A DNA stretch of 64,000 nucleotides from the NCBI GenBank assembly GCA_022813675.1, contig CP063375.1, positions 2,204,501 to 2,268,500 of the forward strand, in the 5' to 3' direction. Source of the DNA: Deferribacteraceae bacterium V6Fe1. Lineage in GTDB: Bacteria > Chrysiogenota > Deferribacteres > Deferribacterales > Deferrivibrionaceae. Below are positions 1 through 64,000 of this stretch, piece after piece. The notes below the pieces were generated by a model, which saw only the letters and a list, made by a program, of their open reading frames with translations, was not told the DNA's origin and searched no databases. Positions within the stretch are counted from its first letter, which is position 1. Every line of letters begins with the position of its first letter. The position numbers were made by a program, and so were the translations under genes.

Positions 1-2
1 AT

Positions 3-248
3 GCCACTACTACAAGAGGCTTTAAACATTTGAATACATTAGCAGAATCAATTGCTGACGGCTTTATCCCTTATATGCTCTATATCATACAATCGCCAAA
101 TGACAGATTTAAGTGTGCCGATTTTATTGATAAAGATTATTGTGAAAAATTAAAAGAGTTAAAAGAAACAATCAATGTAATAGTGTATAAAAATATTTTT
201 GAGCCTGAAAAAAGCTTATGTTATTTGGATAAACTAAATCAAACCTAA
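3..248 (+). CDS. sfsA: SfsA family protein, C-terminal part (cut by window start)
   Basis: The reading frame is open from base 3, so the true start lies outside the window. The visible 81 residues begin with ATTTRGFKHLNTLAES, which matches the conserved SfsA segment in which a D-A-x-T-x-R-G-x-K-H-L motif precedes the last beta strands. The segment ending in NVIVYKNI matches the usual end of the family. SfsA is a nuclease-fold protein first linked to sugar fermentation genes in E. coli; its biochemical role is unsettled. Its last 15 bases overlap the tail of holA, which converges from the other strand. Confidence 0.75.
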   Translation, partial: ATTTRGFKHLNTLAESIADGFIPYMLYIIQSPNDRFKCADFIDKDYCEKLKELKETINVIVYKNIFEPEKSLCYLDKLNQT

Positions 249-1124
249 AAGGGTAATAATGTCATTGTCAATATCAGCCTTACCGACTTTTGAGCCATAA
301 TCTATTTTTACAAAGATATCAGAGCATTTGGAAAGCTCAAACATGCTCCATACTGCGGCATTTTTTTTAATCTTTTCCATAATAAATTGCCTTTCGTTAA
401 CCAAAGAAGGGTTAATTTTATATACTACAATCTGCATAAGTCTTTTAGAAAGCATATAAAAAAGCGGGGCAAGATTTTCGTTATTTTTTGCCATACCTTC
501 CAGGATTTTCATACACTTCTGTTTATTTTTTTCAAAATAACTATCTATAAAGTCGAATAAACTTTCGCTTTTTGCATAACTTATCTTCTCCAAAATCTCA
601 TTTTCACTTTCCGGTTTTTTATAAGCATAATAAATTTTTAATTTTTCAAGTTCATTTTTAACTATTCCAAAATCTTTACCACACATCTCATAAATCTCTT
701 CCGCAGCCAGTTTGCTGAGCTTAATGCCCATTTCAGAAAACATATCTGCAATTAAATTTAAATCTGAATATTTATTTTTCTTTGGTTCACTAAGGATTTT
801 GATGTTTTCACATTTCTTAAAATCAGCAGTCACTTTCTCTTCGGCCGACAAAAAGATAATAACGGATTCAGATTTGGAAACCGCACTTAAAATTTCTTCC
901 GTCCTCTTTAGCTTTTCTGTTTTTTTAACTATCGCAATTTTTAAATCACTGAAAAGAGGGAGTGATGATATGAAAAAAACAAAATCCTCATAATCAAATT
1001 CATCGCCGTAATAGACTTTTTTGTCTACTTCAAGGTCGGCAAACCTTTCTAATTCTTTTTCTACCTGCTCATTATGAAAACTGTCACTTCCAATAATCAA
1101 TATTTTATCTGTTTTCGAATTCAT
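234..1124 (-). CDS. holA: DNA polymerase III delta subunit
   Basis: This 296-residue protein has the size and layout of the clamp-loader delta subunit, which opens the beta sliding clamp. The N-terminal part (KILIIGSDSF) corresponds to the family's nucleotide-binding-like fold. The middle AAEEIYEMCGKDFGIVKNELEKL matches the conserved helical segment in which delta family members read N-D-x-x-x-x-x-x-E-x-x-K-L. The gene overlaps lptE by 20 bases. The pair lptE-holA behind leuS is a classic order in many Gram-negative bacteria and supports the call. Sequence conservation in this family is low, so the context matters. Confidence 0.85.
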   Translation of the reverse strand: MNSKTDKILIIGSDSFHNEQVEKELERFADLEVDKKVYYGDEFDYEDFVFFISSLPLFSDLKIAIVKKTEKLKRTEEILSAVSKSESVIIFLSAEEKVTADFKKCENIKILSEPKKNKYSDLNLIADMFSEMGIKLSKLAAEEIYEMCGKDFGIVKNELEKLKIYYAYKKPESENEILEKISYAKSESLFDFIDSYFEKNKQKCMKILEGMAKNNENLAPLFYMLSKRLMQIVVYKINPSLVNERQFIMEKIKKNAAVWSMFELSKCSDIFVKIDYGSKVGKADIDNDIITLLGLI

Positions 1125-1593
1125 ACTTAAAGTCTAACAATAGATTTTTTATACCTTTTCTGAATGCATCATCCCTATTTTGAATATTGCCCGAAATATT
1201 TTCCGTCAAATTAAAACTCTCACTTTTGGACTTAACTTTTTCATATACTACTCTTGAATTTTGGTCAGACACATAAATTTTAAGCTTTATATTTATATCC
1301 GAAGCTACAGCCTGATTTGATACGGAAGTAATACTCGATTCGGTTTTGGCGCTGATAAGATCAAACTTGATAATATAATCTGCCTTATCTTGCATAGCCA
1401 ACATACCATATTTGCTGAAGAAATCGTTTACTTCATCACTTAGTAAAGACTGATAATCGGACTCAAAATAACTATTTTTAATTTCAGACACATAAAATTT
1501 ATACTTTGCCTCTCCTGAGGCAAACTCAACGCCTGCAAATCTGTATCCGCAGGCGCTGATAAAAATAACCAATAATATTAATATTTTTTTCAT
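1105..1593 (-). CDS. lptE: LPS-assembly lipoprotein LptE
   Basis: The protein has 162 residues with a short hydrophobic signal and a lipobox ending I-S-A-C at residue 15, followed by GYRF. The CGY(R/H)F start of the mature lipoprotein is the hallmark of LptE, which plugs the LptD barrel in the outer membrane during lipopolysaccharide export. The rest is a predicted alpha/beta domain with alternating polar strands. It lies 2 bases after leuS and overlaps holA, so it is translated from the leuS transcript. Its presence shows that the cell has an LPS-bearing outer membrane. Confidence 0.85.
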   Translation of the reverse strand: MKKILILLVIFISACGYRFAGVEFASGEAKYKFYVSEIKNSYFESDYQSLLSDEVNDFFSKYGMLAMQDKADYIIKFDLISAKTESSITSVSNQAVASDINIKLKIYVSDQNSRVVYEKVKSKSESFNLTENISGNIQNRDDAFRKGIKNLLLDFKYEFENR

Positions 1594-1595
1594 AC

Positions 1596-4154
1596 TTATT
1601 TAATCACAAGGCTAATAAGTTTTTGAGGCACATAAATTTCTTTAACAATGGTCTTCCCTTCGAGATAACCCATAATCTTCTCATTGCTTTTGGCAGCATT
1701 AATGGCTGTATCTTTGTCCACATCCCTTGGAAGAGTTATCTCAGCCCTTACCTTACCATTTACCTGTATTGCAAGAGTTACTTCATCCTTCACTGTGTAT
1801 TTTTCTTCATATGCAGGCCAGCTTTCTTGTGAAACAAATCCTGACATACCTACAAGCTGCCACAACTCCTCACACATGTGAGGTGTAAAAGGGGTCAAAA
1901 GCTTTACCATATTTAATAAGCAATCTTTAAACAACATTTTTTCATAATCAGTGGATAGTTTAGGCTCAATCAAATAAAGATTGTTTGTCAATTCCATAAT
2001 GGCAGCGACAGCAGTATTAAGTTGAAATTTTTCAATATCGCTTGTCACCTTTTTTATCGTTACATTCATATGATATAAAATCTCTTTTGCTAATTTACTG
2101 TCATCATCTGCCGCATTAAAGTCCTGCCTAATCAAATCGATATTGTTTGAAAACAGTCTAAATACTCTGTTTAAAAATCTGTAACACCCTTCAACCCCCT
2201 GTTCACTCCACTCAAGGTCTTTTTCAGGTGGAGCGGCAAATAGACTGAAAAGTCTTGCCGTATCGGCACCATATTTCTTTATTAATGCGTCTGGGTCAAC
2301 GACATTTTTCTTTGACTTACTCATCTTTTCAACTCTGCCGATAGTGACATCCCCGCCGCAAAGCTTACATTTTCCGCCTTCCACCTCTTCAGGGAATAGC
2401 CATCCGTCTTTTTTACAAGAATAAGTTTCTTTGCAGACCATACCTTGAGTGAGAAGTCTTTCAAAAGGCTCATCTATATTAACAAACCCCAAATCTCTTA
2501 GCACCTTCGTGTAAAACCTCGCATACAAAAGGTGCATAACGGCATGCTCAACGCCGCCTATATATTGGTCAACATTCATCCAATACTCAGCCTCAGTCTT
2601 GTCAAATATATTGGTATCGCATTTTGGTGAACAATATCTTAAAAAATACCATGACGACTCCACAAACGTATCCATGGTATCTGTTTCCCTTTCCGCATCA
2701 ATACCACATAATGGGCACTTGACATGCTTGAATTCGGAGGATGTTTCAAGAGGATTGCCACTCCCAGTAAATTCTACATCCAAAGGGAGTCTCACAGGCA
2801 AGTCAGATTCAGGCACAGGGACGATTCCACATTTTTTACAATGAATTACAGGGATAGGCGCACCCCAATAGCGCTGTCTTGATATCCCCCAATCCCTAAG
2901 TCTGTAATTGACAGTTTTTTTACCTATATTTTCTTCTTCAAGAAATTCCGTAATTTTCCCTTTCGCTTCCTCATTTGTAAGCCCATCAAATTTACCTGAG
3001 TTAACCATCACTCCAGGGCCGGTATAAGCCTCTTGCATATCAGCAGGATTTAGGCTTTCCCCTTCCGGATTTATTACCACTACAATATCAAGATTATATT
3101 TTCTTGCAAATTCAAAGTCCCTCTGATCGTGTGCTGGTACTGCCATAACAGCACCAGTCCCGTAATCCATCAAGATATAATTTGCGATATACACGGGAAT
3201 CTCTTTTTTAGTCAAAGGATTATATACGTACCTACCGGTAAAAAATCCCTTTTTCTCTTTATTATCAGCTGCCCTGCTGATTTTGTCATCTTTAAGAATA
3301 CTGTTTATAAATTTCAGCCCTTCCTCTTCATATTCAGTCCCTTTTATAAGCTCTTTGGCCATTTCATGCTCCGGAGCCAAAAGCATAAATGTAACACCAT
3401 ATAAAGTATCAGGTCTTGTTGTAAAAACAGTAATTTTCTGATCAAAATCCTTTACATCAAAATCTATCTCCGCACCGTATGACTTGCCTATCCAATTTCT
3501 CTGCATTGTCAAAACTTTTTCAGGCCAATCGGTAAGTTTGTATGTATATTCCAATAGCTCTTCAGCATAGTCGGTAATTTTAAAAAACCAACCGTTTATC
3601 TCCTTCATAGTTACATTGCTGGAACATCTCCAACATTTTCCATCCTCTACCTGCTCGTTTGCTAAAACAGTATTGCAATCCTCACACCAGTTTACGGTAG
3701 ATTTTTTTCTATAAATAAGGCCTTTCTCAAACATTTTCAAAAATACAAGCTGCTCCCATTTGTAGTATTCCGGGTCACAGGTAGCAAGCTCCCTATCCCA
3801 ATCATATGAAAGTCCAAGCTGTTTTAACTGCGCTCTCATGTAATCTATATTTGAGTATGTCCATTTGGCCGGATGAATTTTATTTTTAATCGCTGCATTT
3901 TCAGCGGGAAGTCCGAAAGCATCCCACCCCATTGGGTGAAGCACATTAAATCCGTTCATCTTTTTAAACCTTGCAACCACATCACCGATTGCATAATTTC
4001 TCACATGCCCCATATGAATCTTACCTGACGGGTAAGGAAACATCTCAAGACAATAATATTTTGGTTTGTTTTTATCATAAGATACTTTAAATACCTTATT
4101 CTCCGCCCACTTTTTCTGCCATTTATTCTCAATTTTTGATGCATCGTAATACAT
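1596..4154 (-). CDS. leuS: Leucyl-tRNA synthetase
   Basis: This is a class I aminoacyl-tRNA synthetase of 852 residues, the usual bacterial LeuRS length, which charges tRNA-Leu. The HIGH motif appears as HMGH at residues 47-50 within [11 protein letters not shown], and the KMSKS loop is intact near residue 610 ([14 protein letters not shown]). Between them lie zinc-type CxxC pairs (CEDC, CWRC, CKKC, CPLC) and the CP1 editing domain with TTRPDTLYG and [15 protein letters not shown]. The C-terminal anticodon-binding part ends with the KVRAEI segment typical of LeuRS. The start is the ATG behind a strong CGGAGG ribosome site 6 bases upstream. It heads the leuS-lptE-holA operon. Confidence 0.98.
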
Positions 4155-4188
4155 AAAAATCCTCCGAATTATATATTATTAAACTAAG

Positions 4189-4217
4189 ATATTACTAAGA
4201 AAAAAATCAAACTTCAA
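4189..4217 (-). promoter_or_regulatory. Sigma-70-type promoter of leuS operon (predicted)
   Basis: On the minus strand a TTGAAG box (4212-4217) and a TAATAT box (4189-4194) stand 17 bases apart, about 35 bases ahead of the leuS start. Spacing and sequence fit a vegetative promoter. In DNA this AT-rich, chance matches are common. Confidence 0.5.
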
Positions 4218-4289
4218 CCAAGAAATTTTTTTATTAATACCTTTTTTACAACTTTAAAAAAATTGTATATTAGAATGCGGCTTTTAAAA

Positions 4290-5423
4290 TCATTGGCTCA
4301 ATCTCTCAGTCAACTCACTCAAAAGCTGAAATGATGATTTCTTATACAAAAAATCATTATTGCAAGCCACCCCTTTTGACTGAATAAGAACGTTAAAGTT
4401 TGTGCCAAATCCGCCTTCAGGCATTATCAAAGATTTAAGGGATGCTCTCTGAAGGTCTGTCATATTTTGATTGTCAAATTCGTCCATTATTCCGCTTGCA
4501 ATCAAAAAAGTCCATTGAGGGAAAAAATTAACAAAGTCCAAGCCTGATTTTTCACCGTAATATTTTAATGCGGAAAAATCTACAAAAGCAGTAATATCTT
4601 GAAATCCAATCCTTTCAAAAAAGTCATTATTCTGTGTATGTTTGAAATAGCAAGTAACCGTCCCATCCATTCTAAAAGGTGCGTATAACTGCTCCGCCAT
4701 AAAACCGTAATCAATAGTTATTACCAATCCCTTATTAATTTTATTCCCCAAATCCTTTATCCAACTTACACTATCCAGGTTGATATCGGCAATCTGTTTG
4801 TCTATTAACCTAATCTTTAAAGTATTCAAATATTCACTTAATTCAGCAGTAGATAAATTGTCAGGATAAAACGTAAATTTACCTTCATGTTCAATCACAT
4901 AAAGCTCTTTTATTTCACCGCCTATACTTATTACCCTGTGCACGGGGAAAGCATCAACCAATTCATTTGAGAAAAACACACCGTTAAAGTTACTTAACTC
5001 TTCAAATGACTTCCACTGCAGTTTATTCAAATGCTCTTTGAGATTTTCTTGTTGAAATTTTATCAAATAATCACTTTTCTCAATTATAGTGTAGGTCATA
5101 TTTTCATAAAAATTCGGCTCATTCTCTTTAAAATAATTTAAAATATCATTAGCCAGAAGGCCACTGCCTGCACCCATCTCACAAAGATTTGGCTCAAGAT
5201 TTAGCTGTGAAATAGCTTTAAAAATCCCTTTGGCAATACTTTTCCCAAATGACTCCGATGCATCCACAGATGTGTAGAAACTCCCCTGCTGTCCAAAAGG
5301 ATTCTCCTTTTGATAATACCCTAACTCGGGATAATAAAGGGCTATATCCATAAATTCTCTAAAGGTAATCTTTCCATTTTTTTTAATGTTATCCATTACA
5401 ATTTCACGAATTTTCAAATCCAT
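4290..5423 (-). CDS. MidA/NDUFAF7-type SAM-dependent methyltransferase
   Basis: The 377-residue protein matches the MidA/NDUFAF7 family (PF02636): an N-terminal FREFMDIALYYPELGYYQ segment, then the SAM-binding loop CEMGAGSGLLANDIL near residues 83-97, and the family signature SNELVDAFPVHRV. In mitochondria NDUFAF7 methylates an arginine of a complex I subunit; bacterial targets are largely unknown. It is the last gene of the surE-TPR-exbBD-tonB operon, and its ATG shares one base with the tonB stop codon. Nothing in the sequence links its function to TonB, so the pairing may be only transcriptional. Confidence 0.8.
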   Translation of the reverse strand: MDLKIREIVMDNIKKNGKITFREFMDIALYYPELGYYQKENPFGQQGSFYTSVDASESFGKSIAKGIFKAISQLNLEPNLCEMGAGSGLLANDILNYFKENEPNFYENMTYTIIEKSDYLIKFQQENLKEHLNKLQWKSFEELSNFNGVFFSNELVDAFPVHRVISIGGEIKELYVIEHEGKFTFYPDNLSTAELSEYLNTLKIRLIDKQIADINLDSVSWIKDLGNKINKGLVITIDYGFMAEQLYAPFRMDGTVTCYFKHTQNNDFFERIGFQDITAFVDFSALKYYGEKSGLDFVNFFPQWTFLIASGIMDEFDNQNMTDLQRASLKSLIMPEGGFGTNFNVLIQSKGVACNNDFLYKKSSFQLLSELTERLSQ

Positions 5424-6142
5424 TACTTCACCTTAAAAAATAGTGTAATTACAGCCTTGTCAAGCTGCCCTTGGGAGCCTGCCGGCTCAAACTTAAGCTT
5501 TGACACGAAATCTGTTGACAGCTTTTCTATGTAACTATCCGTTGCAGTCAAAAAGGTAATTTTTAACGGATTACCTTTAAAGTCAACATAAAATTGTATT
5601 TTTACTTCCGTATCATTTTCAAGTGAATAATCAGGCATGCTTGGAATAAATATAGGCTTTCTGACCCTCACCGAGCTTGATTCAATCTTGAAAAAATCAC
5701 TGCTACTTTCATTATTTTCCGCTGCAAGCTCAGCTCTGTTAAGCCCCATCTTACTTTCCAGTTCAGAGGAAACATCAATATTCGCATTTTCCGGATTATA
5801 AGCTGGCGATACAATATTTTCTTCTTTCCTATCAAGGTTTATCTTTTCTCTTGAATCAAACTCAGGAAGCTTCACATCAGGGGGGAGAGTTTTCTGATTA
5901 TCAAAACTTTCATTTAATATTTTACTAGCCAAATCATAAGCCGATAGCTCTTTCGGCTTTGTTTCCTTCTTTTTAATATTTTCTGTTTTCACTCTTGGAG
6001 CCTTGACAAACTCAACATCAATGATTTTTTCAATATTGGCTGAAATATCGATATTAAAAGACGGTAGCACGTAAAGCAACGCTATATGAAATATCAAAGA
6101 TACAGTCAAAAATATTAAAAAAAAGCCTCGGCTTCCTATCAT
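5423..6142 (-). CDS. tonB: TonB family energy transducer
   Basis: The 239-residue protein has a single N-terminal membrane anchor (about residues 7-26), a long polar, charged linker rich in Lys and Glu, and a C-terminal TonB-like domain of about 75 residues (SMPDYSLENDTEVKIQFYVDFKGNP... ending LKFEPA...ITLFFKVK). TonB carries proton-motive energy from ExbB/ExbD to outer-membrane receptors. The proline-rich spacer of enteric TonB is weak here, and the C-terminal domain resembles the shorter TonB types. It overlaps exbD by 4 bases. No TonB-dependent receptor lies in the window, so the transported substrate cannot be inferred. Confidence 0.8.
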   Translation of the reverse strand: MIGSRGFFLIFLTVSLIFHIALLYVLPSFNIDISANIEKIIDVEFVKAPRVKTENIKKKETKPKELSAYDLASKILNESFDNQKTLPPDVKLPEFDSREKINLDRKEENIVSPAYNPENANIDVSSELESKMGLNRAELAAENNESSSDFFKIESSSVRVRKPIFIPSMPDYSLENDTEVKIQFYVDFKGNPLKITFLTATDSYIEKLSTDFVSKLKFEPAGSQGQLDKAVITLFFKVK

Positions 6143-6540
6143 TCTTCCTCAGCTGCAATTGCAAACCTGTCAAAACCTGCTTTTTTGCTCTCATCCATAA
6201 CAAACACCACATCACCGTGTTTGCTATCCTTATCCGCTTGAATAATAACAGTGGCGTTAGGATTTTCACTGTAAAGATTTTTTATTTTACTTTTAAAGGC
6301 AATCTTGGATACCTCTTTCCCATTTACAAGCAGAGCACCTGCTTTTGTAACCGAAACATTTACATTTTTTTGAGTCTCAACCGATTCCCCTTTAGCTTTA
6401 GGAAGATTTACCTTTAAGGAGTTTGTATAGACAAATGTAGTAGACACCATAAAGAAAATCAAAAGCAAGAATACAACGTCTATGAGAGGGGTCAAGTTTA
6501 TCTCAAGCCCTTTATCTTTGGAACTTTCCTTAAACTTCAT
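6139..6540 (-). CDS. exbD: ExbD/TolR family biopolymer transport protein
   Basis: The 133-residue protein has one N-terminal transmembrane helix preceded by NLTPLIDVVFLLLIFFM. The aspartate in PLIDVVF is the conserved proton-path residue of the ExbD/TolR family. The periplasmic domain includes a VIIQADKDSKHGDVVFVMD stretch typical of these proteins. It lies between exbB (1-base gap) and tonB (4-base overlap), so the three encode one inner-membrane motor complex. ExbD is preferred over TolR because a TonB-like gene, not tolA/tolB, follows. Confidence 0.88.
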   Translation of the reverse strand: MKFKESSKDKGLEINLTPLIDVVFLLLIFFMVSTTFVYTNSLKVNLPKAKGESVETQKNVNVSVTKAGALLVNGKEVSKIAFKSKIKNLYSENPNATVIIQADKDSKHGDVVFVMDESKKAGFDRFAIAAEEE

Positions 6541-6541
6541 A

Positions 6542-7150
6542 TTATTCCTCTTTAAAAACTAAATTTACTATACCTGATGCTGCTATCTCAAGTTCGTTTG
6601 ATATCTTCTCTGACCTATGTCTGACAATATGATAAAAAATAACTGTAGGGATAGCGACAGAAAGCCCCGCAGCTGTAGTCAATAGGGCTTCGGAAATACC
6701 ACCCGCAAGTGCCTGAGCATTTCCTATCCCTTGTTGAGAGATAACTATAAATGTCTTAATCATACCTATAACTGTACCAAGAAGTCCGAGAAGGGGGGAA
6801 ACGGTGGCAATAGTCTGTAGTGTAGGTAAAAATTTATCTAATTTACGAGATTCAAACCTTCCCGTCTCTTCCACAAGCTCCATTAACCTTGAAATAGGCA
6901 GATCGAGATTATTAAGCATACTTTTTGATATATTTCCTATAGCACAAGGCTTTAAATCGCATAGTGACCTTGCATCTTCATAAGATTTTGCTTTCAGAAA
7001 AGCGTGCATCTTTTCCATAAACATTGACGGGACATACTTTTCAGTACGAAGCGAAAATAATCTTTCAAGAAATATTGCCAGAGACAACACAGAAAGAAAA
7101 ATTATCGGGTACATCAAGACCCCGCCTTTTTGAATTATTTCAAACATCAA
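6542..7150 (-). CDS. exbB: ExbB/TolQ family proton channel
   Basis: The 202-residue protein shows the MotA/TolQ/ExbB layout: an N-terminal helix (VLMYPIIFLSVLSLAIFLERLF), a cytoplasmic segment, and two C-terminal helices containing ATVSPLLGLLGTVIGMIKTF and ISEALLTTAAGLSVAIPTVIFYH. These are the conserved pore-lining helices. With ExbD it forms the proton-driven motor that powers TonB. It sits 6 bases after the TPR gene in the same operon. Confidence 0.9.
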   Translation of the reverse strand: MMFEIIQKGGVLMYPIIFLSVLSLAIFLERLFSLRTEKYVPSMFMEKMHAFLKAKSYEDARSLCDLKPCAIGNISKSMLNNLDLPISRLMELVEETGRFESRKLDKFLPTLQTIATVSPLLGLLGTVIGMIKTFIVISQQGIGNAQALAGGISEALLTTAAGLSVAIPTVIFYHIVRHRSEKISNELEIAASGIVNLVFKEE

Positions 7151-7156
7151 GACCCC

Positions 7157-9820
7157 CTATTTTAAATCTTTTAATATTTTTTTAACCTTTTCAGCATTTG
7201 CTTTATTGCCTAATGCGGTATAACTTCTGATTGCATTCTCAAGAGAAAGTTTACTAAATTCTGAGTTTTTGTCCAGATAATAGGCTTTCATTGAATATTT
7301 GACGGCATTTTTAAAATCATTTTGATAATATAGATATAACGAATTAAAATAAATACCTGACAAAACATAGGTCCTTATTTCGGAATCAATAAGATTGTCT
7401 ATCTCACTCTTGTAGTTTAAAATATTTTTATTGTCACCGACAAGTTTCAGTGCCTTTTTAATCCCTTCAAGATAAATCGCTCTGTCATCTTCAATAAAGC
7501 TATTGGCAATCTGTATAATTTTGTCAGGGTTTTCATAAAGATTTAAAAGCCTTTTCTTACTTAAAAGGTCAAATCTTTTATTGCCAATAAGTTTCTCATA
7601 CACAGAAATAGCCTTTGACTTATCCACAGGCTCATAACACTCTGCCTGCAAGAGATATGCGTCATCATTATCTAAGAATTTGCTAATCAAATATTCCGTA
7701 TCTTTGATACACTCTTTGAACCTTCCGAGTTTTTTAAAGATGTCCCCTCGTAGCAGAAACGCATCTTTGTTGTTTTTTGAGTCAGAAAAATTATCAAAAT
7801 AATAGTTTAAAATGTAAATCGCACTTTGAAGATTATTCTGGTTTACACTTTCCTTGGCAAGCTCTATGACAAGCTGCCCTTTCCTGTCAAAATTTCTGTC
7901 CTTTATAAGCTTGAAAATCTCATCCACATATTTTTCACTATCACCTTTGACCCTTTTAATATTGATTATCCCGAAAATAGAATCATATACATATTTGTTT
8001 TTGTTTAACAAATCAAAAAATATCGATTCGGCTTCTTTGTATTTCTTCAAAGAGTAAAGTGACTTGCCTCTAAGCAGCAGATAATTGTCATCTTGATAGT
8101 TTGTAGAATTTAAAAGGTATAAGACCCTTTCATAGTCACCTTTTAAAAAATAATAATTTACAGCCGAATCAAAAAATTGCTTATTATTTTTATATTTTTC
8201 CACAATAGCTCGCGCCGCATCAGGGCGGTTAAGCTTAAAATAAATTGACATCAACAGATAATCTGTTTCCATGTCACTTTTTTTAACATTTTTCACGTAT
8301 TTTAAAGCATTTTCATAATCTTTCCTGTTAAATGCCACCACACCTTTAAGATAATTACCTCTGTCAGTTTCGACATTTTTCAAATACTCAAGGGCAACAT
8401 CATACTCTTTATTTATTATAAAAATCTCCCCTTTCAGCTCTTCGCAGTAAAAAGTGCTGCAATTTTCAAGCACAATTAAAGCCGTATCTGTCTGATTTCT
8501 GTTAAGATAAATCTGTCCGAGCAAATACCTTGCAGAATCTAATTTCTGTTTATCCTTACCTTCTAATATAAATCTTTTCAGATTAACTTCAGCCAAATCC
8601 TTGTTAACGTAAAAGTATGCCAACCCTTTATAATAGTAACTATTCAAAATCAACAGCTCATTAAAAGTTATTTTTTCAAAACTTGAAGCGGCGTTTAGAT
8701 AATCTGACTTTTTTAAAAACAGTAAACCTTTATAAAAATTTTTGTAATCAATATTATATGAATCCTTGAAGTTAAATTTGTCCAGCAGCGACACTTCAAT
8801 ATTTGGGAAAGCCTTTGACATTAGCTCAAAAAACAGATTGGAAAGATAATTTTCATTTTTTATAGATTTTAAATCTGTCAAAGCCTCAAGATAATCCCCC
8901 CTATATATTTTACTTTTCACTTTAAAAAAACTTTTAAGCTCATCGTCTTCAAGTCTTTCAATATATTCAAAAGCCTTTGAGCGTTCACCTTTGCTTAGAT
9001 AAATATCGATAAAAACAGGATATGAGTTTTTTGTCCCTTTATTGGCATTTTTCAGGATACTTTCAAAATCCTTTAATATGTATTTGCTGTAAAAGTAATA
9101 ATCATAAAAAAAAGGGTAATTGTCTGCCAAATCAATATAATTATCAATAACCTTGACAATTTCTTCATACTTATCAAGCTTAAAAAGGGTATCAATGTAA
9201 ATATAAAGCGAGTATGGCGTAAGTTTTAAATATTTATTTGCAAGCTCTATTATCGTATCATTTTTTGACATCTCTTTATAGTAGTCAAACAAGTATTCTT
9301 GAGCGAGATTTCCAAATTGATTATCTTTTGTCGCCAAGTCAGACAAGTAAGCCAGCGATTTGTCGTAATAACCGACATTCATTAGCGAGATAGCATATAA
9401 AAACGTACATTCATCCTTAAAGTCTGAGCCTGTAAGCTTCTCTTCATACTTTTCAAAACCCTCTATCACTTTCAAATAGTCCTTTCTAAGATACATCTTG
9501 GCAAGATAGTTTCGATATGCACGTGAGCCGATAAAAGCGGAGCTTATAGCCGTGCCAAAATCCCCGGAAAACATAAATCCGGGCTCTTTTGTAGAATAAT
9601 CATCCTTCGAGATATCGTTAACTTCAAAATTCAGTTTATCTATATACGTATCAAACGCCTTGATATTTTTAAAATCAACACTTATATTTTTATAGACCGG
9701 GCGGATGTTAAAATTTGTAACTTCCTTTCCTATAAAAGAAAAGTCAGATATTTCCACACCCGCAAAGCTATTAAAAGAACATAAAAGTATTAGCAGAAAA
9801 AAAGATAACAACCTGCCCAT
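7157..9820 (-). CDS. Large exported tetratricopeptide-repeat protein
   Basis: The product is about 887 residues: a signal peptide (MGRLLSFFLLILLCSFNSFAG), a short N-terminal segment, then TPR-like helical repeats over most of its length, with many YLxGxxxFNxKDYExALxY-type units. Such proteins are scaffolds in the periplasm. The start chosen is the ATG at 9820, one base after the stop codon of the small lipoprotein gene; it has no Shine-Dalgarno site, which suggests translational coupling. An in-frame GTG at 9874 would extend it, but it lies inside the lipoprotein gene and would bury the signal peptide. Position before exbB-exbD-tonB suggests a periplasmic helper of the TonB motor; this is inference. 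Confidence 0.75.
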   Translation of the reverse strand: MGRLLSFFLLILLCSFNSFAGVEISDFSFIGKEVTNFNIRPVYKNISVDFKNIKAFDTYIDKLNFEVNDISKDDYSTKEPGFMFSGDFGTAISSAFIGSRAYRNYLAKMYLRKDYLKVIEGFEKYEEKLTGSDFKDECTFLYAISLMNVGYYDKSLAYLSDLATKDNQFGNLAQEYLFDYYKEMSKNDTIIELANKYLKLTPYSLYIYIDTLFKLDKYEEIVKVIDNYIDLADNYPFFYDYYFYSKYILKDFESILKNANKGTKNSYPVFIDIYLSKGERSKAFEYIERLEDDELKSFFKVKSKIYRGDYLEALTDLKSIKNENYLSNLFFELMSKAFPNIEVSLLDKFNFKDSYNIDYKNFYKGLLFLKKSDYLNAASSFEKITFNELLILNSYYYKGLAYFYVNKDLAEVNLKRFILEGKDKQKLDSARYLLGQIYLNRNQTDTALIVLENCSTFYCEELKGEIFIINKEYDVALEYLKNVETDRGNYLKGVVAFNRKDYENALKYVKNVKKSDMETDYLLMSIYFKLNRPDAARAIVEKYKNNKQFFDSAVNYYFLKGDYERVLYLLNSTNYQDDNYLLLRGKSLYSLKKYKEAESIFFDLLNKNKYVYDSIFGIINIKRVKGDSEKYVDEIFKLIKDRNFDRKGQLVIELAKESVNQNNLQSAIYILNYYFDNFSDSKNNKDAFLLRGDIFKKLGRFKECIKDTEYLISKFLDNDDAYLLQAECYEPVDKSKAISVYEKLIGNKRFDLLSKKRLLNLYENPDKIIQIANSFIEDDRAIYLEGIKKALKLVGDNKNILNYKSEIDNLIDSEIRTYVLSGIYFNSLYLYYQNDFKNAVKYSMKAYYLDKNSEFSKLSLENAIRSYTALGNKANAEKVKKILKDLK

Positions 9821-9821
9821 T

Positions 9822-9938
9822 TTAGTTTTGAGTTTGTTCTGGCGATGTCGGGTTAGAATTGGAGCACCCTTCACACCCTATTAAAAATAGAGATAACGAA
9901 ACTACCAAAATAACAATAAGCTTTTTAACTAAATTCAT
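9822..9938 (-). CDS. Small lipoprotein (38 aa)
   Basis: An ATG at 9938 behind a GAGG site 6 bases upstream opens a 38-codon frame: a Lys-Lys charged start, a hydrophobic core, the lipobox LFLIGC (Cys22), and a short polar tail with a second Cys at residue 25 and many Asn, Ser, Thr and Pro. The gene starts inside the 3' end of surE (14-base overlap) and ends one base before the TPR gene. The tight packing, ribosome site and good lipobox make it a real gene despite its size. The mature peptide would be only 17 residues, similar in scale to entericidin-type lipoproteins. No function is recognised. Confidence 0.65.
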   Translation of the reverse strand: MNLVKKLIVILVVSLSLFLIGCEGCSNSNPTSPEQTQN

Positions 9939-10692
9939 ACCTATCCTCTTCTTCCTTCAATTTTTTGTAAAGTTCACAATCCGTCAAATCATATTTTATA
10001 GGTGTTACGGTAATGTAACCTTTTTCCAAAAGGTAATCATCACTCTCTTCAGATGTGCGCACGATTATTCGCTCACCAGTAAGCCAGTAATAGGTATTCC
10101 CACGAGGGTCTACCCTTTTTTCAAAGGTATCAAGATATTTGGTCTTGCCTTGAACCGCATACCGCCACCCTTTAATCTCACTCTTTTTTAGAGGGGGCAC
10201 ATTGATATTCCACAATGTCCCGTTTTCAAACTTATATTTCAAAACCTTTTTTGCAAAAAAAGTAGCAAATTCCGCAGCAAGCGAATAATCATTATACTCC
10301 ACTGAAGCAAGACTCACAGCAAGGGAAGGGACTCCCATCATAGCACCTTCAGTCGCCGCTGAGACAGTACCCGAGTATATTACATTTGAAGCAAGATTGG
10401 CACCTCTGTTTACTCCGGAAATTACGAGATCTGGCTTAGTAGTTAAGATATCGGAAAAAGCCAATTTTACACAATCAGCCGGTGTGCCGTTAACCCCATA
10501 ACCAAAAAACTTATCTTTTCTATAGACTTCGTGTACCCTTAAAGGTAAAGTAATCGTAATAGCATGACCAACCGCGCTCTGCTCCGTGATTGGAGCAACA
10601 ATCGTCACTTCGGCAATTTTAGAAAATGCCTCGTAAAGAGCAAATATCCCTCTTGAATATATTCCGTCATCATTTGTTATTAAAACTTTCAT
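9925..10692 (-). CDS. surE: 5'/3'-nucleotidase SurE
   Basis: The 255-residue protein has the SurE signature from its first residues: MKVLITNDDGIYSRGI (the NDDG metal-binding motif), followed by VAPITEQSAVGHAITI, NGTPADCVKLA and SGVNRGANLASNVIYSGTVSAATEG. SurE is a metal-dependent phosphatase that acts on nucleoside monophosphates and is linked to stationary-phase survival. The ATG at 10692 is preferred over upstream starts because it has a GAGGTG site 5 bases before it and because SurE proteins begin with this strand. It heads the operon that continues into the lipoprotein, TPR and TonB genes. Confidence 0.95.
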   Translation of the reverse strand: MKVLITNDDGIYSRGIFALYEAFSKIAEVTIVAPITEQSAVGHAITITLPLRVHEVYRKDKFFGYGVNGTPADCVKLAFSDILTTKPDLVISGVNRGANLASNVIYSGTVSAATEGAMMGVPSLAVSLASVEYNDYSLAAEFATFFAKKVLKYKFENGTLWNINVPPLKKSEIKGWRYAVQGKTKYLDTFEKRVDPRGNTYYWLTGERIIVRTSEESDDYLLEKGYITVTPIKYDLTDCELYKKLKEEEDRYEFS

Positions 10693-10847
10693 CGCACACC
10701 TCAACTGATATAATACTAAAAATATTTTATTTATCAACAATCAAATTTAAACAACACTGCCTGCCATTAAAGAGCACAATGTTAAAAACCAAATTTTGAA
10801 TATGTAAAATATCATTTACCTGTTTGGTTATCTTATTGAAAAGAAAA

Positions 10848-10870
10848 GGCCCCTGAAATATCCAGGAGCC
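10848..10870 (-). terminator. Rho-independent terminator after the peroxiredoxin gene
   Basis: Read on the minus strand, GGCTCCTG and CAGGGGCC form a stem with one mismatch around a 7-base loop, followed directly by TTTTCTTTTC. It lies 7 bases past the peroxiredoxin stop codon. Confidence 0.8.
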
Positions 10871-10877
10871 TGTCATT

Positions 10878-11600
10878 TTAGTCAAAGGCCTGATCTACTT
10901 TCCAAGTTTCCCAAACCTTCCCTACAAGCTTAGGTCCTGGTTTTAAAGTCTGTTTGCCAGGCTTCCAGCCTGATGGTGTTGCCTCAGTCCCTTTGGAGTT
11001 TCTTACAAGTTGAAATGCTTGAACTTGTCTTAATGTCTCGCTCACATTTCTTCCTACAGGCGGGGTCAACACCTCAAACCCTTGGATTACTCCATCAGGG
11101 TCAATAATAAATCTTCCCCTTGTCTCCACCCCTGCATTTTCATCGTAAACTCCATATACCGTGCCAACCTTGCCCCCCGCATCAGAAAGCATAGGGAAAG
11201 GAATGTCTTTATTTATCATCTTTTTCAACTCATAGTCATTCCACATCTTATGAATAAACATACTGTCAATACTCATTGACAAAACTTCAACACCTAATTT
11301 TTTAAATTCATCATATTTTTCTGCGACCGCAGAAAGTTCCGTCGCTCAGACAAATGTAAAATCTCCCGGATAAAAACACAGTAAAACCCATTTTCCGAGA
11401 TAGTCTGACAATTTAATATTAACAAATTCGCCGTTAAAATAAGCCGGTGCTACAAAGTCCGGAGCTTTTTGCCCTACCATTACCATTTTCCTCACCTCCG
11501 CTTTACTGCTTTTAGATTCTTGTTCAATATTTTGTTTTGGCTCCTCGCCTACTGGGCCACCAGTTGGCCTGGCACAGCCACCTTTAATCTCCTCTGCCAT
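10878..11600 (-). CDS. Selenocysteine-containing peroxiredoxin (AhpC/Prx family), read through in-frame TGA
   Basis: A single peroxiredoxin of 240 residues is encoded across an in-frame TGA at 11346-11348. Before it the frame reads [13 protein letters not shown]; after it, [14 protein letters not shown]. In ordinary peroxiredoxins this site is DFTFVCPTEL, so the TGA occupies the peroxidatic cysteine (residue 85) and is predicted to encode selenocysteine. A SECIS-like hairpin follows. The C-terminal site where typical 2-Cys enzymes have VCPxxWKPG reads ATPSGWKPG, so the usual resolving cysteine is missing. An N-terminal extension contains [11 protein letters not shown], whose Cys9 could substitute. 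It would reduce peroxides. The AGGAGGTGAG site precedes the ATG at 11600. A nonsense pseudogene is the alternative, but the rest is intact. Confidence 0.88.
11318..11335 (-). promoter_or_regulatory. SECIS-like hairpin for UGA recoding
   Basis: On the minus strand TTTCTGC-GGTC-GCAGAAA forms a perfect 7-bp stem with a GGTC loop, starting 10 bases after the TGA. Bacterial SECIS elements lie just downstream of the UGA and present a small loop with guanines to SelB; the E. coli fdhF element has the same GGUC loop core. The hairpin lies within the coding sequence, as expected for bacteria. Confidence 0.8.
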
Positions 11601-11669
11601 CTATCTCACCTCCTTTTATAAATATATACCACAAATACCGGTCTTTAGCCACCAAACATGAAATTTTAG

Positions 11670-11698
11670 TTGTATTATGCTGAGCAAAATGATAAATT
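11670..11698 (+). promoter_or_regulatory. Possible promoter of lrgA giving a leaderless transcript
   Basis: TTGTAT (11670-11675) and TAAATT (11693-11698) stand 17 bases apart. The second box ends 6 bases before the lrgA ATG, so transcription would begin at or next to the start codon. No ribosome site is visible before this ATG, which agrees with a leaderless message. Weak evidence in AT-rich DNA. Confidence 0.35.
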
Positions 11699-11704
11699 AA
11701 GTTT

Positions 11705-12058
11705 ATGATACAGGGTCTTACAATTATCTTTCTTTTTTTGTTTTTAGGTGACAGTATAACCTACCTTACAAAAATCCCAATACCGGGAAACGTAATAGGG
11801 ATGATATTGCTGACAATATCATTAAAAATTGAAATCATTAAATTAAATTCTGTAAAACCTGCGGCAGACATCCTTGTCAAAAATATGGCATTTCTATTTG
11901 TCCCTCCGGGAGTAGGGATAATGATATACTTTGACCTCATCAAGACAGAATTTATACCGATCTTTTTGTCATATATTTTCAGCACGCTGGCCGTCTTGTA
12001 TGCGGTAGGAAAGTTTCAACAAACTCTGGACGGGGAAAAAAATGAAAGAGCTGATTAG
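11705..12058 (+). CDS. lrgA: LrgA/CidA family holin-like membrane protein
   Basis: The 117-residue protein has four hydrophobic segments and the family core IPIPGNVIGMILL followed by LVKNMAFLFVPPGVGIMIY. CidA/LrgA proteins resemble phage holins and form inner-membrane oligomers linked to murein hydrolase export, programmed lysis or small-metabolite export. It overlaps lrgB by 17 bases and the two act together in known cases. Charged residues are confined to the loops and the C-terminal tail (DGEKNERAD). Confidence 0.88.
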   Translation: MIQGLTIIFLFLFLGDSITYLTKIPIPGNVIGMILLTISLKIEIIKLNSVKPAADILVKNMAFLFVPPGVGIMIYFDLIKTEFIPIFLSYIFSTLAVLYAVGKFQQTLDGEKNERAD

Positions 12059-12743
12059 CTCCCCGATTTTTGCAATAACTATTACTTTTATGGTTTTTTA
12101 TTTTTCCACAATGCTTTATAACAAATTTAAGTTTATACTGTTGAATCCTGTACTTTTATCCATAACATCTCTGATAGCAATTTTAAAACTAATAAACCTT
12201 GACTATCAAACATATTTTAGTGGTGCTAAAATTATAAGTTTTTTCTTGGGCCCTTCCGTTGTCGCCCTCGGTGTCCCACTTTATCTCCAATTTGAAGAGA
12301 TAAAAAAAAGGGGTGTTTCTATAATAATTTCAATTGTTGTTGGCAGCCTCGTCGGAATATTTTCCGCAGCACTTACGGCAAAGCTGTTGGGCGCTTCAAA
12401 AACAGTTGTAGCATCAATTGCCCCTAAATCGGTGACAACACCCATTGCAATGGGTATCGCCGAAAAAATCGGAGGGATACCATCTCTCACCGCAGCTATC
12501 GTAATTGCCACAGGTGTGCTTGGTGCGGTAATAGGACCGGCTTTTTTAAAAATTACCGGCATTAAAAATAAAGTAGCAATTGGACTTGCAATAGGCAGCG
12601 CTTCCCACGGAATAGGTACTGCAAGGGCATTTGAAGAGGGTGAGCTTGAAGGTGCATCAAGCTCCCTTGCGATATGTCTTAACGGAATCGCAACGGCAAT
12701 ATTTACACCGATTATCTTCTATATAATCTATAATATTTTATGA
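12042..12743 (+). CDS. lrgB: LrgB/CidB family membrane protein
   Basis: The 233-residue protein has multiple membrane segments and the LrgB hallmarks: LGPSVVALGVPLYLQ, ASIAPKSVTTPIAMGIAEKIGG, and GSASHGIGTARAFEEGELEGASSSLAI near the end. It is the partner of LrgA; in plants the fused homologue PLGG1 exports glycolate and glycerate, so a transport role is plausible. A GGGG site precedes the ATG inside lrgA. Its stop codon overlaps the start of the pseudouridine synthase gene (ATGA). Confidence 0.92.
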   Translation: MKELISSPIFAITITFMVFYFSTMLYNKFKFILLNPVLLSITSLIAILKLINLDYQTYFSGAKIISFFLGPSVVALGVPLYLQFEEIKKRGVSIIISIVVGSLVGIFSAALTAKLLGASKTVVASIAPKSVTTPIAMGIAEKIGGIPSLTAAIVIATGVLGAVIGPAFLKITGIKNKVAIGLAIGSASHGIGTARAFEEGELEGASSSLAICLNGIATAIFTPIIFYIIYNIL

Positions 12744-13504
12744 AAATAAGTGACGTAATCAGCAAGAAATATAATATTTCCAAAAGACTTGCCAAAAAAT
12801 ATATCAAAGAGAGAGCAGTAAAAATTAATGGAAAAACTGTAAAATCAGACGATGGGATATTCCCCTCGTGTGATGTAACGCTTGATATTCATACCGAAAA
12901 AGCACAATACAATTTGCAAGACTACCTGATAGCTCATCACGAAAATATCATATTTTTTTACAAACCACCTTTTATGCACACCGAAAGACTAAGACTCGAA
13001 GACAAACTCACTATTTCAGACATAGTTGAGGAACACTTTCCCGACTTTAATCTTATTTCAAGACTTGATTATGAAACTGACGGGGTAATACCTGCAATAT
13101 CAAAAAATTTAAATATAGAGTTTATTGAAAAACAATATCTCGCCCTTATCCATGGAAGATTTGACAAACAGGTTACACTTTTCAATAAAATAGATGCAGA
13201 AAAAAGAAAAAAAGTGAAAGTGTCGGACGAACAGACAGGAGCAGAGACACTGATAGAGCCTATAAGATATTTTAAAGAATTCACGCTTGTAAAAGTGACT
13301 GTTGAAGAAGCCACAAGACATCAAATAAGGGCACTGTTAAGCCATATCAATCACCCTATCGCAGGGGATAAAATGTACGGCTCTCTTGATAATTTCGACA
13401 GATTAATGCTTCGTTGTCAAAAAGTAATGATTAATGATACGTTTTGCTCAAGCAAATTCCTAAAAAAGTTCATAAAAACATGCAAAAGTTTTACTGAACG
13501 ATAA
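12740..13504 (+). CDS. RluA-type RNA pseudouridine synthase with S4 domain
   Basis: The 254-residue protein begins with an S4 RNA-binding domain (residues 1-48, including SKRLAKKYIKERAVKINGKTV). A pseudouridine synthase core follows, whose catalytic motif reads SRLDYETDGV near residue 110, where the family has RLDxxTSG; the aspartate is kept. The later KVTVEEATRHQIRALLSHINHPIAGDKMYG matches the conserved H-Q-I-R and HPIxGDxxYG motifs. It would convert uridine to pseudouridine in rRNA or tRNA. It is slightly short for RluA, and the serine after ET is replaced by aspartate, so the exact target is unclear. It is translationally coupled to lrgB. Confidence 0.85.
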   Translation: MKISDVISKKYNISKRLAKKYIKERAVKINGKTVKSDDGIFPSCDVTLDIHTEKAQYNLQDYLIAHHENIIFFYKPPFMHTERLRLEDKLTISDIVEEHFPDFNLISRLDYETDGVIPAISKNLNIEFIEKQYLALIHGRFDKQVTLFNKIDAEKRKKVKVSDEQTGAETLIEPIRYFKEFTLVKVTVEEATRHQIRALLSHINHPIAGDKMYGSLDNFDRLMLRCQKVMINDTFCSSKFLKKFIKTCKSFTER

Positions 13505-13555
13505 CGTTGCTTTTGTTTGATTTTTGCTCAAAATCTTAAAAAATAAAAAAAATAA

Positions 13556-13583
13556 TTGATTTAATTTTTTATTTTGCTATAAA
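13556..13583 (+). promoter_or_regulatory. Predicted promoter of tRNA-Pro
   Basis: TTGATT (13556-13561) and TATAAA (13578-13583), 16 bases apart, lie 17 bases before the tRNA. Confidence 0.5.
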
Positions 13584-13600
13584 CACCCTACTAAAATTTT

Positions 13601-13674
13601 CGGGGCGTGGCGCAGCTTGGTAGCGTACACCCTTGGGGTGGGTGTGGTCGCTGGTTCAAATCCAGTCGCCCCGA
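13601..13674 (+). tRNA. tRNA-Pro(GGG)
   Basis: The 74 bases fold as a full cloverleaf. The acceptor is CGGGGCG paired with CGCCCCG plus discriminator A; the D arm is GCGC/GCGT. The anticodon stem CACCC/GGGTG encloses the loop TTGGGGT with anticodon GGG at 13635-13637, and the T arm carries TTCAAAT. No CCA is encoded. It is the last core gene before the accessory island. Confidence 0.95.
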
Positions 13675-13770
13675 TTATTATTACTTAATATCAATTTAAT
13701 TATTATTTTTATATGTTTCAGCTCTTACAATTTTCAGACAAATCAAATCACTATTGATTAATTTAAATAA

Positions 13771-13789
13771 ACCCTAAAAACTAAGATGT
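13771..13789 (+). repeat. 19-bp direct repeat, left end of island
   Basis: ACCCTAAAAACTAAGATGT occurs here and again, same orientation and exact, at 28664-28682. Each copy abuts the outer end of a long inverted repeat, as a target-site duplication or attachment-site core would. Confidence 0.75.
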
Positions 13790-14082
13790 GTCAAAGCCAA
13801 TTAAAAATCCCAACCTTATGGCCCATAAAATTCCCCAGTGGTGTTTATATTTCCTTTGTGAAGGCCATTTGAGCAAGAGCAAAAAATATATTTAGGATTA
13901 AATCTTGCTTTAAGAGGCGGAGGATTGTGAGATGCCTTGTAAGGAAGTTTGAGTCACTTAAGGCGATAAGATAAGTTATTATTTAGAATTAGGAGAAAAA
14001 AGACAGGCTATTAATTGGTTAGAAAATATGAAAAGAAAGTAAAATGTACTCGTGGTATAAGGGTGCAAAAAATTGGGTGACG
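13790..14082 (+). repeat. Left copy of ~290-bp inverted repeat
   Basis: It matches the reverse complement of 28373-28663 at roughly nine positions in ten, with small indels. Similarity runs from GTCAAAG next to the direct repeat to GGGTGACG at 14075-14082, then stops abruptly. Inside, pieces of a protein-like frame remain (IYLGLNLALRGGGL, then ISYYLELGEKRQAINWLENM) separated by stops and shifts, so the repeat seems to carry a decayed gene fragment, perhaps TPR-like. The rest of the gap 13675-14157 shows nothing else. Confidence 0.8.
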
Positions 14083-14157
14083 ACAACTTCTATTATCATT
14101 GACAAAAAATTGAATCAAATGTTAAAATGACATATTACTAATTGTTTTGGGGGAGTT

Positions 14158-17100
14158 TTGAGTAACTTTATAACTAATCAGCCGGAAAAAATTCTTAAGA
14201 GCAGGCTAAATACTCTTATAAGCGTAAGTAATGAATTAAAATTTCTTGTTGGCTTCTTTTACTTCTCTGGTGTTCAAGAGCTTTACGAATCTTTGAAAAG
14301 AAACAACAATTTTACTTTAAAAATACTTGTCGGGCTTAGCGTAGATCAACTCAATGGTCAAATATTTGAAAATACTTATGAAAATCTTACAAGTGATCAT
14401 GAGATTGTGGAATTGTATCTAAAAAGTGTCAAGCAAGCCATTAATACAGATGAATTTGACAGCAAAGTGTTTAATGAACAAGTTGAGTTTTTCATCAATT
14501 TGATTATTCAAAATCGCATAATAATTAGAAAAACAAGTTTTCCAAATCATGCAAAGCTTTATTTATTTAAGCTCAACGACACACAGGTGGGCAGAAAAAA
14601 TATTTTTATAACAGGAAGTAGTAACCTTACAAAAGCGGGTGTGCTATCTCAAGATGAATTTAATGTAGAAATATCTGATTATGGATTTGAGGAAGCAGAA
14701 AAATATTTTGACAATTTGTGGGAAACCAGTATCCCTTTGACGGAAGACGCCATTTTAAAAGATACTCTGATAAATATAATTTATGAATCGACTCACTTGA
14801 AAAAAGTTACCCCATTTGAAGCCTATTGTTTTACATTAAAGTCATATTTGGATGAATTTGAAAATAAAATTGACTTACCCATTGATATAATTCTTGAAAA
14901 AAGTGGCTATAAGAGTTTTTCTTACCAAATAGATGCAGTAAAACAAGCCCTATCTGTAATAGAAAAACATCGAGGCGTCATTATTGCAGATGTAGTTGGC
15001 CTTGGTAAAACAGTTATAGCAAGTGCCATAGCAAAATCATTAAATAAAAGGGGAATAGTTATTGCTCCGCCTGGACTTGTTGGTGATGAAAATAATAAAT
15101 CAGGTTGGCGGAAATATTTAGAAGATTTTGAACTATATGACTGGAGTGTAAGGTCTTTAGGTAAGCTGGAAGAGACTTTGGAGTTTGTGAAAGAGAGAGG
15201 CGATATAGAAGTAGTCATTGTTGATGAGGTCCATAGGTTTAGAAATCAAGATACAAAAGATTACGATCTATTACAAAAGATATGCAGAGGCAAAATAGTA
15301 ATTTTGCTAACAGCAACGCCATTTAACAACAAGCCATCGGACATATTTGCTCTGATAAAGCTTTTTATTACCCCAAAAAAATCATCCATAACAATTGAAA
15401 ATAATATCGACTCTATTTTTAGGGTACTTGAAAATACTTTTAAAGATCTAACCTACATAAAAAGGTATTTTAATCATCCTGATATTAAAAAACAGGAAAA
15501 TGCCTTAAAAAAATATAAAAGAATATACAATTCCGACATCATAGACTTAAACACAGTCAACAATGACATTAAAAGTATATCCAAAAATATTAAAACTATC
15601 CTTGAGCCAATAATCATCAGAAGAAATAGGATAGATTTGAAAAGAAATGAAAAATATAAAAAGGAGATAAAAACTCTTTCGGAAGTAAAAGACCCGATAG
15701 AATGGTATTTTGAATTGAATGATGAGCAAAACGATTTTTATGACAAAATCATAACAGAATACTTTGCCGACGCAGAGCTAAACGGTAAATTCAGAGGTGC
15801 AATATACAGGCCTTATGAATATGAAGAAGGTCTGATAGAGACTGAACATCTTGACGGCACAAAAATTGAGAAACTTCTTGACTTTCAACAACAGAGAAAC
15901 CTTTTTGATTTTATGAGAAGACTTGTGGTAAGAAGATTTGAAAGCTCTTTTGGAGCTTTTAAAAAAACCGTAGAAAATTTTAAAAGGGTTCACGAAATAG
16001 TCTTAGAGTTTGTAAATAAAACAGGGAAATACATTCTTGATAGAGATTTAATAGAAAAAATATATGAAATGGATAGCGATGAGATTGAAGCTCATCTTGA
16101 AGAATACAAAAATAATATATTAAATGGTGTTTACCCTAAAAAACATAAAATTTATGAAGTGAGTAAGTTTAAAAATAAAAATTTCTTAAAGCATATATCA
16201 GAAGACATAATGCTTTTTGAGTCTGTCCTTGAAGATATTGAAGCACTTAAGCTTGTTCATAGTGACCCTAAAACAAAATGCATAATTGATAATATAAAGA
16301 TTTCCTTGGAAAAGGAGCCAAAGAGAAAAATAATAATCTTTTCCGAGTTTGTAGATACTGTAAAATATCTTGAACCTGTTTTTTCCAATACATTTAACAA
16401 CAAAGTGTTAGTAGTGGCCGGTAATATTTCTAATAATAAGATTGATGAAATTTACCAAAATTTTGACGCCAGCTATAAAACACAAAAAGATGACTATCTT
16501 ATCCTTCTTTGTACTGACAAAATTTCAGAAGGTTTTAACTTAAATAGAGCCGGTATGGTCATAAATTATGACATACCTTGGAACCCGGTTAGGGTAATAC
16601 AAAGGCTTGGCCGAATCAATAGGATTGGCAAAAAAGTATTTGAAAGCCTTTATATCGTAAACTTTTTCCCCACAAAAAAAGGTGGAGATATCGTTCAATC
16701 AAGAGAGATTGCGCAAAACAAAATGTTTATGATACATAATACCTTGGGAGAAGATGCCAAAATATTTGATGAAAGCGAAGAGGTATCTCCATCGATGCTT
16801 TTTGATAAAGTCATGGCAAATCCTGAAGCTATGGAAGAAGAAAGCTTTTACACAAAAGTTTATAATAAATTTTCAGAAATCAAAAAGCTTTATCCGGAAG
16901 TCGTAGAAAAAGTAAAGACTTTCCCCACAAGGGTAAAAACAGCAAAACAGTTCACGGAAGACAATTTAATAGTATTTATGCGCAAAAATGCCCTTTATGC
17001 CATGGTGTATGATTACACAAACAGCGAGTTAAAAATTACTTCGTTTGAGGATGTATTCGACAAGGTGGAAGTTGACTACGATGAAAAACGTCTTGAACTT

Positions 17101-17484
17101 AGTGATAAATTTTGGAATGCATATGATAGTATCAGAAATTACAAAGAGAAAAATATAATGGGCACATCTGCCCAAAGTATAGAAAAAAAAGCATATAATG
17201 TTATAAATTATGCACTTAAAACAAAAAATGAAATGTTTCGCCCCCTAAAAAAGTTTTTGAGCACACTTAAAAATGACCTTACAAACTATGGGACATTATC
17301 TGATTATACCCTTAGACGAATTGCTAATCTTGAGAATAAAAAAGATGATGTTATTGCAAATGAGCTCGAAGTTTTAAAAAATGAGCTTGGGGAAGACTAT
17401 CTTTCAGAAGAATCTAAAAAATCTCACTCTTTAAAAAAAGAGATTATTATAGCAATAGAAAATATAGCTCCGCCAATTACTTAA
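14158..17484 (+). CDS. PLD-nuclease/SNF2-type helicase fusion, predicted restriction subunit
   Basis: The protein has 1108 residues. The N-terminal part (about 1-220) is a phospholipase-D-like domain with HAKLYLF (HxK at residues 131-133) and the following ITGSSNLTKAG. A superfamily 2 helicase follows: Walker A DVVGLGKT near residue 280, VVIVDEVHRF (DEVH) near 355, LLTATPFNN near 384, and a C-terminal helicase domain with IPWNPVRVIQRLGRINRIG near 806-822. Single HxK domains of this type usually dimerise to cut DNA. It starts at TTG behind GGGGGAG. A methyltransferase gene follows after 15 bases, so a restriction role is inferred. It lacks the DUF1998 partners of DISARM. Confidence 0.82.
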   Translation: MSNFITNQPEKILKSRLNTLISVSNELKFLVGFFYFSGVQELYESLKRNNNFTLKILVGLSVDQLNGQIFENTYENLTSDHEIVELYLKSVKQAINTDEFDSKVFNEQVEFFINLIIQNRIIIRKTSFPNHAKLYLFKLNDTQVGRKNIFITGSSNLTKAGVLSQDEFNVEISDYGFEEAEKYFDNLWETSIPLTEDAILKDTLINIIYESTHLKKVTPFEAYCFTLKSYLDEFENKIDLPIDIILEKSGYKSFSYQIDAVKQALSVIEKHRGVIIADVVGLGKTVIASAIAKSLNKRGIVIAPPGLVGDENNKSGWRKYLEDFELYDWSVRSLGKLEETLEFVKERGDIEVVIVDEVHRFRNQDTKDYDLLQKICRGKIVILLTATPFNNKPSDIFALIKLFITPKKSSITIENNIDSIFRVLENTFKDLTYIKRYFNHPDIKKQENALKKYKRIYNSDIIDLNTVNNDIKSISKNIKTILEPIIIRRNRIDLKRNEKYKKEIKTLSEVKDPIEWYFELNDEQNDFYDKIITEYFADAELNGKFRGAIYRPYEYEEGLIETEHLDGTKIEKLLDFQQQRNLFDFMRRLVVRRFESSFGAFKKTVENFKRVHEIVLEFVNKTGKYILDRDLIEKIYEMDSDEIEAHLEEYKNNILNGVYPKKHKIYEVSKFKNKNFLKHISEDIMLFESVLEDIEALKLVHSDPKTKCIIDNIKISLEKEPKRKIIIFSEFVDTVKYLEPVFSNTFNNKVLVVAGNISNNKIDEIYQNFDASYKTQKDDYLILLCTDKISEGFNLNRAGMVINYDIPWNPVRVIQRLGRINRIGKKVFESLYIVNFFPTKKGGDIVQSREIAQNKMFMIHNTLGEDAKIFDESEEVSPSMLFDKVMANPEAMEEESFYTKVYNKFSEIKKLYPEVVEKVKTFPTRVKTAKQFTEDNLIVFMRKNALYAMVYDYTNSELKITSFEDVFDKVEVDYDEKRLELSDKFWNAYDSIRNYKEKNIMGTSAQSIEKKAYNVINYALKTKNEMFRPLKKFLSTLKNDLTNYGTLSDYTLRRIANLENKKDDVIANELEVLKNELGEDYLSEESKKSHSLKKEIIIAIENIAPPIT

Positions 17485-17499
17485 GCTTAAGAGGTAGTT

Positions 17500-20400
17500 A
17501 TGAATGAAAAAGAGTTGTTAAAAGAGATCATAGGAAATTTTAATATAGAAAAATGGAATGCTTTTTTTAGCAGAAAAAATAGAAAATTTAAAAAAGAAAC
17601 AGACTTCCCGGAGCTTATTAATTACGGTTTTTCATCTTTTACCAATGGCTTAAAACACGGCATCATCCCCATTGAAGACGATGAGCTTTTAATCTCTTCT
17701 TTTAAAGTTACAAAAAGCCTTACCGAGCGATCAGGCAAAAAAGAGCAATATGAGCTTGCCAAAAAAATACTCAAAGAAGACTTAACATTTTTAGGCGGAA
17801 TATTTATTTTCTATGATGAAAATGGTAATTTTAGATTTTCACTTATCACCAAAATATACGAAAGGACATCAAAAGGTATCAAACAAAGCTTTACCAGCTT
17901 TAAGCGATATACCTATTTTGTGTCAAAAGAGTTAACCAATAAAACATTTATCGAACAGATTTCAAGCGCCGACTTTACAAGCTTAGAAAAAATCATTTCT
18001 GCTTTCAGTGTAAAAAAAGTTACAGAAGAATTTTACAAAGAACTTTCCAATTGGTACCACTATAGTTTGGATAAAATTAAATTTCCTGCCGATTTGGAAG
18101 AGATGAAAAATGATGACAAAAGAAATGCCGTCAATCTTATAAGGCTCATTACCAGAATTATCTTCATATGGTTTTTAAAAGAAAAAGATCTCATCCCTAA
18201 AGTAATCTTTGATAAAGACTTTGTGGCAAATATATTAAAAGATTTTAACAAAGATCATAACAGCCATTATTACTACAACGCCATCCTTCAAAATCTATTT
18301 TTTGGCACACTAAACAGACCGATGAATGACAGAAAATTTGCCAAAAAAGGGGATTTTCAGGTAAATAAAAATGAATTTGATGTTAAAAACTTATATCGCA
18401 ACAGTGATTTTCTTACTATAACCGAAGAAGAGTTTATAAGTCTATTCCAAAAAGTCCCTTTTTTAAATGGAGGACTTTTTGAATGCCTTGATAAAGGGAG
18501 TATTTATGTAGACGGATTTTCAAGGAGAGAAAACAAGATTGCCATTGTCCCGGACTATTTGTTCTTTTCTGACGAAATGGAAGTCGACTTAAAAAGATAC
18601 GGATTTAAGCAAAAGGAAATTTTCAAAGGGCTTATAAATATCTTGCAAGAATATAACTTTACAGTCGATGAAAACTCTCCGGTAGATGAAGAGATAGCTC
18701 TTGACCCTGAGCTCTTGGGAATGGTTTTTGAAAATCTACTTGCCTCTTACAACCCTGAGACTCAAGAGACAGCTCGCAAATCTTCGGGCAGCTACTATAC
18801 GCCGAGAGAAATTGTAAATTATATGGTGGATGAAAGCTTAATAGCTTTTTTGAAAAACTATATAGATGAGCTTGCTGAGGATACTATTAGAGACATTGTA
18901 AATTATAATGAAAAAAAGATACCTATTAATAATGATGTAAAAAATAAGATTGTTCGCTGCATTGCTGATTTAAAGGTGCTTGACCCAGCGTGCGGCTCAG
19001 GTGCATTTCCAATGGGGATGCTTCACAAGTTAGTTTATATTCTCCAAAAGGTAGATGCCGATAATAAAATTTGGCAAGATATTCAGATAGAAAAAGCTAT
19101 ACTTGAGTCTGAAAAAGTATTTGCAGATACAAAGGATAAGACGGAAAGAGAAGAAATATTAAAGCAGATAAAGAAGCATTTGATGAGAGTATCAATCACC
19201 CGGACTATGCAAGAAAGCTATTTATAATAGAAAATTGCATTTATGGTGTGGATATTCAGCCGATTGCAATACAAATAAGCAAACTCAGATTTTTTATCTC
19301 CCTTGTAATAGATCAAATAGTAGATGATGAAAAGGATAATAGAGGGATACTGTCACTGCCAAACCTTGAGACAAAATTTGTAGCTGCAAATAGCTTGATC
19401 GCTCTGCTAAAACCTATGCTTACAGTGGCTGAACTTTTATCCGAAAATTACCAAGAGATAGAAAAAATAAAAGAAAAGCTTGCTGGTTTGAGGCACAGGC
19501 ACTTTTCAGTAAAAACAAGAGCTCAGAAAAAGAAACTATATGATGAATACTCTATTTTGAGGAATAGGTTAGAAAAGCTGCTTGAATCAAGTGATTTTGA
19601 GCATGAGGTGGCTCATAAGATAGCTCAATTTGATATATTTGACCAAAATAAAGTCACAGATTGGTTTGACCCAGAATGGATGTTTGGCGTTAACAGTGGC
19701 TTTGATATTGTGATTGGAAATCCGCCGTATATTCAGCTGCAAAAAAATGGTGGTGCCCTTGCAACCTTATATAAAGATAAAGGATACGAATCATTTAAAA
19801 AGACAGGCGATATTTACGTCCTTTTTTATGAAAAAGGTATAAAGCTGCTAAAAGAAGATGGTTTTTTATGCCTAATCACAAGCAACAAATGGATGCGTGC
19901 TGGTTACGGAGATAGTATAAGAAAATTTTTTACAAAATATGATCCAAAAATACTTATCGATTTAGGTCCAGGCATTTTTGAAAGCGCTACGGTGGATACA
20001 AATATTCTAATAATACAGAAGGCAAAAAATAAAAACAACTTGCATGTAGTAACATTAAAAAAAGAAAATGGCATTGATATAGCAAAGCAATTAAGAGAAA
20101 ATGGCGTTATATTGACCAAACTCACCCAAGATGCCTGGTTTATTGGTAGCGATGCCGAGCAACGCCTCAAAGAAAAAATAGAACGCATCGGCAAACCGCT
20201 TAAAGACTGGGATGTAAATATTTATTACGGAATAAAAACTGGTCTAAACGAAGCTTTTATCATTACCACCGAAAAACGGAACGAAATTTTGGCAAACTGT
20301 AAGGACGAAGCCGAACGCCAACGCACCAAAGCCATCATAAAACCAATTTTGCGGGGCAGAGACATCAAGCGGTATTACTACGAGTGGGCAGGGCTGTGGG

Positions 20401-21023
20401 TGATAGGCACTTTTCCTGCATTGCGATTGAATATAGATGATTATCCTGTTTTGAAAAATTATTTTCTTGACCATTTTGATATATGCCAATTAGAACAATC
20501 AGGCAAAAAATATCCTGAACTTGGATTTAATGCACGCAAAAAAACAGGCAACAAATGGTTTGAAACGCAAGACCAAATTGCCTACTACCCCGAGTTTGAG
20601 AAGGAGAAGGTGGTGTACCCCAATATGACAAAGTTTTTACCATTTGTTTATGATAATAACGGCTATTTTACAAATCAGAAATGTTTTATATTAGTTTCAA
20701 AATCAACACCATTAAAGTTTCTCACAGGATACTTTAACTCAAAAATAGCTGGTAAATGGATTAGAGATAACTGCCCTGAATTACAAGGTGGCACGAGAGA
20801 ATTAAGTTATATCTTTTTTCAGAACATTCCCCTTCCACCCATCACTCCTGCCAACAAGCCGCTGGTAAGGCGTATAGAAGAGTTGGTGGATAAGATATTG
20901 GCGGCAAAGAAAGAGCACCCACAGGCGAATACGAGCGAGTGGGAGCGGGAAATCGATAAGATTGTTTATCAACTTTATAAGTTAACCGATGAAGAAATAG
21001 AAATAATTGAGGGAGGGAAATAA
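17500..21023 (+). pseudogene. Eco57I/PglX-like DNA adenine methyltransferase, split by a -1 frameshift
   Basis: Two frames make one N6-adenine methyltransferase of about 1174 residues. The first (17500-19227) has the helical N-terminal region, SSGSYYTPREIVNYMVDESL, and SAM motif I as DPACGSGAFPMGML near residue 495. The second continues from about 19173 with ESINHPDYARKLFIIENCIYGVDIQ, contains the catalytic motif VIGNPPYIQLQ, and ends with a TaqI-like specificity domain (WFETQDQIAYY, QGGTRELSYIFFQNIPLPP). Loss of one A in the run at 19170-19172 accounts for the shift. The break separates the SAM-binding and catalytic motifs, so the enzyme would be inactive unless the shift is an assembly error or is bypassed. 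About 20.1-20.6 kb is less AT-rich than its surroundings. Confidence 0.82.
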
Positions 21024-21024
21024 T

Positions 21025-23288
21025 ATGATAAACAAAATTGTAATCAATAATGCTGCCACATTTACACAAGAGACAATTATTAATCTGAAGAAAATTAATT
21101 TCTTTCATGGTTCTAATGGTACTGGAAAGTCAACCATTTCAAGAATTTTAGCAAGTCCAAATAATTTTTCTGCATGTAAAATAAACTGGTTAAATAATAG
21201 AGAAATCAAAACAATCGTTTTTAATGAGGATTTTACTAGAAGGTCTTTTTATGAAAAAGACAAGTTAAATGGCATATATACCATCGGAGAAAGCGCAAGT
21301 CATATAGAAGAACAAATTAATCAGAAAAAACAAGATTTTGGAAAAACAAATGAAGAACTAAATAAATTAAAAGCAACCAAAGGGAAAAAAGATGATGAAA
21401 AGAAAAAAAACTTTAATGACTTCAAAGAAAAATGCTGGGATGGTGGATATCTGAAATTACAAAACGATTTTGATTCCTTCTTTACAGGTTACAAAAAAGA
21501 TAAAGAAAAACTTGCTAATAAGATATTAGAAGAATCAGAAACTAATAATGCTTCTTTATTAAGTAAAGATGACTTAAAGAAGAAATATGATTTAATTTAT
21601 AATAAAGATACCCAAAAAATAGAAAATATACCATTATTCCAACTCGATGAAATTACGAAAATAGAAGAAGAACAAGATATACTAAATACCAGCATAATAG
21701 GTAAAAGCGATGTTGATATTGCCAGAATGATTGAGAAATTACATAATTATGATTGGGTTAAGCGAGGTAAGGAATTTTATGAAAATAATTATGATGAAGG
21801 ATTAAATGCTTATATCTGTCCATTTTGTCAGCAACAAACACCAGAAAATTTTAGAAAACAATTAGAAGAGTATTTTGATGAGACATACCAAGAAAATATT
21901 AAAAAACTTAATTCTTTTATTCAACATTATAAATCGACAACAGATGATATTTCAAACAAGGTAAAACAAATAATAGATTCTAACAACCAATATCTTGAAG
22001 ATAAGAAAAAAACTCTATCAGACAAAAAGGATGTTTTGGAAGGTTTAATCAATCAAAACCTTCAGTTATTGGAACAAAAACATACTAATCCAAGCGAAAA
22101 AATAGAATTAAAGCCAATTTCTCCTACTTTAAATGAAATAAATGAAATACTTGAAGAAGTAAATAAAAATATTAAACAACACAATAATTTAATTGATAAT
22201 AAACGTAATGAAAAGGATATATTAGATAAAGCAATTTGGAAATATATTGTCAATCAATTAAAAAGTGATATTGATTCATACAATGAGAAAAAAAGTGAAA
22301 TATACAAAGCAATACAAAGCTTAGAAACTCAAATAAAAGCTAATAGTAATAAAGAAACAGAATAAAATATGAAATAGGAGAACTAGAAAAACAAATAAAA
22401 AGTGTAAAACCGACAGTTGATAATATAAATAGATTACTTGAGAACTTTGGGTTTAAAGGATTCAAACTACAACCGACAGAAGATGAAAAACATTATCAAG
22501 TTATAAGAAATGATGGGTCTGATGCAAAAAAGACTTTAAGTGAAGGCGAGCGTAATTTCTTGATATTTTTATATTTTTATCATATTATCAACGGTGTTGA
22601 GAATCCTGAAGAAAATATTAATCAAGATAAAATTTTAATAATAGACGATCCTGTTTCAAGTCTCGATTCAGATGTTTTATTTATAGTTTCAAGTTTAATT
22701 AAAGATCTTTTACATAAAGCACGCCAAAATATTGGTAATGTAAAACAGGTTATTATTCTTACCCATAATGCATATTTCTTTAAGGAAATTACTTTCATTT
22801 CATCAAGAGTATCCTGTTACGACAAGAGAGATGATACATGTTACTTTATTATAAGAAAGCAAAATAACGTAAGTCATATAGAAAATTACGATACGTGTCC
22901 TATCAAAACCAGTTATCAATTGTTATGGGATGATATTAAAAATGCAAATATGGATTGTGTTTCTATGCAGAATTCCATGAGAAGAATTATAGAATTTTAT
23001 TTTAGGTTTTTAGGTAATTTAAAAGAGGATGATTTGATAAATAAATTTGAAGGAAATGATAAAATATTATGTAAAAGTTTAATATCTTATATTAATGAAG
23101 GTTCGCATAGCATTATTGATGATTACAATATGATTATTTCCCATGAACAAATTGAAGCATATAAAGTTGTTTTTAAAATGATTTTTCAGGTAACTGGACA
23201 TTTAGAACATTATAATATGATGATGAATGAAAAAAAGAAGGAGGAGAGTCATAAATCGCGAGTTGGAGAGTATACTGAAAATGTATAA
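21025..23288 (+). pseudogene. RloC-type ABC-ATPase / anticodon-nuclease candidate, split by a -1 frameshift
   Basis: Two frames give one protein of about 754 residues. Frame one has Walker A HGSNGTGKSTISRIL near residue 32, long coiled coils, and a zinc-hook-like CPFC near residue 264. Frame two, joined at about 22360, supplies LSEGERNFL (ABC signature), Walker B ILIIDDPVSSLD and VIILTHN. It ends in a region with RRIIE and, about 40 residues on, EGSH. The order ABC head, zinc hook, ABC head and a C-terminal R-x3-E...H triad is that of RloC, a tRNA-cutting suicide enzyme often housed near restriction-modification genes. Adding one A after GAA at 22360-22362 restores the frame. ATG 21025 has GGAGGG before it. 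Confidence 0.72.
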
Positions 23289-23303
23289 ATTAAGATAAAA
23301 AAT

Positions 23304-24422
23304 ATGAAAACAGAAGAACTCAAAAATCATCAAGCTTTTAAAATTGTTCAACAAATCAGAGACAGATTATCGCAAGAAGATGCTAACAAACTTCAAATTG
23401 AACATAGGGAGTTTATTCTTGATGCTATATCTTATTTTGATTTGCGAGTTAATATCAGTATAAGTTCTTTAATAAACGTTTCTCAACTTAACCAGATACA
23501 GAACTATTTCCAGAATTCATTGACTGAAATAAATAATTTTTTTGTAGATGGAAATTATGGACATGTCAATAATGCCTTATCACACATAAATAATGCAATA
23601 TCAATCATAAATCAATTTCCTTTAACTATCCCACAAGAAACAAAGGATTTATCAGATATTGTAAATAATTTCAGAACTATTATTCAATCAGAAGAAGACC
23701 AAATTAAAAAAAGCATAGGAGATTTAAAAAATCAAATAAATCCTATAAATAATCAATTAACTCAAATACAACAAAATATTGCTAATCAGCAGAATCAATC
23801 CATTCAACTTACACAAACTTTTCAAAATGAGTTTAATAAATTAAAACAAAAACTAACTAATGATATTGAAGACGCAACAAATAAAATACTTCAAGAGTCA
23901 AGTGAAATAAATAAAAAATTAAATTCAAAATTAGAAGAAGCAAAGAAAATAGTAAATATTATTGGGAATATTGGCGTTACTGGAGGTTACCAAAAAAATG
24001 CAGAATATCACAAAAAACAAGCTAATTTATGGAGATGGATAGCAATAATTATTATGCTATTGTCTATTGCCTATTTAGGATATTCAGTATTTACAATATC
24101 ACAATATGAATGGCATATTTCCTTATTAAGAATTATTTCAACGGCATTATTTATATACCCTGCTCAATATGCAGCCAGTCAATCAAGTAAACATCGTGAA
24201 CAGGAGTTTTATAATAAAAAGATGGAATTAGACCTTTCCGCCATTAATCCATTTATAGAATTGTTTGATGACAAGAAGAAGCAAGAAATTAAAGAAAAAT
24301 TAGTAGAAAAATATTTTAATAGTAATAACTTAAGCATTAATAAAACAGAATCTGATGTGCCTATTACAATTTATGAAAAAATAGTTAATCAGTTCATAAG
24401 CATTATCAAATCTATCAAATAA
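23304..24422 (+). CDS. Coiled-coil membrane protein, unknown function
   Basis: The 372-residue protein is mostly helical and rich in Gln, Asn and Lys. Coiled coil is likely between about residues 120 and 220 (repeated QLTQIQQNIANQQNQ-like heptads). Two membrane segments follow (WRWIAIIIMLLSIAYLGYSVF near 242-262 and LLRIISTALFIYPAQYAA near 273-291), then a cytosolic tail containing QEFYNKKMELDLSAINPFIELF. It lies 15 bases after the RloC-like gene and has no strong ribosome site, so the two are probably co-expressed. I do not recognise the family. A membrane partner behind an ATPase resembles several defence pairs, which makes an effector or anchor role possible. Confidence 0.7.
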   Translation: MKTEELKNHQAFKIVQQIRDRLSQEDANKLQIEHREFILDAISYFDLRVNISISSLINVSQLNQIQNYFQNSLTEINNFFVDGNYGHVNNALSHINNAISIINQFPLTIPQETKDLSDIVNNFRTIIQSEEDQIKKSIGDLKNQINPINNQLTQIQQNIANQQNQSIQLTQTFQNEFNKLKQKLTNDIEDATNKILQESSEINKKLNSKLEEAKKIVNIIGNIGVTGGYQKNAEYHKKQANLWRWIAIIIMLLSIAYLGYSVFTISQYEWHISLLRIISTALFIYPAQYAASQSSKHREQEFYNKKMELDLSAINPFIELFDDKKKQEIKEKLVEKYFNSNNLSINKTESDVPITIYEKIVNQFISIIKSIK

Positions 24423-24436
24423 AAGTAGTAAAATGC

Positions 24437-24586
24437 ATAGAGGAGCTGGTGGATAAGATTTTGGCGGCAAAGAAAGAGAACACGCAGACGTATACAAGCC
24501 AGTAGGAGAGGAAAATTGATGATATTGTGTATAAGTTGTATGATTTAACAGAGGAAGAAACTAAAATAATTGAAAATAATAAATAA
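24437..24586 (+). pseudogene. Remnant: duplicate 3' end of a methyltransferase gene
   Basis: These 50 codons (49 plus stop) read IEELVDKILAAKKEN, then a TAG, then ERKIDDIVYKLYDLTEEETKIIENNK. They align codon for codon with the last 50 codons of the methyltransferase gene (20871-21023: IEELVDKILAAKKEH ... EREIDKIVYQLYKLTDEEIEIIEGGK). The tryptophan codon TGG of the intact copy is TAG here. It is the orphaned end of an earlier or second methyltransferase and marks the right edge of an inserted or exchanged cassette. Confidence 0.85.
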
Positions 24587-24596
24587 AGGAGAGGTT

Positions 24597-24815
24597 ATGA
24601 GCGAGATAAAATATGAAATCGTGGAAAGAATCGCTATTCTTTCTGAAAAAGGTAACTGGACTAAAGAGCTGAATAAGGTGAGTTGGAATGGTCGGTCTGC
24701 AAAGTTTGATTTAAGAGACTGGAATCACAAAGATGGTAAAATCGGCAAAGGTGTAACTCTTACTGAAGAAGAAATTGCAAACCTAAAAGAAGTACTAAAT
24801 ACTCTTGGAGCATAA
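24597..24815 (+). CDS. PC4/YdbC-like single-stranded DNA-binding protein
   Basis: The 72-residue protein (MSEIKYEIVERIAIL...) has the compact fold signature of bacterial PC4-like YdbC proteins: a first strand pair, W-x-K-E-L-N-x-V-S-W-N-G-R, then KFDLRDW and the ending GKGVTLTEEEIANLKEVL. Relatives bind single-stranded nucleic acid as dimers. The ATG at 24597 has AGGAGAGG 3 bases upstream; an in-frame TTG at 24570 lies inside the methyltransferase remnant and is unlikely. It probably followed the ancestral methyltransferase gene directly, before the cassette inserted. Confidence 0.78.
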   Translation: MSEIKYEIVERIAILSEKGNWTKELNKVSWNGRSAKFDLRDWNHKDGKIGKGVTLTEEEIANLKEVLNTLGA

Positions 24816-24867
24816 AAGACCGTTCATAATCCCATCTCAAAGTGACGAAAATACCTTATAAATAAAT

Positions 24868-25064
24868 ACGTGCACAGGCAATTCAGGAAACTTACTAAGA
24901 CTAAAGGTGGTTTTCCGAATGAAAACAGTTTATTAAAACTATTATATATGGGTATCTTAAATGCTCAGAAGAAATGGACAATGCCTATAAGAAACTGGAG
25001 CCTTACCCTTTCTCAGTTATCTATATTTTTTGAGGGAAGGCTCGACAAATATTTAAACCTGTAG
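24868..25064 (+). pseudogene. IS256-family transposase, C-terminal fragment
   Basis: The frame HRQFRKLTKTKGGFPNENSLLKLLYMGIL ... KKWTMPIRNWSLTLSQLSIFFEGRL matches the last 60 or so residues of IS256/Mutator-type transposases, where the text is HRQ(L/F)RKVTKTKGxFP and KWxxPIxNWxxxxxQLxIxFEGR. Everything upstream, including the catalytic DDE residues, is missing. It is a dead remnant with its right terminal repeat just after it. Confidence 0.85.
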
Positions 25065-25087
25065 TAATGTAATAAAAGGATAACTAA

Positions 25088-25160
25088 GGTGACACGGAAT
25101 TATGAACACTACCATAATGGTAGAAGATAATTAAGTTGACACGGAATTGTGAATACTACC
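25088..25160. repeat. Two tandem IS256-type terminal repeats
   Basis: GGTGACACGGAATTATGAAC (beginning of 25088-25113) and GTTGACACGGAATTGTGAAT (beginning of 25135-25160) are two similar 26-base sequences in the same orientation, 47 bases apart. Both resemble the ends of IS256-family elements. The first is the right end of the transposase fragment; the second is a remnant of another copy, and it now supplies the last codons of the GGDEF/EAL gene. Confidence 0.7.
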
Positions 25161-28100
25161 TAATTTTAAGTTTTCTCTCAAAGTCTCAGAGTATTTTTTC
25201 CAATCCGTATTAATTAATGTATCTTCATCGACAGGCTTGGAAAATAAATAGCCTTGTAAAATGTCACATCCGTTTCTTTTTAAATACTCAAATTGCTCAA
25301 GATTTTCTACACCCTCAGCCAAAGTGTTATAACCAAATTTGCTGGCAAGTTCAAGTATGGCTTGAACAAATACAGTATCTTTCTGTGACTTAAATAAATC
25401 TCTTACAAAAGAAATATCGATTTTAATAACATCGCATGGTATTTGTTTTAATCTAACCAAAGATGAATAACCTGTACCAAAATCATCAATAGCAATTTTA
25501 AAGTTTTTTCTGTGCTTATATTTTTCAAACTCTGTCGATAAAAGTAAAAAATTATTGTTTACTTCCCTTTCAGTAATTTCGATTGTCAACTTGCTGCAAA
25601 TTTCAATAGAAACATCATCTAATAGATTTTTTAAATGTTCTAAATTTAAATTTTTTGCAGATATATTAATACCGATAGGAACGTTTAATTTGCCAATAAT
25701 GCTACCCGCTTTATTTATGAGCCAATGTTCAAACTTGTTAATATAAATGGATTGTTCAAGGTAATCAATAAAGATATTCGGATAAATTATGTTACCATTA
25801 CTATCCTTTATTCTCACTAAAGCCTCAAAACCTGCAAGCTCGAGGGAATTAGCATAAAAGTAGGGCTGATAAAAAAGAACAAATCTTTCATAAAGAAAAG
25901 TATCATTTATAAGTTTGCACACATAAATCGATTTCTCCGCTTCTGCTGTAAGTTTTTCATTATAAAAACCAACATCATTATCACTTTTTTTAAGTTTGCC
26001 AAGAGTTAACGCCGATTTATTTAAGAGCTCATCAATATTTTCGCCATCAAATGGATATACTACAACACATATTTTAAAATTTAAGACTATTTCTACTCCG
26101 TTTATTTCAATCTTCCTTTTAAATCTTTCTCTTATTCGTTCAAGTATTTTAATTATATTTTCTTTTTCCTTAATATTCGAAGCAAAAATTCCAAAGTCAT
26201 CGCCTGCAACTCTTGCAATTATATCTCTTTCTTTAACACATTTTCTTAATATTTTTGAGACTGAACGCAAAACCTCATTTCCAAACTCATACCCATACTC
26301 ACTATTTATATAACTCATATTTTGAATGTCGCATATTATTATAGCTGACACATTTTCAGGATTAAGTCCTATCAATTTTGATATATTTATTTTATAGCCT
26401 ATATAATTTAGCAATCCTGTAAGATAGTCTTGGTATTTTGCTTTATTTACTTCATTTTCAAGCAATTTCTCATTGGTAATATTTTTGCCTATAAAAAATA
26501 TACCTTTAAATTCTTTTTCTTTTTGAATGGGTATTGCGGTTGCATCGAGATAAAAAAGATTACCAAATTTGTCTTTGTTTATAAAGATACCTTCAAACTG
26601 TTCTCCATTAATAATTTTTTTATGAAGGTTTTCATAAAAATTTCTATCCAGCTTTCCAGATTTAAAAATAGAAGGCTCTTTCCCGATAAGCTCTGATTTT
26701 GAGTATCCGGTAATCTTTTTGACAGAATCATTAATATAAGCAATCTTGAAGTCTTCATTTAGAATCATACAAAAGTCTTTAGAAGAATCCAAAGCACTAA
26801 ATAGGTATTCATTTTGGAAGTATTTTTCTATTCTATCAACCAATACAGTAATATCATTCCTTAATTTATTTACAAGCATGTATATTTCATTCGTAAATTT
26901 AATATAGCGACTTGTATGAATCTCAATAATAACTTCTGCTTTGTTATTAATATAAATAGGTAAAATAAAAGCCAGACTTTTAATATTACCATTCTTATCA
27001 CAGGCTTCTGATATATATAGCTTATCTTCAATTTCATTAAGTCTAAAGTGGGAGGGAACAGAGATACCTTTTTCAAACTCAATACTACACTTTTTCTCAT
27101 CAGAAATTGCGACTTTTATATAATCAAGTTCCAAAATGTTATAAATTATTTCCCCTACTTCTTTTATTAAAATTCTCTTATCTTTAGAATGAACAAATAG
27201 ATTACTTATTTTACTGGAAGCTTTTAATGCTTTTTCAAGAAAAATTCTTCTTCTTATATCAATGAATATAAATATACCAGAAGGCTTGCCCTTATATATT
27301 ACAGTAGATGCAAATCCCATACAATCTATTATTTGTCCTTCTTTGGTTATAATTTCAAGCCTATCATATGTCGTATCAAAAAACTTTCCTGCCAATCGAT
27401 TTTCAAGTGCCTCTAATCCTTTTTTTCGGTATAAAGGTGCGACTAACTTATCAAGCTTTATATTCATTATATCTTCATAGTAACCTGTAAGCTTTTTTAC
27501 GTAGTTATTTGCATATTTTATAGTATCTTGATAAATTACCACACCAACATCTGAAACCTTTTCAATGGCATTGAATATACTCTTATAATTTCTAAATTCG
27601 GAAATCTTATCACCCAACAAATTAAGCCTTTCGATAAATTTAAATTCGTATCCTACTTCTATAATTTTATCAGAACCAAGCCTTTTGAGTATATCAAGCC
27701 CAAATTCACTTTTATGCATTTCAAAAAGAACTTGCTTAATACGTTGATTAAATTTACTTTCAGCATTCTTAACCATAAAAGTGTGAAAAATTCCCATACT
27801 AAATTCGTGTATAATTTCAGTAGATGCAAGAAAATCTTGGGATAATTTTAAATAGGTGTCTTTTCTGGTAATACCAATATCAATCTCACCGTTGATTACC
27901 GCAGAATGTATATCTTCTAAATTTTTAAATGGTATAAAGTCTATCTGATTAATATCAAGGCCTATTTGCTCTAATTCGATCAGAGTAGAATATATTACCC
28001 TAATAGGGATTACGCCTACCTTATAAAACTTTTTATCTTTTTCAAGTTTTTTTTGGGAAAAGTAGCATACAGCGTCCCATTGTTCGTTAAGTCTTCCTAT

Positions 28101-28319
28101 TGGTGTATAACCTTTTGAATACAGTAGCTGTGCTGTCTCAGGATTTTGAAAAACAAGGTCGTAATCTTCAATTATTGCTGCTTCTTGTTCTTCAGTTAAA
28201 GAATTGTGTGAAACTAATGAAAATTCTTCACCCAATGCCCCAGATAGGTATCTTGCAAAATCCTCCCATACACTCATATCTTCTGCAGCGTGGTGAAAAC
28301 ATATGTATAACAATCTCAT
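25131..28319 (-). CDS. PhnD-like/PAS/GAF/PAS/GGDEF/EAL cyclic-di-GMP protein
   Basis: The 1062-residue protein starts with a PhnD-type solute-binding domain (about 1-225: VGVIPIRVIYSTLIELEQIGL, NGEIDIGITRKDTYLKL) but has no signal peptide or membrane helix. PAS (about 240-350), GAF-like (370-500) and PAS (510-620, GYSKSELIGKEPSIFKSG) domains follow, then a GGDEF domain whose active loop reads AGDDF and is probably inactive. The EAL domain keeps GFEALVRI near 831, ITEREVN, DDFGTGYSS and AEGVEN. It therefore likely hydrolyses cyclic di-GMP in response to a cytosolic ligand or redox cue. The last residues (SIHNSVST) are encoded by an IS-end remnant. Confidence 0.88.
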   Translation of the reverse strand: MRLLYICFHHAAEDMSVWEDFARYLSGALGEEFSLVSHNSLTEEQEAAIIEDYDLVFQNPETAQLLYSKGYTPIGRLNEQWDAVCYFSQKKLEKDKKFYKVGVIPIRVIYSTLIELEQIGLDINQIDFIPFKNLEDIHSAVINGEIDIGITRKDTYLKLSQDFLASTEIIHEFSMGIFHTFMVKNAESKFNQRIKQVLFEMHKSEFGLDILKRLGSDKIIEVGYEFKFIERLNLLGDKISEFRNYKSIFNAIEKVSDVGVVIYQDTIKYANNYVKKLTGYYEDIMNIKLDKLVAPLYRKKGLEALENRLAGKFFDTTYDRLEIITKEGQIIDCMGFASTVIYKGKPSGIFIFIDIRRRIFLEKALKASSKISNLFVHSKDKRILIKEVGEIIYNILELDYIKVAISDEKKCSIEFEKGISVPSHFRLNEIEDKLYISEACDKNGNIKSLAFILPIYINNKAEVIIEIHTSRYIKFTNEIYMLVNKLRNDITVLVDRIEKYFQNEYLFSALDSSKDFCMILNEDFKIAYINDSVKKITGYSKSELIGKEPSIFKSGKLDRNFYENLHKKIINGEQFEGIFINKDKFGNLFYLDATAIPIQKEKEFKGIFFIGKNITNEKLLENEVNKAKYQDYLTGLLNYIGYKINISKLIGLNPENVSAIIICDIQNMSYINSEYGYEFGNEVLRSVSKILRKCVKERDIIARVAGDDFGIFASNIKEKENIIKILERIRERFKRKIEINGVEIVLNFKICVVVYPFDGENIDELLNKSALTLGKLKKSDNDVGFYNEKLTAEAEKSIYVCKLINDTFLYERFVLFYQPYFYANSLELAGFEALVRIKDSNGNIIYPNIFIDYLEQSIYINKFEHWLINKAGSIIGKLNVPIGINISAKNLNLEHLKNLLDDVSIEICSKLTIEITEREVNNNFLLLSTEFEKYKHRKNFKIAIDDFGTGYSSLVRLKQIPCDVIKIDISFVRDLFKSQKDTVFVQAILELASKFGYNTLAEGVENLEQFEYLKRNGCDILQGYLFSKPVDEDTLINTDWKKYSETLRENLKLGSIHNSVST

Positions 28320-28372
28320 AGGAGTACTAATCTATATTAAAATCTTAAAAAATAAAACTGCTTTGATATTGC

Positions 28373-28663
28373 CGTCACCCAATTTTTTGCACCCTTATGC
28401 CAAGTGTACATGTTCCTTTCTTTTCATATTTTCTAACCAATTAATAGCCTGTCTTTTTTCTCCTAATTCTAAATAATAACTTATCTTATCGCCTTAAGTG
28501 ACTCAAATTTTCTTACAAGGCACCTCACAATCCTCCGCCTCTTAAAGCAAGATTTAATCCTAAATATATTTTTGCTCTTACTCAAATGGCCTTTACAAAG
28601 GAAACATAAACACCGCCGGGGAATTTTAAGGGCAATAAGGTGGGGATTTTAATTGACTTTGAC
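28373..28663 (-). repeat. Right copy of ~290-bp inverted repeat
   Basis: This is the inverted partner of 13790-14082. The outer end (CTTTGAC on the plus strand) abuts the 19-bp direct repeat at 28664; the inner end stops at CGTCACCC (28373). Decayed frame pieces shared with the left copy include ISYYLELGEKRQAINWLENM on the minus strand. The two copies carry different indels, so they have diverged since duplication. Confidence 0.8.
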
Positions 28664-28682
28664 ACCCTAAAAACTAAGATGT
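28664..28682 (+). repeat. 19-bp direct repeat, right end of island
   Basis: Exact second copy of ACCCTAAAAACTAAGATGT from 13771-13789. If one copy is removed with the island, the rebuilt site reads CTAAAAAC-TAAGAT-GTTTTTTAG, an imperfect palindrome. Confidence 0.75.
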
Positions 28683-28799
28683 TTTTTAGCATTATGCAGT
28701 CAGCATCTATTGATTTAGTTAATAAATAGACACTTAAATTGTCAAAAAATGTCAAAGAGATGATTGGTCTCTTGTTTGACAGCAAATCTTAAAATCTTC

Positions 28800-28815
28800 G
28801 CCGGGGCAACCCGGC
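28800..28815 (+). terminator. Orphan terminator-like hairpin
   Basis: GCCGGG-GCAA-CCCGGC is followed by ATTTTT. No plus-strand gene ends nearby, so it is probably left over from a lost gene. The gap 28683-28894 otherwise holds only the short repeats listed next. Confidence 0.5.
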
Positions 28816-28825
28816 ATTTTTAACT

Positions 28826-28855
28826 AGTGCTAAGTGCTAAGTACTAAGTGTTAAG
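28826..28855. repeat. Degenerate 8-bp tandem repeat (AGTGCTAA type)
   Basis: AGTGCTAA, AGTGCTAA, GTACTAAG and TGTTAAG run in tandem with point changes. A similar short motif with AGAAC units follows at 28868-28885 (CCTAGAACGTAGAAC). Function unknown. Confidence 0.7.
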
Positions 28856-28894
28856 CTAAAAGCAACATTGAACCTAGAACGTAGAACATACCAC

Positions 28895-30427
28895 CTATAC
28901 CCTTTCCCACTCAAAATTTACCACATTCTTTTGTTCAGAGCTAAATTCGATGCCGATAAGATAGATTTGTTTGCCTTCATTTAAATATTTCTCAGCATAA
29001 TTTCTCTCTTTGATTTGCCTTAAAGCTTCCCCCTTTTGGCCGTCAACCTTAAATTCCAAAATATAAATCTTATCTTCTGTAAAAATAGTCAAATCTATCC
29101 TGCCTTTGTTTGTAACATCTTCACCAATCAGCCTAAAGCCAAGTGAAGAAAGATAAGTATAAATTACACTTGCATAAAAACCTTCGTATAAACTGATATT
29201 ATTTTTTGTGAAATTTGTATACGGTATTGAGGCAAATAGTGAAATTAGATTATTTTTTACTATGTTAAAATCAGCGTTATGTAAAGCATTAAAAGTTTGA
29301 TTTTGAATATATGTTACTTCCTTATGATTAAAAAAGTAGCGAAGAATATAATCATTTAATGATATCTGGACTTCAAGGTTTGGTATCTTTAGCTTATATT
29401 CTATAGACCTGCCTGTATCAATCATCTTCTCAATCGTCAAATAACCCGATTGATAAAGTATCACTTCCAAATCAATATTTTCTATATCAAAGCTGGAAAG
29501 TATTTTTTTATCTAATATCAGATTAGTTAAACTCGGTAAAAAATAATTTCTCTCTTTTATGAGCTTAATCAAAAAAGATGGTGTGCCGCTTTCAAACCAA
29601 TAATTATCAAATACAAATTCATTACTTATAAATTGCAAAATATCAAAGGGATTATAAACATTATCTTTTAAAAAATTATAACCATTGTACCATTTTTTTA
29701 CCTTTTCCAAATCCACATCTTTAAAATAAGGCATAAATGATGTTTCTATATCTTTTTGAGTATAGCCGCATATATTGCCATACTTTGGATTGAGGGATAT
29801 GTCAGTGAGCATATTGAGCCCGCTAAAGATAGATGCCTTGGAAAATTTACTCACGCCTGTCAAAAATGCAAATTTGACATAGGCATCATTATCTTTGATT
29901 ATAGAATACAACCCCTTGATAAACTCCCTATTTATCTTAGCCTGATCAATATTTTCAATCACATCAAGAATAGGTTTGTCATATTCGTCTATTAATATTA
30001 CTACCTTTTGATTGTATTTTTCGTAAGATTTTTGAATAAGCTCATTGAAACAAGATGATGCATTGTCTGCATTTTCACAATCTATTTCAAGTATCCTTTG
30101 GTTGGCTTTAAATATATCAAATGCTCTATCTTTTAGGCTTTCAAGTGAACTCAAATCACCAGCCCAGCTTATCTTTATTACCGGATATTTTTCATCCCAA
30201 TTCCACTTGTCATAAATATACAGACCTTCAAAAAACTTTTTGTTGCCTTCAAACAATTCCTTTAATGTATCAAGAAATAAAGATTTACCAAATCTGCGGG
30301 GGCGGGATAGAAATACATATTTGTATTCTTGAATTAGCTTATAAGCTTCTTCAGTCTTATCGATATAAACGTAGTTTCCTTCAATTATTTCACTGAATGT
30401 TTGTATTCCGATTGGGAGCTTTTTCAT
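28895..30427 (-). CDS. AAA-ATPase-like protein with PD-(D/E)XK nuclease domain
   Basis: The 510-residue protein opens with LPIGIQTFSEIIEGNYVYIDKT and the Walker-A-like SRPRRFGKSLFLDTL near residues 40-54, the signature of the AAA-ATPase_like family (PF09820). Walker B is VVILIDEYDKPI. The C-terminal part has GRIDLTIFTEDKIYILEFKV (D...ExK near residues 443-460), a PD-(D/E)XK nuclease core (PF08011). Such genes are often multicopy and sit at variable sites in anaerobe genomes; their role is unknown. A GGAG site precedes the ATG. It lies just outside the right end of the island. Confidence 0.85.
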   Translation of the reverse strand: MKKLPIGIQTFSEIIEGNYVYIDKTEEAYKLIQEYKYVFLSRPRRFGKSLFLDTLKELFEGNKKFFEGLYIYDKWNWDEKYPVIKISWAGDLSSLESLKDRAFDIFKANQRILEIDCENADNASSCFNELIQKSYEKYNQKVVILIDEYDKPILDVIENIDQAKINREFIKGLYSIIKDNDAYVKFAFLTGVSKFSKASIFSGLNMLTDISLNPKYGNICGYTQKDIETSFMPYFKDVDLEKVKKWYNGYNFLKDNVYNPFDILQFISNEFVFDNYWFESGTPSFLIKLIKERNYFLPSLTNLILDKKILSSFDIENIDLEVILYQSGYLTIEKMIDTGRSIEYKLKIPNLEVQISLNDYILRYFFNHKEVTYIQNQTFNALHNADFNIVKNNLISLFASIPYTNFTKNNISLYEGFYASVIYTYLSSLGFRLIGEDVTNKGRIDLTIFTEDKIYILEFKVDGQKGEALRQIKERNYAEKYLNEGKQIYLIGIEFSSEQKNVVNFEWERV

Positions 30428-30701
30428 AATCGTCTCCGAAACATTTATGGCAATATAATCTTTTTACAAATATAAGATAAATTATAACTTTTAGCAAGTG
30501 GGGTTTACCCGATATCAAACTGTTTTTGGTATCTTTTACATTTAGGAAAGTTTTTTTATTTTCTAATTTGCTCTAATATAATGTTTGCTATTTAAACAAA
30601 ATTTTAATCCTCTATTTTTGCATTAAGTATTAACAAATATTGTATAACAGGAAATAGTAAGCAATTACCTATAACAAATATTTTAATTTGGTTAACAGTA
30701 C
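30428..30701. other. Intergenic region, AT-rich
   Basis: No gene is visible. A 9-bp imperfect hairpin around 30510-30535 (GATATCAAA ... TTTGGTATC followed by TTTT) is the only structure I can see. Confidence 0.4.
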
Positions 30702-31424
30702 TTAATTTCTACCACAGCACTTTTTGTATTTTTTACCACTGCCACAGGGGCATAAATCATTACGTCCAATTTTTTCTTTTTTCTTTTTAGTTTTATTTAA
30801 GTTTTCTTTAAACTTTTTCTTTCTTTCATCCAAAAACATTTCCCCGACTGCTTTTATACCTTCAACAGCACTTGGTATTATTTTATAAATCAATTTTCTA
30901 TCAACATTTTTATCATTTTTTAAATGTTTATTCACAATATCTGGATACGCAGCACTATATAAAATCCCAAAAAAATAGACATAACTGTCTAACCCTTCTA
31001 AATCGTTCTTTATTAGCTCTCGGTCAGGATACCAAATTTCAGGTCTCATTTTAAATGCAGAAAAAAGACCCTTTGCCCAATCTGAAATTTCAGCCATATA
31101 TTCATCAGTTAAATCTTCATCTTTTATTACGTCGACAAGTATCTTAAACTTTTGATTTTCTGCAGCATAGATATAAGCATTATAAGCTTTCATAAGATTA
31201 TCTACAAAAAGGCTCATTTCTTCTTGAGATTCAAATATCGGTTCTTCATTTCCAAATATTTCAGGCATATATTCACTTAGAAATATAACATCAGGCGTTA
31301 ATGCAATACCGAAAAGAAACCCTTCAAGCTCAGCAACATTCATCGCTCCATCTGTTTTTTCAAGAATCTTTTTAAAAACCTCTTTTTGCTTTTTGTTAAG
31401 AATATCTACCATAAACGCCGGCAT
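30702..31424 (-). CDS. UPF0149/YecA family protein with SEC-C zinc motif
   Basis: The 240-residue protein has the all-helical UPF0149 domain ([16 protein letters not shown], ... GFLFG being the family mark) and ends with a SEC-C motif, [21 protein letters not shown], where three cysteines plus a fourth bind zinc. SEC-C tails occur on SecA and on YecA-like proteins that contact ribosomes or SecA. AGGAGATG lies 6 bases before the ATG. It is a single gene, and nothing nearby points to its substrate. Confidence 0.85.
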
Positions 31425-31600
31425 TTCAACATCTCCTATAACATATTTGGCAGTGCTTAAGGATATTTACTATAGATTTAAGTGTTTGTCGAGTATTCAA
31501 AGACTGCCGTCAGCTATTTCTTATACATCTAAACTACAATTTAACTTTTCTTCATTTATTCAAACCTGTGCTTCTCTGCAGTCTCTGTGATTAAAAAACT

Positions 31601-31782
31601 GTGAACAGTGAAAAGTGAATAGTGAATAGTGAATAGTGAATAGTAAACTGTGAGTCTTGGACAAAAAATAAATTGTGTAAGTTAATATGAGGTGTAAAGG
31701 TTGTAAAGGGTATGAAGGTGTAAAGGTTATAAAAGTTGTAAAGGTTTTAGAGACTAAAACATAATACTTAATACTTAATACT
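31601..31782. repeat. Cluster of short-period degenerate tandem repeats
   Basis: Three arrays lie close together: AGTGAATA units at 31601-31644, GTAAAGGTT-like units at 31690-31748, and AATACTTA units at 31763-31782. Around them are CTCTGCAGTCTCTGTG and CTCTGCGTCCTCT, which look like decayed copies of another short repeat. No coding frame crosses them. The rest of 31425-32110 is AT-rich with no gene I can see. Confidence 0.75.
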
Positions 31783-32116
31783 AAATTCTAACCTCTGCGT
31801 CCTCTATTGCAAAAACTATCTCTCTCAACAAATAATATGCATTAAACTTAAACTTTTGCTCGAAACCTATATATTATTCATAAATTATAATATACAAAAA
31901 TTTGCATAAATTACTGATAATAAAGTATTTTAAAAATAGAAAAACCCTTATATAAGATAAAATTTCAAAAAAATCATACATAGTAGATATGAGATATGTT
32001 GTTTAATTTTATTTAAACTACAATAAGATACAGACAAGCATTAATTTAAAACTAAGTTCTCTTTTATCTTAAATCTAAATAAATATTGCATTTGTTTTTT
32101 TCTTTGTTTATAAATA

Positions 32117-32134
32117 GTTACCGGCAACAGTAAC
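32117..32134. promoter_or_regulatory. Possible operator upstream of the molybdoenzyme operon
   Basis: GTTAC and GTAAC form a dyad with 8 bases between them, 25 bases before the start codon. It could bind a repressor or activator; no regulator can be named. Confidence 0.3.
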
Positions 32135-32158
32135 ATAATTTTTTATTAGGAGGTTAGT

Positions 32159-34669
32159 ATGCCTTGTTTAAACAGGAGGAACTTCTTAAAGCTAAGTGCA
32201 GGGGCTGCACTGTCAGGAAGTTTACTTTCACTAAAAGAGTCGCACGCAAAGGTTACACCTTTGGATTTTGGTGTAGAAAAAAAAGTACCTGTTTTGTGTA
32301 GGATGTGTGCCCAATTCTGCCCAATGATAGCAGTAGTTAGAGACTCGAGAGTAATAAGAATAGAGTCAAATAAAAACACACCACATTCAGGTATTTGTGC
32401 CAGAGGGAGGGCAGCAACAGCTGCGTTGTACAACCCAAACAGGATTAAACAGCCTTTAATCAGAGTAGGTAAAAGGGGAGAAGGAAAGTTCAAACCGATT
32501 TCTTGGGATGATGCTTTAAAAATTATTTCAGATAAACTTATCAACTTAAAAAATAACGGTGAAGAGCACCTGGTTGCTTTTTTACCAAGATTTAATAGTG
32601 CACCAGGAATGGATAAAGAATTTTTTACCATTTACGGCACCCCAAATATTGTAGGATACGGGGATACATGTTTTGGCAACTCATTAATTGTAAGCTATGG
32701 TTCAATTATGGGTGGTAAGGAAGATAAAGGTGTACCTGGGGGCGGAACGGGCGCATTAAGTCCTGATTATGAAAATGCTAAATACGGGATTCTTATCGGC
32801 AGAAATCCAGGTGGCGGACTTGTAACTTTCCCTTGGGGAATTATGTATGGAAAAGGTAGAAGAAATGGTTTAAAAGTTACAGTTATTGATCCAAGAAAGC
32901 CATCAGAGGCAGGGGAAAGTCTTACCGAATGGCTACCGATAAGCCCCGGTACAGATTTAGCCCTTTTACTTGCTATAGCAAACACAATTTTGACCTCCGG
33001 AAAATTTAACAAAGAGTATCTAAAAAAGTATACAAATGCATCTATGCTTATTGATAGTGAAGGCAAACCGATCCACATTGAAAACATAGATGAAAACCAT
33101 ATAGATTTTCTCGTATATGACGAAGATGACAAACAATTTAAACTCTCTAAAGATGCATCAAGCCCGTCATTGATAGGAGAGTTTGAATATAACGGAGTTA
33201 AAGTTACAACTGCTTTAAGTGCACTGATTAAATCCTCAAAGCAATTTACACCTGAATGGGCGGAAAAAGTTACAAGTGTGCCTGCCAATAAAATTAAAAA
33301 TGTCGCAGAAAATTTGATTAACAATGCACCTCAAGTGTTTATAGAAAGAGGGTACAGATCTACTCGATATGATAATTCAATGGAAGAAAAAAGGGTAATC
33401 CTGATTATAAACACTCTTTTAGGAAGCATAGGAGCGAAAGGAGGGATGATTATTCAAAGAGGTGCAAAAACTGCAGGTTTTATAAAAACACCTAAACCTA
33501 AGCAAAAGCCCATCTCACACTATTACCGTAAATTTAGCGAATACTCGTTAATAAACACTAAAGATTACAGAAGACTTTTCATAAAATCACTCATTGAAGA
33601 AAAACCATACAAATGCAAAGTGGCAGTATTTTGGGGTCAGAATATAATTGGCGGCTCTACAGGTAGTGAAGAAATTATTCAAGCATTGGAAAAGCTTGAA
33701 ACAATAGTCGCCATTTCCCCCTATTTCAATGAAACAGTACTTTATGCTGATATAATACTTCCTGATGCAATGTTTTTGGAAAGGGATGAAGCCATTCGTA
33801 CAAAATTTAAAGCACCTTACCCTACCATTGCTGTCCACAAAAAGGCTGTTGAGCCTCTTTTTGGTGCAAAAGAGGGTTACTGGATTGTTAATGAGCTTGC
33901 AAAAAGAGTTTTGGACTCAGAAACATATAATACATACTTTAGTCATTACAACGAAAAAGGGATTAATGCTATTTTAGATAAGCAACTTTCCAAAGTAGAA
34001 GGATTATCAGAAGATGAGCTACAAACATTTTCGCCAGACTCACTATTTGAAAAAGGGGTATGGACTGGAAATATAAAATACGGGGTAAAGGCAAAAACAA
34101 AATCTAAAAAAATCGAAATATACAGTACTTTCTTTTTGGAAAAACATTTTGAACTAAAAGCGGAAAATGAAAAGTTGGCAAGTATATTAGACCCTGGCTT
34201 TAAATATCAGCCCCCATACTGGAAAACAGAAAAAGAAACATTAGACAAAGATGAGTTTATACCGGTAACAGGCTTTAACCCATTAAGCTCATTTACAGGC
34301 GCACAAACAAAAGATAACCCTATTTTAAACTTCCTTGGTGGCATGGTAGATTGGGATGCAATATATATCAACAAATCAAAAGGGGAAAAAATTGGACTTA
34401 AAGATGGGGATATTGTTGAAGTTTTTAATATTCAAAAGCCCCATCTTGTTACTAAAGCCAAAGTAAAACTTGTAGAATATGTTCACCCTGACGCCTTATT
34501 TTCATATTATGGAGTAGGTGCTGGATATTATAACAATCTTACAAACTTTTTAACTAATGCGCCAAAATATGGATTTAATCCTAATCATATAGGAAACTTT
34601 ACCTTTGCCGCACTTGATGGCGGGCAACTGGCTCAAGACTTTATTGTTAAAATCAGGAGGGCAAAATGA
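32159..34669 (+). CDS. Tat-exported molybdopterin oxidoreductase, catalytic subunit
   Basis: The 836-residue protein begins with a twin-arginine signal (NRRNFLK near residues 5-11) and belongs to the DMSO reductase superfamily. Cys47, Cys50, Cys54 and Cys80 bind one [4Fe-4S] cluster. The predicted molybdenum ligand is Cys171 in GYGDTCFGNS, so it is not a selenocysteine formate dehydrogenase. The C-terminal molybdopterin-binding domain (GDIVEVFNIQKPHLVTKAKV) is present. Size and style fit the polysulfide/thiosulfate/arsenate reductase branches, but I cannot assign the substrate. It acts in the periplasm, exchanging electrons with the next two subunits. TTAGGAGG precedes the ATG. It overlaps the next gene by 4 bases. 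Confidence 0.88.
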   Translation: MPCLNRRNFLKLSAGAALSGSLLSLKESHAKVTPLDFGVEKKVPVLCRMCAQFCPMIAVVRDSRVIRIESNKNTPHSGICARGRAATAALYNPNRIKQPLIRVGKRGEGKFKPISWDDALKIISDKLINLKNNGEEHLVAFLPRFNSAPGMDKEFFTIYGTPNIVGYGDTCFGNSLIVSYGSIMGGKEDKGVPGGGTGALSPDYENAKYGILIGRNPGGGLVTFPWGIMYGKGRRNGLKVTVIDPRKPSEAGESLTEWLPISPGTDLALLLAIANTILTSGKFNKEYLKKYTNASMLIDSEGKPIHIENIDENHIDFLVYDEDDKQFKLSKDASSPSLIGEFEYNGVKVTTALSALIKSSKQFTPEWAEKVTSVPANKIKNVAENLINNAPQVFIERGYRSTRYDNSMEEKRVILIINTLLGSIGAKGGMIIQRGAKTAGFIKTPKPKQKPISHYYRKFSEYSLINTKDYRRLFIKSLIEEKPYKCKVAVFWGQNIIGGSTGSEEIIQALEKLETIVAISPYFNETVLYADIILPDAMFLERDEAIRTKFKAPYPTIAVHKKAVEPLFGAKEGYWIVNELAKRVLDSETYNTYFSHYNEKGINAILDKQLSKVEGLSEDELQTFSPDSLFEKGVWTGNIKYGVKAKTKSKKIEIYSTFFLEKHFELKAENEKLASILDPGFKYQPPYWKTEKETLDKDEFIPVTGFNPLSSFTGAQTKDNPILNFLGGMVDWDAIYINKSKGEKIGLKDGDIVEVFNIQKPHLVTKAKVKLVEYVHPDALFSYYGVGAGYYNNLTNFLTNAPKYGFNPNHIGNFTFAALDGGQLAQDFIVKIRRAK

Positions 34670-35475
34670 GTAAAAATATAATTTGCTATGACTCAATGTC
34701 ATGTATCAGGTGCTATGCTTGTATGACAAATTGTGCTATAGAAAATAGTACAAGGCAATTCAGAGATAAAGGGTATAAGTACGAAGCATCAGTAAATGAG
34801 CCAAAAGAAAGTAAATTTTACCTTACCCCTTTAACTTATGAATATGGAAAATACCCTGAAGCGCAAAAAATAACAAAATTTCATCATTGCAATCATTGTG
34901 AAAACGCTCCTTGTAAGCAAATTTGCCCTGCAGGAGCAATAGAGCAAAGAAAAAGTGGCGCAGTCGTTATTCATGAAAATGTATGTGTGGGCTGCCGCTC
35001 ATGTATAGATGCATGCCCTTATAATGTACCTAAATACAGTAAAGAAACAAACAAAACCTCTAAATGTATTTTATGTTACGACCGCATCGAAAACGGTTTA
35101 AAGCAGGCTTGTGTGGAAGGTTGTCCTACTGGAGCGCTATTTTCTGGAACAATTCAAGAAGTAGAGCAAGAGATAGCTAAAAGGATTGCAACCTACAAAG
35201 ATACATATAATGAAGACTTTGTTGCTTACGGGCTTGATAAGGTAAACAACTATGTAGGAAAGCTGGGTTGGATAACAATAATTCCCAAGAAAGAAATGGG
35301 TCAATATAAGCTCCCTGAAAACCCACGAAGCAACGCAATTGCTTTTAGAAACTTTGCCAAAACAAGTGCACCATTTTTAATTGGTGGTGCATTGGCTGCA
35401 ACAGCCGGACATTTTATATATTGGCTGGCAAAAAGAAAAGAAGTAGTTGCAGAAAAAGAGCACAAGGAGGAGTAA
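34666..35475 (+). CDS. Four-cluster ferredoxin-type electron-transfer subunit
   Basis: The 269-residue protein carries four sets of cysteines for [4Fe-4S] clusters: CIRCYACMTNC, CNHCENAPCKQIC, CVGCRSCIDAC and CILC ... CVEGC. A C-terminal membrane helix (APFLIGGALAATAGHFIYWLA) follows. A beta subunit with a C-terminal anchor is the layout of FdnH in formate dehydrogenase N, while most PsrB/PhsB proteins lack the anchor. It passes electrons between the molybdoenzyme and the cytochrome b subunit. It is translationally coupled to both neighbours. Confidence 0.9.
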   Translation: MSKNIICYDSMSCIRCYACMTNCAIENSTRQFRDKGYKYEASVNEPKESKFYLTPLTYEYGKYPEAQKITKFHHCNHCENAPCKQICPAGAIEQRKSGAVVIHENVCVGCRSCIDACPYNVPKYSKETNKTSKCILCYDRIENGLKQACVEGCPTGALFSGTIQEVEQEIAKRIATYKDTYNEDFVAYGLDKVNNYVGKLGWITIIPKKEMGQYKLPENPRSNAIAFRNFAKTSAPFLIGGALAATAGHFIYWLAKRKEVVAEKEHKEE

Positions 35476-35476
35476 T

Positions 35477-36184
35477 ATGACTCAAAACAATACTAATCAA
35501 AAAATAGAAGTATTTAACCAAATAGTTATTTGGTATCATAAACATATAATTCATTTTATGATATTTTTCATAATTACGGGACTGCCAATTTTATCCAATA
35601 AATTTAGCTTTTTAGCCTACATATTTGGTATACCTGTTAGCTTGTTTGCCGGTGCCAATACTTCCGCAGAAATACTAAGTATTGGTATTCAGGTTGCAAG
35701 AATATTCCATAGGGTAACGGCATTATTTTTCCTACTTACAACAATACCGTTTGTAATTGTTATGCTTAAGGATATAAGTTCATGGCAAATATGGCCTGAA
35801 AAATGGGGTATTAAAGCATTTTTCCAGGGATTTTCAGATTTGTATAAAACATATATAAAATTTGAGCACCCTGAAATAGGAAAATACAATATGGGTCAGA
35901 AGCTATTTGCATGGTTTATAATATTTTCAATGATAGTTATGACTATTACTGGGTTAATGCTGACATTTAGAGATTCTTACACCTTAGAGGCTTTACAATG
36001 GGCGAAAAGCCTGCACGGTACATTTTTTATACTTATAATATTTTTTCTAATTATTCACATGTATATTGGGACTCATCCAATTAACAGATGTGGCTTAAAA
36101 GCAATTTTTAGGACAGGTGAAGCTAACTTGGAACATATCAAAGAAAAACACCCAAAATGGTATAAAAAGATAGTAAAAAATTAA
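35477..36184 (+). CDS. Cytochrome b subunit (FdnI/FdoI-like) of the molybdoenzyme
   Basis: The 235-residue protein has four membrane helices: HIIHFMIFFIITGLPI, FHRVTALFFLLTTIPFVIV, WFIIFSMIVMTITGLML and LHGTFFILIIFFLIIHMYIG. Histidines near their ends suit two b-type hemes. The GTHPINRCGLKAIFRTG end is typical of formate dehydrogenase gamma subunits. It would exchange electrons with the quinone pool. The ATG at 35477 is preferred because AAGGAGGAG lies just ahead of it. The gene ends at a strong terminator. Confidence 0.87.
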   Translation: MTQNNTNQKIEVFNQIVIWYHKHIIHFMIFFIITGLPILSNKFSFLAYIFGIPVSLFAGANTSAEILSIGIQVARIFHRVTALFFLLTTIPFVIVMLKDISSWQIWPEKWGIKAFFQGFSDLYKTYIKFEHPEIGKYNMGQKLFAWFIIFSMIVMTITGLMLTFRDSYTLEALQWAKSLHGTFFILIIFFLIIHMYIGTHPINRCGLKAIFRTGEANLEHIKEKHPKWYKKIVKN

Positions 36185-36188
36185 AAAT

Positions 36189-36214
36189 GGGGGCAAACGC
36201 CCCCCTTTTTTTTT
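36189..36214. terminator. Terminator between the molybdoenzyme operon and the SDR gene
   Basis: GGGGGC-AAAC-GCCCCC followed by a run of nine T on the plus strand. The stem also lies just past the stop codon of the converging dehydrogenase gene. Confidence 0.9.
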
Positions 36215-36215
36215 A

Positions 36216-36971
36216 CTATTGGGCAGTCCACCCACAGTCAATTGTAAGAGAATTACCTGTCATACACCTGGCAGCATCAGAGCATAAATAAAGAACTGCT
36301 TCGCCTAATTCATCCGGCTCAATCATACGCTTGATTGCTTGTTTTTTCAAAATTACCTTTTCAAGAACTTCTTCTCTGGATATACCATGAGTCTTAGCTT
36401 GATCATCAATTTGGTTGTCTACAAGCGGTGTCCTGACATATCCAGGGCAAATTGCATTAACCGTTATTCCGCAGTTAGCCCCTTCTAATGCAGCAACCTT
36501 TGTAAGCCCCATAAGTCCATGCTTGGCAGATACATACGCAGATTTAAACTCAGAGGCACGCAATCCATGGACAGAGCTTATATTTATAATTCTTCCCCAC
36601 CCTTTCTCTTTCATGTATGGCCATACATATTTGGTCAACAAAAATGGGGCGGTAAGCATCAAGGATATAATAAAATTCCATTTTCCCTCAGGGAAATCTG
36701 CAATCGGACAAACATGCTGTATACCAGCATTATTAACTAAAACATCTACTGTGCCATAATGAGCCACTGAAGCCTCAATTAGTAATTTACAATCGTTTGC
36801 TTTGGATAAATCCGTTTTAACAAAAAAACCGCCTAAGTTTGAAGCTACTTTTGCTCCTGTTTCTTCATTAATATCTGAAATGACAACATCATAGTTATTC
36901 TTAGCCAAAGCAGTTGCTACACTTAATCCAATACCGCTTGCTCCACCTGTTACTATTGCAACTTTTTTCAT
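36216..36971 (-). CDS. D-beta-hydroxybutyrate dehydrogenase (SDR family)
   Basis: This 251-residue short-chain dehydrogenase has the NAD loop VTGGASGIGLS, NNAGIQH, the catalytic Ser in INISSVHG and the Y-x3-K of SAYVSAKHG. The NAGIQHVxPI...FP and VHGLxAS...KSAYVSAKHG segments and a GISREEVLEKVIL insert match 3-hydroxybutyrate dehydrogenases. The enzyme oxidises 3-hydroxybutyrate to acetoacetate with NAD. It is the last gene of the TRAP operon (12 bases after dctM), which suggests that the transporter imports 3-hydroxybutyrate or a related acid. Confidence 0.87.
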   Translation of the reverse strand: MKKVAIVTGGASGIGLSVATALAKNNYDVVISDINEETGAKVASNLGGFFVKTDLSKANDCKLLIEASVAHYGTVDVLVNNAGIQHVCPIADFPEGKWNFIISLMLTAPFLLTKYVWPYMKEKGWGRIINISSVHGLRASEFKSAYVSAKHGLMGLTKVAALEGANCGITVNAICPGYVRTPLVDNQIDDQAKTHGISREEVLEKVILKKQAIKRMIEPDELGEAVLYLCSDAARCMTGNSLTIDCGWTAQ

Positions 36972-36983
36972 AATTAAATCCCC

Positions 36984-38369
36984 CTATTTGTAAATTGTCG
37001 CCGGAAGCCACGTGATCAATTCCGGAAAGATTATCAAAAAGAACAAAGATAATAACTGTATTATTATAAAAGGGATGACGCCCTTATAAATATCTCCAAG
37101 GGTTATATTTGGCGGAGTAACACCCTTTAAATAAAATAAAGAAAAACCCACCGGGGGTGTTAAAAATGATGTTTGCAGCGTCATTGCTACAAGCATTACA
37201 AACCATAGCAAATTTGGATTTTCCAACACTCCATATCCATTTATATTGAGTCCAAGATGAGGTATTACCGGTGAAAGTAGAGGTAAAACTATCAATGTTA
37301 TTTCCACCCAATCAAGAAAAAAGCCAAGTAGAAAAACAACGCCCAAAATAACTAAAATAGTCCCTGTCGGACCAAATGGAAGAGAAGTTAAAACCTCAGA
37401 GATAACTTCATCACCGCCCAAACCTCTTAAGACAAGAGCATACGCGGTTGCACCCACAAATATGCCAAATATATAGGCGGTAGTGTTAAAGGTGCCATAC
37501 AGCACATCTTTTAAAACTTCAAAATTAAATTTTTTAAACATAACTGCAAGTAAGACCGAGCCTAACGCTCCCACAGCACTTGCTTCCGTTACAGTTGCAA
37601 TACCTGCAAAAATTGAGCCCAAAACTGCCACTATCAACCCAAATGGCGGGATAACGTTTAATATTACGTCTTTAACAACTTTCCAAGATACAGGCTCAAG
37701 ATCTTCAGGAAGTGGCGCTGATTTTGGGTTAAAAAAAGCAAAAATAAGAATAAAAACCACATACATACCTGCAAGCATTAGCCCTGGGAAAACAGCACCA
37801 AGAAACAAGTCACCCACAGATAAGCTTAATTGATCACCCATAACAACAAGCATTATAGAAGGTGGAATGAGAATACCCAAAGTCCCTGCACTTGCCACTG
37901 TGCCAAGTGCCAATGTTTTTGAATACCCCTGATTTAACATGGCTGGCAGTGAAAGCAAACCGAGTAATACCACTGACGCTCCGACAATGCCCGTTGAAGC
38001 TGCAAGCAACACACCTACAAATGTTACGGTTATTGCAAGGCCTCCTCTTACTTTACCAAATAATTTTTGTGATGAATTCATTAATCTTTCAGCAATACCT
38101 GACTTATCCAACATTAAACCCATAAATATAAAGATAGGCAACGATACAAGCACCCAGTTTGTCATCGTTTTGTATATTCTGGTAATAACCAAACCAAAGT
38201 AATTTAAGTCAATACCAGTAAATGCTCCAAAGTAATTATCCGCGATATATCCTACACCTACAAACAATACTGCAGTACCACCAAGTGCAAAAGGTATCGG
38301 GTAGCCTATAAGCAATATACCTATGAACGTAACAAACATTAAAATTACCAATATTTGGTTGATATCCAT
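36984..38369 (-). CDS. dctM: TRAP transporter large membrane subunit (DctM)
   Basis: This 461-residue polytopic membrane protein has the TRAP-type large permease features: GYPIPFALGGTAVLF at the start, STGIVGASVVLLGLLSLPAML and GTLGILIPPSIMLVVMGDQ in the middle, and FLDWVEITLIVLPLLSPVI with LTPPVGFSLFYLKG near the end. It couples sodium flow to solute uptake with DctQ and DctP. Its ATG follows the dctQ stop codon directly. Confidence 0.95.
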   Translation of the reverse strand: MDINQILVILMFVTFIGILLIGYPIPFALGGTAVLFVGVGYIADNYFGAFTGIDLNYFGLVITRIYKTMTNWVLVSLPIFIFMGLMLDKSGIAERLMNSSQKLFGKVRGGLAITVTFVGVLLAASTGIVGASVVLLGLLSLPAMLNQGYSKTLALGTVASAGTLGILIPPSIMLVVMGDQLSLSVGDLFLGAVFPGLMLAGMYVVFILIFAFFNPKSAPLPEDLEPVSWKVVKDVILNVIPPFGLIVAVLGSIFAGIATVTEASAVGALGSVLLAVMFKKFNFEVLKDVLYGTFNTTAYIFGIFVGATAYALVLRGLGGDEVISEVLTSLPFGPTGTILVILGVVFLLGFFLDWVEITLIVLPLLSPVIPHLGLNINGYGVLENPNLLWFVMLVAMTLQTSFLTPPVGFSLFYLKGVTPPNITLGDIYKGVIPFIIIQLLSLFFLIIFPELITWLPATIYK

Positions 38370-38897
38370 CTATTCCCTCCCAAAAATAATAAGCAATGAT
38401 TTTACCATTCTGGAAATTACTGCAATCAAGAGCAATATAAACGAAATGGGTATGACAGCCTTAATTATCCACCTAAAAGGAAGACCTAAAGGCGCATTTG
38501 AATGTTCATTTAAAATAAACGAGCTATGTGTAAATTCTACTCCATAATAAATCAAAACAAGTATAAAAGGTAAAAGTAAAAACAAGTGGCCAAGAAACTC
38601 TATCCATTCTCTTGTCTCTAAAGAAAATTTACTTTGCAATACGTCAACTCTGACATGAGAATCGGTTACAACAGCATAAGACAAACCAATCATATAGGCA
38701 AAAGAATATAGATGCCATTCTAATTCCTCCAAAACCACAAGACCATGGTTAAATCCATATCTAAGTAAAACTTGTAGTAAAGTAACAATTATCAATAATA
38801 AGTTTGCCCAACTTACTGTTTTACCAATTCTAATTATAAGCTTATCAAGTATGTTTGATAGCTTATTAGCTCCAGGCTTTACTGTATTTGCTTGCAT
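38370..38897 (-). CDS. dctQ: TRAP transporter small membrane subunit (DctQ)
   Basis: The 175-residue protein has four membrane helices and the DctQ motif near residues 55-85: LEELEWHLYSFAYMIGLSYAV followed by HVRVDVLQSKF. It forms the permease with DctM. AGGAG stands before the ATG at 38897. Confidence 0.92.
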   Translation of the reverse strand: MQANTVKPGANKLSNILDKLIIRIGKTVSWANLLLIIVTLLQVLLRYGFNHGLVVLEELEWHLYSFAYMIGLSYAVVTDSHVRVDVLQSKFSLETREWIEFLGHLFLLLPFILVLIYYGVEFTHSSFILNEHSNAPLGLPFRWIIKAVIPISFILLLIAVISRMVKSLLIIFGRE

Positions 38898-38929
38898 TAT
38901 TACTCCTTATAAAAAGTAAAAATAATAGA

Positions 38930-38944
38930 GCCCCTAAAAGGGGC
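38930..38944 (-). terminator. Attenuator-like hairpin between dctP and dctQ
   Basis: On the minus strand GCCCC-TTTTA-GGGGC is followed by a T-rich stretch. Partial termination here would leave more binding protein than permease, as is common for such operons. Confidence 0.6.
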
Positions 38945-38950
38945 ATCTAT

Positions 38951-40021
38951 TTATTCAAATGGTAATGTGCTGTAATTGATAAATTTGTTAACTTCTTTGA
39001 AATATTGTTTTTGATCGTCTATAACCTTTTTAAAGAATGGATCTTTTGCAGTTTCTTCTTCCAATACTTCATTCCAAGTTTGTCTTAACTTTTTAACTAT
39101 TTCATCATTAAATTTCATGTTTTTCACGCCTTTCTCCTCATTTTCCATAAGGACTTTCCCCTGTACAGCAATAGACTTAGTAAGAGTGAAATAGTTAGTT
39201 GCATTAACAGCAGTCTGTATTACAGCTTGCTGACGAGGGCTCATAGAATTCCATGTTTCTTTGTTAATTAAAAGCTCAAAAGTTGATGAGGGTTGATGCC
39301 AACCAGGGAAGTAGTTGTATTTTGCAATTTTATAAAACCCAAGTTTTTTATCAACTACTGGCATAGAAAATTCAGTAGCATCAATAGCACCTTTTTCAAG
39401 AGCAGGAAATATTTCAGCACCAGGCAATAATACTACTGAGGCACCAAGTTTTGCTAACACTTTACCACCTAAACCGTAAAATCTGATTTTCAAACCTTTG
39501 AAATCATCTATACTTTCAATTGGTTTTTTATACCAACCGGCAGTTTCAGCAGTATATATTGTTATAGGGAAAACTCTAACGTTAAACCCGGCATTATCAT
39601 ACATTTCCTGATATAACTTGCTGCCGTTTCCCACTGTAAACCATGAGCCGAATACTTCAGGAGTAGGCCCAAATGGGAGTGCGGAAAAGACTGCAGCAGC
39701 CGGTATTTTTCCTTGAATATAACCTGAAATAGTATAGCCTGCATTAACTTTTCCTGTAGAAACAGCATCATGAATTTCAAAAGCAGGCATCAATTTGCCA
39801 GGTTCAAAAATTTTGACTTTAATTGTGTCATCCATACTGTTTACTAAATCAGCAAAGTAAACCGCACCTTCACCCAAAATTGGTAAAGTTGAAGGGAAAG
39901 CCAAAGGCATCTTAAGTAGAATATTCTTTTCTTTTTCTTTGGCAAACACATTAACAGTGCTCATTGCCAATACCAAAATAACAACTGAAAAAACTTTTAA
40001 AAACATTTTTACACTACGCAT
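38951..40021 (-). CDS. dctP: TRAP transporter solute-binding protein (DctP)
   Basis: The 356-residue periplasmic protein has a signal peptide (SVVILVLAMSTVNVFA) and the DctP fold. Family marks include a segment ending GKVNAGYTISGYIQGK, FKGLKIRFYGLGGKVL (the R that salt-bridges carboxylates), LPGAEIFPALEKGAIDATEFSMP, and NYFPGWHQPSSTFELLI. It resembles the DctP branch that binds monocarboxylates or keto acids. The ATG at 40021 is chosen because AGGAGG stands 6 bases ahead; the ATG only a base or two after AGGAGG is too close. Confidence 0.92.
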   Translation of the reverse strand: MRSVKMFLKVFSVVILVLAMSTVNVFAKEKEKNILLKMPLAFPSTLPILGEGAVYFADLVNSMDDTIKVKIFEPGKLMPAFEIHDAVSTGKVNAGYTISGYIQGKIPAAAVFSALPFGPTPEVFGSWFTVGNGSKLYQEMYDNAGFNVRVFPITIYTAETAGWYKKPIESIDDFKGLKIRFYGLGGKVLAKLGASVVLLPGAEIFPALEKGAIDATEFSMPVVDKKLGFYKIAKYNYFPGWHQPSSTFELLINKETWNSMSPRQQAVIQTAVNATNYFTLTKSIAVQGKVLMENEEKGVKNMKFNDEIVKKLRQTWNEVLEEETAKDPFFKKVIDDQKQYFKEVNKFINYSTLPFE

Positions 40022-40057
40022 ATACATCCTCCTTTTTAACAACTGTGTTTTAATATA

Positions 40058-40073
40058 TTCAAATAGCATGCCA
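40058..40073 (-). promoter_or_regulatory. Sigma-54-like promoter of the TRAP operon (predicted)
   Basis: On the minus strand TGGCATGCTATTTGA resembles the -24/-12 consensus TGGCAC-N5-TTGC with the GG and the final G in register; the last C is A. It would start transcription about 25 bases before dctP, and a sigma-54 activator gene lies divergently upstream. Confidence 0.55.
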
Positions 40074-40182
40074 TAATATCAATATTTTATTAGCATCAGA
40101 TTAACACTTGATATTTATTAGCTTTATTTAATAGACATTTTAATTAGTTGAAATAAATATAAAAATGTTATATAAATTTTAT

Positions 40183-40216
40183 GTATCAAATTTGAAACAT
40201 ATAGCAATTTTGATAC
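40183..40216. promoter_or_regulatory. Dyad upstream of the TRAP operon, likely activator site
   Basis: GTATCAAATTTG (40183-40194) and CAATTTTGATAC (40205-40216) form an inverted repeat with one mismatch and a 10-base centre. It lies about 110 bases upstream of the -24/-12-like site and about 20 bases before the activator gene, as an enhancer and autoregulatory site would. Confidence 0.55.
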
Positions 40217-40236
40217 AATACTTACAGAGATAGGTC

Positions 40237-41601
40237 ATGCTAATAAAAACTTTTTACAAAAAAATGCTTGATAATCTGCCACTCGGAATCATTACCACAG
40301 ACCCAAATGGCAATATTCTTTATCTAAACAAATACTATGCTGACTTTTTGTCAGTTAACATAAACAAAGCCTTGGGTAAAAATATTAGAGACTTTGTACC
40401 CAATACAAGAATGATAGAAGTAGCAAAATCTAAAACTCCTGAAATTAACTTTATTCATGATTTTGTCCCTCAAGGAGTTAGCACGATTGTTCATAGAATA
40501 CCAATAATTGAAGATAATGAAGTAATAGCAGTTTTCGGAATAATACTAATCACGAGCAACGAATCAAATGACATAACTGAAAAACTAACTCTATTAAACA
40601 CAAAAATCAAACACTATGAAACTGAGTTAAAAGACCTAAAATCTAAAAGATTTACTTTTGACAAGATAATCGGCATTACACAAGAAATTATTAAAGTAAA
40701 AGAAGATGCAAAAAAAGCATCTAAAACCAACCTTCCTGTTTTAATAGTTGGGGAATCGGGGACTGGGAAAGAGATGATTGCACAAGCAATACACTACTCA
40801 AGCTCAAGATCAAATGGCCCATTCGTAAGAATTAACTGTTCAGCGATACCTAAAGAACTTTTCGAATCAGAGCTTTTTGGCTATGAAAAAGGCTCATTTA
40901 CAGGTGCAGACAGCAAAGGTAAAATAGGTAAATTTGAAATAGCCAATAATGGTACAATTTTTTTAGACGAAATCGGAGATATGCCGCTATCGTTACAGCC
41001 AAAACTGCTAAGAGTGCTTGAATATAAGGAATTTGAAAGAGTTGGAGGGAATAAAGTAATAAAATCTGACTTTAGAATAATTGCTGCCACAAATAAGCCA
41101 CTTGAAGATATGGTCAAAAAAGGGGAGTTTAGGGCTGATCTCTTTTTCAGACTAAATGTAATAAATATCAAAATACCCCCTCTGAGAGAAAGGAAAGAAG
41201 ATGTACCAATTTTGATACAGCATTTCATAGACAAAACTCTGTTTGAAAATAAAATATACGGAAGAGACATTAAAATAACCGAGAATGCTTTAAAATGCCT
41301 TGTGAATTACTCATGGCCAGGAAACGCAAGAGAATTACAAAATATTGTAGACAGGCTAATTGCAATAACCGAAAACGATATTATAGATGTCGAAGATCTG
41401 CCTGCCTATATTCAAATAGGAAAAGGCAAAAAGCATAACATATCTTCCCTATCATTAAAAACATATTTAGAAGAAGCTGAAAAAGACTTCATAAGAAATA
41501 TACTAAAAAAACACAATAATAACAAAAATTTAACCGCGAAAAAACTTGGAATTCACAGAACACTTTTATACAAAAAAATGAAAAAACTTGGTCTAAGCTA
41601 A
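40237..41601 (+). CDS. PAS-domain sigma-54-dependent activator
   Basis: The 454-residue regulator has an N-terminal PAS sensor (about 8-110: LPLGIITTDPNGNILYLNKYYADFL), then the AAA+ domain with GESGTGKE near residue 171, GSFTGADS near 219 (the GAFTGA sigma-54 contact loop with S for A), FLDEIGDMPLSLQPKLLRV and DLFFRLNVI. A Fis-type helix-turn-helix ends it (TAKKLGIHRTLLYKKMKKLGL). There is no receiver domain, so it senses a ligand directly. It is divergent from the TRAP-hydroxybutyrate operon and probably activates it. Confidence 0.92.
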   Translation: MLIKTFYKKMLDNLPLGIITTDPNGNILYLNKYYADFLSVNINKALGKNIRDFVPNTRMIEVAKSKTPEINFIHDFVPQGVSTIVHRIPIIEDNEVIAVFGIILITSNESNDITEKLTLLNTKIKHYETELKDLKSKRFTFDKIIGITQEIIKVKEDAKKASKTNLPVLIVGESGTGKEMIAQAIHYSSSRSNGPFVRINCSAIPKELFESELFGYEKGSFTGADSKGKIGKFEIANNGTIFLDEIGDMPLSLQPKLLRVLEYKEFERVGGNKVIKSDFRIIAATNKPLEDMVKKGEFRADLFFRLNVINIKIPPLRERKEDVPILIQHFIDKTLFENKIYGRDIKITENALKCLVNYSWPGNARELQNIVDRLIAITENDIIDVEDLPAYIQIGKGKKHNISSLSLKTYLEEAEKDFIRNILKKHNNNKNLTAKKLGIHRTLLYKKMKKLGLS

Positions 41602-41610
41602 TAAGTTGCT

Positions 41611-43494
41611 CTACTTATTGTTGAGTTTATTTAAAACTTCATTTAAGTTTTTCCAACTCATATTGTTAAGCCGATACTTCATCCTGTAAAATTCATTCAC
41701 AAACAGATTTGCTTTTTTTCTTAAGTCGTCGTTTTCAATTTTTCTTGTATTTTGTAAAAGACTCAGCTTTGGGTCTATATCTACCCCATTTTTCTTCAAT
41801 ATCTTATAAAACTTATCCAAATAATAGTCGGCTTGCTGTTTTTTTCGCCTATATAAAATAAAGTATAAACTCAACCCGATGCCTATGATAATTAATACCA
41901 TATTGGCCAATATTTTCTTAGATATGCTAACATTCATATTTTTAAATGAAGAGGAAACATTTTTAAATAAGCTAACCTGTTTTTGAAAATCGTAATTTAT
42001 TACAAACTTAGTCCAGTAATATGAAATATAGTCGAAATACAGCCTAAATTTTAAACTCCAAGGCAATATATTTTTATCGGTAAACTGCTCAATGGCTGCC
42101 GGAGTAGGATCAAATCTTACCCAATATCCGTCAATATATGCCTCTACCCATACGTGCGCATTTTTATTGGCCACAGCATAATATCCGCCGTTTTCATTAT
42201 AATAGCCACCTTTAAAGCCACCCACAAGCCTAGCAGGTATATGGTTAGCTCTCAACAATACAGCCATACTTGAAGCAAAAAATTCACAATTGCCTTTTTT
42301 TACTTCAAACAAAAAATCTTCCAAAGAATTACTCCCCGTTGGCAAATCTTGTAAAGAATATGACATTTTTGACTTTAGATAATTTATGATTGCATTTGCA
42401 GTTTCAATATTGCTTTCTCTTTTAAAACTTTCAGCAAATTTTAAAACTTTTTGCGACACATTTGCAGTATCCGAATAAAACTTGTTGTCTATCTCATCCT
42501 TAAACTTATCTGCAAAATAAGAAACACCTGTGTATTTAATCTTTTTATTAATCAAATTTCTATCTTTTACTTCAAGCTTATCTGTAAAAAACACCCCCCT
42601 TGTGCCAACATCTACTTTTAAGGGGTAATCAAGAGTTATAAGAAAATTTTCAAAGTGCGGCTCCAAATAAAGCTGATATTCAACCCTTTCGCCTTGCAAT
42701 CTTTTTTGCCTGTTTACCTTCTTTGAAACGGAAGATTTCCACCTATTTTCTTCAAAAACATCAAACACAACCCCCCTAAAATAAAGAGGCCTGTTTACCT
42801 TCTTCATCACTACCCTAAAAGCAATGCTGTTATCTTCCTGAATTGAATTAACATCTCCAAGCCCTATTTCACTACTAAAGCCTGACTTTGAAATATTTGA
42901 ATATCCTATAGAGTTAAAAAGCGGGTAATCTGTTCTCGGCAGCACAATGAAAATAATTGCTGCCAAAGGAACGGCAAGCAGCACAATCGCCAAACCTTTA
43001 AAAAGAAGCTGTTTAAAACTACTGCCTTCAAGCTCAATATCACTCTTAAAATTAACAAAAGTGATAAAAATTGCCGCAATATTGGCAACAAATACTGAAA
43101 CTACAATATATACCAAATAAATCATACTTAGACTAAAAAGCCCGGAAGCGGTTGTCAAAAAAATTGTCAATATAATCAGCTGCATATAATCTCTATAACC
43201 TTTTTCCTCAAGGAGCTTAATGCAGATAAATACTATGATGATGTGGCAAAGTGATAACAAAAACGTGTTTACGTTTGTATTAATGAGAGTAATCCCTGAA
43301 AATAAAAAAGCAAAAAAGGTGAGAACTTTTCTGTTTAATTTGAAAAATTTAAGCTTTTCATTAAACAAGAATATTATCAAAACCGCTATCAGGATAGCCG
43401 AATATAAGACATTCACATATCTAATGACACTAAAAAGTGCTAAAATTACCAAAAAACTTATAAGGTAATTTACAAAATCGCTAACTTTTACCAT
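41611..43494 (-). CDS. TgpA-like membrane transglutaminase
   Basis: The 627-residue protein has several N-terminal membrane helices, a periplasmic domain and a transglutaminase-like core. The likely catalytic Cys lies in KKGNCEFFASSMAVLLR (near 401), the His in NAHVWVEAYIDGYW (near 446) and the Asp in RFDPTPAAIE (near 461). A further helix follows near 540-560, with a DUF4129-like C-terminal tail. Pseudomonas TgpA is the model. Its partners are the DUF58 and MoxR genes directly upstream (it overlaps the DUF58 gene by 14 bases). The substrate is unknown. Confidence 0.85.
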   Translation of the reverse strand: MVKVSDFVNYLISFLVILALFSVIRYVNVLYSAILIAVLIIFLFNEKLKFFKLNRKVLTFFAFLFSGITLINTNVNTFLLSLCHIIIVFICIKLLEEKGYRDYMQLIILTIFLTTASGLFSLSMIYLVYIVVSVFVANIAAIFITFVNFKSDIELEGSSFKQLLFKGLAIVLLAVPLAAIIFIVLPRTDYPLFNSIGYSNISKSGFSSEIGLGDVNSIQEDNSIAFRVVMKKVNRPLYFRGVVFDVFEENRWKSSVSKKVNRQKRLQGERVEYQLYLEPHFENFLITLDYPLKVDVGTRGVFFTDKLEVKDRNLINKKIKYTGVSYFADKFKDEIDNKFYSDTANVSQKVLKFAESFKRESNIETANAIINYLKSKMSYSLQDLPTGSNSLEDFLFEVKKGNCEFFASSMAVLLRANHIPARLVGGFKGGYYNENGGYYAVANKNAHVWVEAYIDGYWVRFDPTPAAIEQFTDKNILPWSLKFRLYFDYISYYWTKFVINYDFQKQVSLFKNVSSSFKNMNVSISKKILANMVLIIIGIGLSLYFILYRRKKQQADYYLDKFYKILKKNGVDIDPKLSLLQNTRKIENDDLRKKANLFVNEFYRMKYRLNNMSWKNLNEVLNKLNNK

Positions 43495-44359
43495 AAATAG
43501 CCAGCCTTTTTAAGACTTCCCTTTTTTCATATACATTTCCGATATTAAATTCCTTATTGCCAACCTGAAACAGCAAAGGTTGCTTTTTTATACTTGCTTC
43601 ATAAATAATTGTTGTCGCAATACTTATCCCTTTTTCCAAACCATATGCATTAATTAAATCTTCAAAAATAACATATAAATAGCTCATCTTTTCTGAGGTA
43701 AATTCTTTGGTATAAAGGTTTTCGTTTTTTGCGTAGTGTTTCCAGAATATTTTACTCATCGGGTCGTTATTATAGCTTCTAATATTGCTAAGCTCTTCCT
43801 GACTCTTTATTACAGGCAGCACTGAAAAATCATTAACGATATCCCCATCTTCAGCTGAATTTGGAATAAAAGAATTGTCAATTAGTCTTGGAAATATCAC
43901 TAATTCTTCATTTACTGCATATACTTTTGCTCTGATAAAAAAATTAAACGGATAAATAGATGTGACAATGACTTTATCTATCTTCACAAACCCTCTTTCG
44001 GTAAAAGTCTTAATAAAATATAAAGATGCCGATTGTTTTGGTTTTAGAAAAATGACCTTTTCTTCATCATCTAAAATGTTAATATTGAGAAGAGCGGAAA
44101 ATATCGCCGATTTATTATTTATAACGTTGACTTTAATCTTTGTTTTTCGTGATGCATAAATCTCCTCTTCAAATGAAAATTCAAATGAGAGATTTTCAAT
44201 GTTTGATTTACCAAAAAAGCCCGATATCCCCATCACCGCAAGCATCAACGATACTGTAATAAAGACAAGATTATTATTCGTGTTGATAGCAGAAAACCCC
44301 ATCAATATTGTGAGTATGATATACAACCATCCGGCTTTTGTAAATTTAATCGGAGACAA
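43481..44359 (-). CDS. DUF58 domain protein
   Basis: The 292-residue protein has two N-terminal membrane helices (AGWLYIILTILMGFSAINTNNNL, FITVSLMLAVMGISGFFG), a beta-rich segment, and the DUF58 core with ELSNIRSYNNDPMSKIFWKHYAKNENLYTKEF, a variant of the R-x-Y-xx-GD-xx-R-x-I-xWxxxAR motif. DUF58 proteins are usually encoded beside MoxR ATPases and are thought to be handled by them. It lies between MoxR (8-base gap) and the transglutaminase. Confidence 0.83.
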   Translation of the reverse strand: MSPIKFTKAGWLYIILTILMGFSAINTNNNLVFITVSLMLAVMGISGFFGKSNIENLSFEFSFEEEIYASRKTKIKVNVINNKSAIFSALLNINILDDEEKVIFLKPKQSASLYFIKTFTERGFVKIDKVIVTSIYPFNFFIRAKVYAVNEELVIFPRLIDNSFIPNSAEDGDIVNDFSVLPVIKSQEELSNIRSYNNDPMSKIFWKHYAKNENLYTKEFTSEKMSYLYVIFEDLINAYGLEKGISIATTIIYEASIKKQPLLFQVGNKEFNIGNVYEKREVLKRLAIYGKS

Positions 44360-44367
44360 TCTTCCCC

Positions 44368-45300
44368 CTAATAAGGCAGTTTTACTGACTTAATTATATC
44401 CTCTAAAATCTCTATCTTTTCACTACCGGAAAACATACCTTTGAATATTATTCTGTGAGGCATGGTGTAAGTATAATAATCAAGTACATCCTCAGGGATT
44501 ACATAATCCCTTTTGTTAATTATTGCTGAAGCTTTAGCCACATTTACCAAAGATAAGGCAGCCCTTGTAGAAAGCCCCGTGGCTATTTTACTGTGATTCC
44601 TTGTTTTATTAACAACTTCAATAAGATATTCCAATATTGAGTCATCTATCTTGATACCTTCTCTAACAAAATGTATTAACTCCAAAGCATCTTCTTTACT
44701 TATGGCAGGCTCTGACTCATAAATTCTCCCCCTTGAGCTTCCACCCTTTAATATTACAAATTCTTCCTCTTTAGACGGATAACCAAGATTTATCTTCATT
44801 AAAAAACGGTCAAGCTGGGATTCCGGAAGCGGAAAGGTACCATAGGACTCAGCTGAATTTTGTGTCGCAATTACAAAAAAAGGTTGATTAAGTTTGTATG
44901 TTTTACCTTCCACCGTCACCTGCTTTTCCCCCATAGCCTCAAGAAGTGCACTCTGAGTTTTGGGAGTGGCTCTATTTATTTCATCCACAAGCAAAATATT
45001 GTTAAAAACAGGCCCGTGTTTAAACTCAAATTCACCCTTTTCCTTATTGAAAATATTTAACCCCGTAACGTCAGTAGGCAATAAGTCATTGGTGCACTGA
45101 ATCCTGCCAAAATCGACACCCATAGACTTTGCTATTGCTATTGCAAGTGTAGTTTTGCCAAGCCCCGGGCTATCTTCAATAAGGATATGCCCTCTGCTTA
45201 AAAAAGCCAACAAAGCAAGCTTAACCCCCATCTCTTTACCATGAAGATATTTGCCATAATAGTCAAATAACCTTTCTATCATAAAAATATATTTTTCCAT
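44368..45300 (-). CDS. MoxR family AAA+ ATPase
   Basis: The 310-residue chaperone-like ATPase has Walker A EDSPGLGKTTLAIAIA, GPVFNNILLVDEINRATPKTQSALLEAM (Walker B), FVIATQNSAESYGTFPLPESQLDRF (sensor 1 and arginine finger region) and GLSTRAALSLV near the end. MoxR proteins act on VWA or DUF58 partners encoded next to them. First gene of the three-gene operon. Confidence 0.93.
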   Translation of the reverse strand: MEKYIFMIERLFDYYGKYLHGKEMGVKLALLAFLSRGHILIEDSPGLGKTTLAIAIAKSMGVDFGRIQCTNDLLPTDVTGLNIFNKEKGEFEFKHGPVFNNILLVDEINRATPKTQSALLEAMGEKQVTVEGKTYKLNQPFFVIATQNSAESYGTFPLPESQLDRFLMKINLGYPSKEEEFVILKGGSSRGRIYESEPAISKEDALELIHFVREGIKIDDSILEYLIEVVNKTRNHSKIATGLSTRAALSLVNVAKASAIINKRDYVIPEDVLDYYTYTMPHRIIFKGMFSGSEKIEILEDIIKSVKLPY

Positions 45301-45522
45301 CAGACCCCCTATTTTTTTACTATTCTACCATAGATGAAAAGTTTTATCTCAATTTAGACCTATAAAGTTTTTTTGAAAGGGGGAATATAAAAAAATGGTA
45401 ATTGATTAAAATTTAATCACATCTGTTATGTGTCTTAGAATATTAAATCTCTTATGTGGATAAATTGTAAAGAACTTTATGTCAGACATTTTAGCTTATA
45501 TATTAATATGTTACATAACACG

Positions 45523-45548
45523 AAAAAAAGGCGGTCACAAAAACCGCC
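45523..45548 (-). terminator. Terminator after the Cache-sensor pair
   Basis: On the minus strand GGCGGT-TTTTGTG-ACCGCC is followed by seven T. It lies 15 bases past the stop codon of the HAMP protein. Confidence 0.88.
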
Positions 45549-45563
45549 CCCTAATACACATCT

Positions 45564-46442
45564 TTACTGATTCTTGTTAGTCCTAAACAGCCTTGTCCTA
45601 AGTCTTTCAAAAGCTTTACTAATTTCGCCAATTTCATCATTCCTATCAAAATAAATCATTTTATTATCAACCTTGCCATCGGCAAAGTCATTAGCTTGTT
45701 TTGTCAATATTGATAATGGTTTAAGTGATGAATTAACAACCACATAAACAAATGATATAGAAACTAACACTATCAACAAGAATATACCAAAAATTGTATA
45801 TTTTAAGTTTTTAATCTGCATATTTGTTTTCTCTAATGAAAACCCGATTCTAAAGCCACCCCAATGCTTCCCTTTCACATAAATCGGTGAAGAAATATCC
45901 CACATAACCTCGCCTGTATCCCTGTAATAAGTTTGTAAAAAGCCATAATTTTTGTTTTGGGCAGCCAAAAGACCTACTTTATCATCAAAAATTCTTTTAG
46001 TCCTATTCCCTTCCAAATCTTCTGCGCTACCTGTCAAAGCTTTTTGGTACTTTGTGTTATGAGTAGGCAAATAGCCATTAATATCTACTGCCACCGCAAA
46101 AACAACATTTTCATCTGTCAAAAAGGAGTCTTCAATCTCGAGAATCGCCTTATCCGTGTAAAAATCATATTTTGTATGATATTTAGGTGGGTTGAAATCC
46201 CCAATTTTCTGATAGTCCGTATCAAAGATGTCATTTAGGGTTAATACACCATTATCTATCGCTTCATCCAAAATTTTACCTACAGTTTTTGCTCCAACAA
46301 TAGAAGCTAATCGCCCCCTCTCCAACAATTGCTGTTTTAATCTTTGACTTTCTGTTGCAATGAGATAGTACGAACCAACCCCAATTATTACAAGTAAAAC
46401 GATTGCCAGCTTAAATGCGAGTTTAGTGCTCAACTTCTTCAT
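45564..46442 (-). CDS. Membrane sensor with Cache-like domain and HAMP, no output domain
   Basis: The 292-residue protein has an N-terminal membrane helix, a periplasmic domain of about 170 residues, a second helix (IFGIFLLIVLVSISFVYVVVNS) and a HAMP segment (LKPLSILTKQANDFADGKVDNKM ... NDEIGEISKAFERL). The periplasmic part has DINGYLPTHNTKYQKALTG, NRTKRIFDD and YVKGKHWGGFRIGF, a sensor type found on chemoreceptors and adenylate cyclases. No signalling domain follows HAMP. GGGGGAG precedes the ATG. Its sensor domain is a paralogue of the next gene. Confidence 0.8.
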   Translation of the reverse strand: MKKLSTKLAFKLAIVLLVIIGVGSYYLIATESQRLKQQLLERGRLASIVGAKTVGKILDEAIDNGVLTLNDIFDTDYQKIGDFNPPKYHTKYDFYTDKAILEIEDSFLTDENVVFAVAVDINGYLPTHNTKYQKALTGSAEDLEGNRTKRIFDDKVGLLAAQNKNYGFLQTYYRDTGEVMWDISSPIYVKGKHWGGFRIGFSLEKTNMQIKNLKYTIFGIFLLIVLVSISFVYVVVNSSLKPLSILTKQANDFADGKVDNKMIYFDRNDEIGEISKAFERLRTRLFRTNKNQ

Positions 46443-46467
46443 TTAAGTCTCCCCCTTTTTTTTATTT

Positions 46468-47061
46468 TTATTTTTCCTTATACCCAATCCTTAAAGCTCC
46501 CCAATGCTTGTTGTTAATAAAAATTGGCACGGACAAATCATACATTTTTTCACCTGTATCCCTATTATAACTTTGCAAAAGATACGGTTCAGTGTTTCTT
46601 GCCGCAGCCAGCCCCGTCCTGTCATTGAATATTCGCTTAGTCCTGTTTTTCAAAATATCTATCTCAGGATTACCTGTAAGTTTTTGAGAATACTTTGTGT
46701 TATGGGTGGGCAGATAACCGTTTTTATCAACGGCAACTACAAATATAAAATTTTTATCTTTTTCAAGGCAGTTATCCAATATCTTTCTTAACTCTTCGTC
46801 GGTCACCATATCATATTGGGTATGATATTTTTGAGGATAAGTGTTAGGTATCGGGATATAAAAGGTATCAAATATTTGGTTTACCTTTAACTTACCCGAA
46901 CCGATATAACTGTTAAACAAATCTACGATTTCACTTCTACATTCATTTGCAATATTTAAAACATTTTTATGATACAAACCAAGCTCTTCGGAAACAGCAA
47001 AATCAGGGTAAACTACCATAAAAAATAGGCAAATCCCTGCTATTAATCTCAAGATTTTCAT
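46468..47061 (-). CDS. Periplasmic Cache-like domain protein, paralogue of the HAMP sensor
   Basis: The 197-residue protein has a signal peptide (LIAGICLFFMVVYPDFAVS) and only the sensor domain: DKNGYLPTHNTKYSQKLTG, NRTKRIFNDRTGLAAARN, SYNRDTGEKMYDLSVPIFINNKHWGALRIGY. It has no second membrane helix. The ATG at 47061 has GGAGG 6 bases ahead. It is upstream of and probably co-transcribed with the membrane version, so the soluble protein may share or compete for the same ligand. Confidence 0.78.
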   Translation of the reverse strand: MKILRLIAGICLFFMVVYPDFAVSEELGLYHKNVLNIANECRSEIVDLFNSYIGSGKLKVNQIFDTFYIPIPNTYPQKYHTQYDMVTDEELRKILDNCLEKDKNFIFVVAVDKNGYLPTHNTKYSQKLTGNPEIDILKNRTKRIFNDRTGLAAARNTEPYLLQSYNRDTGEKMYDLSVPIFINNKHWGALRIGYKEK

Positions 47062-47191
47062 CTCTTCCTCCAAAGCAGAAACTAAATATGCGAAATTATA
47101 TAACGTTATTTTATATAATTGTAAACAACAATTTTGCCAAAATAAAGGTATCTACGTCGCAAAATCATACAACTGTCAGATTAAATTTGAC

Positions 47192-47599
47192 TTATTTTTT
47201 ACCGCAATTAGAACAAATACCATGGAATGTTGCATTTACTGATAAAGTCTGAAAATTGTCAAAATCGTTAGAAATTTTTTCAAGGTTTATACTTTTACAA
47301 TAATAATCACCGCATTTGTCACACACCAAATGAACGTGGCTGCTCCCCTCACCCTTCCCAAAGCAGTACATATACTCGCCATTTTCACTTAAAAATTTTA
47401 AAACTATCCCTTTTTCGCAAAATTCATCCATTATCCGATAAACAGTTGATTTGTTTAAATTGCTCTCTTTGGAAAAAATATCAATTATCTCAACGGCAGT
47501 TACGGGACAATTCTTATCAATCAAATATCCAAGCAATTTGATTTTATTTTTAGTTACCCTTATCTTTTTGTCAGTTAAAAGTTTTTTTATACCAAGCAT
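47192..47599 (-). CDS. zur: Fur-family regulator, probably Zur
   Basis: The 135-residue protein has the Fur winged helix (TAVEIIDIFSKESNLNKSTVYRIMDEFCEKGIV), the HVHLVCDKCGDYYC segment and a second CSNCGKK pair; the two CxxC pairs hold the structural zinc. It overlaps the 3' end of znuB by 29 bases and is co-directional with znuA-znuC-znuB, so it most likely represses that operon when zinc is plentiful. Confidence 0.82.
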   Translation of the reverse strand: MLGIKKLLTDKKIRVTKNKIKLLGYLIDKNCPVTAVEIIDIFSKESNLNKSTVYRIMDEFCEKGIVLKFLSENGEYMYCFGKGEGSSHVHLVCDKCGDYYCKSINLEKISNDFDNFQTLSVNATFHGICSNCGKK

Positions 47600-48395
47600 T
47601 TTTCAAAACCGCCAAAAATTTTTCAATTACAAACCAAAATGATGCCACTAATATTATAGATGCACCGGAAGTAGTATTGAAATAATATGAAAACAAAAGC
47701 CCTGAAAGGCCAAAAAATAAAGTGTAAACAGTAGAAATAATTATCATCTGAAAAAGATTGTTAGACTTATTTTCAGCCAAATGCTGAGGTATGGTAAGAA
47801 GTGCTACCACCAAAATCAAACCTACAACCTTGATTAAAATCACAATGGAAATTGACGCCAAGATAATGATAAGCGTATGAATTAAACTTATATTTATCCC
47901 TTTTACATACGCAAACTCCTTATCAAAAGAAAAAAGAACAAGTTTTTGATAAAAAGCTACTAAAAATAAAATTGCAATCACATCAAGAATAAAAATCATA
48001 TTAATATCACTTTGTGAAACTGCAATCAGACTACCAAAAAGATAACTCATCAAATCAGCCTTGTAGCCGGGCGTAAAGTCGATAAGAATAATACCAAGCG
48101 CCATTCCAAGTGCCCAAAAAATACCTATAACACTATCAACTCTGTATGTCTTATTAGCGGTATATACTCCTAACGCGGATGAGCTTAACAGTGAAAAGAC
48201 CAAAGTAGTAGGCAAAACAGGCAAACCAAAAAAAAAGGCAAGCCCTACCCCGCCATAAGCGGCATGAGCAACGGCACCCGTGAGAAATACCATTTGATTG
48301 ACAACAATCAATGCACCGGCAATCCCGCAAACTATACTTGCCAACAAAACAGTATATATGGCATTTAAAAAAAAGTCATACTGAAATATTTCCAA
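47571..48395 (-). CDS. znuB: Zinc ABC transporter permease ZnuB
   Basis: The 274-residue permease has about eight membrane helices and the ABC-3 family marks: GALIVVNQMVFLTGAVAHAAYGGVGLAFFFG near the start and LVVALLTIPQHLAE later. It starts at TTG with GGGAG upstream. It pairs with ZnuA and ZnuC for high-affinity zinc (or manganese) uptake. Confidence 0.92.
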   Translation of the reverse strand: MEIFQYDFFLNAIYTVLLASIVCGIAGALIVVNQMVFLTGAVAHAAYGGVGLAFFFGLPVLPTTLVFSLLSSSALGVYTANKTYRVDSVIGIFWALGMALGIILIDFTPGYKADLMSYLFGSLIAVSQSDINMIFILDVIAILFLVAFYQKLVLFSFDKEFAYVKGINISLIHTLIIILASISIVILIKVVGLILVVALLTIPQHLAENKSNNLFQMIIISTVYTLFFGLSGLLFSYYFNTTSGASIILVASFWFVIEKFLAVLKNAWYKKTFN

Positions 48396-48416
48396 TCTTT
48401 GCTCCCAATATCAACT

Positions 48417-49223
48417 CTATTTAACGCTGTTAAAAGTCTTCATACACTTATCCCTATGCTCACACTTTGTAAGGTGGTCTATCTCTTCGCTGACATAAGC
48501 ACCGATAGAGCAAGTATGTTCATCATGGATACCGTACATTATTTCCATCATCTCTTTTGTAAGCTCAGGCTTGTCATTGTAAAGCAGATATCTGTTAACG
48601 CATGCCACACTATTAATTTTGGTAGCCAGCAAATTCAGATTATGAGTCACCACTATTATTGTCTTATCGGCATTTATCTTTTCCAAAAGACTAAAAAAAC
48701 AAAAGCTTCCATAGGGGTCAATATTTGAAGTAGGCTCATCTAAAATCAGCAGCTCAGGGTTAGAGATAAGTGCTCTTGCAAGGTAAACCCGCTGCACTTG
48801 CCCGCCAGACAGCTCGGTCATTTTTTTATCCTTAAGCTCTAACATCTCAAGCTGCTCAAGCACATCTTCAGCCTTTTTTGTTTCACTTTTTGAATAACCA
48901 AACCTAAAAAACCTACTCTGCAAACCAAGGAGTGTACATTCCAAGACGCTTAACGGGATTTCATTTTTGTTATTTGTCTTTTGGGGCACATATCCAATCC
49001 TGTCAAGCACATCTGCAGGGGATTGACCAAACATTTTTATTTCACCCTTTGAGGGTTTTAGAATACCAAGCAAAAGTTTTACAAGGGTAGTTTTTCCGCC
49101 GCCATTTGGCCCAACCACCATCAAAAAATCTTTTTCCTTCACATTTAAATTTACATTTTCCAAAGCATATGTGCCATTGTATGAAAAATATACATTTTCT
49201 ACATTTACAATATAATTACTCAT
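48417..49223 (-). CDS. znuC: Zinc ABC transporter ATPase ZnuC
   Basis: The 268-residue ATPase has Walker A GPNGGGKTTL, the ABC signature LSGGQVQRVYLARAL, Walker B LLILDEPTSNID and the switch histidine VVTHN. Beyond the usual end it has a tail with HDEHTCSIG, HLTKCEHRDKC and MKTFNSVK, rich in His and Cys. The ATG at 49223 overlaps the end of znuA by 8 bases. Confidence 0.93.
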   Translation of the reverse strand: MSNYIVNVENVYFSYNGTYALENVNLNVKEKDFLMVVGPNGGGKTTLVKLLLGILKPSKGEIKMFGQSPADVLDRIGYVPQKTNNKNEIPLSVLECTLLGLQSRFFRFGYSKSETKKAEDVLEQLEMLELKDKKMTELSGGQVQRVYLARALISNPELLILDEPTSNIDPYGSFCFFSLLEKINADKTIIVVTHNLNLLATKINSVACVNRYLLYNDKPELTKEMMEIMYGIHDEHTCSIGAYVSEEIDHLTKCEHRDKCMKTFNSVK

Positions 49224-50088
49224 CTTTGCCCTTACACTTTTTTTCAAAAGCATTTTTAATCAATTCAAGTTCGCCAATATAGTTGTAACTTAAAGGATTA
49301 ACTTTTATTATTTCAATATTAAGCTGCTTTGCTAACGTATTTGTAATTCTGCTGTCAATTTGCGGCTGGACGAACAAGAATTTTGCATCCTCTTTTTTGG
49401 CAAAATCAACGATACCTTTTATATGGCTCATTGACGGCTCAATCCCTTCAGCCTCAATTGCCACTTGCTTCAATCCGAAATCTTTTGCAAAATATCCCCA
49501 AGAAGGGTGAAAAACAAGAATATTTTTACTTTCACACCTGTCAAAAGTTTTTTTGAAATTTATCACAAGCTCGTCCATACTCTTTACAAGTTTTTGATAA
49601 TTAGATTCATAAAATGGAAGGTTATCTTTGTCTGCTTCAGCCATAAAATCCAAAATATTTTTTGCCATAATTTTAACATTATTAGGACTTAGCCAAATAT
49701 GAGGATCATAAAAATTGTTATCCCCCTCATTTTCATGCTTTTCATCATGACTGTGCTTTTCAAGCCTCTGTTTTGTAATATCCTTATCTATATAAACTAC
49801 TTTTACCCCCTTATTTACCGAATATAATTTTTCAAGCCATACATGATCAAATGTATCCCCTATTGAAAAATAATATTTTGCCTTTGACAGCTCTCTCATC
49901 TCCTTAGGCCTTGGCTCAAAAAGATGAGGGTTAAAATTTTCCGGGACAAGCGCTTTTACGTGATATTTCCCCCCCACAATATTATCAGCAATATATTTTA
50001 CAGGTGAAATACTTACAAAAATAATATCCGCAGAATAAGATATTTGACTGCATAAAAGTATAATTAAACTAAAAAACCATTTTTTCAT
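49216..50088 (-). CDS. znuA: Zinc-binding protein ZnuA
   Basis: The 290-residue cluster-9 binding protein has a signal peptide (FFSLIILLCSQISYS), NFNPHLFEPRPKEM (the first metal histidine region), a charged His/Asp/Glu loop (HSHDEKHENEG) before DPHIWLSP, LVFHPSWGYFAKDFG (third histidine), and IDSRITNTLA near the end. The loop is typical of zinc rather than manganese transporters. ATG 50088 follows GGAG 9 bases upstream. Confidence 0.93.
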   Translation of the reverse strand: MKKWFFSLIILLCSQISYSADIIFVSISPVKYIADNIVGGKYHVKALVPENFNPHLFEPRPKEMRELSKAKYYFSIGDTFDHVWLEKLYSVNKGVKVVYIDKDITKQRLEKHSHDEKHENEGDNNFYDPHIWLSPNNVKIMAKNILDFMAEADKDNLPFYESNYQKLVKSMDELVINFKKTFDRCESKNILVFHPSWGYFAKDFGLKQVAIEAEGIEPSMSHIKGIVDFAKKEDAKFLFVQPQIDSRITNTLAKQLNIEIIKVNPLSYNYIGELELIKNAFEKKCKGKDE

Positions 50089-50100
50089 ATCTGGTTCTCC

Positions 50101-50125
50101 GCAACTCAGTTGCAACTATATTATA
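50101..50125 (-). promoter_or_regulatory. znuA promoter with a Zur-box-like palindrome
   Basis: On the minus strand TATAAT (50120-50125) is followed by GCAACT-G-AGTTGC (50101-50113), a perfect palindrome covering the expected transcription start, 13 bases before the znuA start codon. A repressor bound there would block the promoter; the zur gene lies in the operon. Confidence 0.55.
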
Positions 50126-50192
50126 ACTCTATGATTAAAAAAGCAATAAATTTATCGATATCATCACATATTTTTCAAAGGAATACTAAATA

Positions 50193-50648
50193 TTAATCTA
50201 TGAGGTTTTCATCAATCAATATATCAACAAGAAGCTCTGCACAAAAGCTCGAAATTTGCTGACAATGCTTGTATTTACCAATACCAAAAATCAACTCGCT
50301 CCTTTTTGTCAAAGACTTGCAACAGGTAGTTTTAAACTTTTCTTTAAACCGCTCCATAAAAATCTTCCCTAACTTTTGGGAAAGTCTTTTGTCCTCATTG
50401 GGACTTTTTCTTCCGGTCAGACTCCCCGCTATCATTACGGAAGATGATACTGCACCGCATACGCAACCTGAAGCACCAATCCCCTCACCCAAAATGGTCA
50501 TAGACCTTTTAAAATCATCGGAAAAAAATATTCCTGTTACATCTTCAAAAGCTTTTAAAACTGCCTCCGAGCAGTAATACCCCTCATTGAAATATTGCTC
50601 TGCCAGTGTCTTTACTTTGTCTATCTTGATGCTTTTAGTATCACTCAT
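50193..50648 (-). CDS. C_GCAxxG_C_C family putative redox protein
   Basis: The 151-residue protein has the family cysteines: YYCSEAVLKAF, GCVCGAVSSS with the GC-x-CGA core, and KTTCCKSL. Members are small, often encoded in anaerobes and proposed to bind metal or act in redox chemistry; the reaction is unknown. It overlaps the thioesterase gene by 4 bases. Confidence 0.8.
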   Translation of the reverse strand: MSDTKSIKIDKVKTLAEQYFNEGYYCSEAVLKAFEDVTGIFFSDDFKRSMTILGEGIGASGCVCGAVSSSVMIAGSLTGRKSPNEDKRLSQKLGKIFMERFKEKFKTTCCKSLTKRSELIFGIGKYKHCQQISSFCAELLVDILIDENLID

Positions 50649-51037
50649 TTATTCACTTCCTCAAACTTTTCTTTAAGCATTTGTGGCACTTCACAGCTTT
50701 TCCCTTTATTTGCATCAAAACATGCAAGAGTAGTTTTTGCCTCGGCATATACAAGACCGCTTCCATTGTGCAAAATATATTTCCCTTCAAACCGTGTCCT
50801 TGAAATCTGATAAAATTCCATGTCTATTATTAACTTATCACCCAAAGACACGGGACGCTTGTATGAACACTCTACATCAGTTATTAACAAAAAGATATTA
50901 TCCTCTTTCAGTTTTAAAAAGTCATCCAAAAATAGCTCTGTCCTTGCCGCTTCCATCAAAGTAAAATATTTGGCATGATTTAAATGCCCATACATATCCA
51001 TATCTGAAAACCTTAGTTCAATCTCCTTTGAAAACAT
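50645..51037 (-). CDS. Hotdog-fold acyl-CoA thioesterase (YbgC/4HBT type)
   Basis: The 130-residue protein has RFSDMDMYGHLNHAKYFTLMEAARTE, the 4-hydroxybenzoyl-CoA thioesterase signature with the catalytic aspartate in D-M-x-G-H-x-N. It would hydrolyse acyl-CoA in the cytosol; the substrate is not predictable. GAGGTGA precedes the ATG. Confidence 0.88.
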   Translation of the reverse strand: MFSKEIELRFSDMDMYGHLNHAKYFTLMEAARTELFLDDFLKLKEDNIFLLITDVECSYKRPVSLGDKLIIDMEFYQISRTRFEGKYILHNGSGLVYAEAKTTLACFDANKGKSCEVPQMLKEKFEEVNK

Positions 51038-51045
51038 CTATCACC

Positions 51046-51738
51046 TCAAAAATATGTTATTTTTATAAAGTCATATAAAGGGATTATAAAAAGTGCAGGC
51101 AGCATGTTTGCCGTTTTTATTTTGACAATATTAAGCATATTAAGCCCAATCCCTACAATGATAATCCCACCCACAACGGATATACCGTTTACATAAATTT
51201 CATTTTCCAGCAAAAATACTGCACTTGAGGCAAGAAGACTTAGCCCGCCCTGATAAATCAAAATCACTATTGCCGAAAACAATACACCTATCCCAAGAGT
51301 GGATGTCAATATAACCGAAGAAACACCATCCAACATGCTTTTAACATACAAAACGGAAGGGTCATTGTTTAAACCGTCTTTTATCGCACCGATTATTGTC
51401 ATTGAGCCCACACAAAACAACACGCTTGCAGTAACAAACCCAAGCACAAATGTATTTGAAGTGCTTCTCGTCTTATTTTGAATAAATGAACCAATTTTGT
51501 CCAATTTGTCTTCTATATCTATAATCTCACCTACTATGGTACCTACAACCAAAGAAATCAAGGCGGCAAGAAAATCGTGCTCCTCAAAAGCCATTTTTAT
51601 CCCTAAAACTACTACTGCAAGCCCCAAAGCTTTTAGTACAGATTCTTTAAGCTCGCCCTTTATCCTCTTTCCGAAAAAAAGTCCTATAACCGTGCCCACC
51701 GTAACCGCGGCAGCATTAACAATCGTCCCTAAGACCAT
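51046..51738 (-). CDS. DUF554 membrane protein
   Basis: The 230-residue protein has six or seven membrane helices and the DUF554 features: GTIVNAAAVTVGTVIGLFFGKRI at the start, GTIVGEIIDIEDKLD, FCVGSMTIIGAIKDGLNNDPSVLYVKSMLDG and GGIIIVGIGLNML near the end. It is probably a transporter of unknown substrate. It shares one base with the PLD gene upstream. Confidence 0.9.
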   Translation of the reverse strand: MVLGTIVNAAAVTVGTVIGLFFGKRIKGELKESVLKALGLAVVVLGIKMAFEEHDFLAALISLVVGTIVGEIIDIEDKLDKIGSFIQNKTRSTSNTFVLGFVTASVLFCVGSMTIIGAIKDGLNNDPSVLYVKSMLDGVSSVILTSTLGIGVLFSAIVILIYQGGLSLLASSAVFLLENEIYVNGISVVGGIIIVGIGLNMLNIVKIKTANMLPALFIIPLYDFIKITYF

Positions 51739-52307
51739 TACCTTACCAACCTTTTAATGTATTTAATCGCGTCACTTGCTAACCCTTCGGAAACTATTCT
51801 CACAGTGGTTTCATTATTATATTTAAACGCACTGTCAGTATAATTGTGACTACCAACATAAGTTATCTTTTCATCAATAACCATTAGCTTTGCATGTGTA
51901 CGCACATCTTTTGAATCAAACACAACCGTTGCGCCCGCTTTTAACAATTCTTCGGCGGTTTCTTTGTTAATATCGGTAGTAATGTCATTCCCTTTCCCTA
52001 AATCCATGACAATAAAAACCTTTACGCCCTTTTTCAATGCACGAAGCAATGCCTCTTCCAAAAGAGTACTCTTTTGATGTCTGTCATCTGTTGTCTTAAA
52101 CATATAAATAGCCACAAAGATATTTTTTTGGGCATCCGTAACATCTTTTATCATGGAGTCCAAAAGATACCTGTCAGGCAGAAATGTAACCTTGGCGTCA
52201 TATGCCTCAGGTCTTGCATAAATGTTTGTAATAGAAACATAAATTATAAAAAAAACGGCAAAAATGTATTTAATATAACGTTTTGTTAATCTTTTCCCAA
52301 GCTTCAT
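51738..52307 (-). CDS. Exported phospholipase-D-like nuclease
   Basis: The 189-residue protein has a signal anchor (YIFAVFFIIYVSITNIYA) and one HKD motif: HAKLMVIDEKITYVGSHNYTDSAF. Single-HKD proteins of this size are Nuc/EndA-like and work as dimers on DNA or phospholipid. ATG 52307 has GAGG ahead and is preferred to the TTG one codon upstream. It lies between engB and the DUF554 gene. Confidence 0.85.
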   Translation of the reverse strand: MKLGKRLTKRYIKYIFAVFFIIYVSITNIYARPEAYDAKVTFLPDRYLLDSMIKDVTDAQKNIFVAIYMFKTTDDRHQKSTLLEEALLRALKKGVKVFIVMDLGKGNDITTDINKETAEELLKAGATVVFDSKDVRTHAKLMVIDEKITYVGSHNYTDSAFKYNNETTVRIVSEGLASDAIKYIKRLVR

Positions 52308-52842
52308 CAATACCTCTTCTTTTTGTAGCCGAAAATATTACAAAATTTTCTTTAATTAAACCTAAATTATCGGAAATAACCTTAACCTGTTTGGTTATCT
52401 CATTTCCTGAAAGTTTGTCGGATTTGTTTAAAATAAACAAAACATCACGGTCAAGTTCATAAAGCATATTAATAACACTAATATCATCTTCCGTCGGCAC
52501 CCGCCTGATATCAAGTATCAAAACGCATAATTTAAGCTGATTTCTCGAAGAGATATAAGCATAAATATTTTTAGACCAGCTCTCTTTCTCTTTCTTTGAT
52601 ACTTTAGCATATCCGTATCCCGGCAAGTCTACAAAAACCATCTTATTATCAATATTAAAAAAGTTTATGAGTCTTGTCTTCCCCGGTGTTTTACCTACTT
52701 TGACAAGACTTTTTCTACCAAGCAATACATTAATTACACTCGATTTACCAACGTTACTTCTCCCTAAGAAAGCCACTTCACTTAAATTGTGATTAGGATA
52801 ATCTTTTGGCAAAAGAGCCGATTTTATAAATTCCGCATTCAA
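52270..52842 (-). CDS. engB: Ribosome biogenesis GTPase EngB/YsxC
   Basis: The 190-residue GTPase has G1 GRSNVGKSS, GKTRLINFF (G2 region), DLPGYGYAK (G3), LNKSDKL (G4) and SATKRRGID (G5). EngB takes part in large-subunit ribosome assembly. The start is taken as TTG 52842: GGGGTG lies 5 bases before it, and TTGA overlaps the stop codon of the DHH gene. A TTG 15 bases further upstream lacks a ribosome site. Confidence 0.93.
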   Translation of the reverse strand: MNAEFIKSALLPKDYPNHNLSEVAFLGRSNVGKSSVINVLLGRKSLVKVGKTPGKTRLINFFNIDNKMVFVDLPGYGYAKVSKKEKESWSKNIYAYISSRNQLKLCVLILDIRRVPTEDDISVINMLYELDRDVLFILNKSDKLSGNEITKQVKVISDNLGLIKENFVIFSATKRRGIDEAWEKINKTLY

Positions 52843-53684
52843 GGCAGCACCCCGCAACTAGTCAGAAAAGTATTTAGACAAAAATCAAAATCAGTCGAAA
52901 AACCGGCGGCATTTTTATGTCCGCCACCACCGTTATTGACAGCTATTTTACTCACATCTATCTCATTTTTGGAGCGAAGAGAAATTTTCTTTTTCTGTGC
53001 ATTGATTATTACCACATATTGAGCTTCCGTATTATTAATAATATGGTGACCAAGCTCAGAATTATACCTTTCCGCAAAAATTACCGCAAATTTTCTCCCT
53101 TCAACATCCTCGAAAAATGTAAGATTTTTTAATGCATTATCAAGATATTTACTCTTTGACTCCTCTTCAATCTCAAGCAGCATCTTTTCATAATTGTCAA
53201 ACTTTGTGGAAGGATTTTCCAAAAACCTTTTTACAAATCTATTTATCCCCACTAACGAAAAATACATATTCATAGTCAAACTGTCTTCCCTCTTCAGATG
53301 CCACATATCATAATCATTAACACACTCTGCAAAGTCCCTGTATTCTTCCACCTGACAGCCAATCTCTTTTAGCCATTCTAATGTCAATAAAGTAGCCGAC
53401 TTTGAAATATCATGATAAGAATCAATTACTTTGCTTAACTCCTCTGAAGTTTTATGATGATCGATAAAAAACAGCTCTACGTAGTTTGTCAAAAACTTTG
53501 CCGTTTCAATAGTAGGTGAAAGGTCAGTAATTATTATCTTATTGAAACTGTTATAATTTTTAATAAGGTAATTGTCTATTTCATCATAATTCAAATAAAC
53601 CGTATCAGCCACATCAAGATATTTTTTTATCAAAACAGCGCACCCCGCACCATCCAAATCATTATGTGTAACATGCAGAATCAT
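52839..53684 (-). CDS. DHH-family phosphoesterase
   Basis: The 281-residue protein starts MILHVTHNDLDGAGCAVL (D-x-D metal motif), has FFIDHHKT (DHH) and ends with a DHHA1 domain, VNNGGGGHKNAAGFS. The family cleaves short oligonucleotides or nucleotide signals with manganese. Which of these it cleaves cannot be told from sequence alone. Confidence 0.88.
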   Translation of the reverse strand: MILHVTHNDLDGAGCAVLIKKYLDVADTVYLNYDEIDNYLIKNYNSFNKIIITDLSPTIETAKFLTNYVELFFIDHHKTSEELSKVIDSYHDISKSATLLTLEWLKEIGCQVEEYRDFAECVNDYDMWHLKREDSLTMNMYFSLVGINRFVKRFLENPSTKFDNYEKMLLEIEEESKSKYLDNALKNLTFFEDVEGRKFAVIFAERYNSELGHHIINNTEAQYVVIINAQKKKISLRSKNEIDVSKIAVNNGGGGHKNAAGFSTDFDFCLNTFLTSCGVLP

Positions 53685-53688
53685 AAAA

Positions 53689-54108
53689 TTATTCTCCGAT
53701 TATTTTAATAAGTACTCTTTTACGTCTTTTCCCGTCAAATTCTCCGTAAAATATCTGCTCCCAAGGTCCAAAGTCAAGTCTACCGTTTGTAACGGCTACG
53801 ACTACTTCTCTTCCCATTATCTGTCTTTTAAGATGAGCATCTCCGTTATCTTCTCCAGTCAAATTATGCTTGTAAAGACTTAAAGGCTCATGCGGTGCAA
53901 GCTCTTCAAGCCATCTTTTGTAGTCACTGTGCAAACCAGATTCGTGGTCGTTGATAAAGACCGAAGCTGTTATGTGCATGGCATTAACAAGGCACAACCC
54001 TTCTTTTATTCCGCTTTCATTAACAGCTTGTTGAACCTCTGAAGTAATATTTATAAACTCAACCCTTTCTCTTGTATTAAACCACAATTCTTTTCTAAAA
54101 GATTTCAT
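53689..54108 (-). CDS. YjbQ/UPF0047 family protein
   Basis: The 139-residue protein has the family signature: [73 protein letters not shown]. Some homologues have weak thiamin phosphate synthase activity in vitro; the real role is unclear. It lies 4 bases from the DHH gene in the same direction. Confidence 0.92.
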
Positions 54109-54177
54109 TTTACACCTCTTAAATTGAGTGATATATTATTAACAAAATAATTCTTAATAGTAAACAAGGGAAAATAT

Positions 54178-55581
54178 ATGATAATAATTTGCGGAATAGG
54201 ATATTTTGAAGAACAACTTATCGCTAACATTAAAGATAGGGAAGTAATTGCAATAGAGTTGGACAAAGAAAAGGCCGCCAGAATTGAATCTCAATATCCG
54301 CACGTAAAAGCAATTATAGGTGATGCAAGTAGCGTATTGGCATGGAAAAAAATAGACCTTGAAAATGTTCAACACATCATAACTGCCTTCAAAGATGCCG
54401 ATGTAAGTCTTGAAATATGTTTTTTTATCAGAAAAACCTTTAAACTTGACATCCCAATTTTGGTTATTTCATACTCCGGGGATATTGAAAATAAATTCGC
54501 AGAGTTTGGTGTCACACTGATAAACCCTCTTGAAATGTCAATCAACCTTGTAATAAATAAACTCAACAAAAATTATTCGAAAGCTATCGATATAGGTATA
54601 AGAAAGGGTGAGCTGATTGAAATGAATGTCTTATCAAAATCTCACCTAACTGATAGAAAATTAAAGAATATTAGGCCTTCAAACTGGCATGTGGCAGCCA
54701 TTTACAGAAATAACGAAATCGTTATCCCCACTGGCAATGTAAAAATTAAAGTGGGGGATAAAGTTATCATATTTGGTGAGCCCAAAGTTTTGGAAAACCT
54801 TGCAAACATATTCTTAAAAGGTATCCCTCAATTCCCCCTTCAATATGGTAAAATTATGTCTTTATATATCTTTTCCGACAAAGATTTACTCTCATTAAGC
54901 GGAAGTGTCCATCTATTTAAGCACATAAGGTCACAGCGCCTTGAAATAATTGCTGTGGATACTGTTGTCGAAGAGGAAAAAATTATTTCGCTATTTGAAA
55001 AAAATGAAATAACAAAAGATTATAGCATAACTCCTGCAGAAACTTTCTTTGAAAATCTTAACAGACCGGATAATGGAATAAATGTATTCATTCAAAGAAA
55101 ATCTACATTCTTTAAAAAACTTAAGATAAAGCAAATCTTAAAAGAAACTTCAAAACCTACGGCTCTTATGAAAAATGGCGCTAATTTTTCAAAAATCTTG
55201 GTAAGCTTAAACAGCCCGGATATGACACACATTCTTGAAATTGCAGTAGAGCTTGCAAGACTGTTTAAAGTGGAAGTCGGTGCGGTATATGCTACACTTC
55301 CGAAGGCTTTACGCAATGAAGAAGATGCCGAACTCTTGCAAGAATCTTACACCATAGTCAACGATTTTAAGTCTATATATAAAATAAACATCGATTATAC
55401 AGTAATTGAGGGTAATCCCGTTAGGGAAACATTAAGATTTTTATCCAAAGAAGATAGTTTGTTATTTATAATTGGGTATGAACGCTTTAATCCCGGCTCA
55501 TTTTTTAAACCATCCGTTGCATATCACCTTGCAACAAAAACAACATTTTCTACAATATTAATACCTCAGAGTGTGGATTAA
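54178..55581 (+). CDS. TrkA-type regulator fused to a universal-stress domain
   Basis: The 467-residue protein has a TrkA_N nucleotide-binding domain (IIICGIGYFEEQLIANI, VIAIELDKEKA, IIGDASS), a TrkA_C domain (about 135-220, ending KVGDKVIIFGEPKVL), a middle region, and a C-terminal UspA domain (ILVSLNSPDMTHILEIAVELARLFKVEVGAVYA ... FIIGYERFNPGS). It would gate the antiporter encoded 2 bases downstream in response to nucleotides. The start codon follows AAGGGA. Confidence 0.85.
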   Translation: MIIICGIGYFEEQLIANIKDREVIAIELDKEKAARIESQYPHVKAIIGDASSVLAWKKIDLENVQHIITAFKDADVSLEICFFIRKTFKLDIPILVISYSGDIENKFAEFGVTLINPLEMSINLVINKLNKNYSKAIDIGIRKGELIEMNVLSKSHLTDRKLKNIRPSNWHVAAIYRNNEIVIPTGNVKIKVGDKVIIFGEPKVLENLANIFLKGIPQFPLQYGKIMSLYIFSDKDLLSLSGSVHLFKHIRSQRLEIIAVDTVVEEEKIISLFEKNEITKDYSITPAETFFENLNRPDNGINVFIQRKSTFFKKLKIKQILKETSKPTALMKNGANFSKILVSLNSPDMTHILEIAVELARLFKVEVGAVYATLPKALRNEEDAELLQESYTIVNDFKSIYKINIDYTVIEGNPVRETLRFLSKEDSLLFIIGYERFNPGSFFKPSVAYHLATKTTFSTILIPQSVD

Positions 55582-55583
55582 GT

Positions 55584-56744
55584 ATGTCTTCACATGAAGC
55601 TTTACTTTTATTTTTAATGGCTGCCATCGCCTTTATTTCACCTTATCTCGGCAAAAAACTGCGTCTGCCGATACCTGTAATTGAAATATTGTTAGGGATT
55701 TTGATTGGTACATTTATCAAGATTGATAAGCATGCATTTACCATTATAAAATTTATATCCGAATTTGGATTTTTGGTCTTGATGTATTTGGCAGGGCTTG
55801 AGCTTGACATAGAAGATTTGAAAAAGACTCCGAAAAAAGATTTTTTAATATATGTACTATACTACCTTATAGTAATAGGTGTGCTTTTTGGCACAGCCAT
55901 CTTATTTAACCTACCAATACCTTTGGTCCTCTTGGTATCTATGTCGGCAATCGGGCTTTTATACCCAATCCTTTCAGCAAGTAATGCATTGAATACAAAT
56001 ATCGGAAGGACACTCTTAATCATTGGCAGTGTCGGAGAAATAATAAGTCTTATTATCATAACCGCAACAACAATTTATTACAGCTACGGTTTCAGCATTA
56101 AGTCTGTTTACCATATTTCGGAAATTTTATTTTTCTGTATCTTTGCATATCTGGCTTTAAAGAGCTTGAAACTCTTTTCATGGTGGTATCCAAATACATT
56201 ACTAAAAATTGTCAGCAGTGACAACTCCGCCGAAACAGGTATGCGTACTAACTTTTTAAATATGCTTGTATTTGTCGCCCTTGCCGCATATTTGAACATT
56301 GAAATCATTATAGGCAGCTTCATCGGCGGTATGCTTTATGCGACAATTTTAAAAGATAACGAAGACATAAGAGAAGGTTTTGAAATGTTTGGAAACGGCT
56401 TTTTGATACCTATCTTCTTTATATATGTCGGCCTGGTATTTGATATTAACAGCCTTACAAATATTACGACAATAATATATGCAGTTTCTCTCTCTATCGG
56501 AATATTCGTGGTAAGACTTCTGGCAAGCCTTGTTTTTGTGTTTGCTGACATAAACTTGCGCAGTATAATTGCAATACCGCTCAGCACATCTTTTCCACTG
56601 ACACTTTTGGTGGCATTTGCCGAAATTGGGAAAGCTACAAACATATTAAGTGTTGAAATGGCAAGTGCAGCAATCTTGACATCAATATTAACGGCAATTA
56701 TCTATCCACCTATTTTAAAAGTGGCAATGAAATTTGCAAGATAA
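55584..56744 (+). CDS. CPA2-family cation/proton antiporter membrane protein
   Basis: The 386-residue protein has about eleven membrane helices with KLRLPIPVIEILLGILIGTF, LVLMYLAGLELDIEDLKK and the later GMLYATIL...FGNGFLIPIFFIYVGLVFD, all typical of the Kef/NapA (CPA2) family. The gene lacks an attached TrkA domain, which is supplied by the preceding gene. Exchange of potassium or sodium for protons is likely. Confidence 0.88.
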   Translation: MSSHEALLLFLMAAIAFISPYLGKKLRLPIPVIEILLGILIGTFIKIDKHAFTIIKFISEFGFLVLMYLAGLELDIEDLKKTPKKDFLIYVLYYLIVIGVLFGTAILFNLPIPLVLLVSMSAIGLLYPILSASNALNTNIGRTLLIIGSVGEIISLIIITATTIYYSYGFSIKSVYHISEILFFCIFAYLALKSLKLFSWWYPNTLLKIVSSDNSAETGMRTNFLNMLVFVALAAYLNIEIIIGSFIGGMLYATILKDNEDIREGFEMFGNGFLIPIFFIYVGLVFDINSLTNITTIIYAVSLSIGIFVVRLLASLVFVFADINLRSIIAIPLSTSFPLTLLVAFAEIGKATNILSVEMASAAILTSILTAIIYPPILKVAMKFAR

Positions 56745-56748
56745 CCAT

Positions 56749-56775
56749 ATATTTTAGGGGTGCCCCTTAAAATAT
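56749..56775. terminator. Shared terminator hairpin of convergent genes
   Basis: ATATTTTAGGGG and CCCCTTAAAATAT pair around a 2-base loop with one bulge. The structure overlaps the last codons of the DUF294 gene and begins 5 bases after the antiporter stop codon, so it may serve both strands. Confidence 0.6.
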
Positions 56776-58643
56776 TTCAGGCTATTGTTTAGATACTTTG
56801 TAATTGTATTTAAAGCATTCTTAAGCCTGTTTTGATTGTAAGCGGATAAACTGTCGGGATTAATATATTTATTAACTTTTTCACCCTTCTTTGCCGACTT
56901 TATTTGATTTCTAAGCACAATATCCACAACAATCTCATAAGCCTTTGACACTTTACCCACCGTCTCATCCGAAAGTATATGCTTCCTCTCAAGATGCTTT
57001 AATCTTTCCATTGTATTCAAGCTGCTCAGTTTCTTTGCAAGCGTATAAGCTCTTGTAACATCAACTACTATGGAAAGAGCATAAGGCTTTAGGTTGAGTT
57101 TGTCCTTATTTTCGCCCTCTTTTTCAACTATAAACTTTCCAAACAATGATATAGGGGATTTAAAATTGGTATCATTTTCTAAAAACTGAATAAGGAAAAT
57201 CGGCTTTTCTGCTATAATATCAAAAATGAACTCTTTTAACTCCCACACAAGACTGTCATGACCGCAAAATGTGTCCATATCAAAAACAATGGAAGACCTT
57301 AAAAATCCGCCGCCGCTTGAAGGGTCATTAACAATTTCGGCTATACTTTTTTTCCATTCCCTCAATGTTTTTGACATATTCGGGTTAGTCACCATTACAT
57401 TTCCGGGACATTTCTTATAGCCCACATAATCAAGGTTATCGACAAGTTTTTTACCAAAATCCTTCAGGATACTTTTCTCAGTTTGCGTTATATCGTCATC
57501 GAAAATAAATCCGTTGTCTTGGTCAGGGTCAAGCATCATCTCCTTTCTCGCACCGCTCCCCATTATTATCAAGGCGTGCTTAATATCGCATACATTTATC
57601 CCTGACTTTTTGTAAAACTCATCAACGGTAATTTTATGCACCTGTTTTTGAATTGCCAAATGGACTGATGATATTATCGGCAAGACATCCGCAGTCATTC
57701 TGCTTGACTCTATCAGCTCATCGGCGACCTTATAGAGATTAAGGTAAGAGTTTCTAAGCTCATCCAGACTTTTCGAAGATTCAATATGAGATGTGTATAT
57801 ATTGATACTGTTATATAAAATCTTGAGAATATCCTTATTGGATATTATGCCTATAGGTTTTTCATTTTTAACAATGATGCCATATTCTTTATTTCTGGCC
57901 TGCATCTCTGCCAAAACTTCCACCAAAGGATATTCTTTGGGCACCTTTACAATATCTTTGTCGACAAAATCGCATATTTTGGCATTCAAACCATATCTGT
58001 CAGCATTTGGCAAAAAGTTGTGTACCAAAGACTTAGCTGTTAGTATCCCGGATACATTTTCATTATCCGTGACAATCAAACTTCCTACCTTATTTGAAGA
58101 CATAATTTTACTTGCTTCAATAATCGGTATATCTTTCTCAACAGTGATTACAGGAAATGTCATATAATTTCCCACAGGCTTATAAGTAAAACTTTTTGAA
58201 AAACTGTTATCCTTATTTTGAAAAAGATGAAGTCTATCATTGACTACAGAATAAAAATACTTACTAAAAGCTTCGCTTGCATTTATTAACTTGTATATTG
58301 TTATCTCAGGAATAAAAAGTAGCTTAGACCCGCTACCTGCCACACCGCTCACCACATAACTTGACTTTCCAAGAAATGTGGTAAGCCCCGCCAAACCGCC
58401 TTTTCCCAAAATTTCCAAAATATTTCCCGCATCATCAATCAGTCTGATTTCGCCACTGATTATTAGGTAGATACCTTTATGATAGCTTTCGGCCTTATTG
58501 AAAAGTATCTCGCCATCCGTCAAATCAATATAACTGGCACTGTCAGCTATATTTTTTAAAAGCTCTTCGCCTAACTCATTAAGTATTTTTATCTCTTTTA
58601 CCGTTTCCAAAAAATCCGTAAAATCAATTTTACTTTTAAACAT
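56754..58643 (-). CDS. DUF294 nucleotidyltransferase-like protein with cNMP and CBS domains
   Basis: The 629-residue protein has an N-terminal cyclic-nucleotide-binding fold (about 20-130), two CBS domains (about 165-285: GNYMTFPVITVEKDIPIIEASKIMSSNKVGSLIV), then the putative nucleotidyltransferase DUF294, with LIIMGSGARKEMMLDPDQDNGFIFDDD near 365-390, and its helical C-terminal domain. The G-S-G-x-R-x-E...D-Q-D-N motif is that of GlnD-like nucleotidyltransferases. Target and ligand are unknown. It overlaps the MscS gene by 8 bases. Confidence 0.9.
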   Translation of the reverse strand: MFKSKIDFTDFLETVKEIKILNELGEELLKNIADSASYIDLTDGEILFNKAESYHKGIYLIISGEIRLIDDAGNILEILGKGGLAGLTTFLGKSSYVVSGVAGSGSKLLFIPEITIYKLINASEAFSKYFYSVVNDRLHLFQNKDNSFSKSFTYKPVGNYMTFPVITVEKDIPIIEASKIMSSNKVGSLIVTDNENVSGILTAKSLVHNFLPNADRYGLNAKICDFVDKDIVKVPKEYPLVEVLAEMQARNKEYGIIVKNEKPIGIISNKDILKILYNSINIYTSHIESSKSLDELRNSYLNLYKVADELIESSRMTADVLPIISSVHLAIQKQVHKITVDEFYKKSGINVCDIKHALIIMGSGARKEMMLDPDQDNGFIFDDDITQTEKSILKDFGKKLVDNLDYVGYKKCPGNVMVTNPNMSKTLREWKKSIAEIVNDPSSGGGFLRSSIVFDMDTFCGHDSLVWELKEFIFDIIAEKPIFLIQFLENDTNFKSPISLFGKFIVEKEGENKDKLNLKPYALSIVVDVTRAYTLAKKLSSLNTMERLKHLERKHILSDETVGKVSKAYEIVVDIVLRNQIKSAKKGEKVNKYINPDSLSAYNQNRLKNALNTITKYLNNSLKYFKGHP

Positions 58644-59448
58644 TTTCCACCTTTTTAATGCTTATATCCATCTGAGGATATGGGATATTTATTCCGTTTT
58701 TATCAAATTCTTCCTTAATTTTTTCAAGAATATCGCAATTTAGATTAAAATAATCGTTTTTATTCACCCACATCCTTAAGCCGATATCAATGCTACTTGC
58801 CCCGAGATTTAAAACACCTACAAAAATACCGGGCTCTTTTAACACTCTTGCATCACTCTCGGCAATCTTTTTCAAAATATCTTTTGCAAGTCTAATATCA
58901 TCCTCATAGCCAATCCCCACTACTATATCAAGTCGCCTATTATCTTCAGCAGAATAGTTAATTATTTCCGAGCCGGTTATCTTTGCATTAGGCATGTAAA
59001 CTACTTTATTGTCAGGTGTTTTCAGTCTTGTATTAAAAATTGACACTTTATCAACTACACCTTTTATGCCGCCTATTTCAACAGTATCGGAAACCTTAAA
59101 AGGCTTTGTCATCAAAATCATAACACCCGAGCCCAAATTTGAGAGATTATTTTGTAGAGACAACCCGATTGCAAGGGTCGCAGCACCAATTACTGCAGCA
59201 ATAGATGTAGTCCTCATGCCAAGCGTGTTTAATGCTACAACAATGGAAATAATAAAAAGTGCGTAATAGATAAGGTCGCCCAAAAATTTCCCGACCATCT
59301 CATCAACCTTTGCCTTTTCCATTGCCTTTCGGCTAATTTTTTTTACCTTGTTGGCGATAAACTTTCCGGCCAAAATGATTAAAATTGAAATAGCAAGCTT
59401 AGTCCCGTATTTAGTCAACAAATCAACGTAACTATCTAATCTTCCCAT
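58636..59448 (-). CDS. mscS: Small-conductance mechanosensitive channel (MscS)
   Basis: The 270-residue protein has three membrane helices and the pore helix AAVIGAATLAIGLSLQNNLSNLGSGVMILMTKPF (the Gly/Ala-rich TM3), followed by VGGIKGVVDKVS-like beta domain text and VVYMPNAKITGSEIINYS. The length is close to E. coli MscS. It releases solutes on osmotic downshock. AGGAT stands before the ATG. Confidence 0.93.
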   Translation of the reverse strand: MGRLDSYVDLLTKYGTKLAISILIILAGKFIANKVKKISRKAMEKAKVDEMVGKFLGDLIYYALFIISIVVALNTLGMRTTSIAAVIGAATLAIGLSLQNNLSNLGSGVMILMTKPFKVSDTVEIGGIKGVVDKVSIFNTRLKTPDNKVVYMPNAKITGSEIINYSAEDNRRLDIVVGIGYEDDIRLAKDILKKIAESDARVLKEPGIFVGVLNLGASSIDIGLRMWVNKNDYFNLNCDILEKIKEEFDKNGINIPYPQMDISIKKVENV

Positions 59449-59540
59449 AAAATCCTCCTTTTAAATCAATAAATTATAGCATAAAACATTATAATAAAAC
59501 CATACTTTTAAATTTTATAATTATATGCTACTATTATACC

Positions 59541-59963
59541 ATGAATACAAGTACAAAGTTAAATATACTTAAAGAAGTGCTTACTTCCGTTGAAAAAGTG
59601 TATCTCCATATAATGGCGCACCCTGATCTTTTTATAGGGAAAAGGGGATTAATAGGCAAGGAGAATGAAGAGGGGATTGTTTTGGTCTTCGGGCATCAAT
59701 CATATAAAAATCTCGAATATGAAGACAATTTTATTTATGTGGATATGAGATTTTCTGGAAAATGGGAAAGTTTGGCAATACCCGTATCTGCCGTTACAAC
59801 CGTATTTGATTCTCCGGTAGCACCTACATTTGTCTTCAACTTTAATGTGCCTAACATAGAAGGCAAAAATACGAAAACCCAAAAGGGAACCTTAAACAAT
59901 AAAAAAGAAAAACAACAAAACCAAAACGGCAAAGTAATCAAAATAGATTTTAAAAAGGAATAA
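59541..59963 (+). CDS. SspB-like ClpXP adaptor protein (predicted)
   Basis: The 140-residue protein has a core that fits the SspB fold: GIVLVFGHQSYKNLEYEDNFIYVDMRFSGK, then SLAIPVSAVTTVFDSP and PTFVFNF. In SspB the matching text is a strand pair, (A/M)RF(G/S)G, IPxxAVxAIY, and a following Phe. A flexible Asn/Gln/Lys linker ends in GKVIKIDFKKE, which resembles the ClpX-binding tail of alpha-proteobacterial SspB (VVSLDxFRKK). It would deliver ssrA-tagged proteins to ClpXP. It is followed after 1 base by an MscS gene. The similarity is by eye only. Confidence 0.6.
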   Translation: MNTSTKLNILKEVLTSVEKVYLHIMAHPDLFIGKRGLIGKENEEGIVLVFGHQSYKNLEYEDNFIYVDMRFSGKWESLAIPVSAVTTVFDSPVAPTFVFNFNVPNIEGKNTKTQKGTLNNKKEKQQNQNGKVIKIDFKKE

Positions 59964-59964
59964 G

Positions 59965-61053
59965 ATGGAACTTTATAATGATTTAAAAGAACTTCTCGAA
60001 TATACCATACTGAATGTAAAGCTCAAGCAGTTACTTATATTTTTTGGAATAATATTTTTAGCGTTATTCTTTAAGCAAATCATCACAAAAATCATTCTCG
60101 GTCGCCTAAAAAAGATTGCATCTAAAACCAAAACCGAAGTTGATGATGAACTGATAGATGCTTTGGAACAACCCTTAAAACTATCCGTAGTAATAGCAGG
60201 TTTTTACATAGCTTTTTCTACTATATATTTGCCTGACAATGCAAAAACCCTTGTAAACCATATCATTAATTCTTTATTTATATATGCAGTATTCTGGGGG
60301 ATTTATCGATGTGAGACACTTTTAGACAGAGTCATTGAAAAATTTTTGAAAAACAGAGATTTTGAACTTGTATCAAGTTTTCTCCCATTTATCAGTAAAT
60401 TTATTAAAACAACAATAATAATTTTTGGAGTTATATTCATTGTTCAGGAATGGGGCTACAATGTGGGAGCTCTTATCACAGGGCTTGGTATTGGTGGTGT
60501 AGCCGTTGCCTTGGCAGCAAAAGATACCCTTGCCAATCTTTTTGGAAGCATAATGATTTTAATAGACAGGCCTTTTAAAATAGGTGACTGGGTGATTATA
60601 AACGACATTGAAGGTATTGTGGAAGATATAGGTTTTAGGAGCACCCGCATCAGGACATTTGCAAAAGCTCTTGTCAGCGTCCCAAATTCCATAGTAGCGA
60701 CTACAGCCATAACAAACTGGTCAATGAGGGACAGAAGAAGAATAAATTTCAATATCGGTGTTACATATTCTACACCTCGAAATTTACTTGAAAAGGCAGT
60801 AAAAGAGATAGATCAAATGTTAAGGTTGCACCCGCAAATCCATAAAGACCCTTTGATGGTATATTTTACAGATTTTAAGGCAAGTAGCCTCGATATTTTT
60901 ATCTACTGCTTTGCGACTACGGCAGAATGGGCTAAGTATCTTGAGATTAAACAAGATGTAAATTTAAAAATCATGGAAATATTAGAAAATCTCGGTATAG
61001 ATTTTGCATTTAACTCTATGTCTGTTTATATTGAGAAAACACCTGAAAAATAG
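59965..61053 (+). CDS. Mechanosensitive channel, MscS family (second copy)
   Basis: The 362-residue protein has four or more membrane helices and the MscS core: GALITGLGIGGVAVALAAKDTLANLFGSIMILIDRPFKIGDWVII, then VEDIGFRSTRIRTFAKALVSVPNSIV. It has an extra N-terminal membrane region compared with the 58.6-kb copy and belongs to the YbdG/YnaI-like larger group. It probably opens at a different tension. Confidence 0.92.
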   Translation: MELYNDLKELLEYTILNVKLKQLLIFFGIIFLALFFKQIITKIILGRLKKIASKTKTEVDDELIDALEQPLKLSVVIAGFYIAFSTIYLPDNAKTLVNHIINSLFIYAVFWGIYRCETLLDRVIEKFLKNRDFELVSSFLPFISKFIKTTIIIFGVIFIVQEWGYNVGALITGLGIGGVAVALAAKDTLANLFGSIMILIDRPFKIGDWVIINDIEGIVEDIGFRSTRIRTFAKALVSVPNSIVATTAITNWSMRDRRRINFNIGVTYSTPRNLLEKAVKEIDQMLRLHPQIHKDPLMVYFTDFKASSLDIFIYCFATTAEWAKYLEIKQDVNLKIMEILENLGIDFAFNSMSVYIEKTPEK

Positions 61054-61060
61054 ATTATTA

Positions 61061-61083
61061 GGGCTAAGCTATAAACTTAGCCC
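61061..61083. terminator. Hairpin between mscS and ald (possible terminator)
   Basis: GGGCTAAG-CTATAAA-CTTAGCCC is a perfect 8-bp stem between convergent genes. No clear T-run follows on either strand. Confidence 0.4.
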
Positions 61084-61095
61084 ATAAAAAAATCA

Positions 61096-62205
61096 TTAAA
61101 TTATTTTTTCTATTTCATAAAACTCAAGGTTATGTGCCTCTGCGACTGGTTTACAAGTTACTTTTCCCAACATAACATTTATACCTTTTCTAATTGCTTC
61201 ACTTTCAAGGGCAGCTTTTTTCCATCCTTTGTTAGCTATTTCAAGACCAAATGAAAGTGTAGCATTTGTAAGGGCAAATGTAGATGTCCTCGCGTAAGCT
61301 CCGGGCATATTTGCAACACAATAGTGAATAATTCCATCGACTTCATACACAGGGTCTTGATGGGTAGTAGGCCTTGAGGTTTCCACGCATCCCCCCTGGT
61401 CAATAGATACATCCACAATTACAGCTCCGGGCTGCATAGTTTTAAGCATATCCCTGGTAATAAGGTGAGGAGCTTTTGCTCCCGGAATTAAAACCGTACC
61501 GATAACTGCATCAGCATCTTTTATTTCATTCATTATATTGTATCTGTTTGACATAATTGTTTCGCAGTTTTTAGGAAGAACATCTTCAAGATATCTCATC
61601 CTTTCCAAGTTGACATCCATTACAACTACTTTAGCCCCAAGCCCTGCAGCAATTTTTGCAGCATTAATACCTGCAGTCCCTCCGCCTAATATTACAAATT
61701 TGGCACTGTGAGTACCTGCAACACCTCCAGCAAGCATTCCTCTACCACCATAAGGCTTAGCAAGAAAATGTGCTGCCATCATTGATGCCATTTTGCCGGC
61801 AACTTCACTCATAGGCTCAAGAAGGGGAAGCTTTCTGTTTACCTCTATCGTTTCATATGCAATGCCTACTACTTTTTTCTCAATAAGTCCTATTGTTTGA
61901 GGCTTGTCAGGAGCAAGATGAAGATATGTGTATAAAATTTGCCCCTCTTTAAGCATTTCAATTTCAACTGTTTGAGGCTCTTTAACTTTAACAATCATTT
62001 CCGCACTGTCAAATATCTCTTTGGCTGTATCAAGAATTTTTGCACCTTCGTTTATATATTCTTCATCAGTAATACCGCTTCCAAGCCCCGCACCTTTTTG
62101 AATCAATACCTCATGACCTGCTGCAACAAATTGATGTACACCCGCCGGTGTCATACTTACTCTGTTCTCATTGTTTTTAATTTCCTTTGGTACGCCAATA
62201 ATCAT
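61096..62205 (-). CDS. ald: Alanine dehydrogenase
   Basis: The 369-residue protein starts MIIGVPKEIKNNENRVSMTPAGV and has KVKEPQ, LAPDKPQT, GGRGMLAGGVAGTHSAKFVILGGGTAGINAAKIAAGLGAKV (NAD loop) and ISIDQGGC-like DVSIDQGGCVETSRPTTH. These match alanine dehydrogenases, which interconvert alanine and pyruvate plus ammonia with NAD. The ATG at 62205 has AGGAG 8 bases ahead. It lies after the racemase-like gene and nhaC, with gaps of 24 and 18 bases, so amino acid use may link them. Confidence 0.95.
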   Translation of the reverse strand: MIIGVPKEIKNNENRVSMTPAGVHQFVAAGHEVLIQKGAGLGSGITDEEYINEGAKILDTAKEIFDSAEMIVKVKEPQTVEIEMLKEGQILYTYLHLAPDKPQTIGLIEKKVVGIAYETIEVNRKLPLLEPMSEVAGKMASMMAAHFLAKPYGGRGMLAGGVAGTHSAKFVILGGGTAGINAAKIAAGLGAKVVVMDVNLERMRYLEDVLPKNCETIMSNRYNIMNEIKDADAVIGTVLIPGAKAPHLITRDMLKTMQPGAVIVDVSIDQGGCVETSRPTTHQDPVYEVDGIIHYCVANMPGAYARTSTFALTNATLSFGLEIANKGWKKAALESEAIRKGINVMLGKVTCKPVAEAHNLEFYEIEKII

Positions 62206-62229
62206 CAAATACTCCTTTCAATAATTTAA

Positions 62230-62940
62230 TTATATTGCCGAGTTTATATAATTTACCATCGTTACAAAATCAAAAACTGGTTTGTCTGTTACTTTCCTAA
62301 TTGATTCTGCAAAAGGTGGTAAATCCGTACACTCTAAAACAAGTGCACTAATATTTTGATTTTCATTTATAGCCTTTAGTGCTGTACCAATAACTTCTTT
62401 TTCAATAATATCAAGATTCACATCTTCCTGAGGTGCCTCAAAAATCTTATTCCACTCATGGCATTCTTCCATACCATAAATACTTAAAGAAATATCAGAA
62501 GATATACCGACTGCATGTAAATGCTCCTCTTTCAATGCTCTTTTTTTTGCAGTAATAACCGCAATAGTTTTATTTTTTCCAAACATGTTACTTATAAAAG
62601 GAATTTGCAATAAACTTGAAGTAAAAACTGGTACATTTAGTGCCTCAGCCATTTCCCTTTGAAATATAGCATTAAAACCACAGCTAGTTGTTATCGCTTT
62701 GACACCTTTTTCGACCATTTCTTTAGCTTCTTCAATCATCTTTTTCATAATATCATGGTCTGGATTTTCAAGTATTGTGTGGATATTAGCGCCTTCTACC
62801 CGACGAAACATAACTGGGAAGTTATAAGTTTCAGGATTAGTGCTGTTACCTTTTAAGTATTCTAACTGCTCTAAACCTCGAGGTGATTGCCCTGCTTCCC
62901 AACATAAAATCCCTATTCTTGCATTCTTACCTGAACTCAT
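62230..62940 (-). CDS. Asp/Glu racemase-superfamily protein
   Basis: The 236-residue protein has the two catalytic cysteine sites of the Asp/Glu/hydantoin racemase superfamily: AITTSCGFNAIFQ and LVLECTDLPPFA. The N-terminal RIGILCWEAGQSPRGLEQLEYLKGN segment is not that of MurI. It may racemise an amino acid or cleave a related acid. GAGGTTAACAT precedes the ATG. Its place next to alanine dehydrogenase and NhaC suggests amino-acid catabolism. Confidence 0.78.
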   Translation of the reverse strand: MSSGKNARIGILCWEAGQSPRGLEQLEYLKGNSTNPETYNFPVMFRRVEGANIHTILENPDHDIMKKMIEEAKEMVEKGVKAITTSCGFNAIFQREMAEALNVPVFTSSLLQIPFISNMFGKNKTIAVITAKKRALKEEHLHAVGISSDISLSIYGMEECHEWNKIFEAPQEDVNLDIIEKEVIGTALKAINENQNISALVLECTDLPPFAESIRKVTDKPVFDFVTMVNYINSAI

Positions 62941-62958
62941 ATGTTAACCTCTTTTTAA

Positions 62959-64000
62959 TTACATGGTTAAATAACCAAATGCGAAAAAACCAATTGTAGC
63001 TAAAACACCTGCTAAAATTGCGTAAGGAACCTGTGTTGAAACATGATCCATATGATCACAACCTGCTCCAAATGAAGACAAACAAGTAGTATCTGAAATT
63101 GGAGAACAGTGATCACCAAATATACCTCCGCTAACTACAGAGCCTATTGTAACTAAAACAAACGTATTAATATCTCCACCTGACAAGTTTAATGCAATTG
63201 GCATAACAAATGGCATTAGCATTGCAAATGTTCCCCATGATGTACCAGTAAAAAAAGATATAAAAGAGCCTGTAATAAATGCTATAGCAGGTAGTAAGCC
63301 AGCTGTCATCCACCCTTCTGTCAATGATAATATATATTGCTGCGCGCCAAGTTTTTTAGATATTGTATTAATCGCATATGCTCCAGCTAAAATAAGTATA
63401 GCAGTAGTTACACCCTTTATACCTTTTATAGCCACGTCCATTGCATCTTTAATACCATTAAAGTATCCTCCTACTGTTAAAGCAATTATTTGATAAATTA
63501 TTGCAGCAAAAAATGACTCCAATATTTTTACACTGCCTAATTTTACAAAAGTGCCAATTGCAACTATAACTATAATCAAAACGGGTAAAAATAAATAAAC
63601 AAATAGATTAGTTTTTTTACCCTCTATAGGCTTAATCATATCTAACTCTTCTCCGGTCAAAGGAGTAGCTCCATCTCTTAATAATTTACCTTCTTCTGAA
63701 GCTCTTTTTTCTGCTTTTTTCATGGAGCCAAAATCAGGTATAATTTTAAATGCAATTAGACCAGATAATATGACAGCAAACCATCCATAGAAATTATAAG
63801 GTATTGATTTTATAAAATATGTCATTCCTGCATCTACATCTTTTATTGGTCCATACCCTTTAAGAAGTCCTGCTATGTAAACTGCCCAACCTGTTAAAGG
63901 GATCAAGGTACAAACAGGTGCACTCCCCGAATCCAAAAGATATGCCAGCTTTTCTCTTGAAACTTTGTGCTTATCTGTTATAGGTCTAGCTATTGGTCCG
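62959..64000 (-). CDS. nhaC: NhaC-type Na+/H+ antiporter, 3' part (cut by window end)
   Basis: The frame is open to the window edge, so about 345 C-terminal residues are seen. Membrane helices and the motif GGIFGDHCSPISDTTCLSSFGAGCDHMDHVSTQVPYA mark the NhaC family (including MleN-type malate/lactate antiporters). GSAPVCTLIPLTGWAVYIAGLL near the visible start fits the family too. It exports sodium, or exchanges organic acids with sodium and protons. It is the upstream gene of the racemase-ald group. Confidence 0.9.
   Translation of the reverse strand, partial: GPIARPITDKHKVSREKLAYLLDSGSAPVCTLIPLTGWAVYIAGLLKGYGPIKDVDAGMTYFIKSIPYNFYGWFAVILSGLIAFKIIPDFGSMKKAEKRASEEGKLLRDGATPLTGEELDMIKPIEGKKTNLFVYLFLPVLIIVIVAIGTFVKLGSVKILESFFAAIIYQIIALTVGGYFNGIKDAMDVAIKGIKGVTTAILILAGAYAINTISKKLGAQQYILSLTEGWMTAGLLPAIAFITGSFISFFTGTSWGTFAMLMPFVMPIALNLSGGDINTFVLVTIGSVVSGGIFGDHCSPISDTTCLSSFGAGCDHMDHVSTQVPYAILAGVLATIGFFAFGYLTM

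Follow-up and report, generated by a model that had tools for sequence, protein, structure and literature searches.

SspB is a textbook protease-steering adaptor that is also in use as a tool for induced degradation and for light-controlled dimers and, in the excerpted part of a review, is said to be found only in certain proteobacteria (PMC8138137). Excerpted sources further state that SspB of Escherichia coli binds AANDENY, one half of the ssrA tag AANDENYALAA (PMC8512704), that the XB tail of SspB binds the zinc-binding domain of ClpX (PMC8138137), and that in Pseudomonas aeruginosa SspB this binding is carried by tail residues 128-135 (PMC13251409). Among solved structures, the SspB orthologue of Caulobacter crescentus (2qas, 2qaz) is the nearest in sequence to the protein described here, and its fold is that of the predicted model. 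The same fold is present in Agrobacterium AGR_C_3712 (2nys), which is taken as an SspB orthologue on the strength of a profile match. Both come from another phylum than the present host, and their identity to the protein under study is 19-20% in structural alignments.

The window, that is, the whole stretch of DNA analyzed (64,000 nucleotides), stems from a host outside Proteobacteria, a member of the phylum Deferribacterota whose genome is a single contig of 2,358,333 bases. It contains the following features:

59541..59963, + strand: sspB open reading frame, ATG at 59541, stop ending at 59963, 140 aa; predicted ClpXP adaptor
59541..59858, + strand: folded SspB domain, residues 1-106, delimited by pLDDT and the span of structural matches; predicted ssrA-tag binder
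within 59541..59858, + strand: N-terminal helix, residues 3-16, followed by strands, as seen in the predicted model
59859..59927, + strand: variable linker, residues 107-129, predicted to be disordered (low pLDDT, low identity)
59928..59957, + strand: predicted ClpX-docking (XB-type) tail GKVIKIDFKK, residues 130-139, from conservation in relatives
59965..61053, + strand: MscS-type mechanosensitive channel with Pfam MS_channel domains, starting 1 base after the sspB stop

The first-pass annotation had proposed an SspB-type ClpXP adaptor from the motifs MRFSG, IPVSAV, PTFVF and VIKIDFKK, all of which are present (residues 69-73, 80-85, 95-99 and 132-139, respectively). This proposal was supported, as the protein scored above the Pfam cut-off and its predicted fold is that of SspB. 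By family, as judged from profile and predicted fold, the gene is an SspB: the curated profile PF04386 matched residues 43-127 of the 140-aa protein (E 8.7e-9) with 36 bits, exceeding the gathering score of 27. When 14 control genomes were searched for Pfam SspB, two were positive, E. coli and Caulobacter. As Pfam's current model detects the gene, routine annotation is able to find it. The NCBIfam SspB equivalogs (PRK11798, NF008762-NF008770) matched as well, but nine of nine models did so below their cut-offs (best 30.8 versus 135), and the gene is therefore not filed under one of the named SspB subgroups; such scores might fit a distant member of the family. Compared on its own with PDB sequences (phmmer), the protein matched the Caulobacter orthologue best (E 0.0018 and 0.0061), with AGR_C_3712 at E 0.93, while a profile of 20 relatives matched 13 distinct sequences at E ≤ 1, every one of them SspB, the Caulobacter orthologue or AGR_C_3712. 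The gene is a new member of an already known family, likely a ClpXP adaptor for ssrA-tagged proteins.

The AlphaFold model (single chain, alignment of 10 sequences) had a mean pLDDT of 79, with at least 90 in each ten-residue block of residues 1-100 and less than 50 at residues 107-134. Foldseek returned 19 matches with this model at E ≤ 0.001, all of which were SspB, Caulobacter orthologue or AGR_C_3712 chains; rank 20 already had an E value of 0.12. When Foldseek's own matches were re-examined with VIA-align, 12 SspB-family entries, some of them ssrA-bound, reached Z 9.7-11.7 (next fold, Z 6.1), with 98-113 residues aligned at an rmsd of 2.8-4.3 and model residues 1-106 covered; identity to solved SspB chains was 16-21% in the structural alignments. 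The substrate domain is thus predicted to adopt the SspB fold and not another one, the outcome on which the first-pass proposal depended. The solved entries 8et3, 1ox8, 1ox9, 1yfn, 1ou8 and 1ou9 are SspB of E. coli and Haemophilus influenzae, which share fold, layout, and ClpXP and tmRNA partners with the host system.

The proposed layout of a C-terminal tail after a flexible linker also withstood comparison, since the linker is modeled with low confidence and the tail is conserved. Among 20 relatives, the core (residues 19-104) had the highest mean pairwise identity, at 49%, followed by the tail (130-139) with 39% and the first helix (3-16) with 25%; in the linker (105-129), the value fell to 12%. 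When 30 Deferribacterota SspB proteins, including that of the window, were read at full length and aligned from start to tail, 28 had a tail with two residues that are branched or leucine, followed by F and by basic residues (e.g., KVIKIDFKK, KIIRHDFGKKK, NNVIQFKRK and VIVKPDFTKK, of the V-I...F type). In a profile alignment, the near-end ...KKEGSVVSLDA of AGR_C_3712 resembles KVIKIDF of the host protein. E. coli SspB ends in LRVVK, unlike these 28 proteins with their VIKxDFxKK-like tails. The remaining two (L018 and L028), from the Calditerrivibrio family, end in ILKVVK and LKIVK, and a third member of that family (G006, L146:7814-8224) in LKLIK; these LKVVK, LKIVK and LKLIK tails do resemble the E. 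coli ending. The docking peptide seems to have switched type within one order, between the Calditerrivibrio family and the other members. An open reading frame beside sspB in G006 (L146:7499-7741) consists of LSAGAA repeats and is more likely a short tandem repeat than a gene.

The partners with which an SspB would have to cooperate are encoded in the host genome: ClpX (647 bits) with its zinc-binding domain (zf-C4_ClpX, 73 bits), ClpP, and SmpB, the latter directly upstream of tmRNA. The tag encoded by this tmRNA was read as ANDELALAA and, as the alanine charged to tmRNA is added ahead of the encoded tag, becomes (A)ANDELALAA. The tag, whose ending the first-pass annotation had marked for checking, hence starts with (A)ANDEL and ends with LALAA. 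It has AANDE in common with the E. coli tag AANDENYALAA, and a bulky hydrophobic residue directly follows ANDE in the host. Because these partners are common in bacteria, they permit but do not prove SspB function. SspB placed in bacteria devoid of it works with their ClpX, according to the excerpt of one study (PMC12373786), and the ClpX zinc-binding domain is therefore not discriminating. Considering all of this, it is highly probable (roughly 0.88) that the gene encodes a true SspB, the adaptor that tethers substrates to the ClpXP protease. In this reading, (A)ANDEL, the first half of the host ssrA tag, would bind to the folded domain, the C-terminal tail would dock on ClpX, and the SspB dimer would hand tagged, unfinished proteins to ClpXP. 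We infer from the layout, the partners and the tag that the protein dimerizes, binds the tag, docks on ClpX and delivers its cargo.

The first-pass annotation had also argued that a non-proteobacterial host would widen the range of SspB, and it does so by six Deferribacterota families. A scan of named genomes yielded nine SspB loci, in Seleniivibrio, Denitrovibrio and Calditerrivibrio (genera that belong to Deferribacterota) and in four Deferribacteraceae; at one of these loci, the SspB protein is identical to that of G013, a genome from the genus of the host. Among 50 Deferribacterota genomes, 33 contained SspB at E ≤ 0.001 (24 above the Pfam cut-off), and a profile built from 20 of the 33 carriers recovered exactly these 33, each at E ≤ 7.8e-42, plus one extra genome at E 0.22 only; presence and absence are thus clear-cut. 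The carriers fall into families f1-f5 and f7, six of the ten sampled, and all 33 are in the order of the host. Within the 50 genomes searched, SspB was absent from families f6, f8, f9 and f10, from genus g12 of f7, and from the incomplete g14 genomes G046 and G047. A tree built from Deferribacterota SspB only (31 rows for the 33 SspB-bearing genomes, G007 and G042 being omitted) placed each of f1, f2, f3, f4 and f7 on its own side of a starred branch; f5 was compatible with one group. This grouping by family favors vertical inheritance within the order over a recent acquisition from a proteobacterium; an ancestor within the host's order may have received the gene by an older transfer. The scan of genome contigs with the single protein revealed no relative, and phage records gave no match. 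A search of the open-licence literature on SspB and Deferribacter revealed no report of Deferribacterota SspB proteins.

The tag was compared with the occurrence of SspB across the phylum. Of the 50 genomes, 44 gave a tmRNA match at E ≤ 1e-20, and the tag could be read in 43 of the 50 (unread were G019, G026, G028 and G045, with SspB, and G004, G032 and G047, without). SspB-bearing genomes encode ANDELALAA, ANDEYALAAA, ANDEFALAAA, ANEEFALAA, ANNEFALAA and ANNEHTLAAA. Genomes without SspB encode AEDNLALAA (four genomes), ADENLALAA, EDESLALAA, ANDSQELALAA, ANDTQELALAA, ANQTDYALAA, GKKTFSQPSLALAA, ANEENVVAAAA, ANDEQVLAAA, ANDENVLAAA and, in G046, ANDELALAA. The pattern AN[DEN]E[LYFH], which was written after the Deferribacterota tags had been seen, fits 29/29 SspB-bearing genomes with a readable tag versus 1/14 without SspB; the plainer AN[DEN]E fits 29/29 versus 4/14. 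The sole SspB-lacking genome fitting the stricter pattern is G046, which is 75% complete. Kinship leaves few independent contrasts, and this weakens the coupling: on a ClpX tree of the 40 genomes for which a ClpX row as well as a tag was available, three supported independent contrasts remained, of which two had the expected direction and one (G046) showed no difference. Without G046 (39 genomes), two of two contrasts pointed in the same direction (sign test p 0.5, a test that cannot reach 0.05 with fewer than six informative pairs); counting unsupported branches too raised the number to five or four. The coupling of tag and SspB within the phylum may thus serve as a lead, not as proof.

The weakness of these statistics once kinship is counted leaves some room for a ClpXP adaptor of the SspB family that mainly delivers one or a few specific proteins instead of ssrA-tagged ones, the tag match being a relic. 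Proteobacterial SspB does also deliver RseA and the AlgU-MucA complex, as excerpts of two sources report (PMC8138137; PMC13251409); in E. coli, it is the RseA fragment that SspB delivers. Moreover, three f10 genomes keep ANDE- or ANEE-type tags despite lacking SspB, so that a tag can begin as in E. coli without the adaptor. Still, the tags of f6, f8, f9 and g12, all without SspB, have an altered first half (ANDSQ, ANDTQ, ANQTD, ADEN, EDES, GKKTF or AEDN) but kept the ALAA end, and specific cargo is considered an unlikely main role.

Even less probable is that the SspB fold serves another job, for instance, alongside the MscS channel whose gene begins one base further downstream. The two genes adjoin in f1, f3 and f4, in seven of the 19 loci compared, plus the window, but mscS is missing beside sspB in the other 12 (f2, f5, f7), and the protein carries one or the other tail type in 12/12 of these. 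In the eight of the 12 for which the genes were listed, sspB adjoins an exonuclease-, reductase-, ABC-transporter- or MqnA-like gene instead (by sight of the sequence). As the pair is missing in 12/19 loci, mscS is not a general functional partner of sspB, and a channel partnership as the main role was rejected. That the protein is an unrelated small β-barrel of the Sm/Hfq type, matched to SspB by the common fold only, can hardly be upheld: Hfq chains do align with the model, but at Z 4.0-4.7 versus 9.7-11.7 for SspB chains, the PDB profile matches at E ≤ 1 comprise SspB-family proteins only, and Pfam SspB scores above its cut-off. With far stronger SspB matches in both sequence profile and VIA Z score, this candidate was rejected, too.

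Outside Deferribacterota, a tblastn search of 72,556 plasmid records with the window protein matched two records, both from Leptospira interrogans (E 4e-13), which revealed one further feature:

NZ_CP020413.2, 111869-112339 (L157:2408-2878): Leptospira interrogans SspB-like gene, annotated as hypothetical protein WP_000360826.1, 156 aa

The encoded protein is 38% identical to that of the window over 119 aa, contains GKRGLVGDE, GIVLVFG and WEEVFIP, and has the tail KVIQVNFGSKSKQ with KVIQVNFGSK. It thus shares the GKRGL, WE and IP elements, the KVI..NF tail and the layout with the window protein, although it belongs to another phylum and scores only 20 bits with Pfam SspB, below the 27 required. 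A phmmer comparison with the PDB gave 23 weak matches, none to SspB and none better than E 0.15, and its filing therefore rests on the likeness to the Deferribacterota proteins together with the sub-threshold Pfam score. Viral contigs searched with the Leptospira protein gave no match. In the excerpted text of a paper published in 2025 on the Clp proteins of Leptospira, the predicted tag is ANNELALAA, the adaptors named are ClpS1 and ClpS2, and SspB is mentioned twice, once as that of E. coli and once in a reference title (PMC12493166). The predicted tag fits AN[DEN]E[LYFH], a pattern that had been fixed before the Leptospira match was found. A search of the open-licence literature on SspB, Leptospira and ClpX revealed no report of this homologue, and the protein is a candidate for an unrecognized ClpXP adaptor.

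A joint reading of these observations is tentative and, in our estimate, falls slightly short of an even bet. SspB would be an old tag adaptor, present in Deferribacterota and Leptospira, rather than a proteobacterial invention, with a tail type of its own, KVIxx[DN]F followed by basic residues. The adaptor would keep the first half of the tag at AAN[DEN]E followed by a bulky residue; this half would drift once SspB is lost, and the ClpX-read end would stay. If so, Leptospira has a ClpXP adaptor that has gone unrecognized. The presence of SspB in six families and of a homologue in Leptospira makes two questions testable, namely, whether SspB shapes that half of the tmRNA tag which binds the adaptor, and how far back the clearing of tagged proteins through adaptors reaches. 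Stable SspB modules could conceivably come from heat-loving Deferribacterota.

The ClpX zinc-binding domain of the SspB-lacking genus g12 (L133-L136, G033-G036) reads like EEVDRLVSGIDSSCICNHC, that of the host like DEVKKLIAGPDVFICDEC. It is possible that the g12 domain drifted after loss of the adaptor, with G049 as a counterexample: this genome also lacks SspB and retains EEVKKLIAGPNVYICDEC in the domain. Elsewhere in the window, a defence-like cluster with a PLD/SNF2-type helicase follows a tRNA-Pro gene (13600-24422; PADLOC). The matches to a type IIG restriction-methylase and to PDC-S06 are each split over two open reading frames there (17500-19227 and 19248-21023, and 21007-22365 and 22560-23288, respectively; PADLOC), which suggests that these genes are broken.
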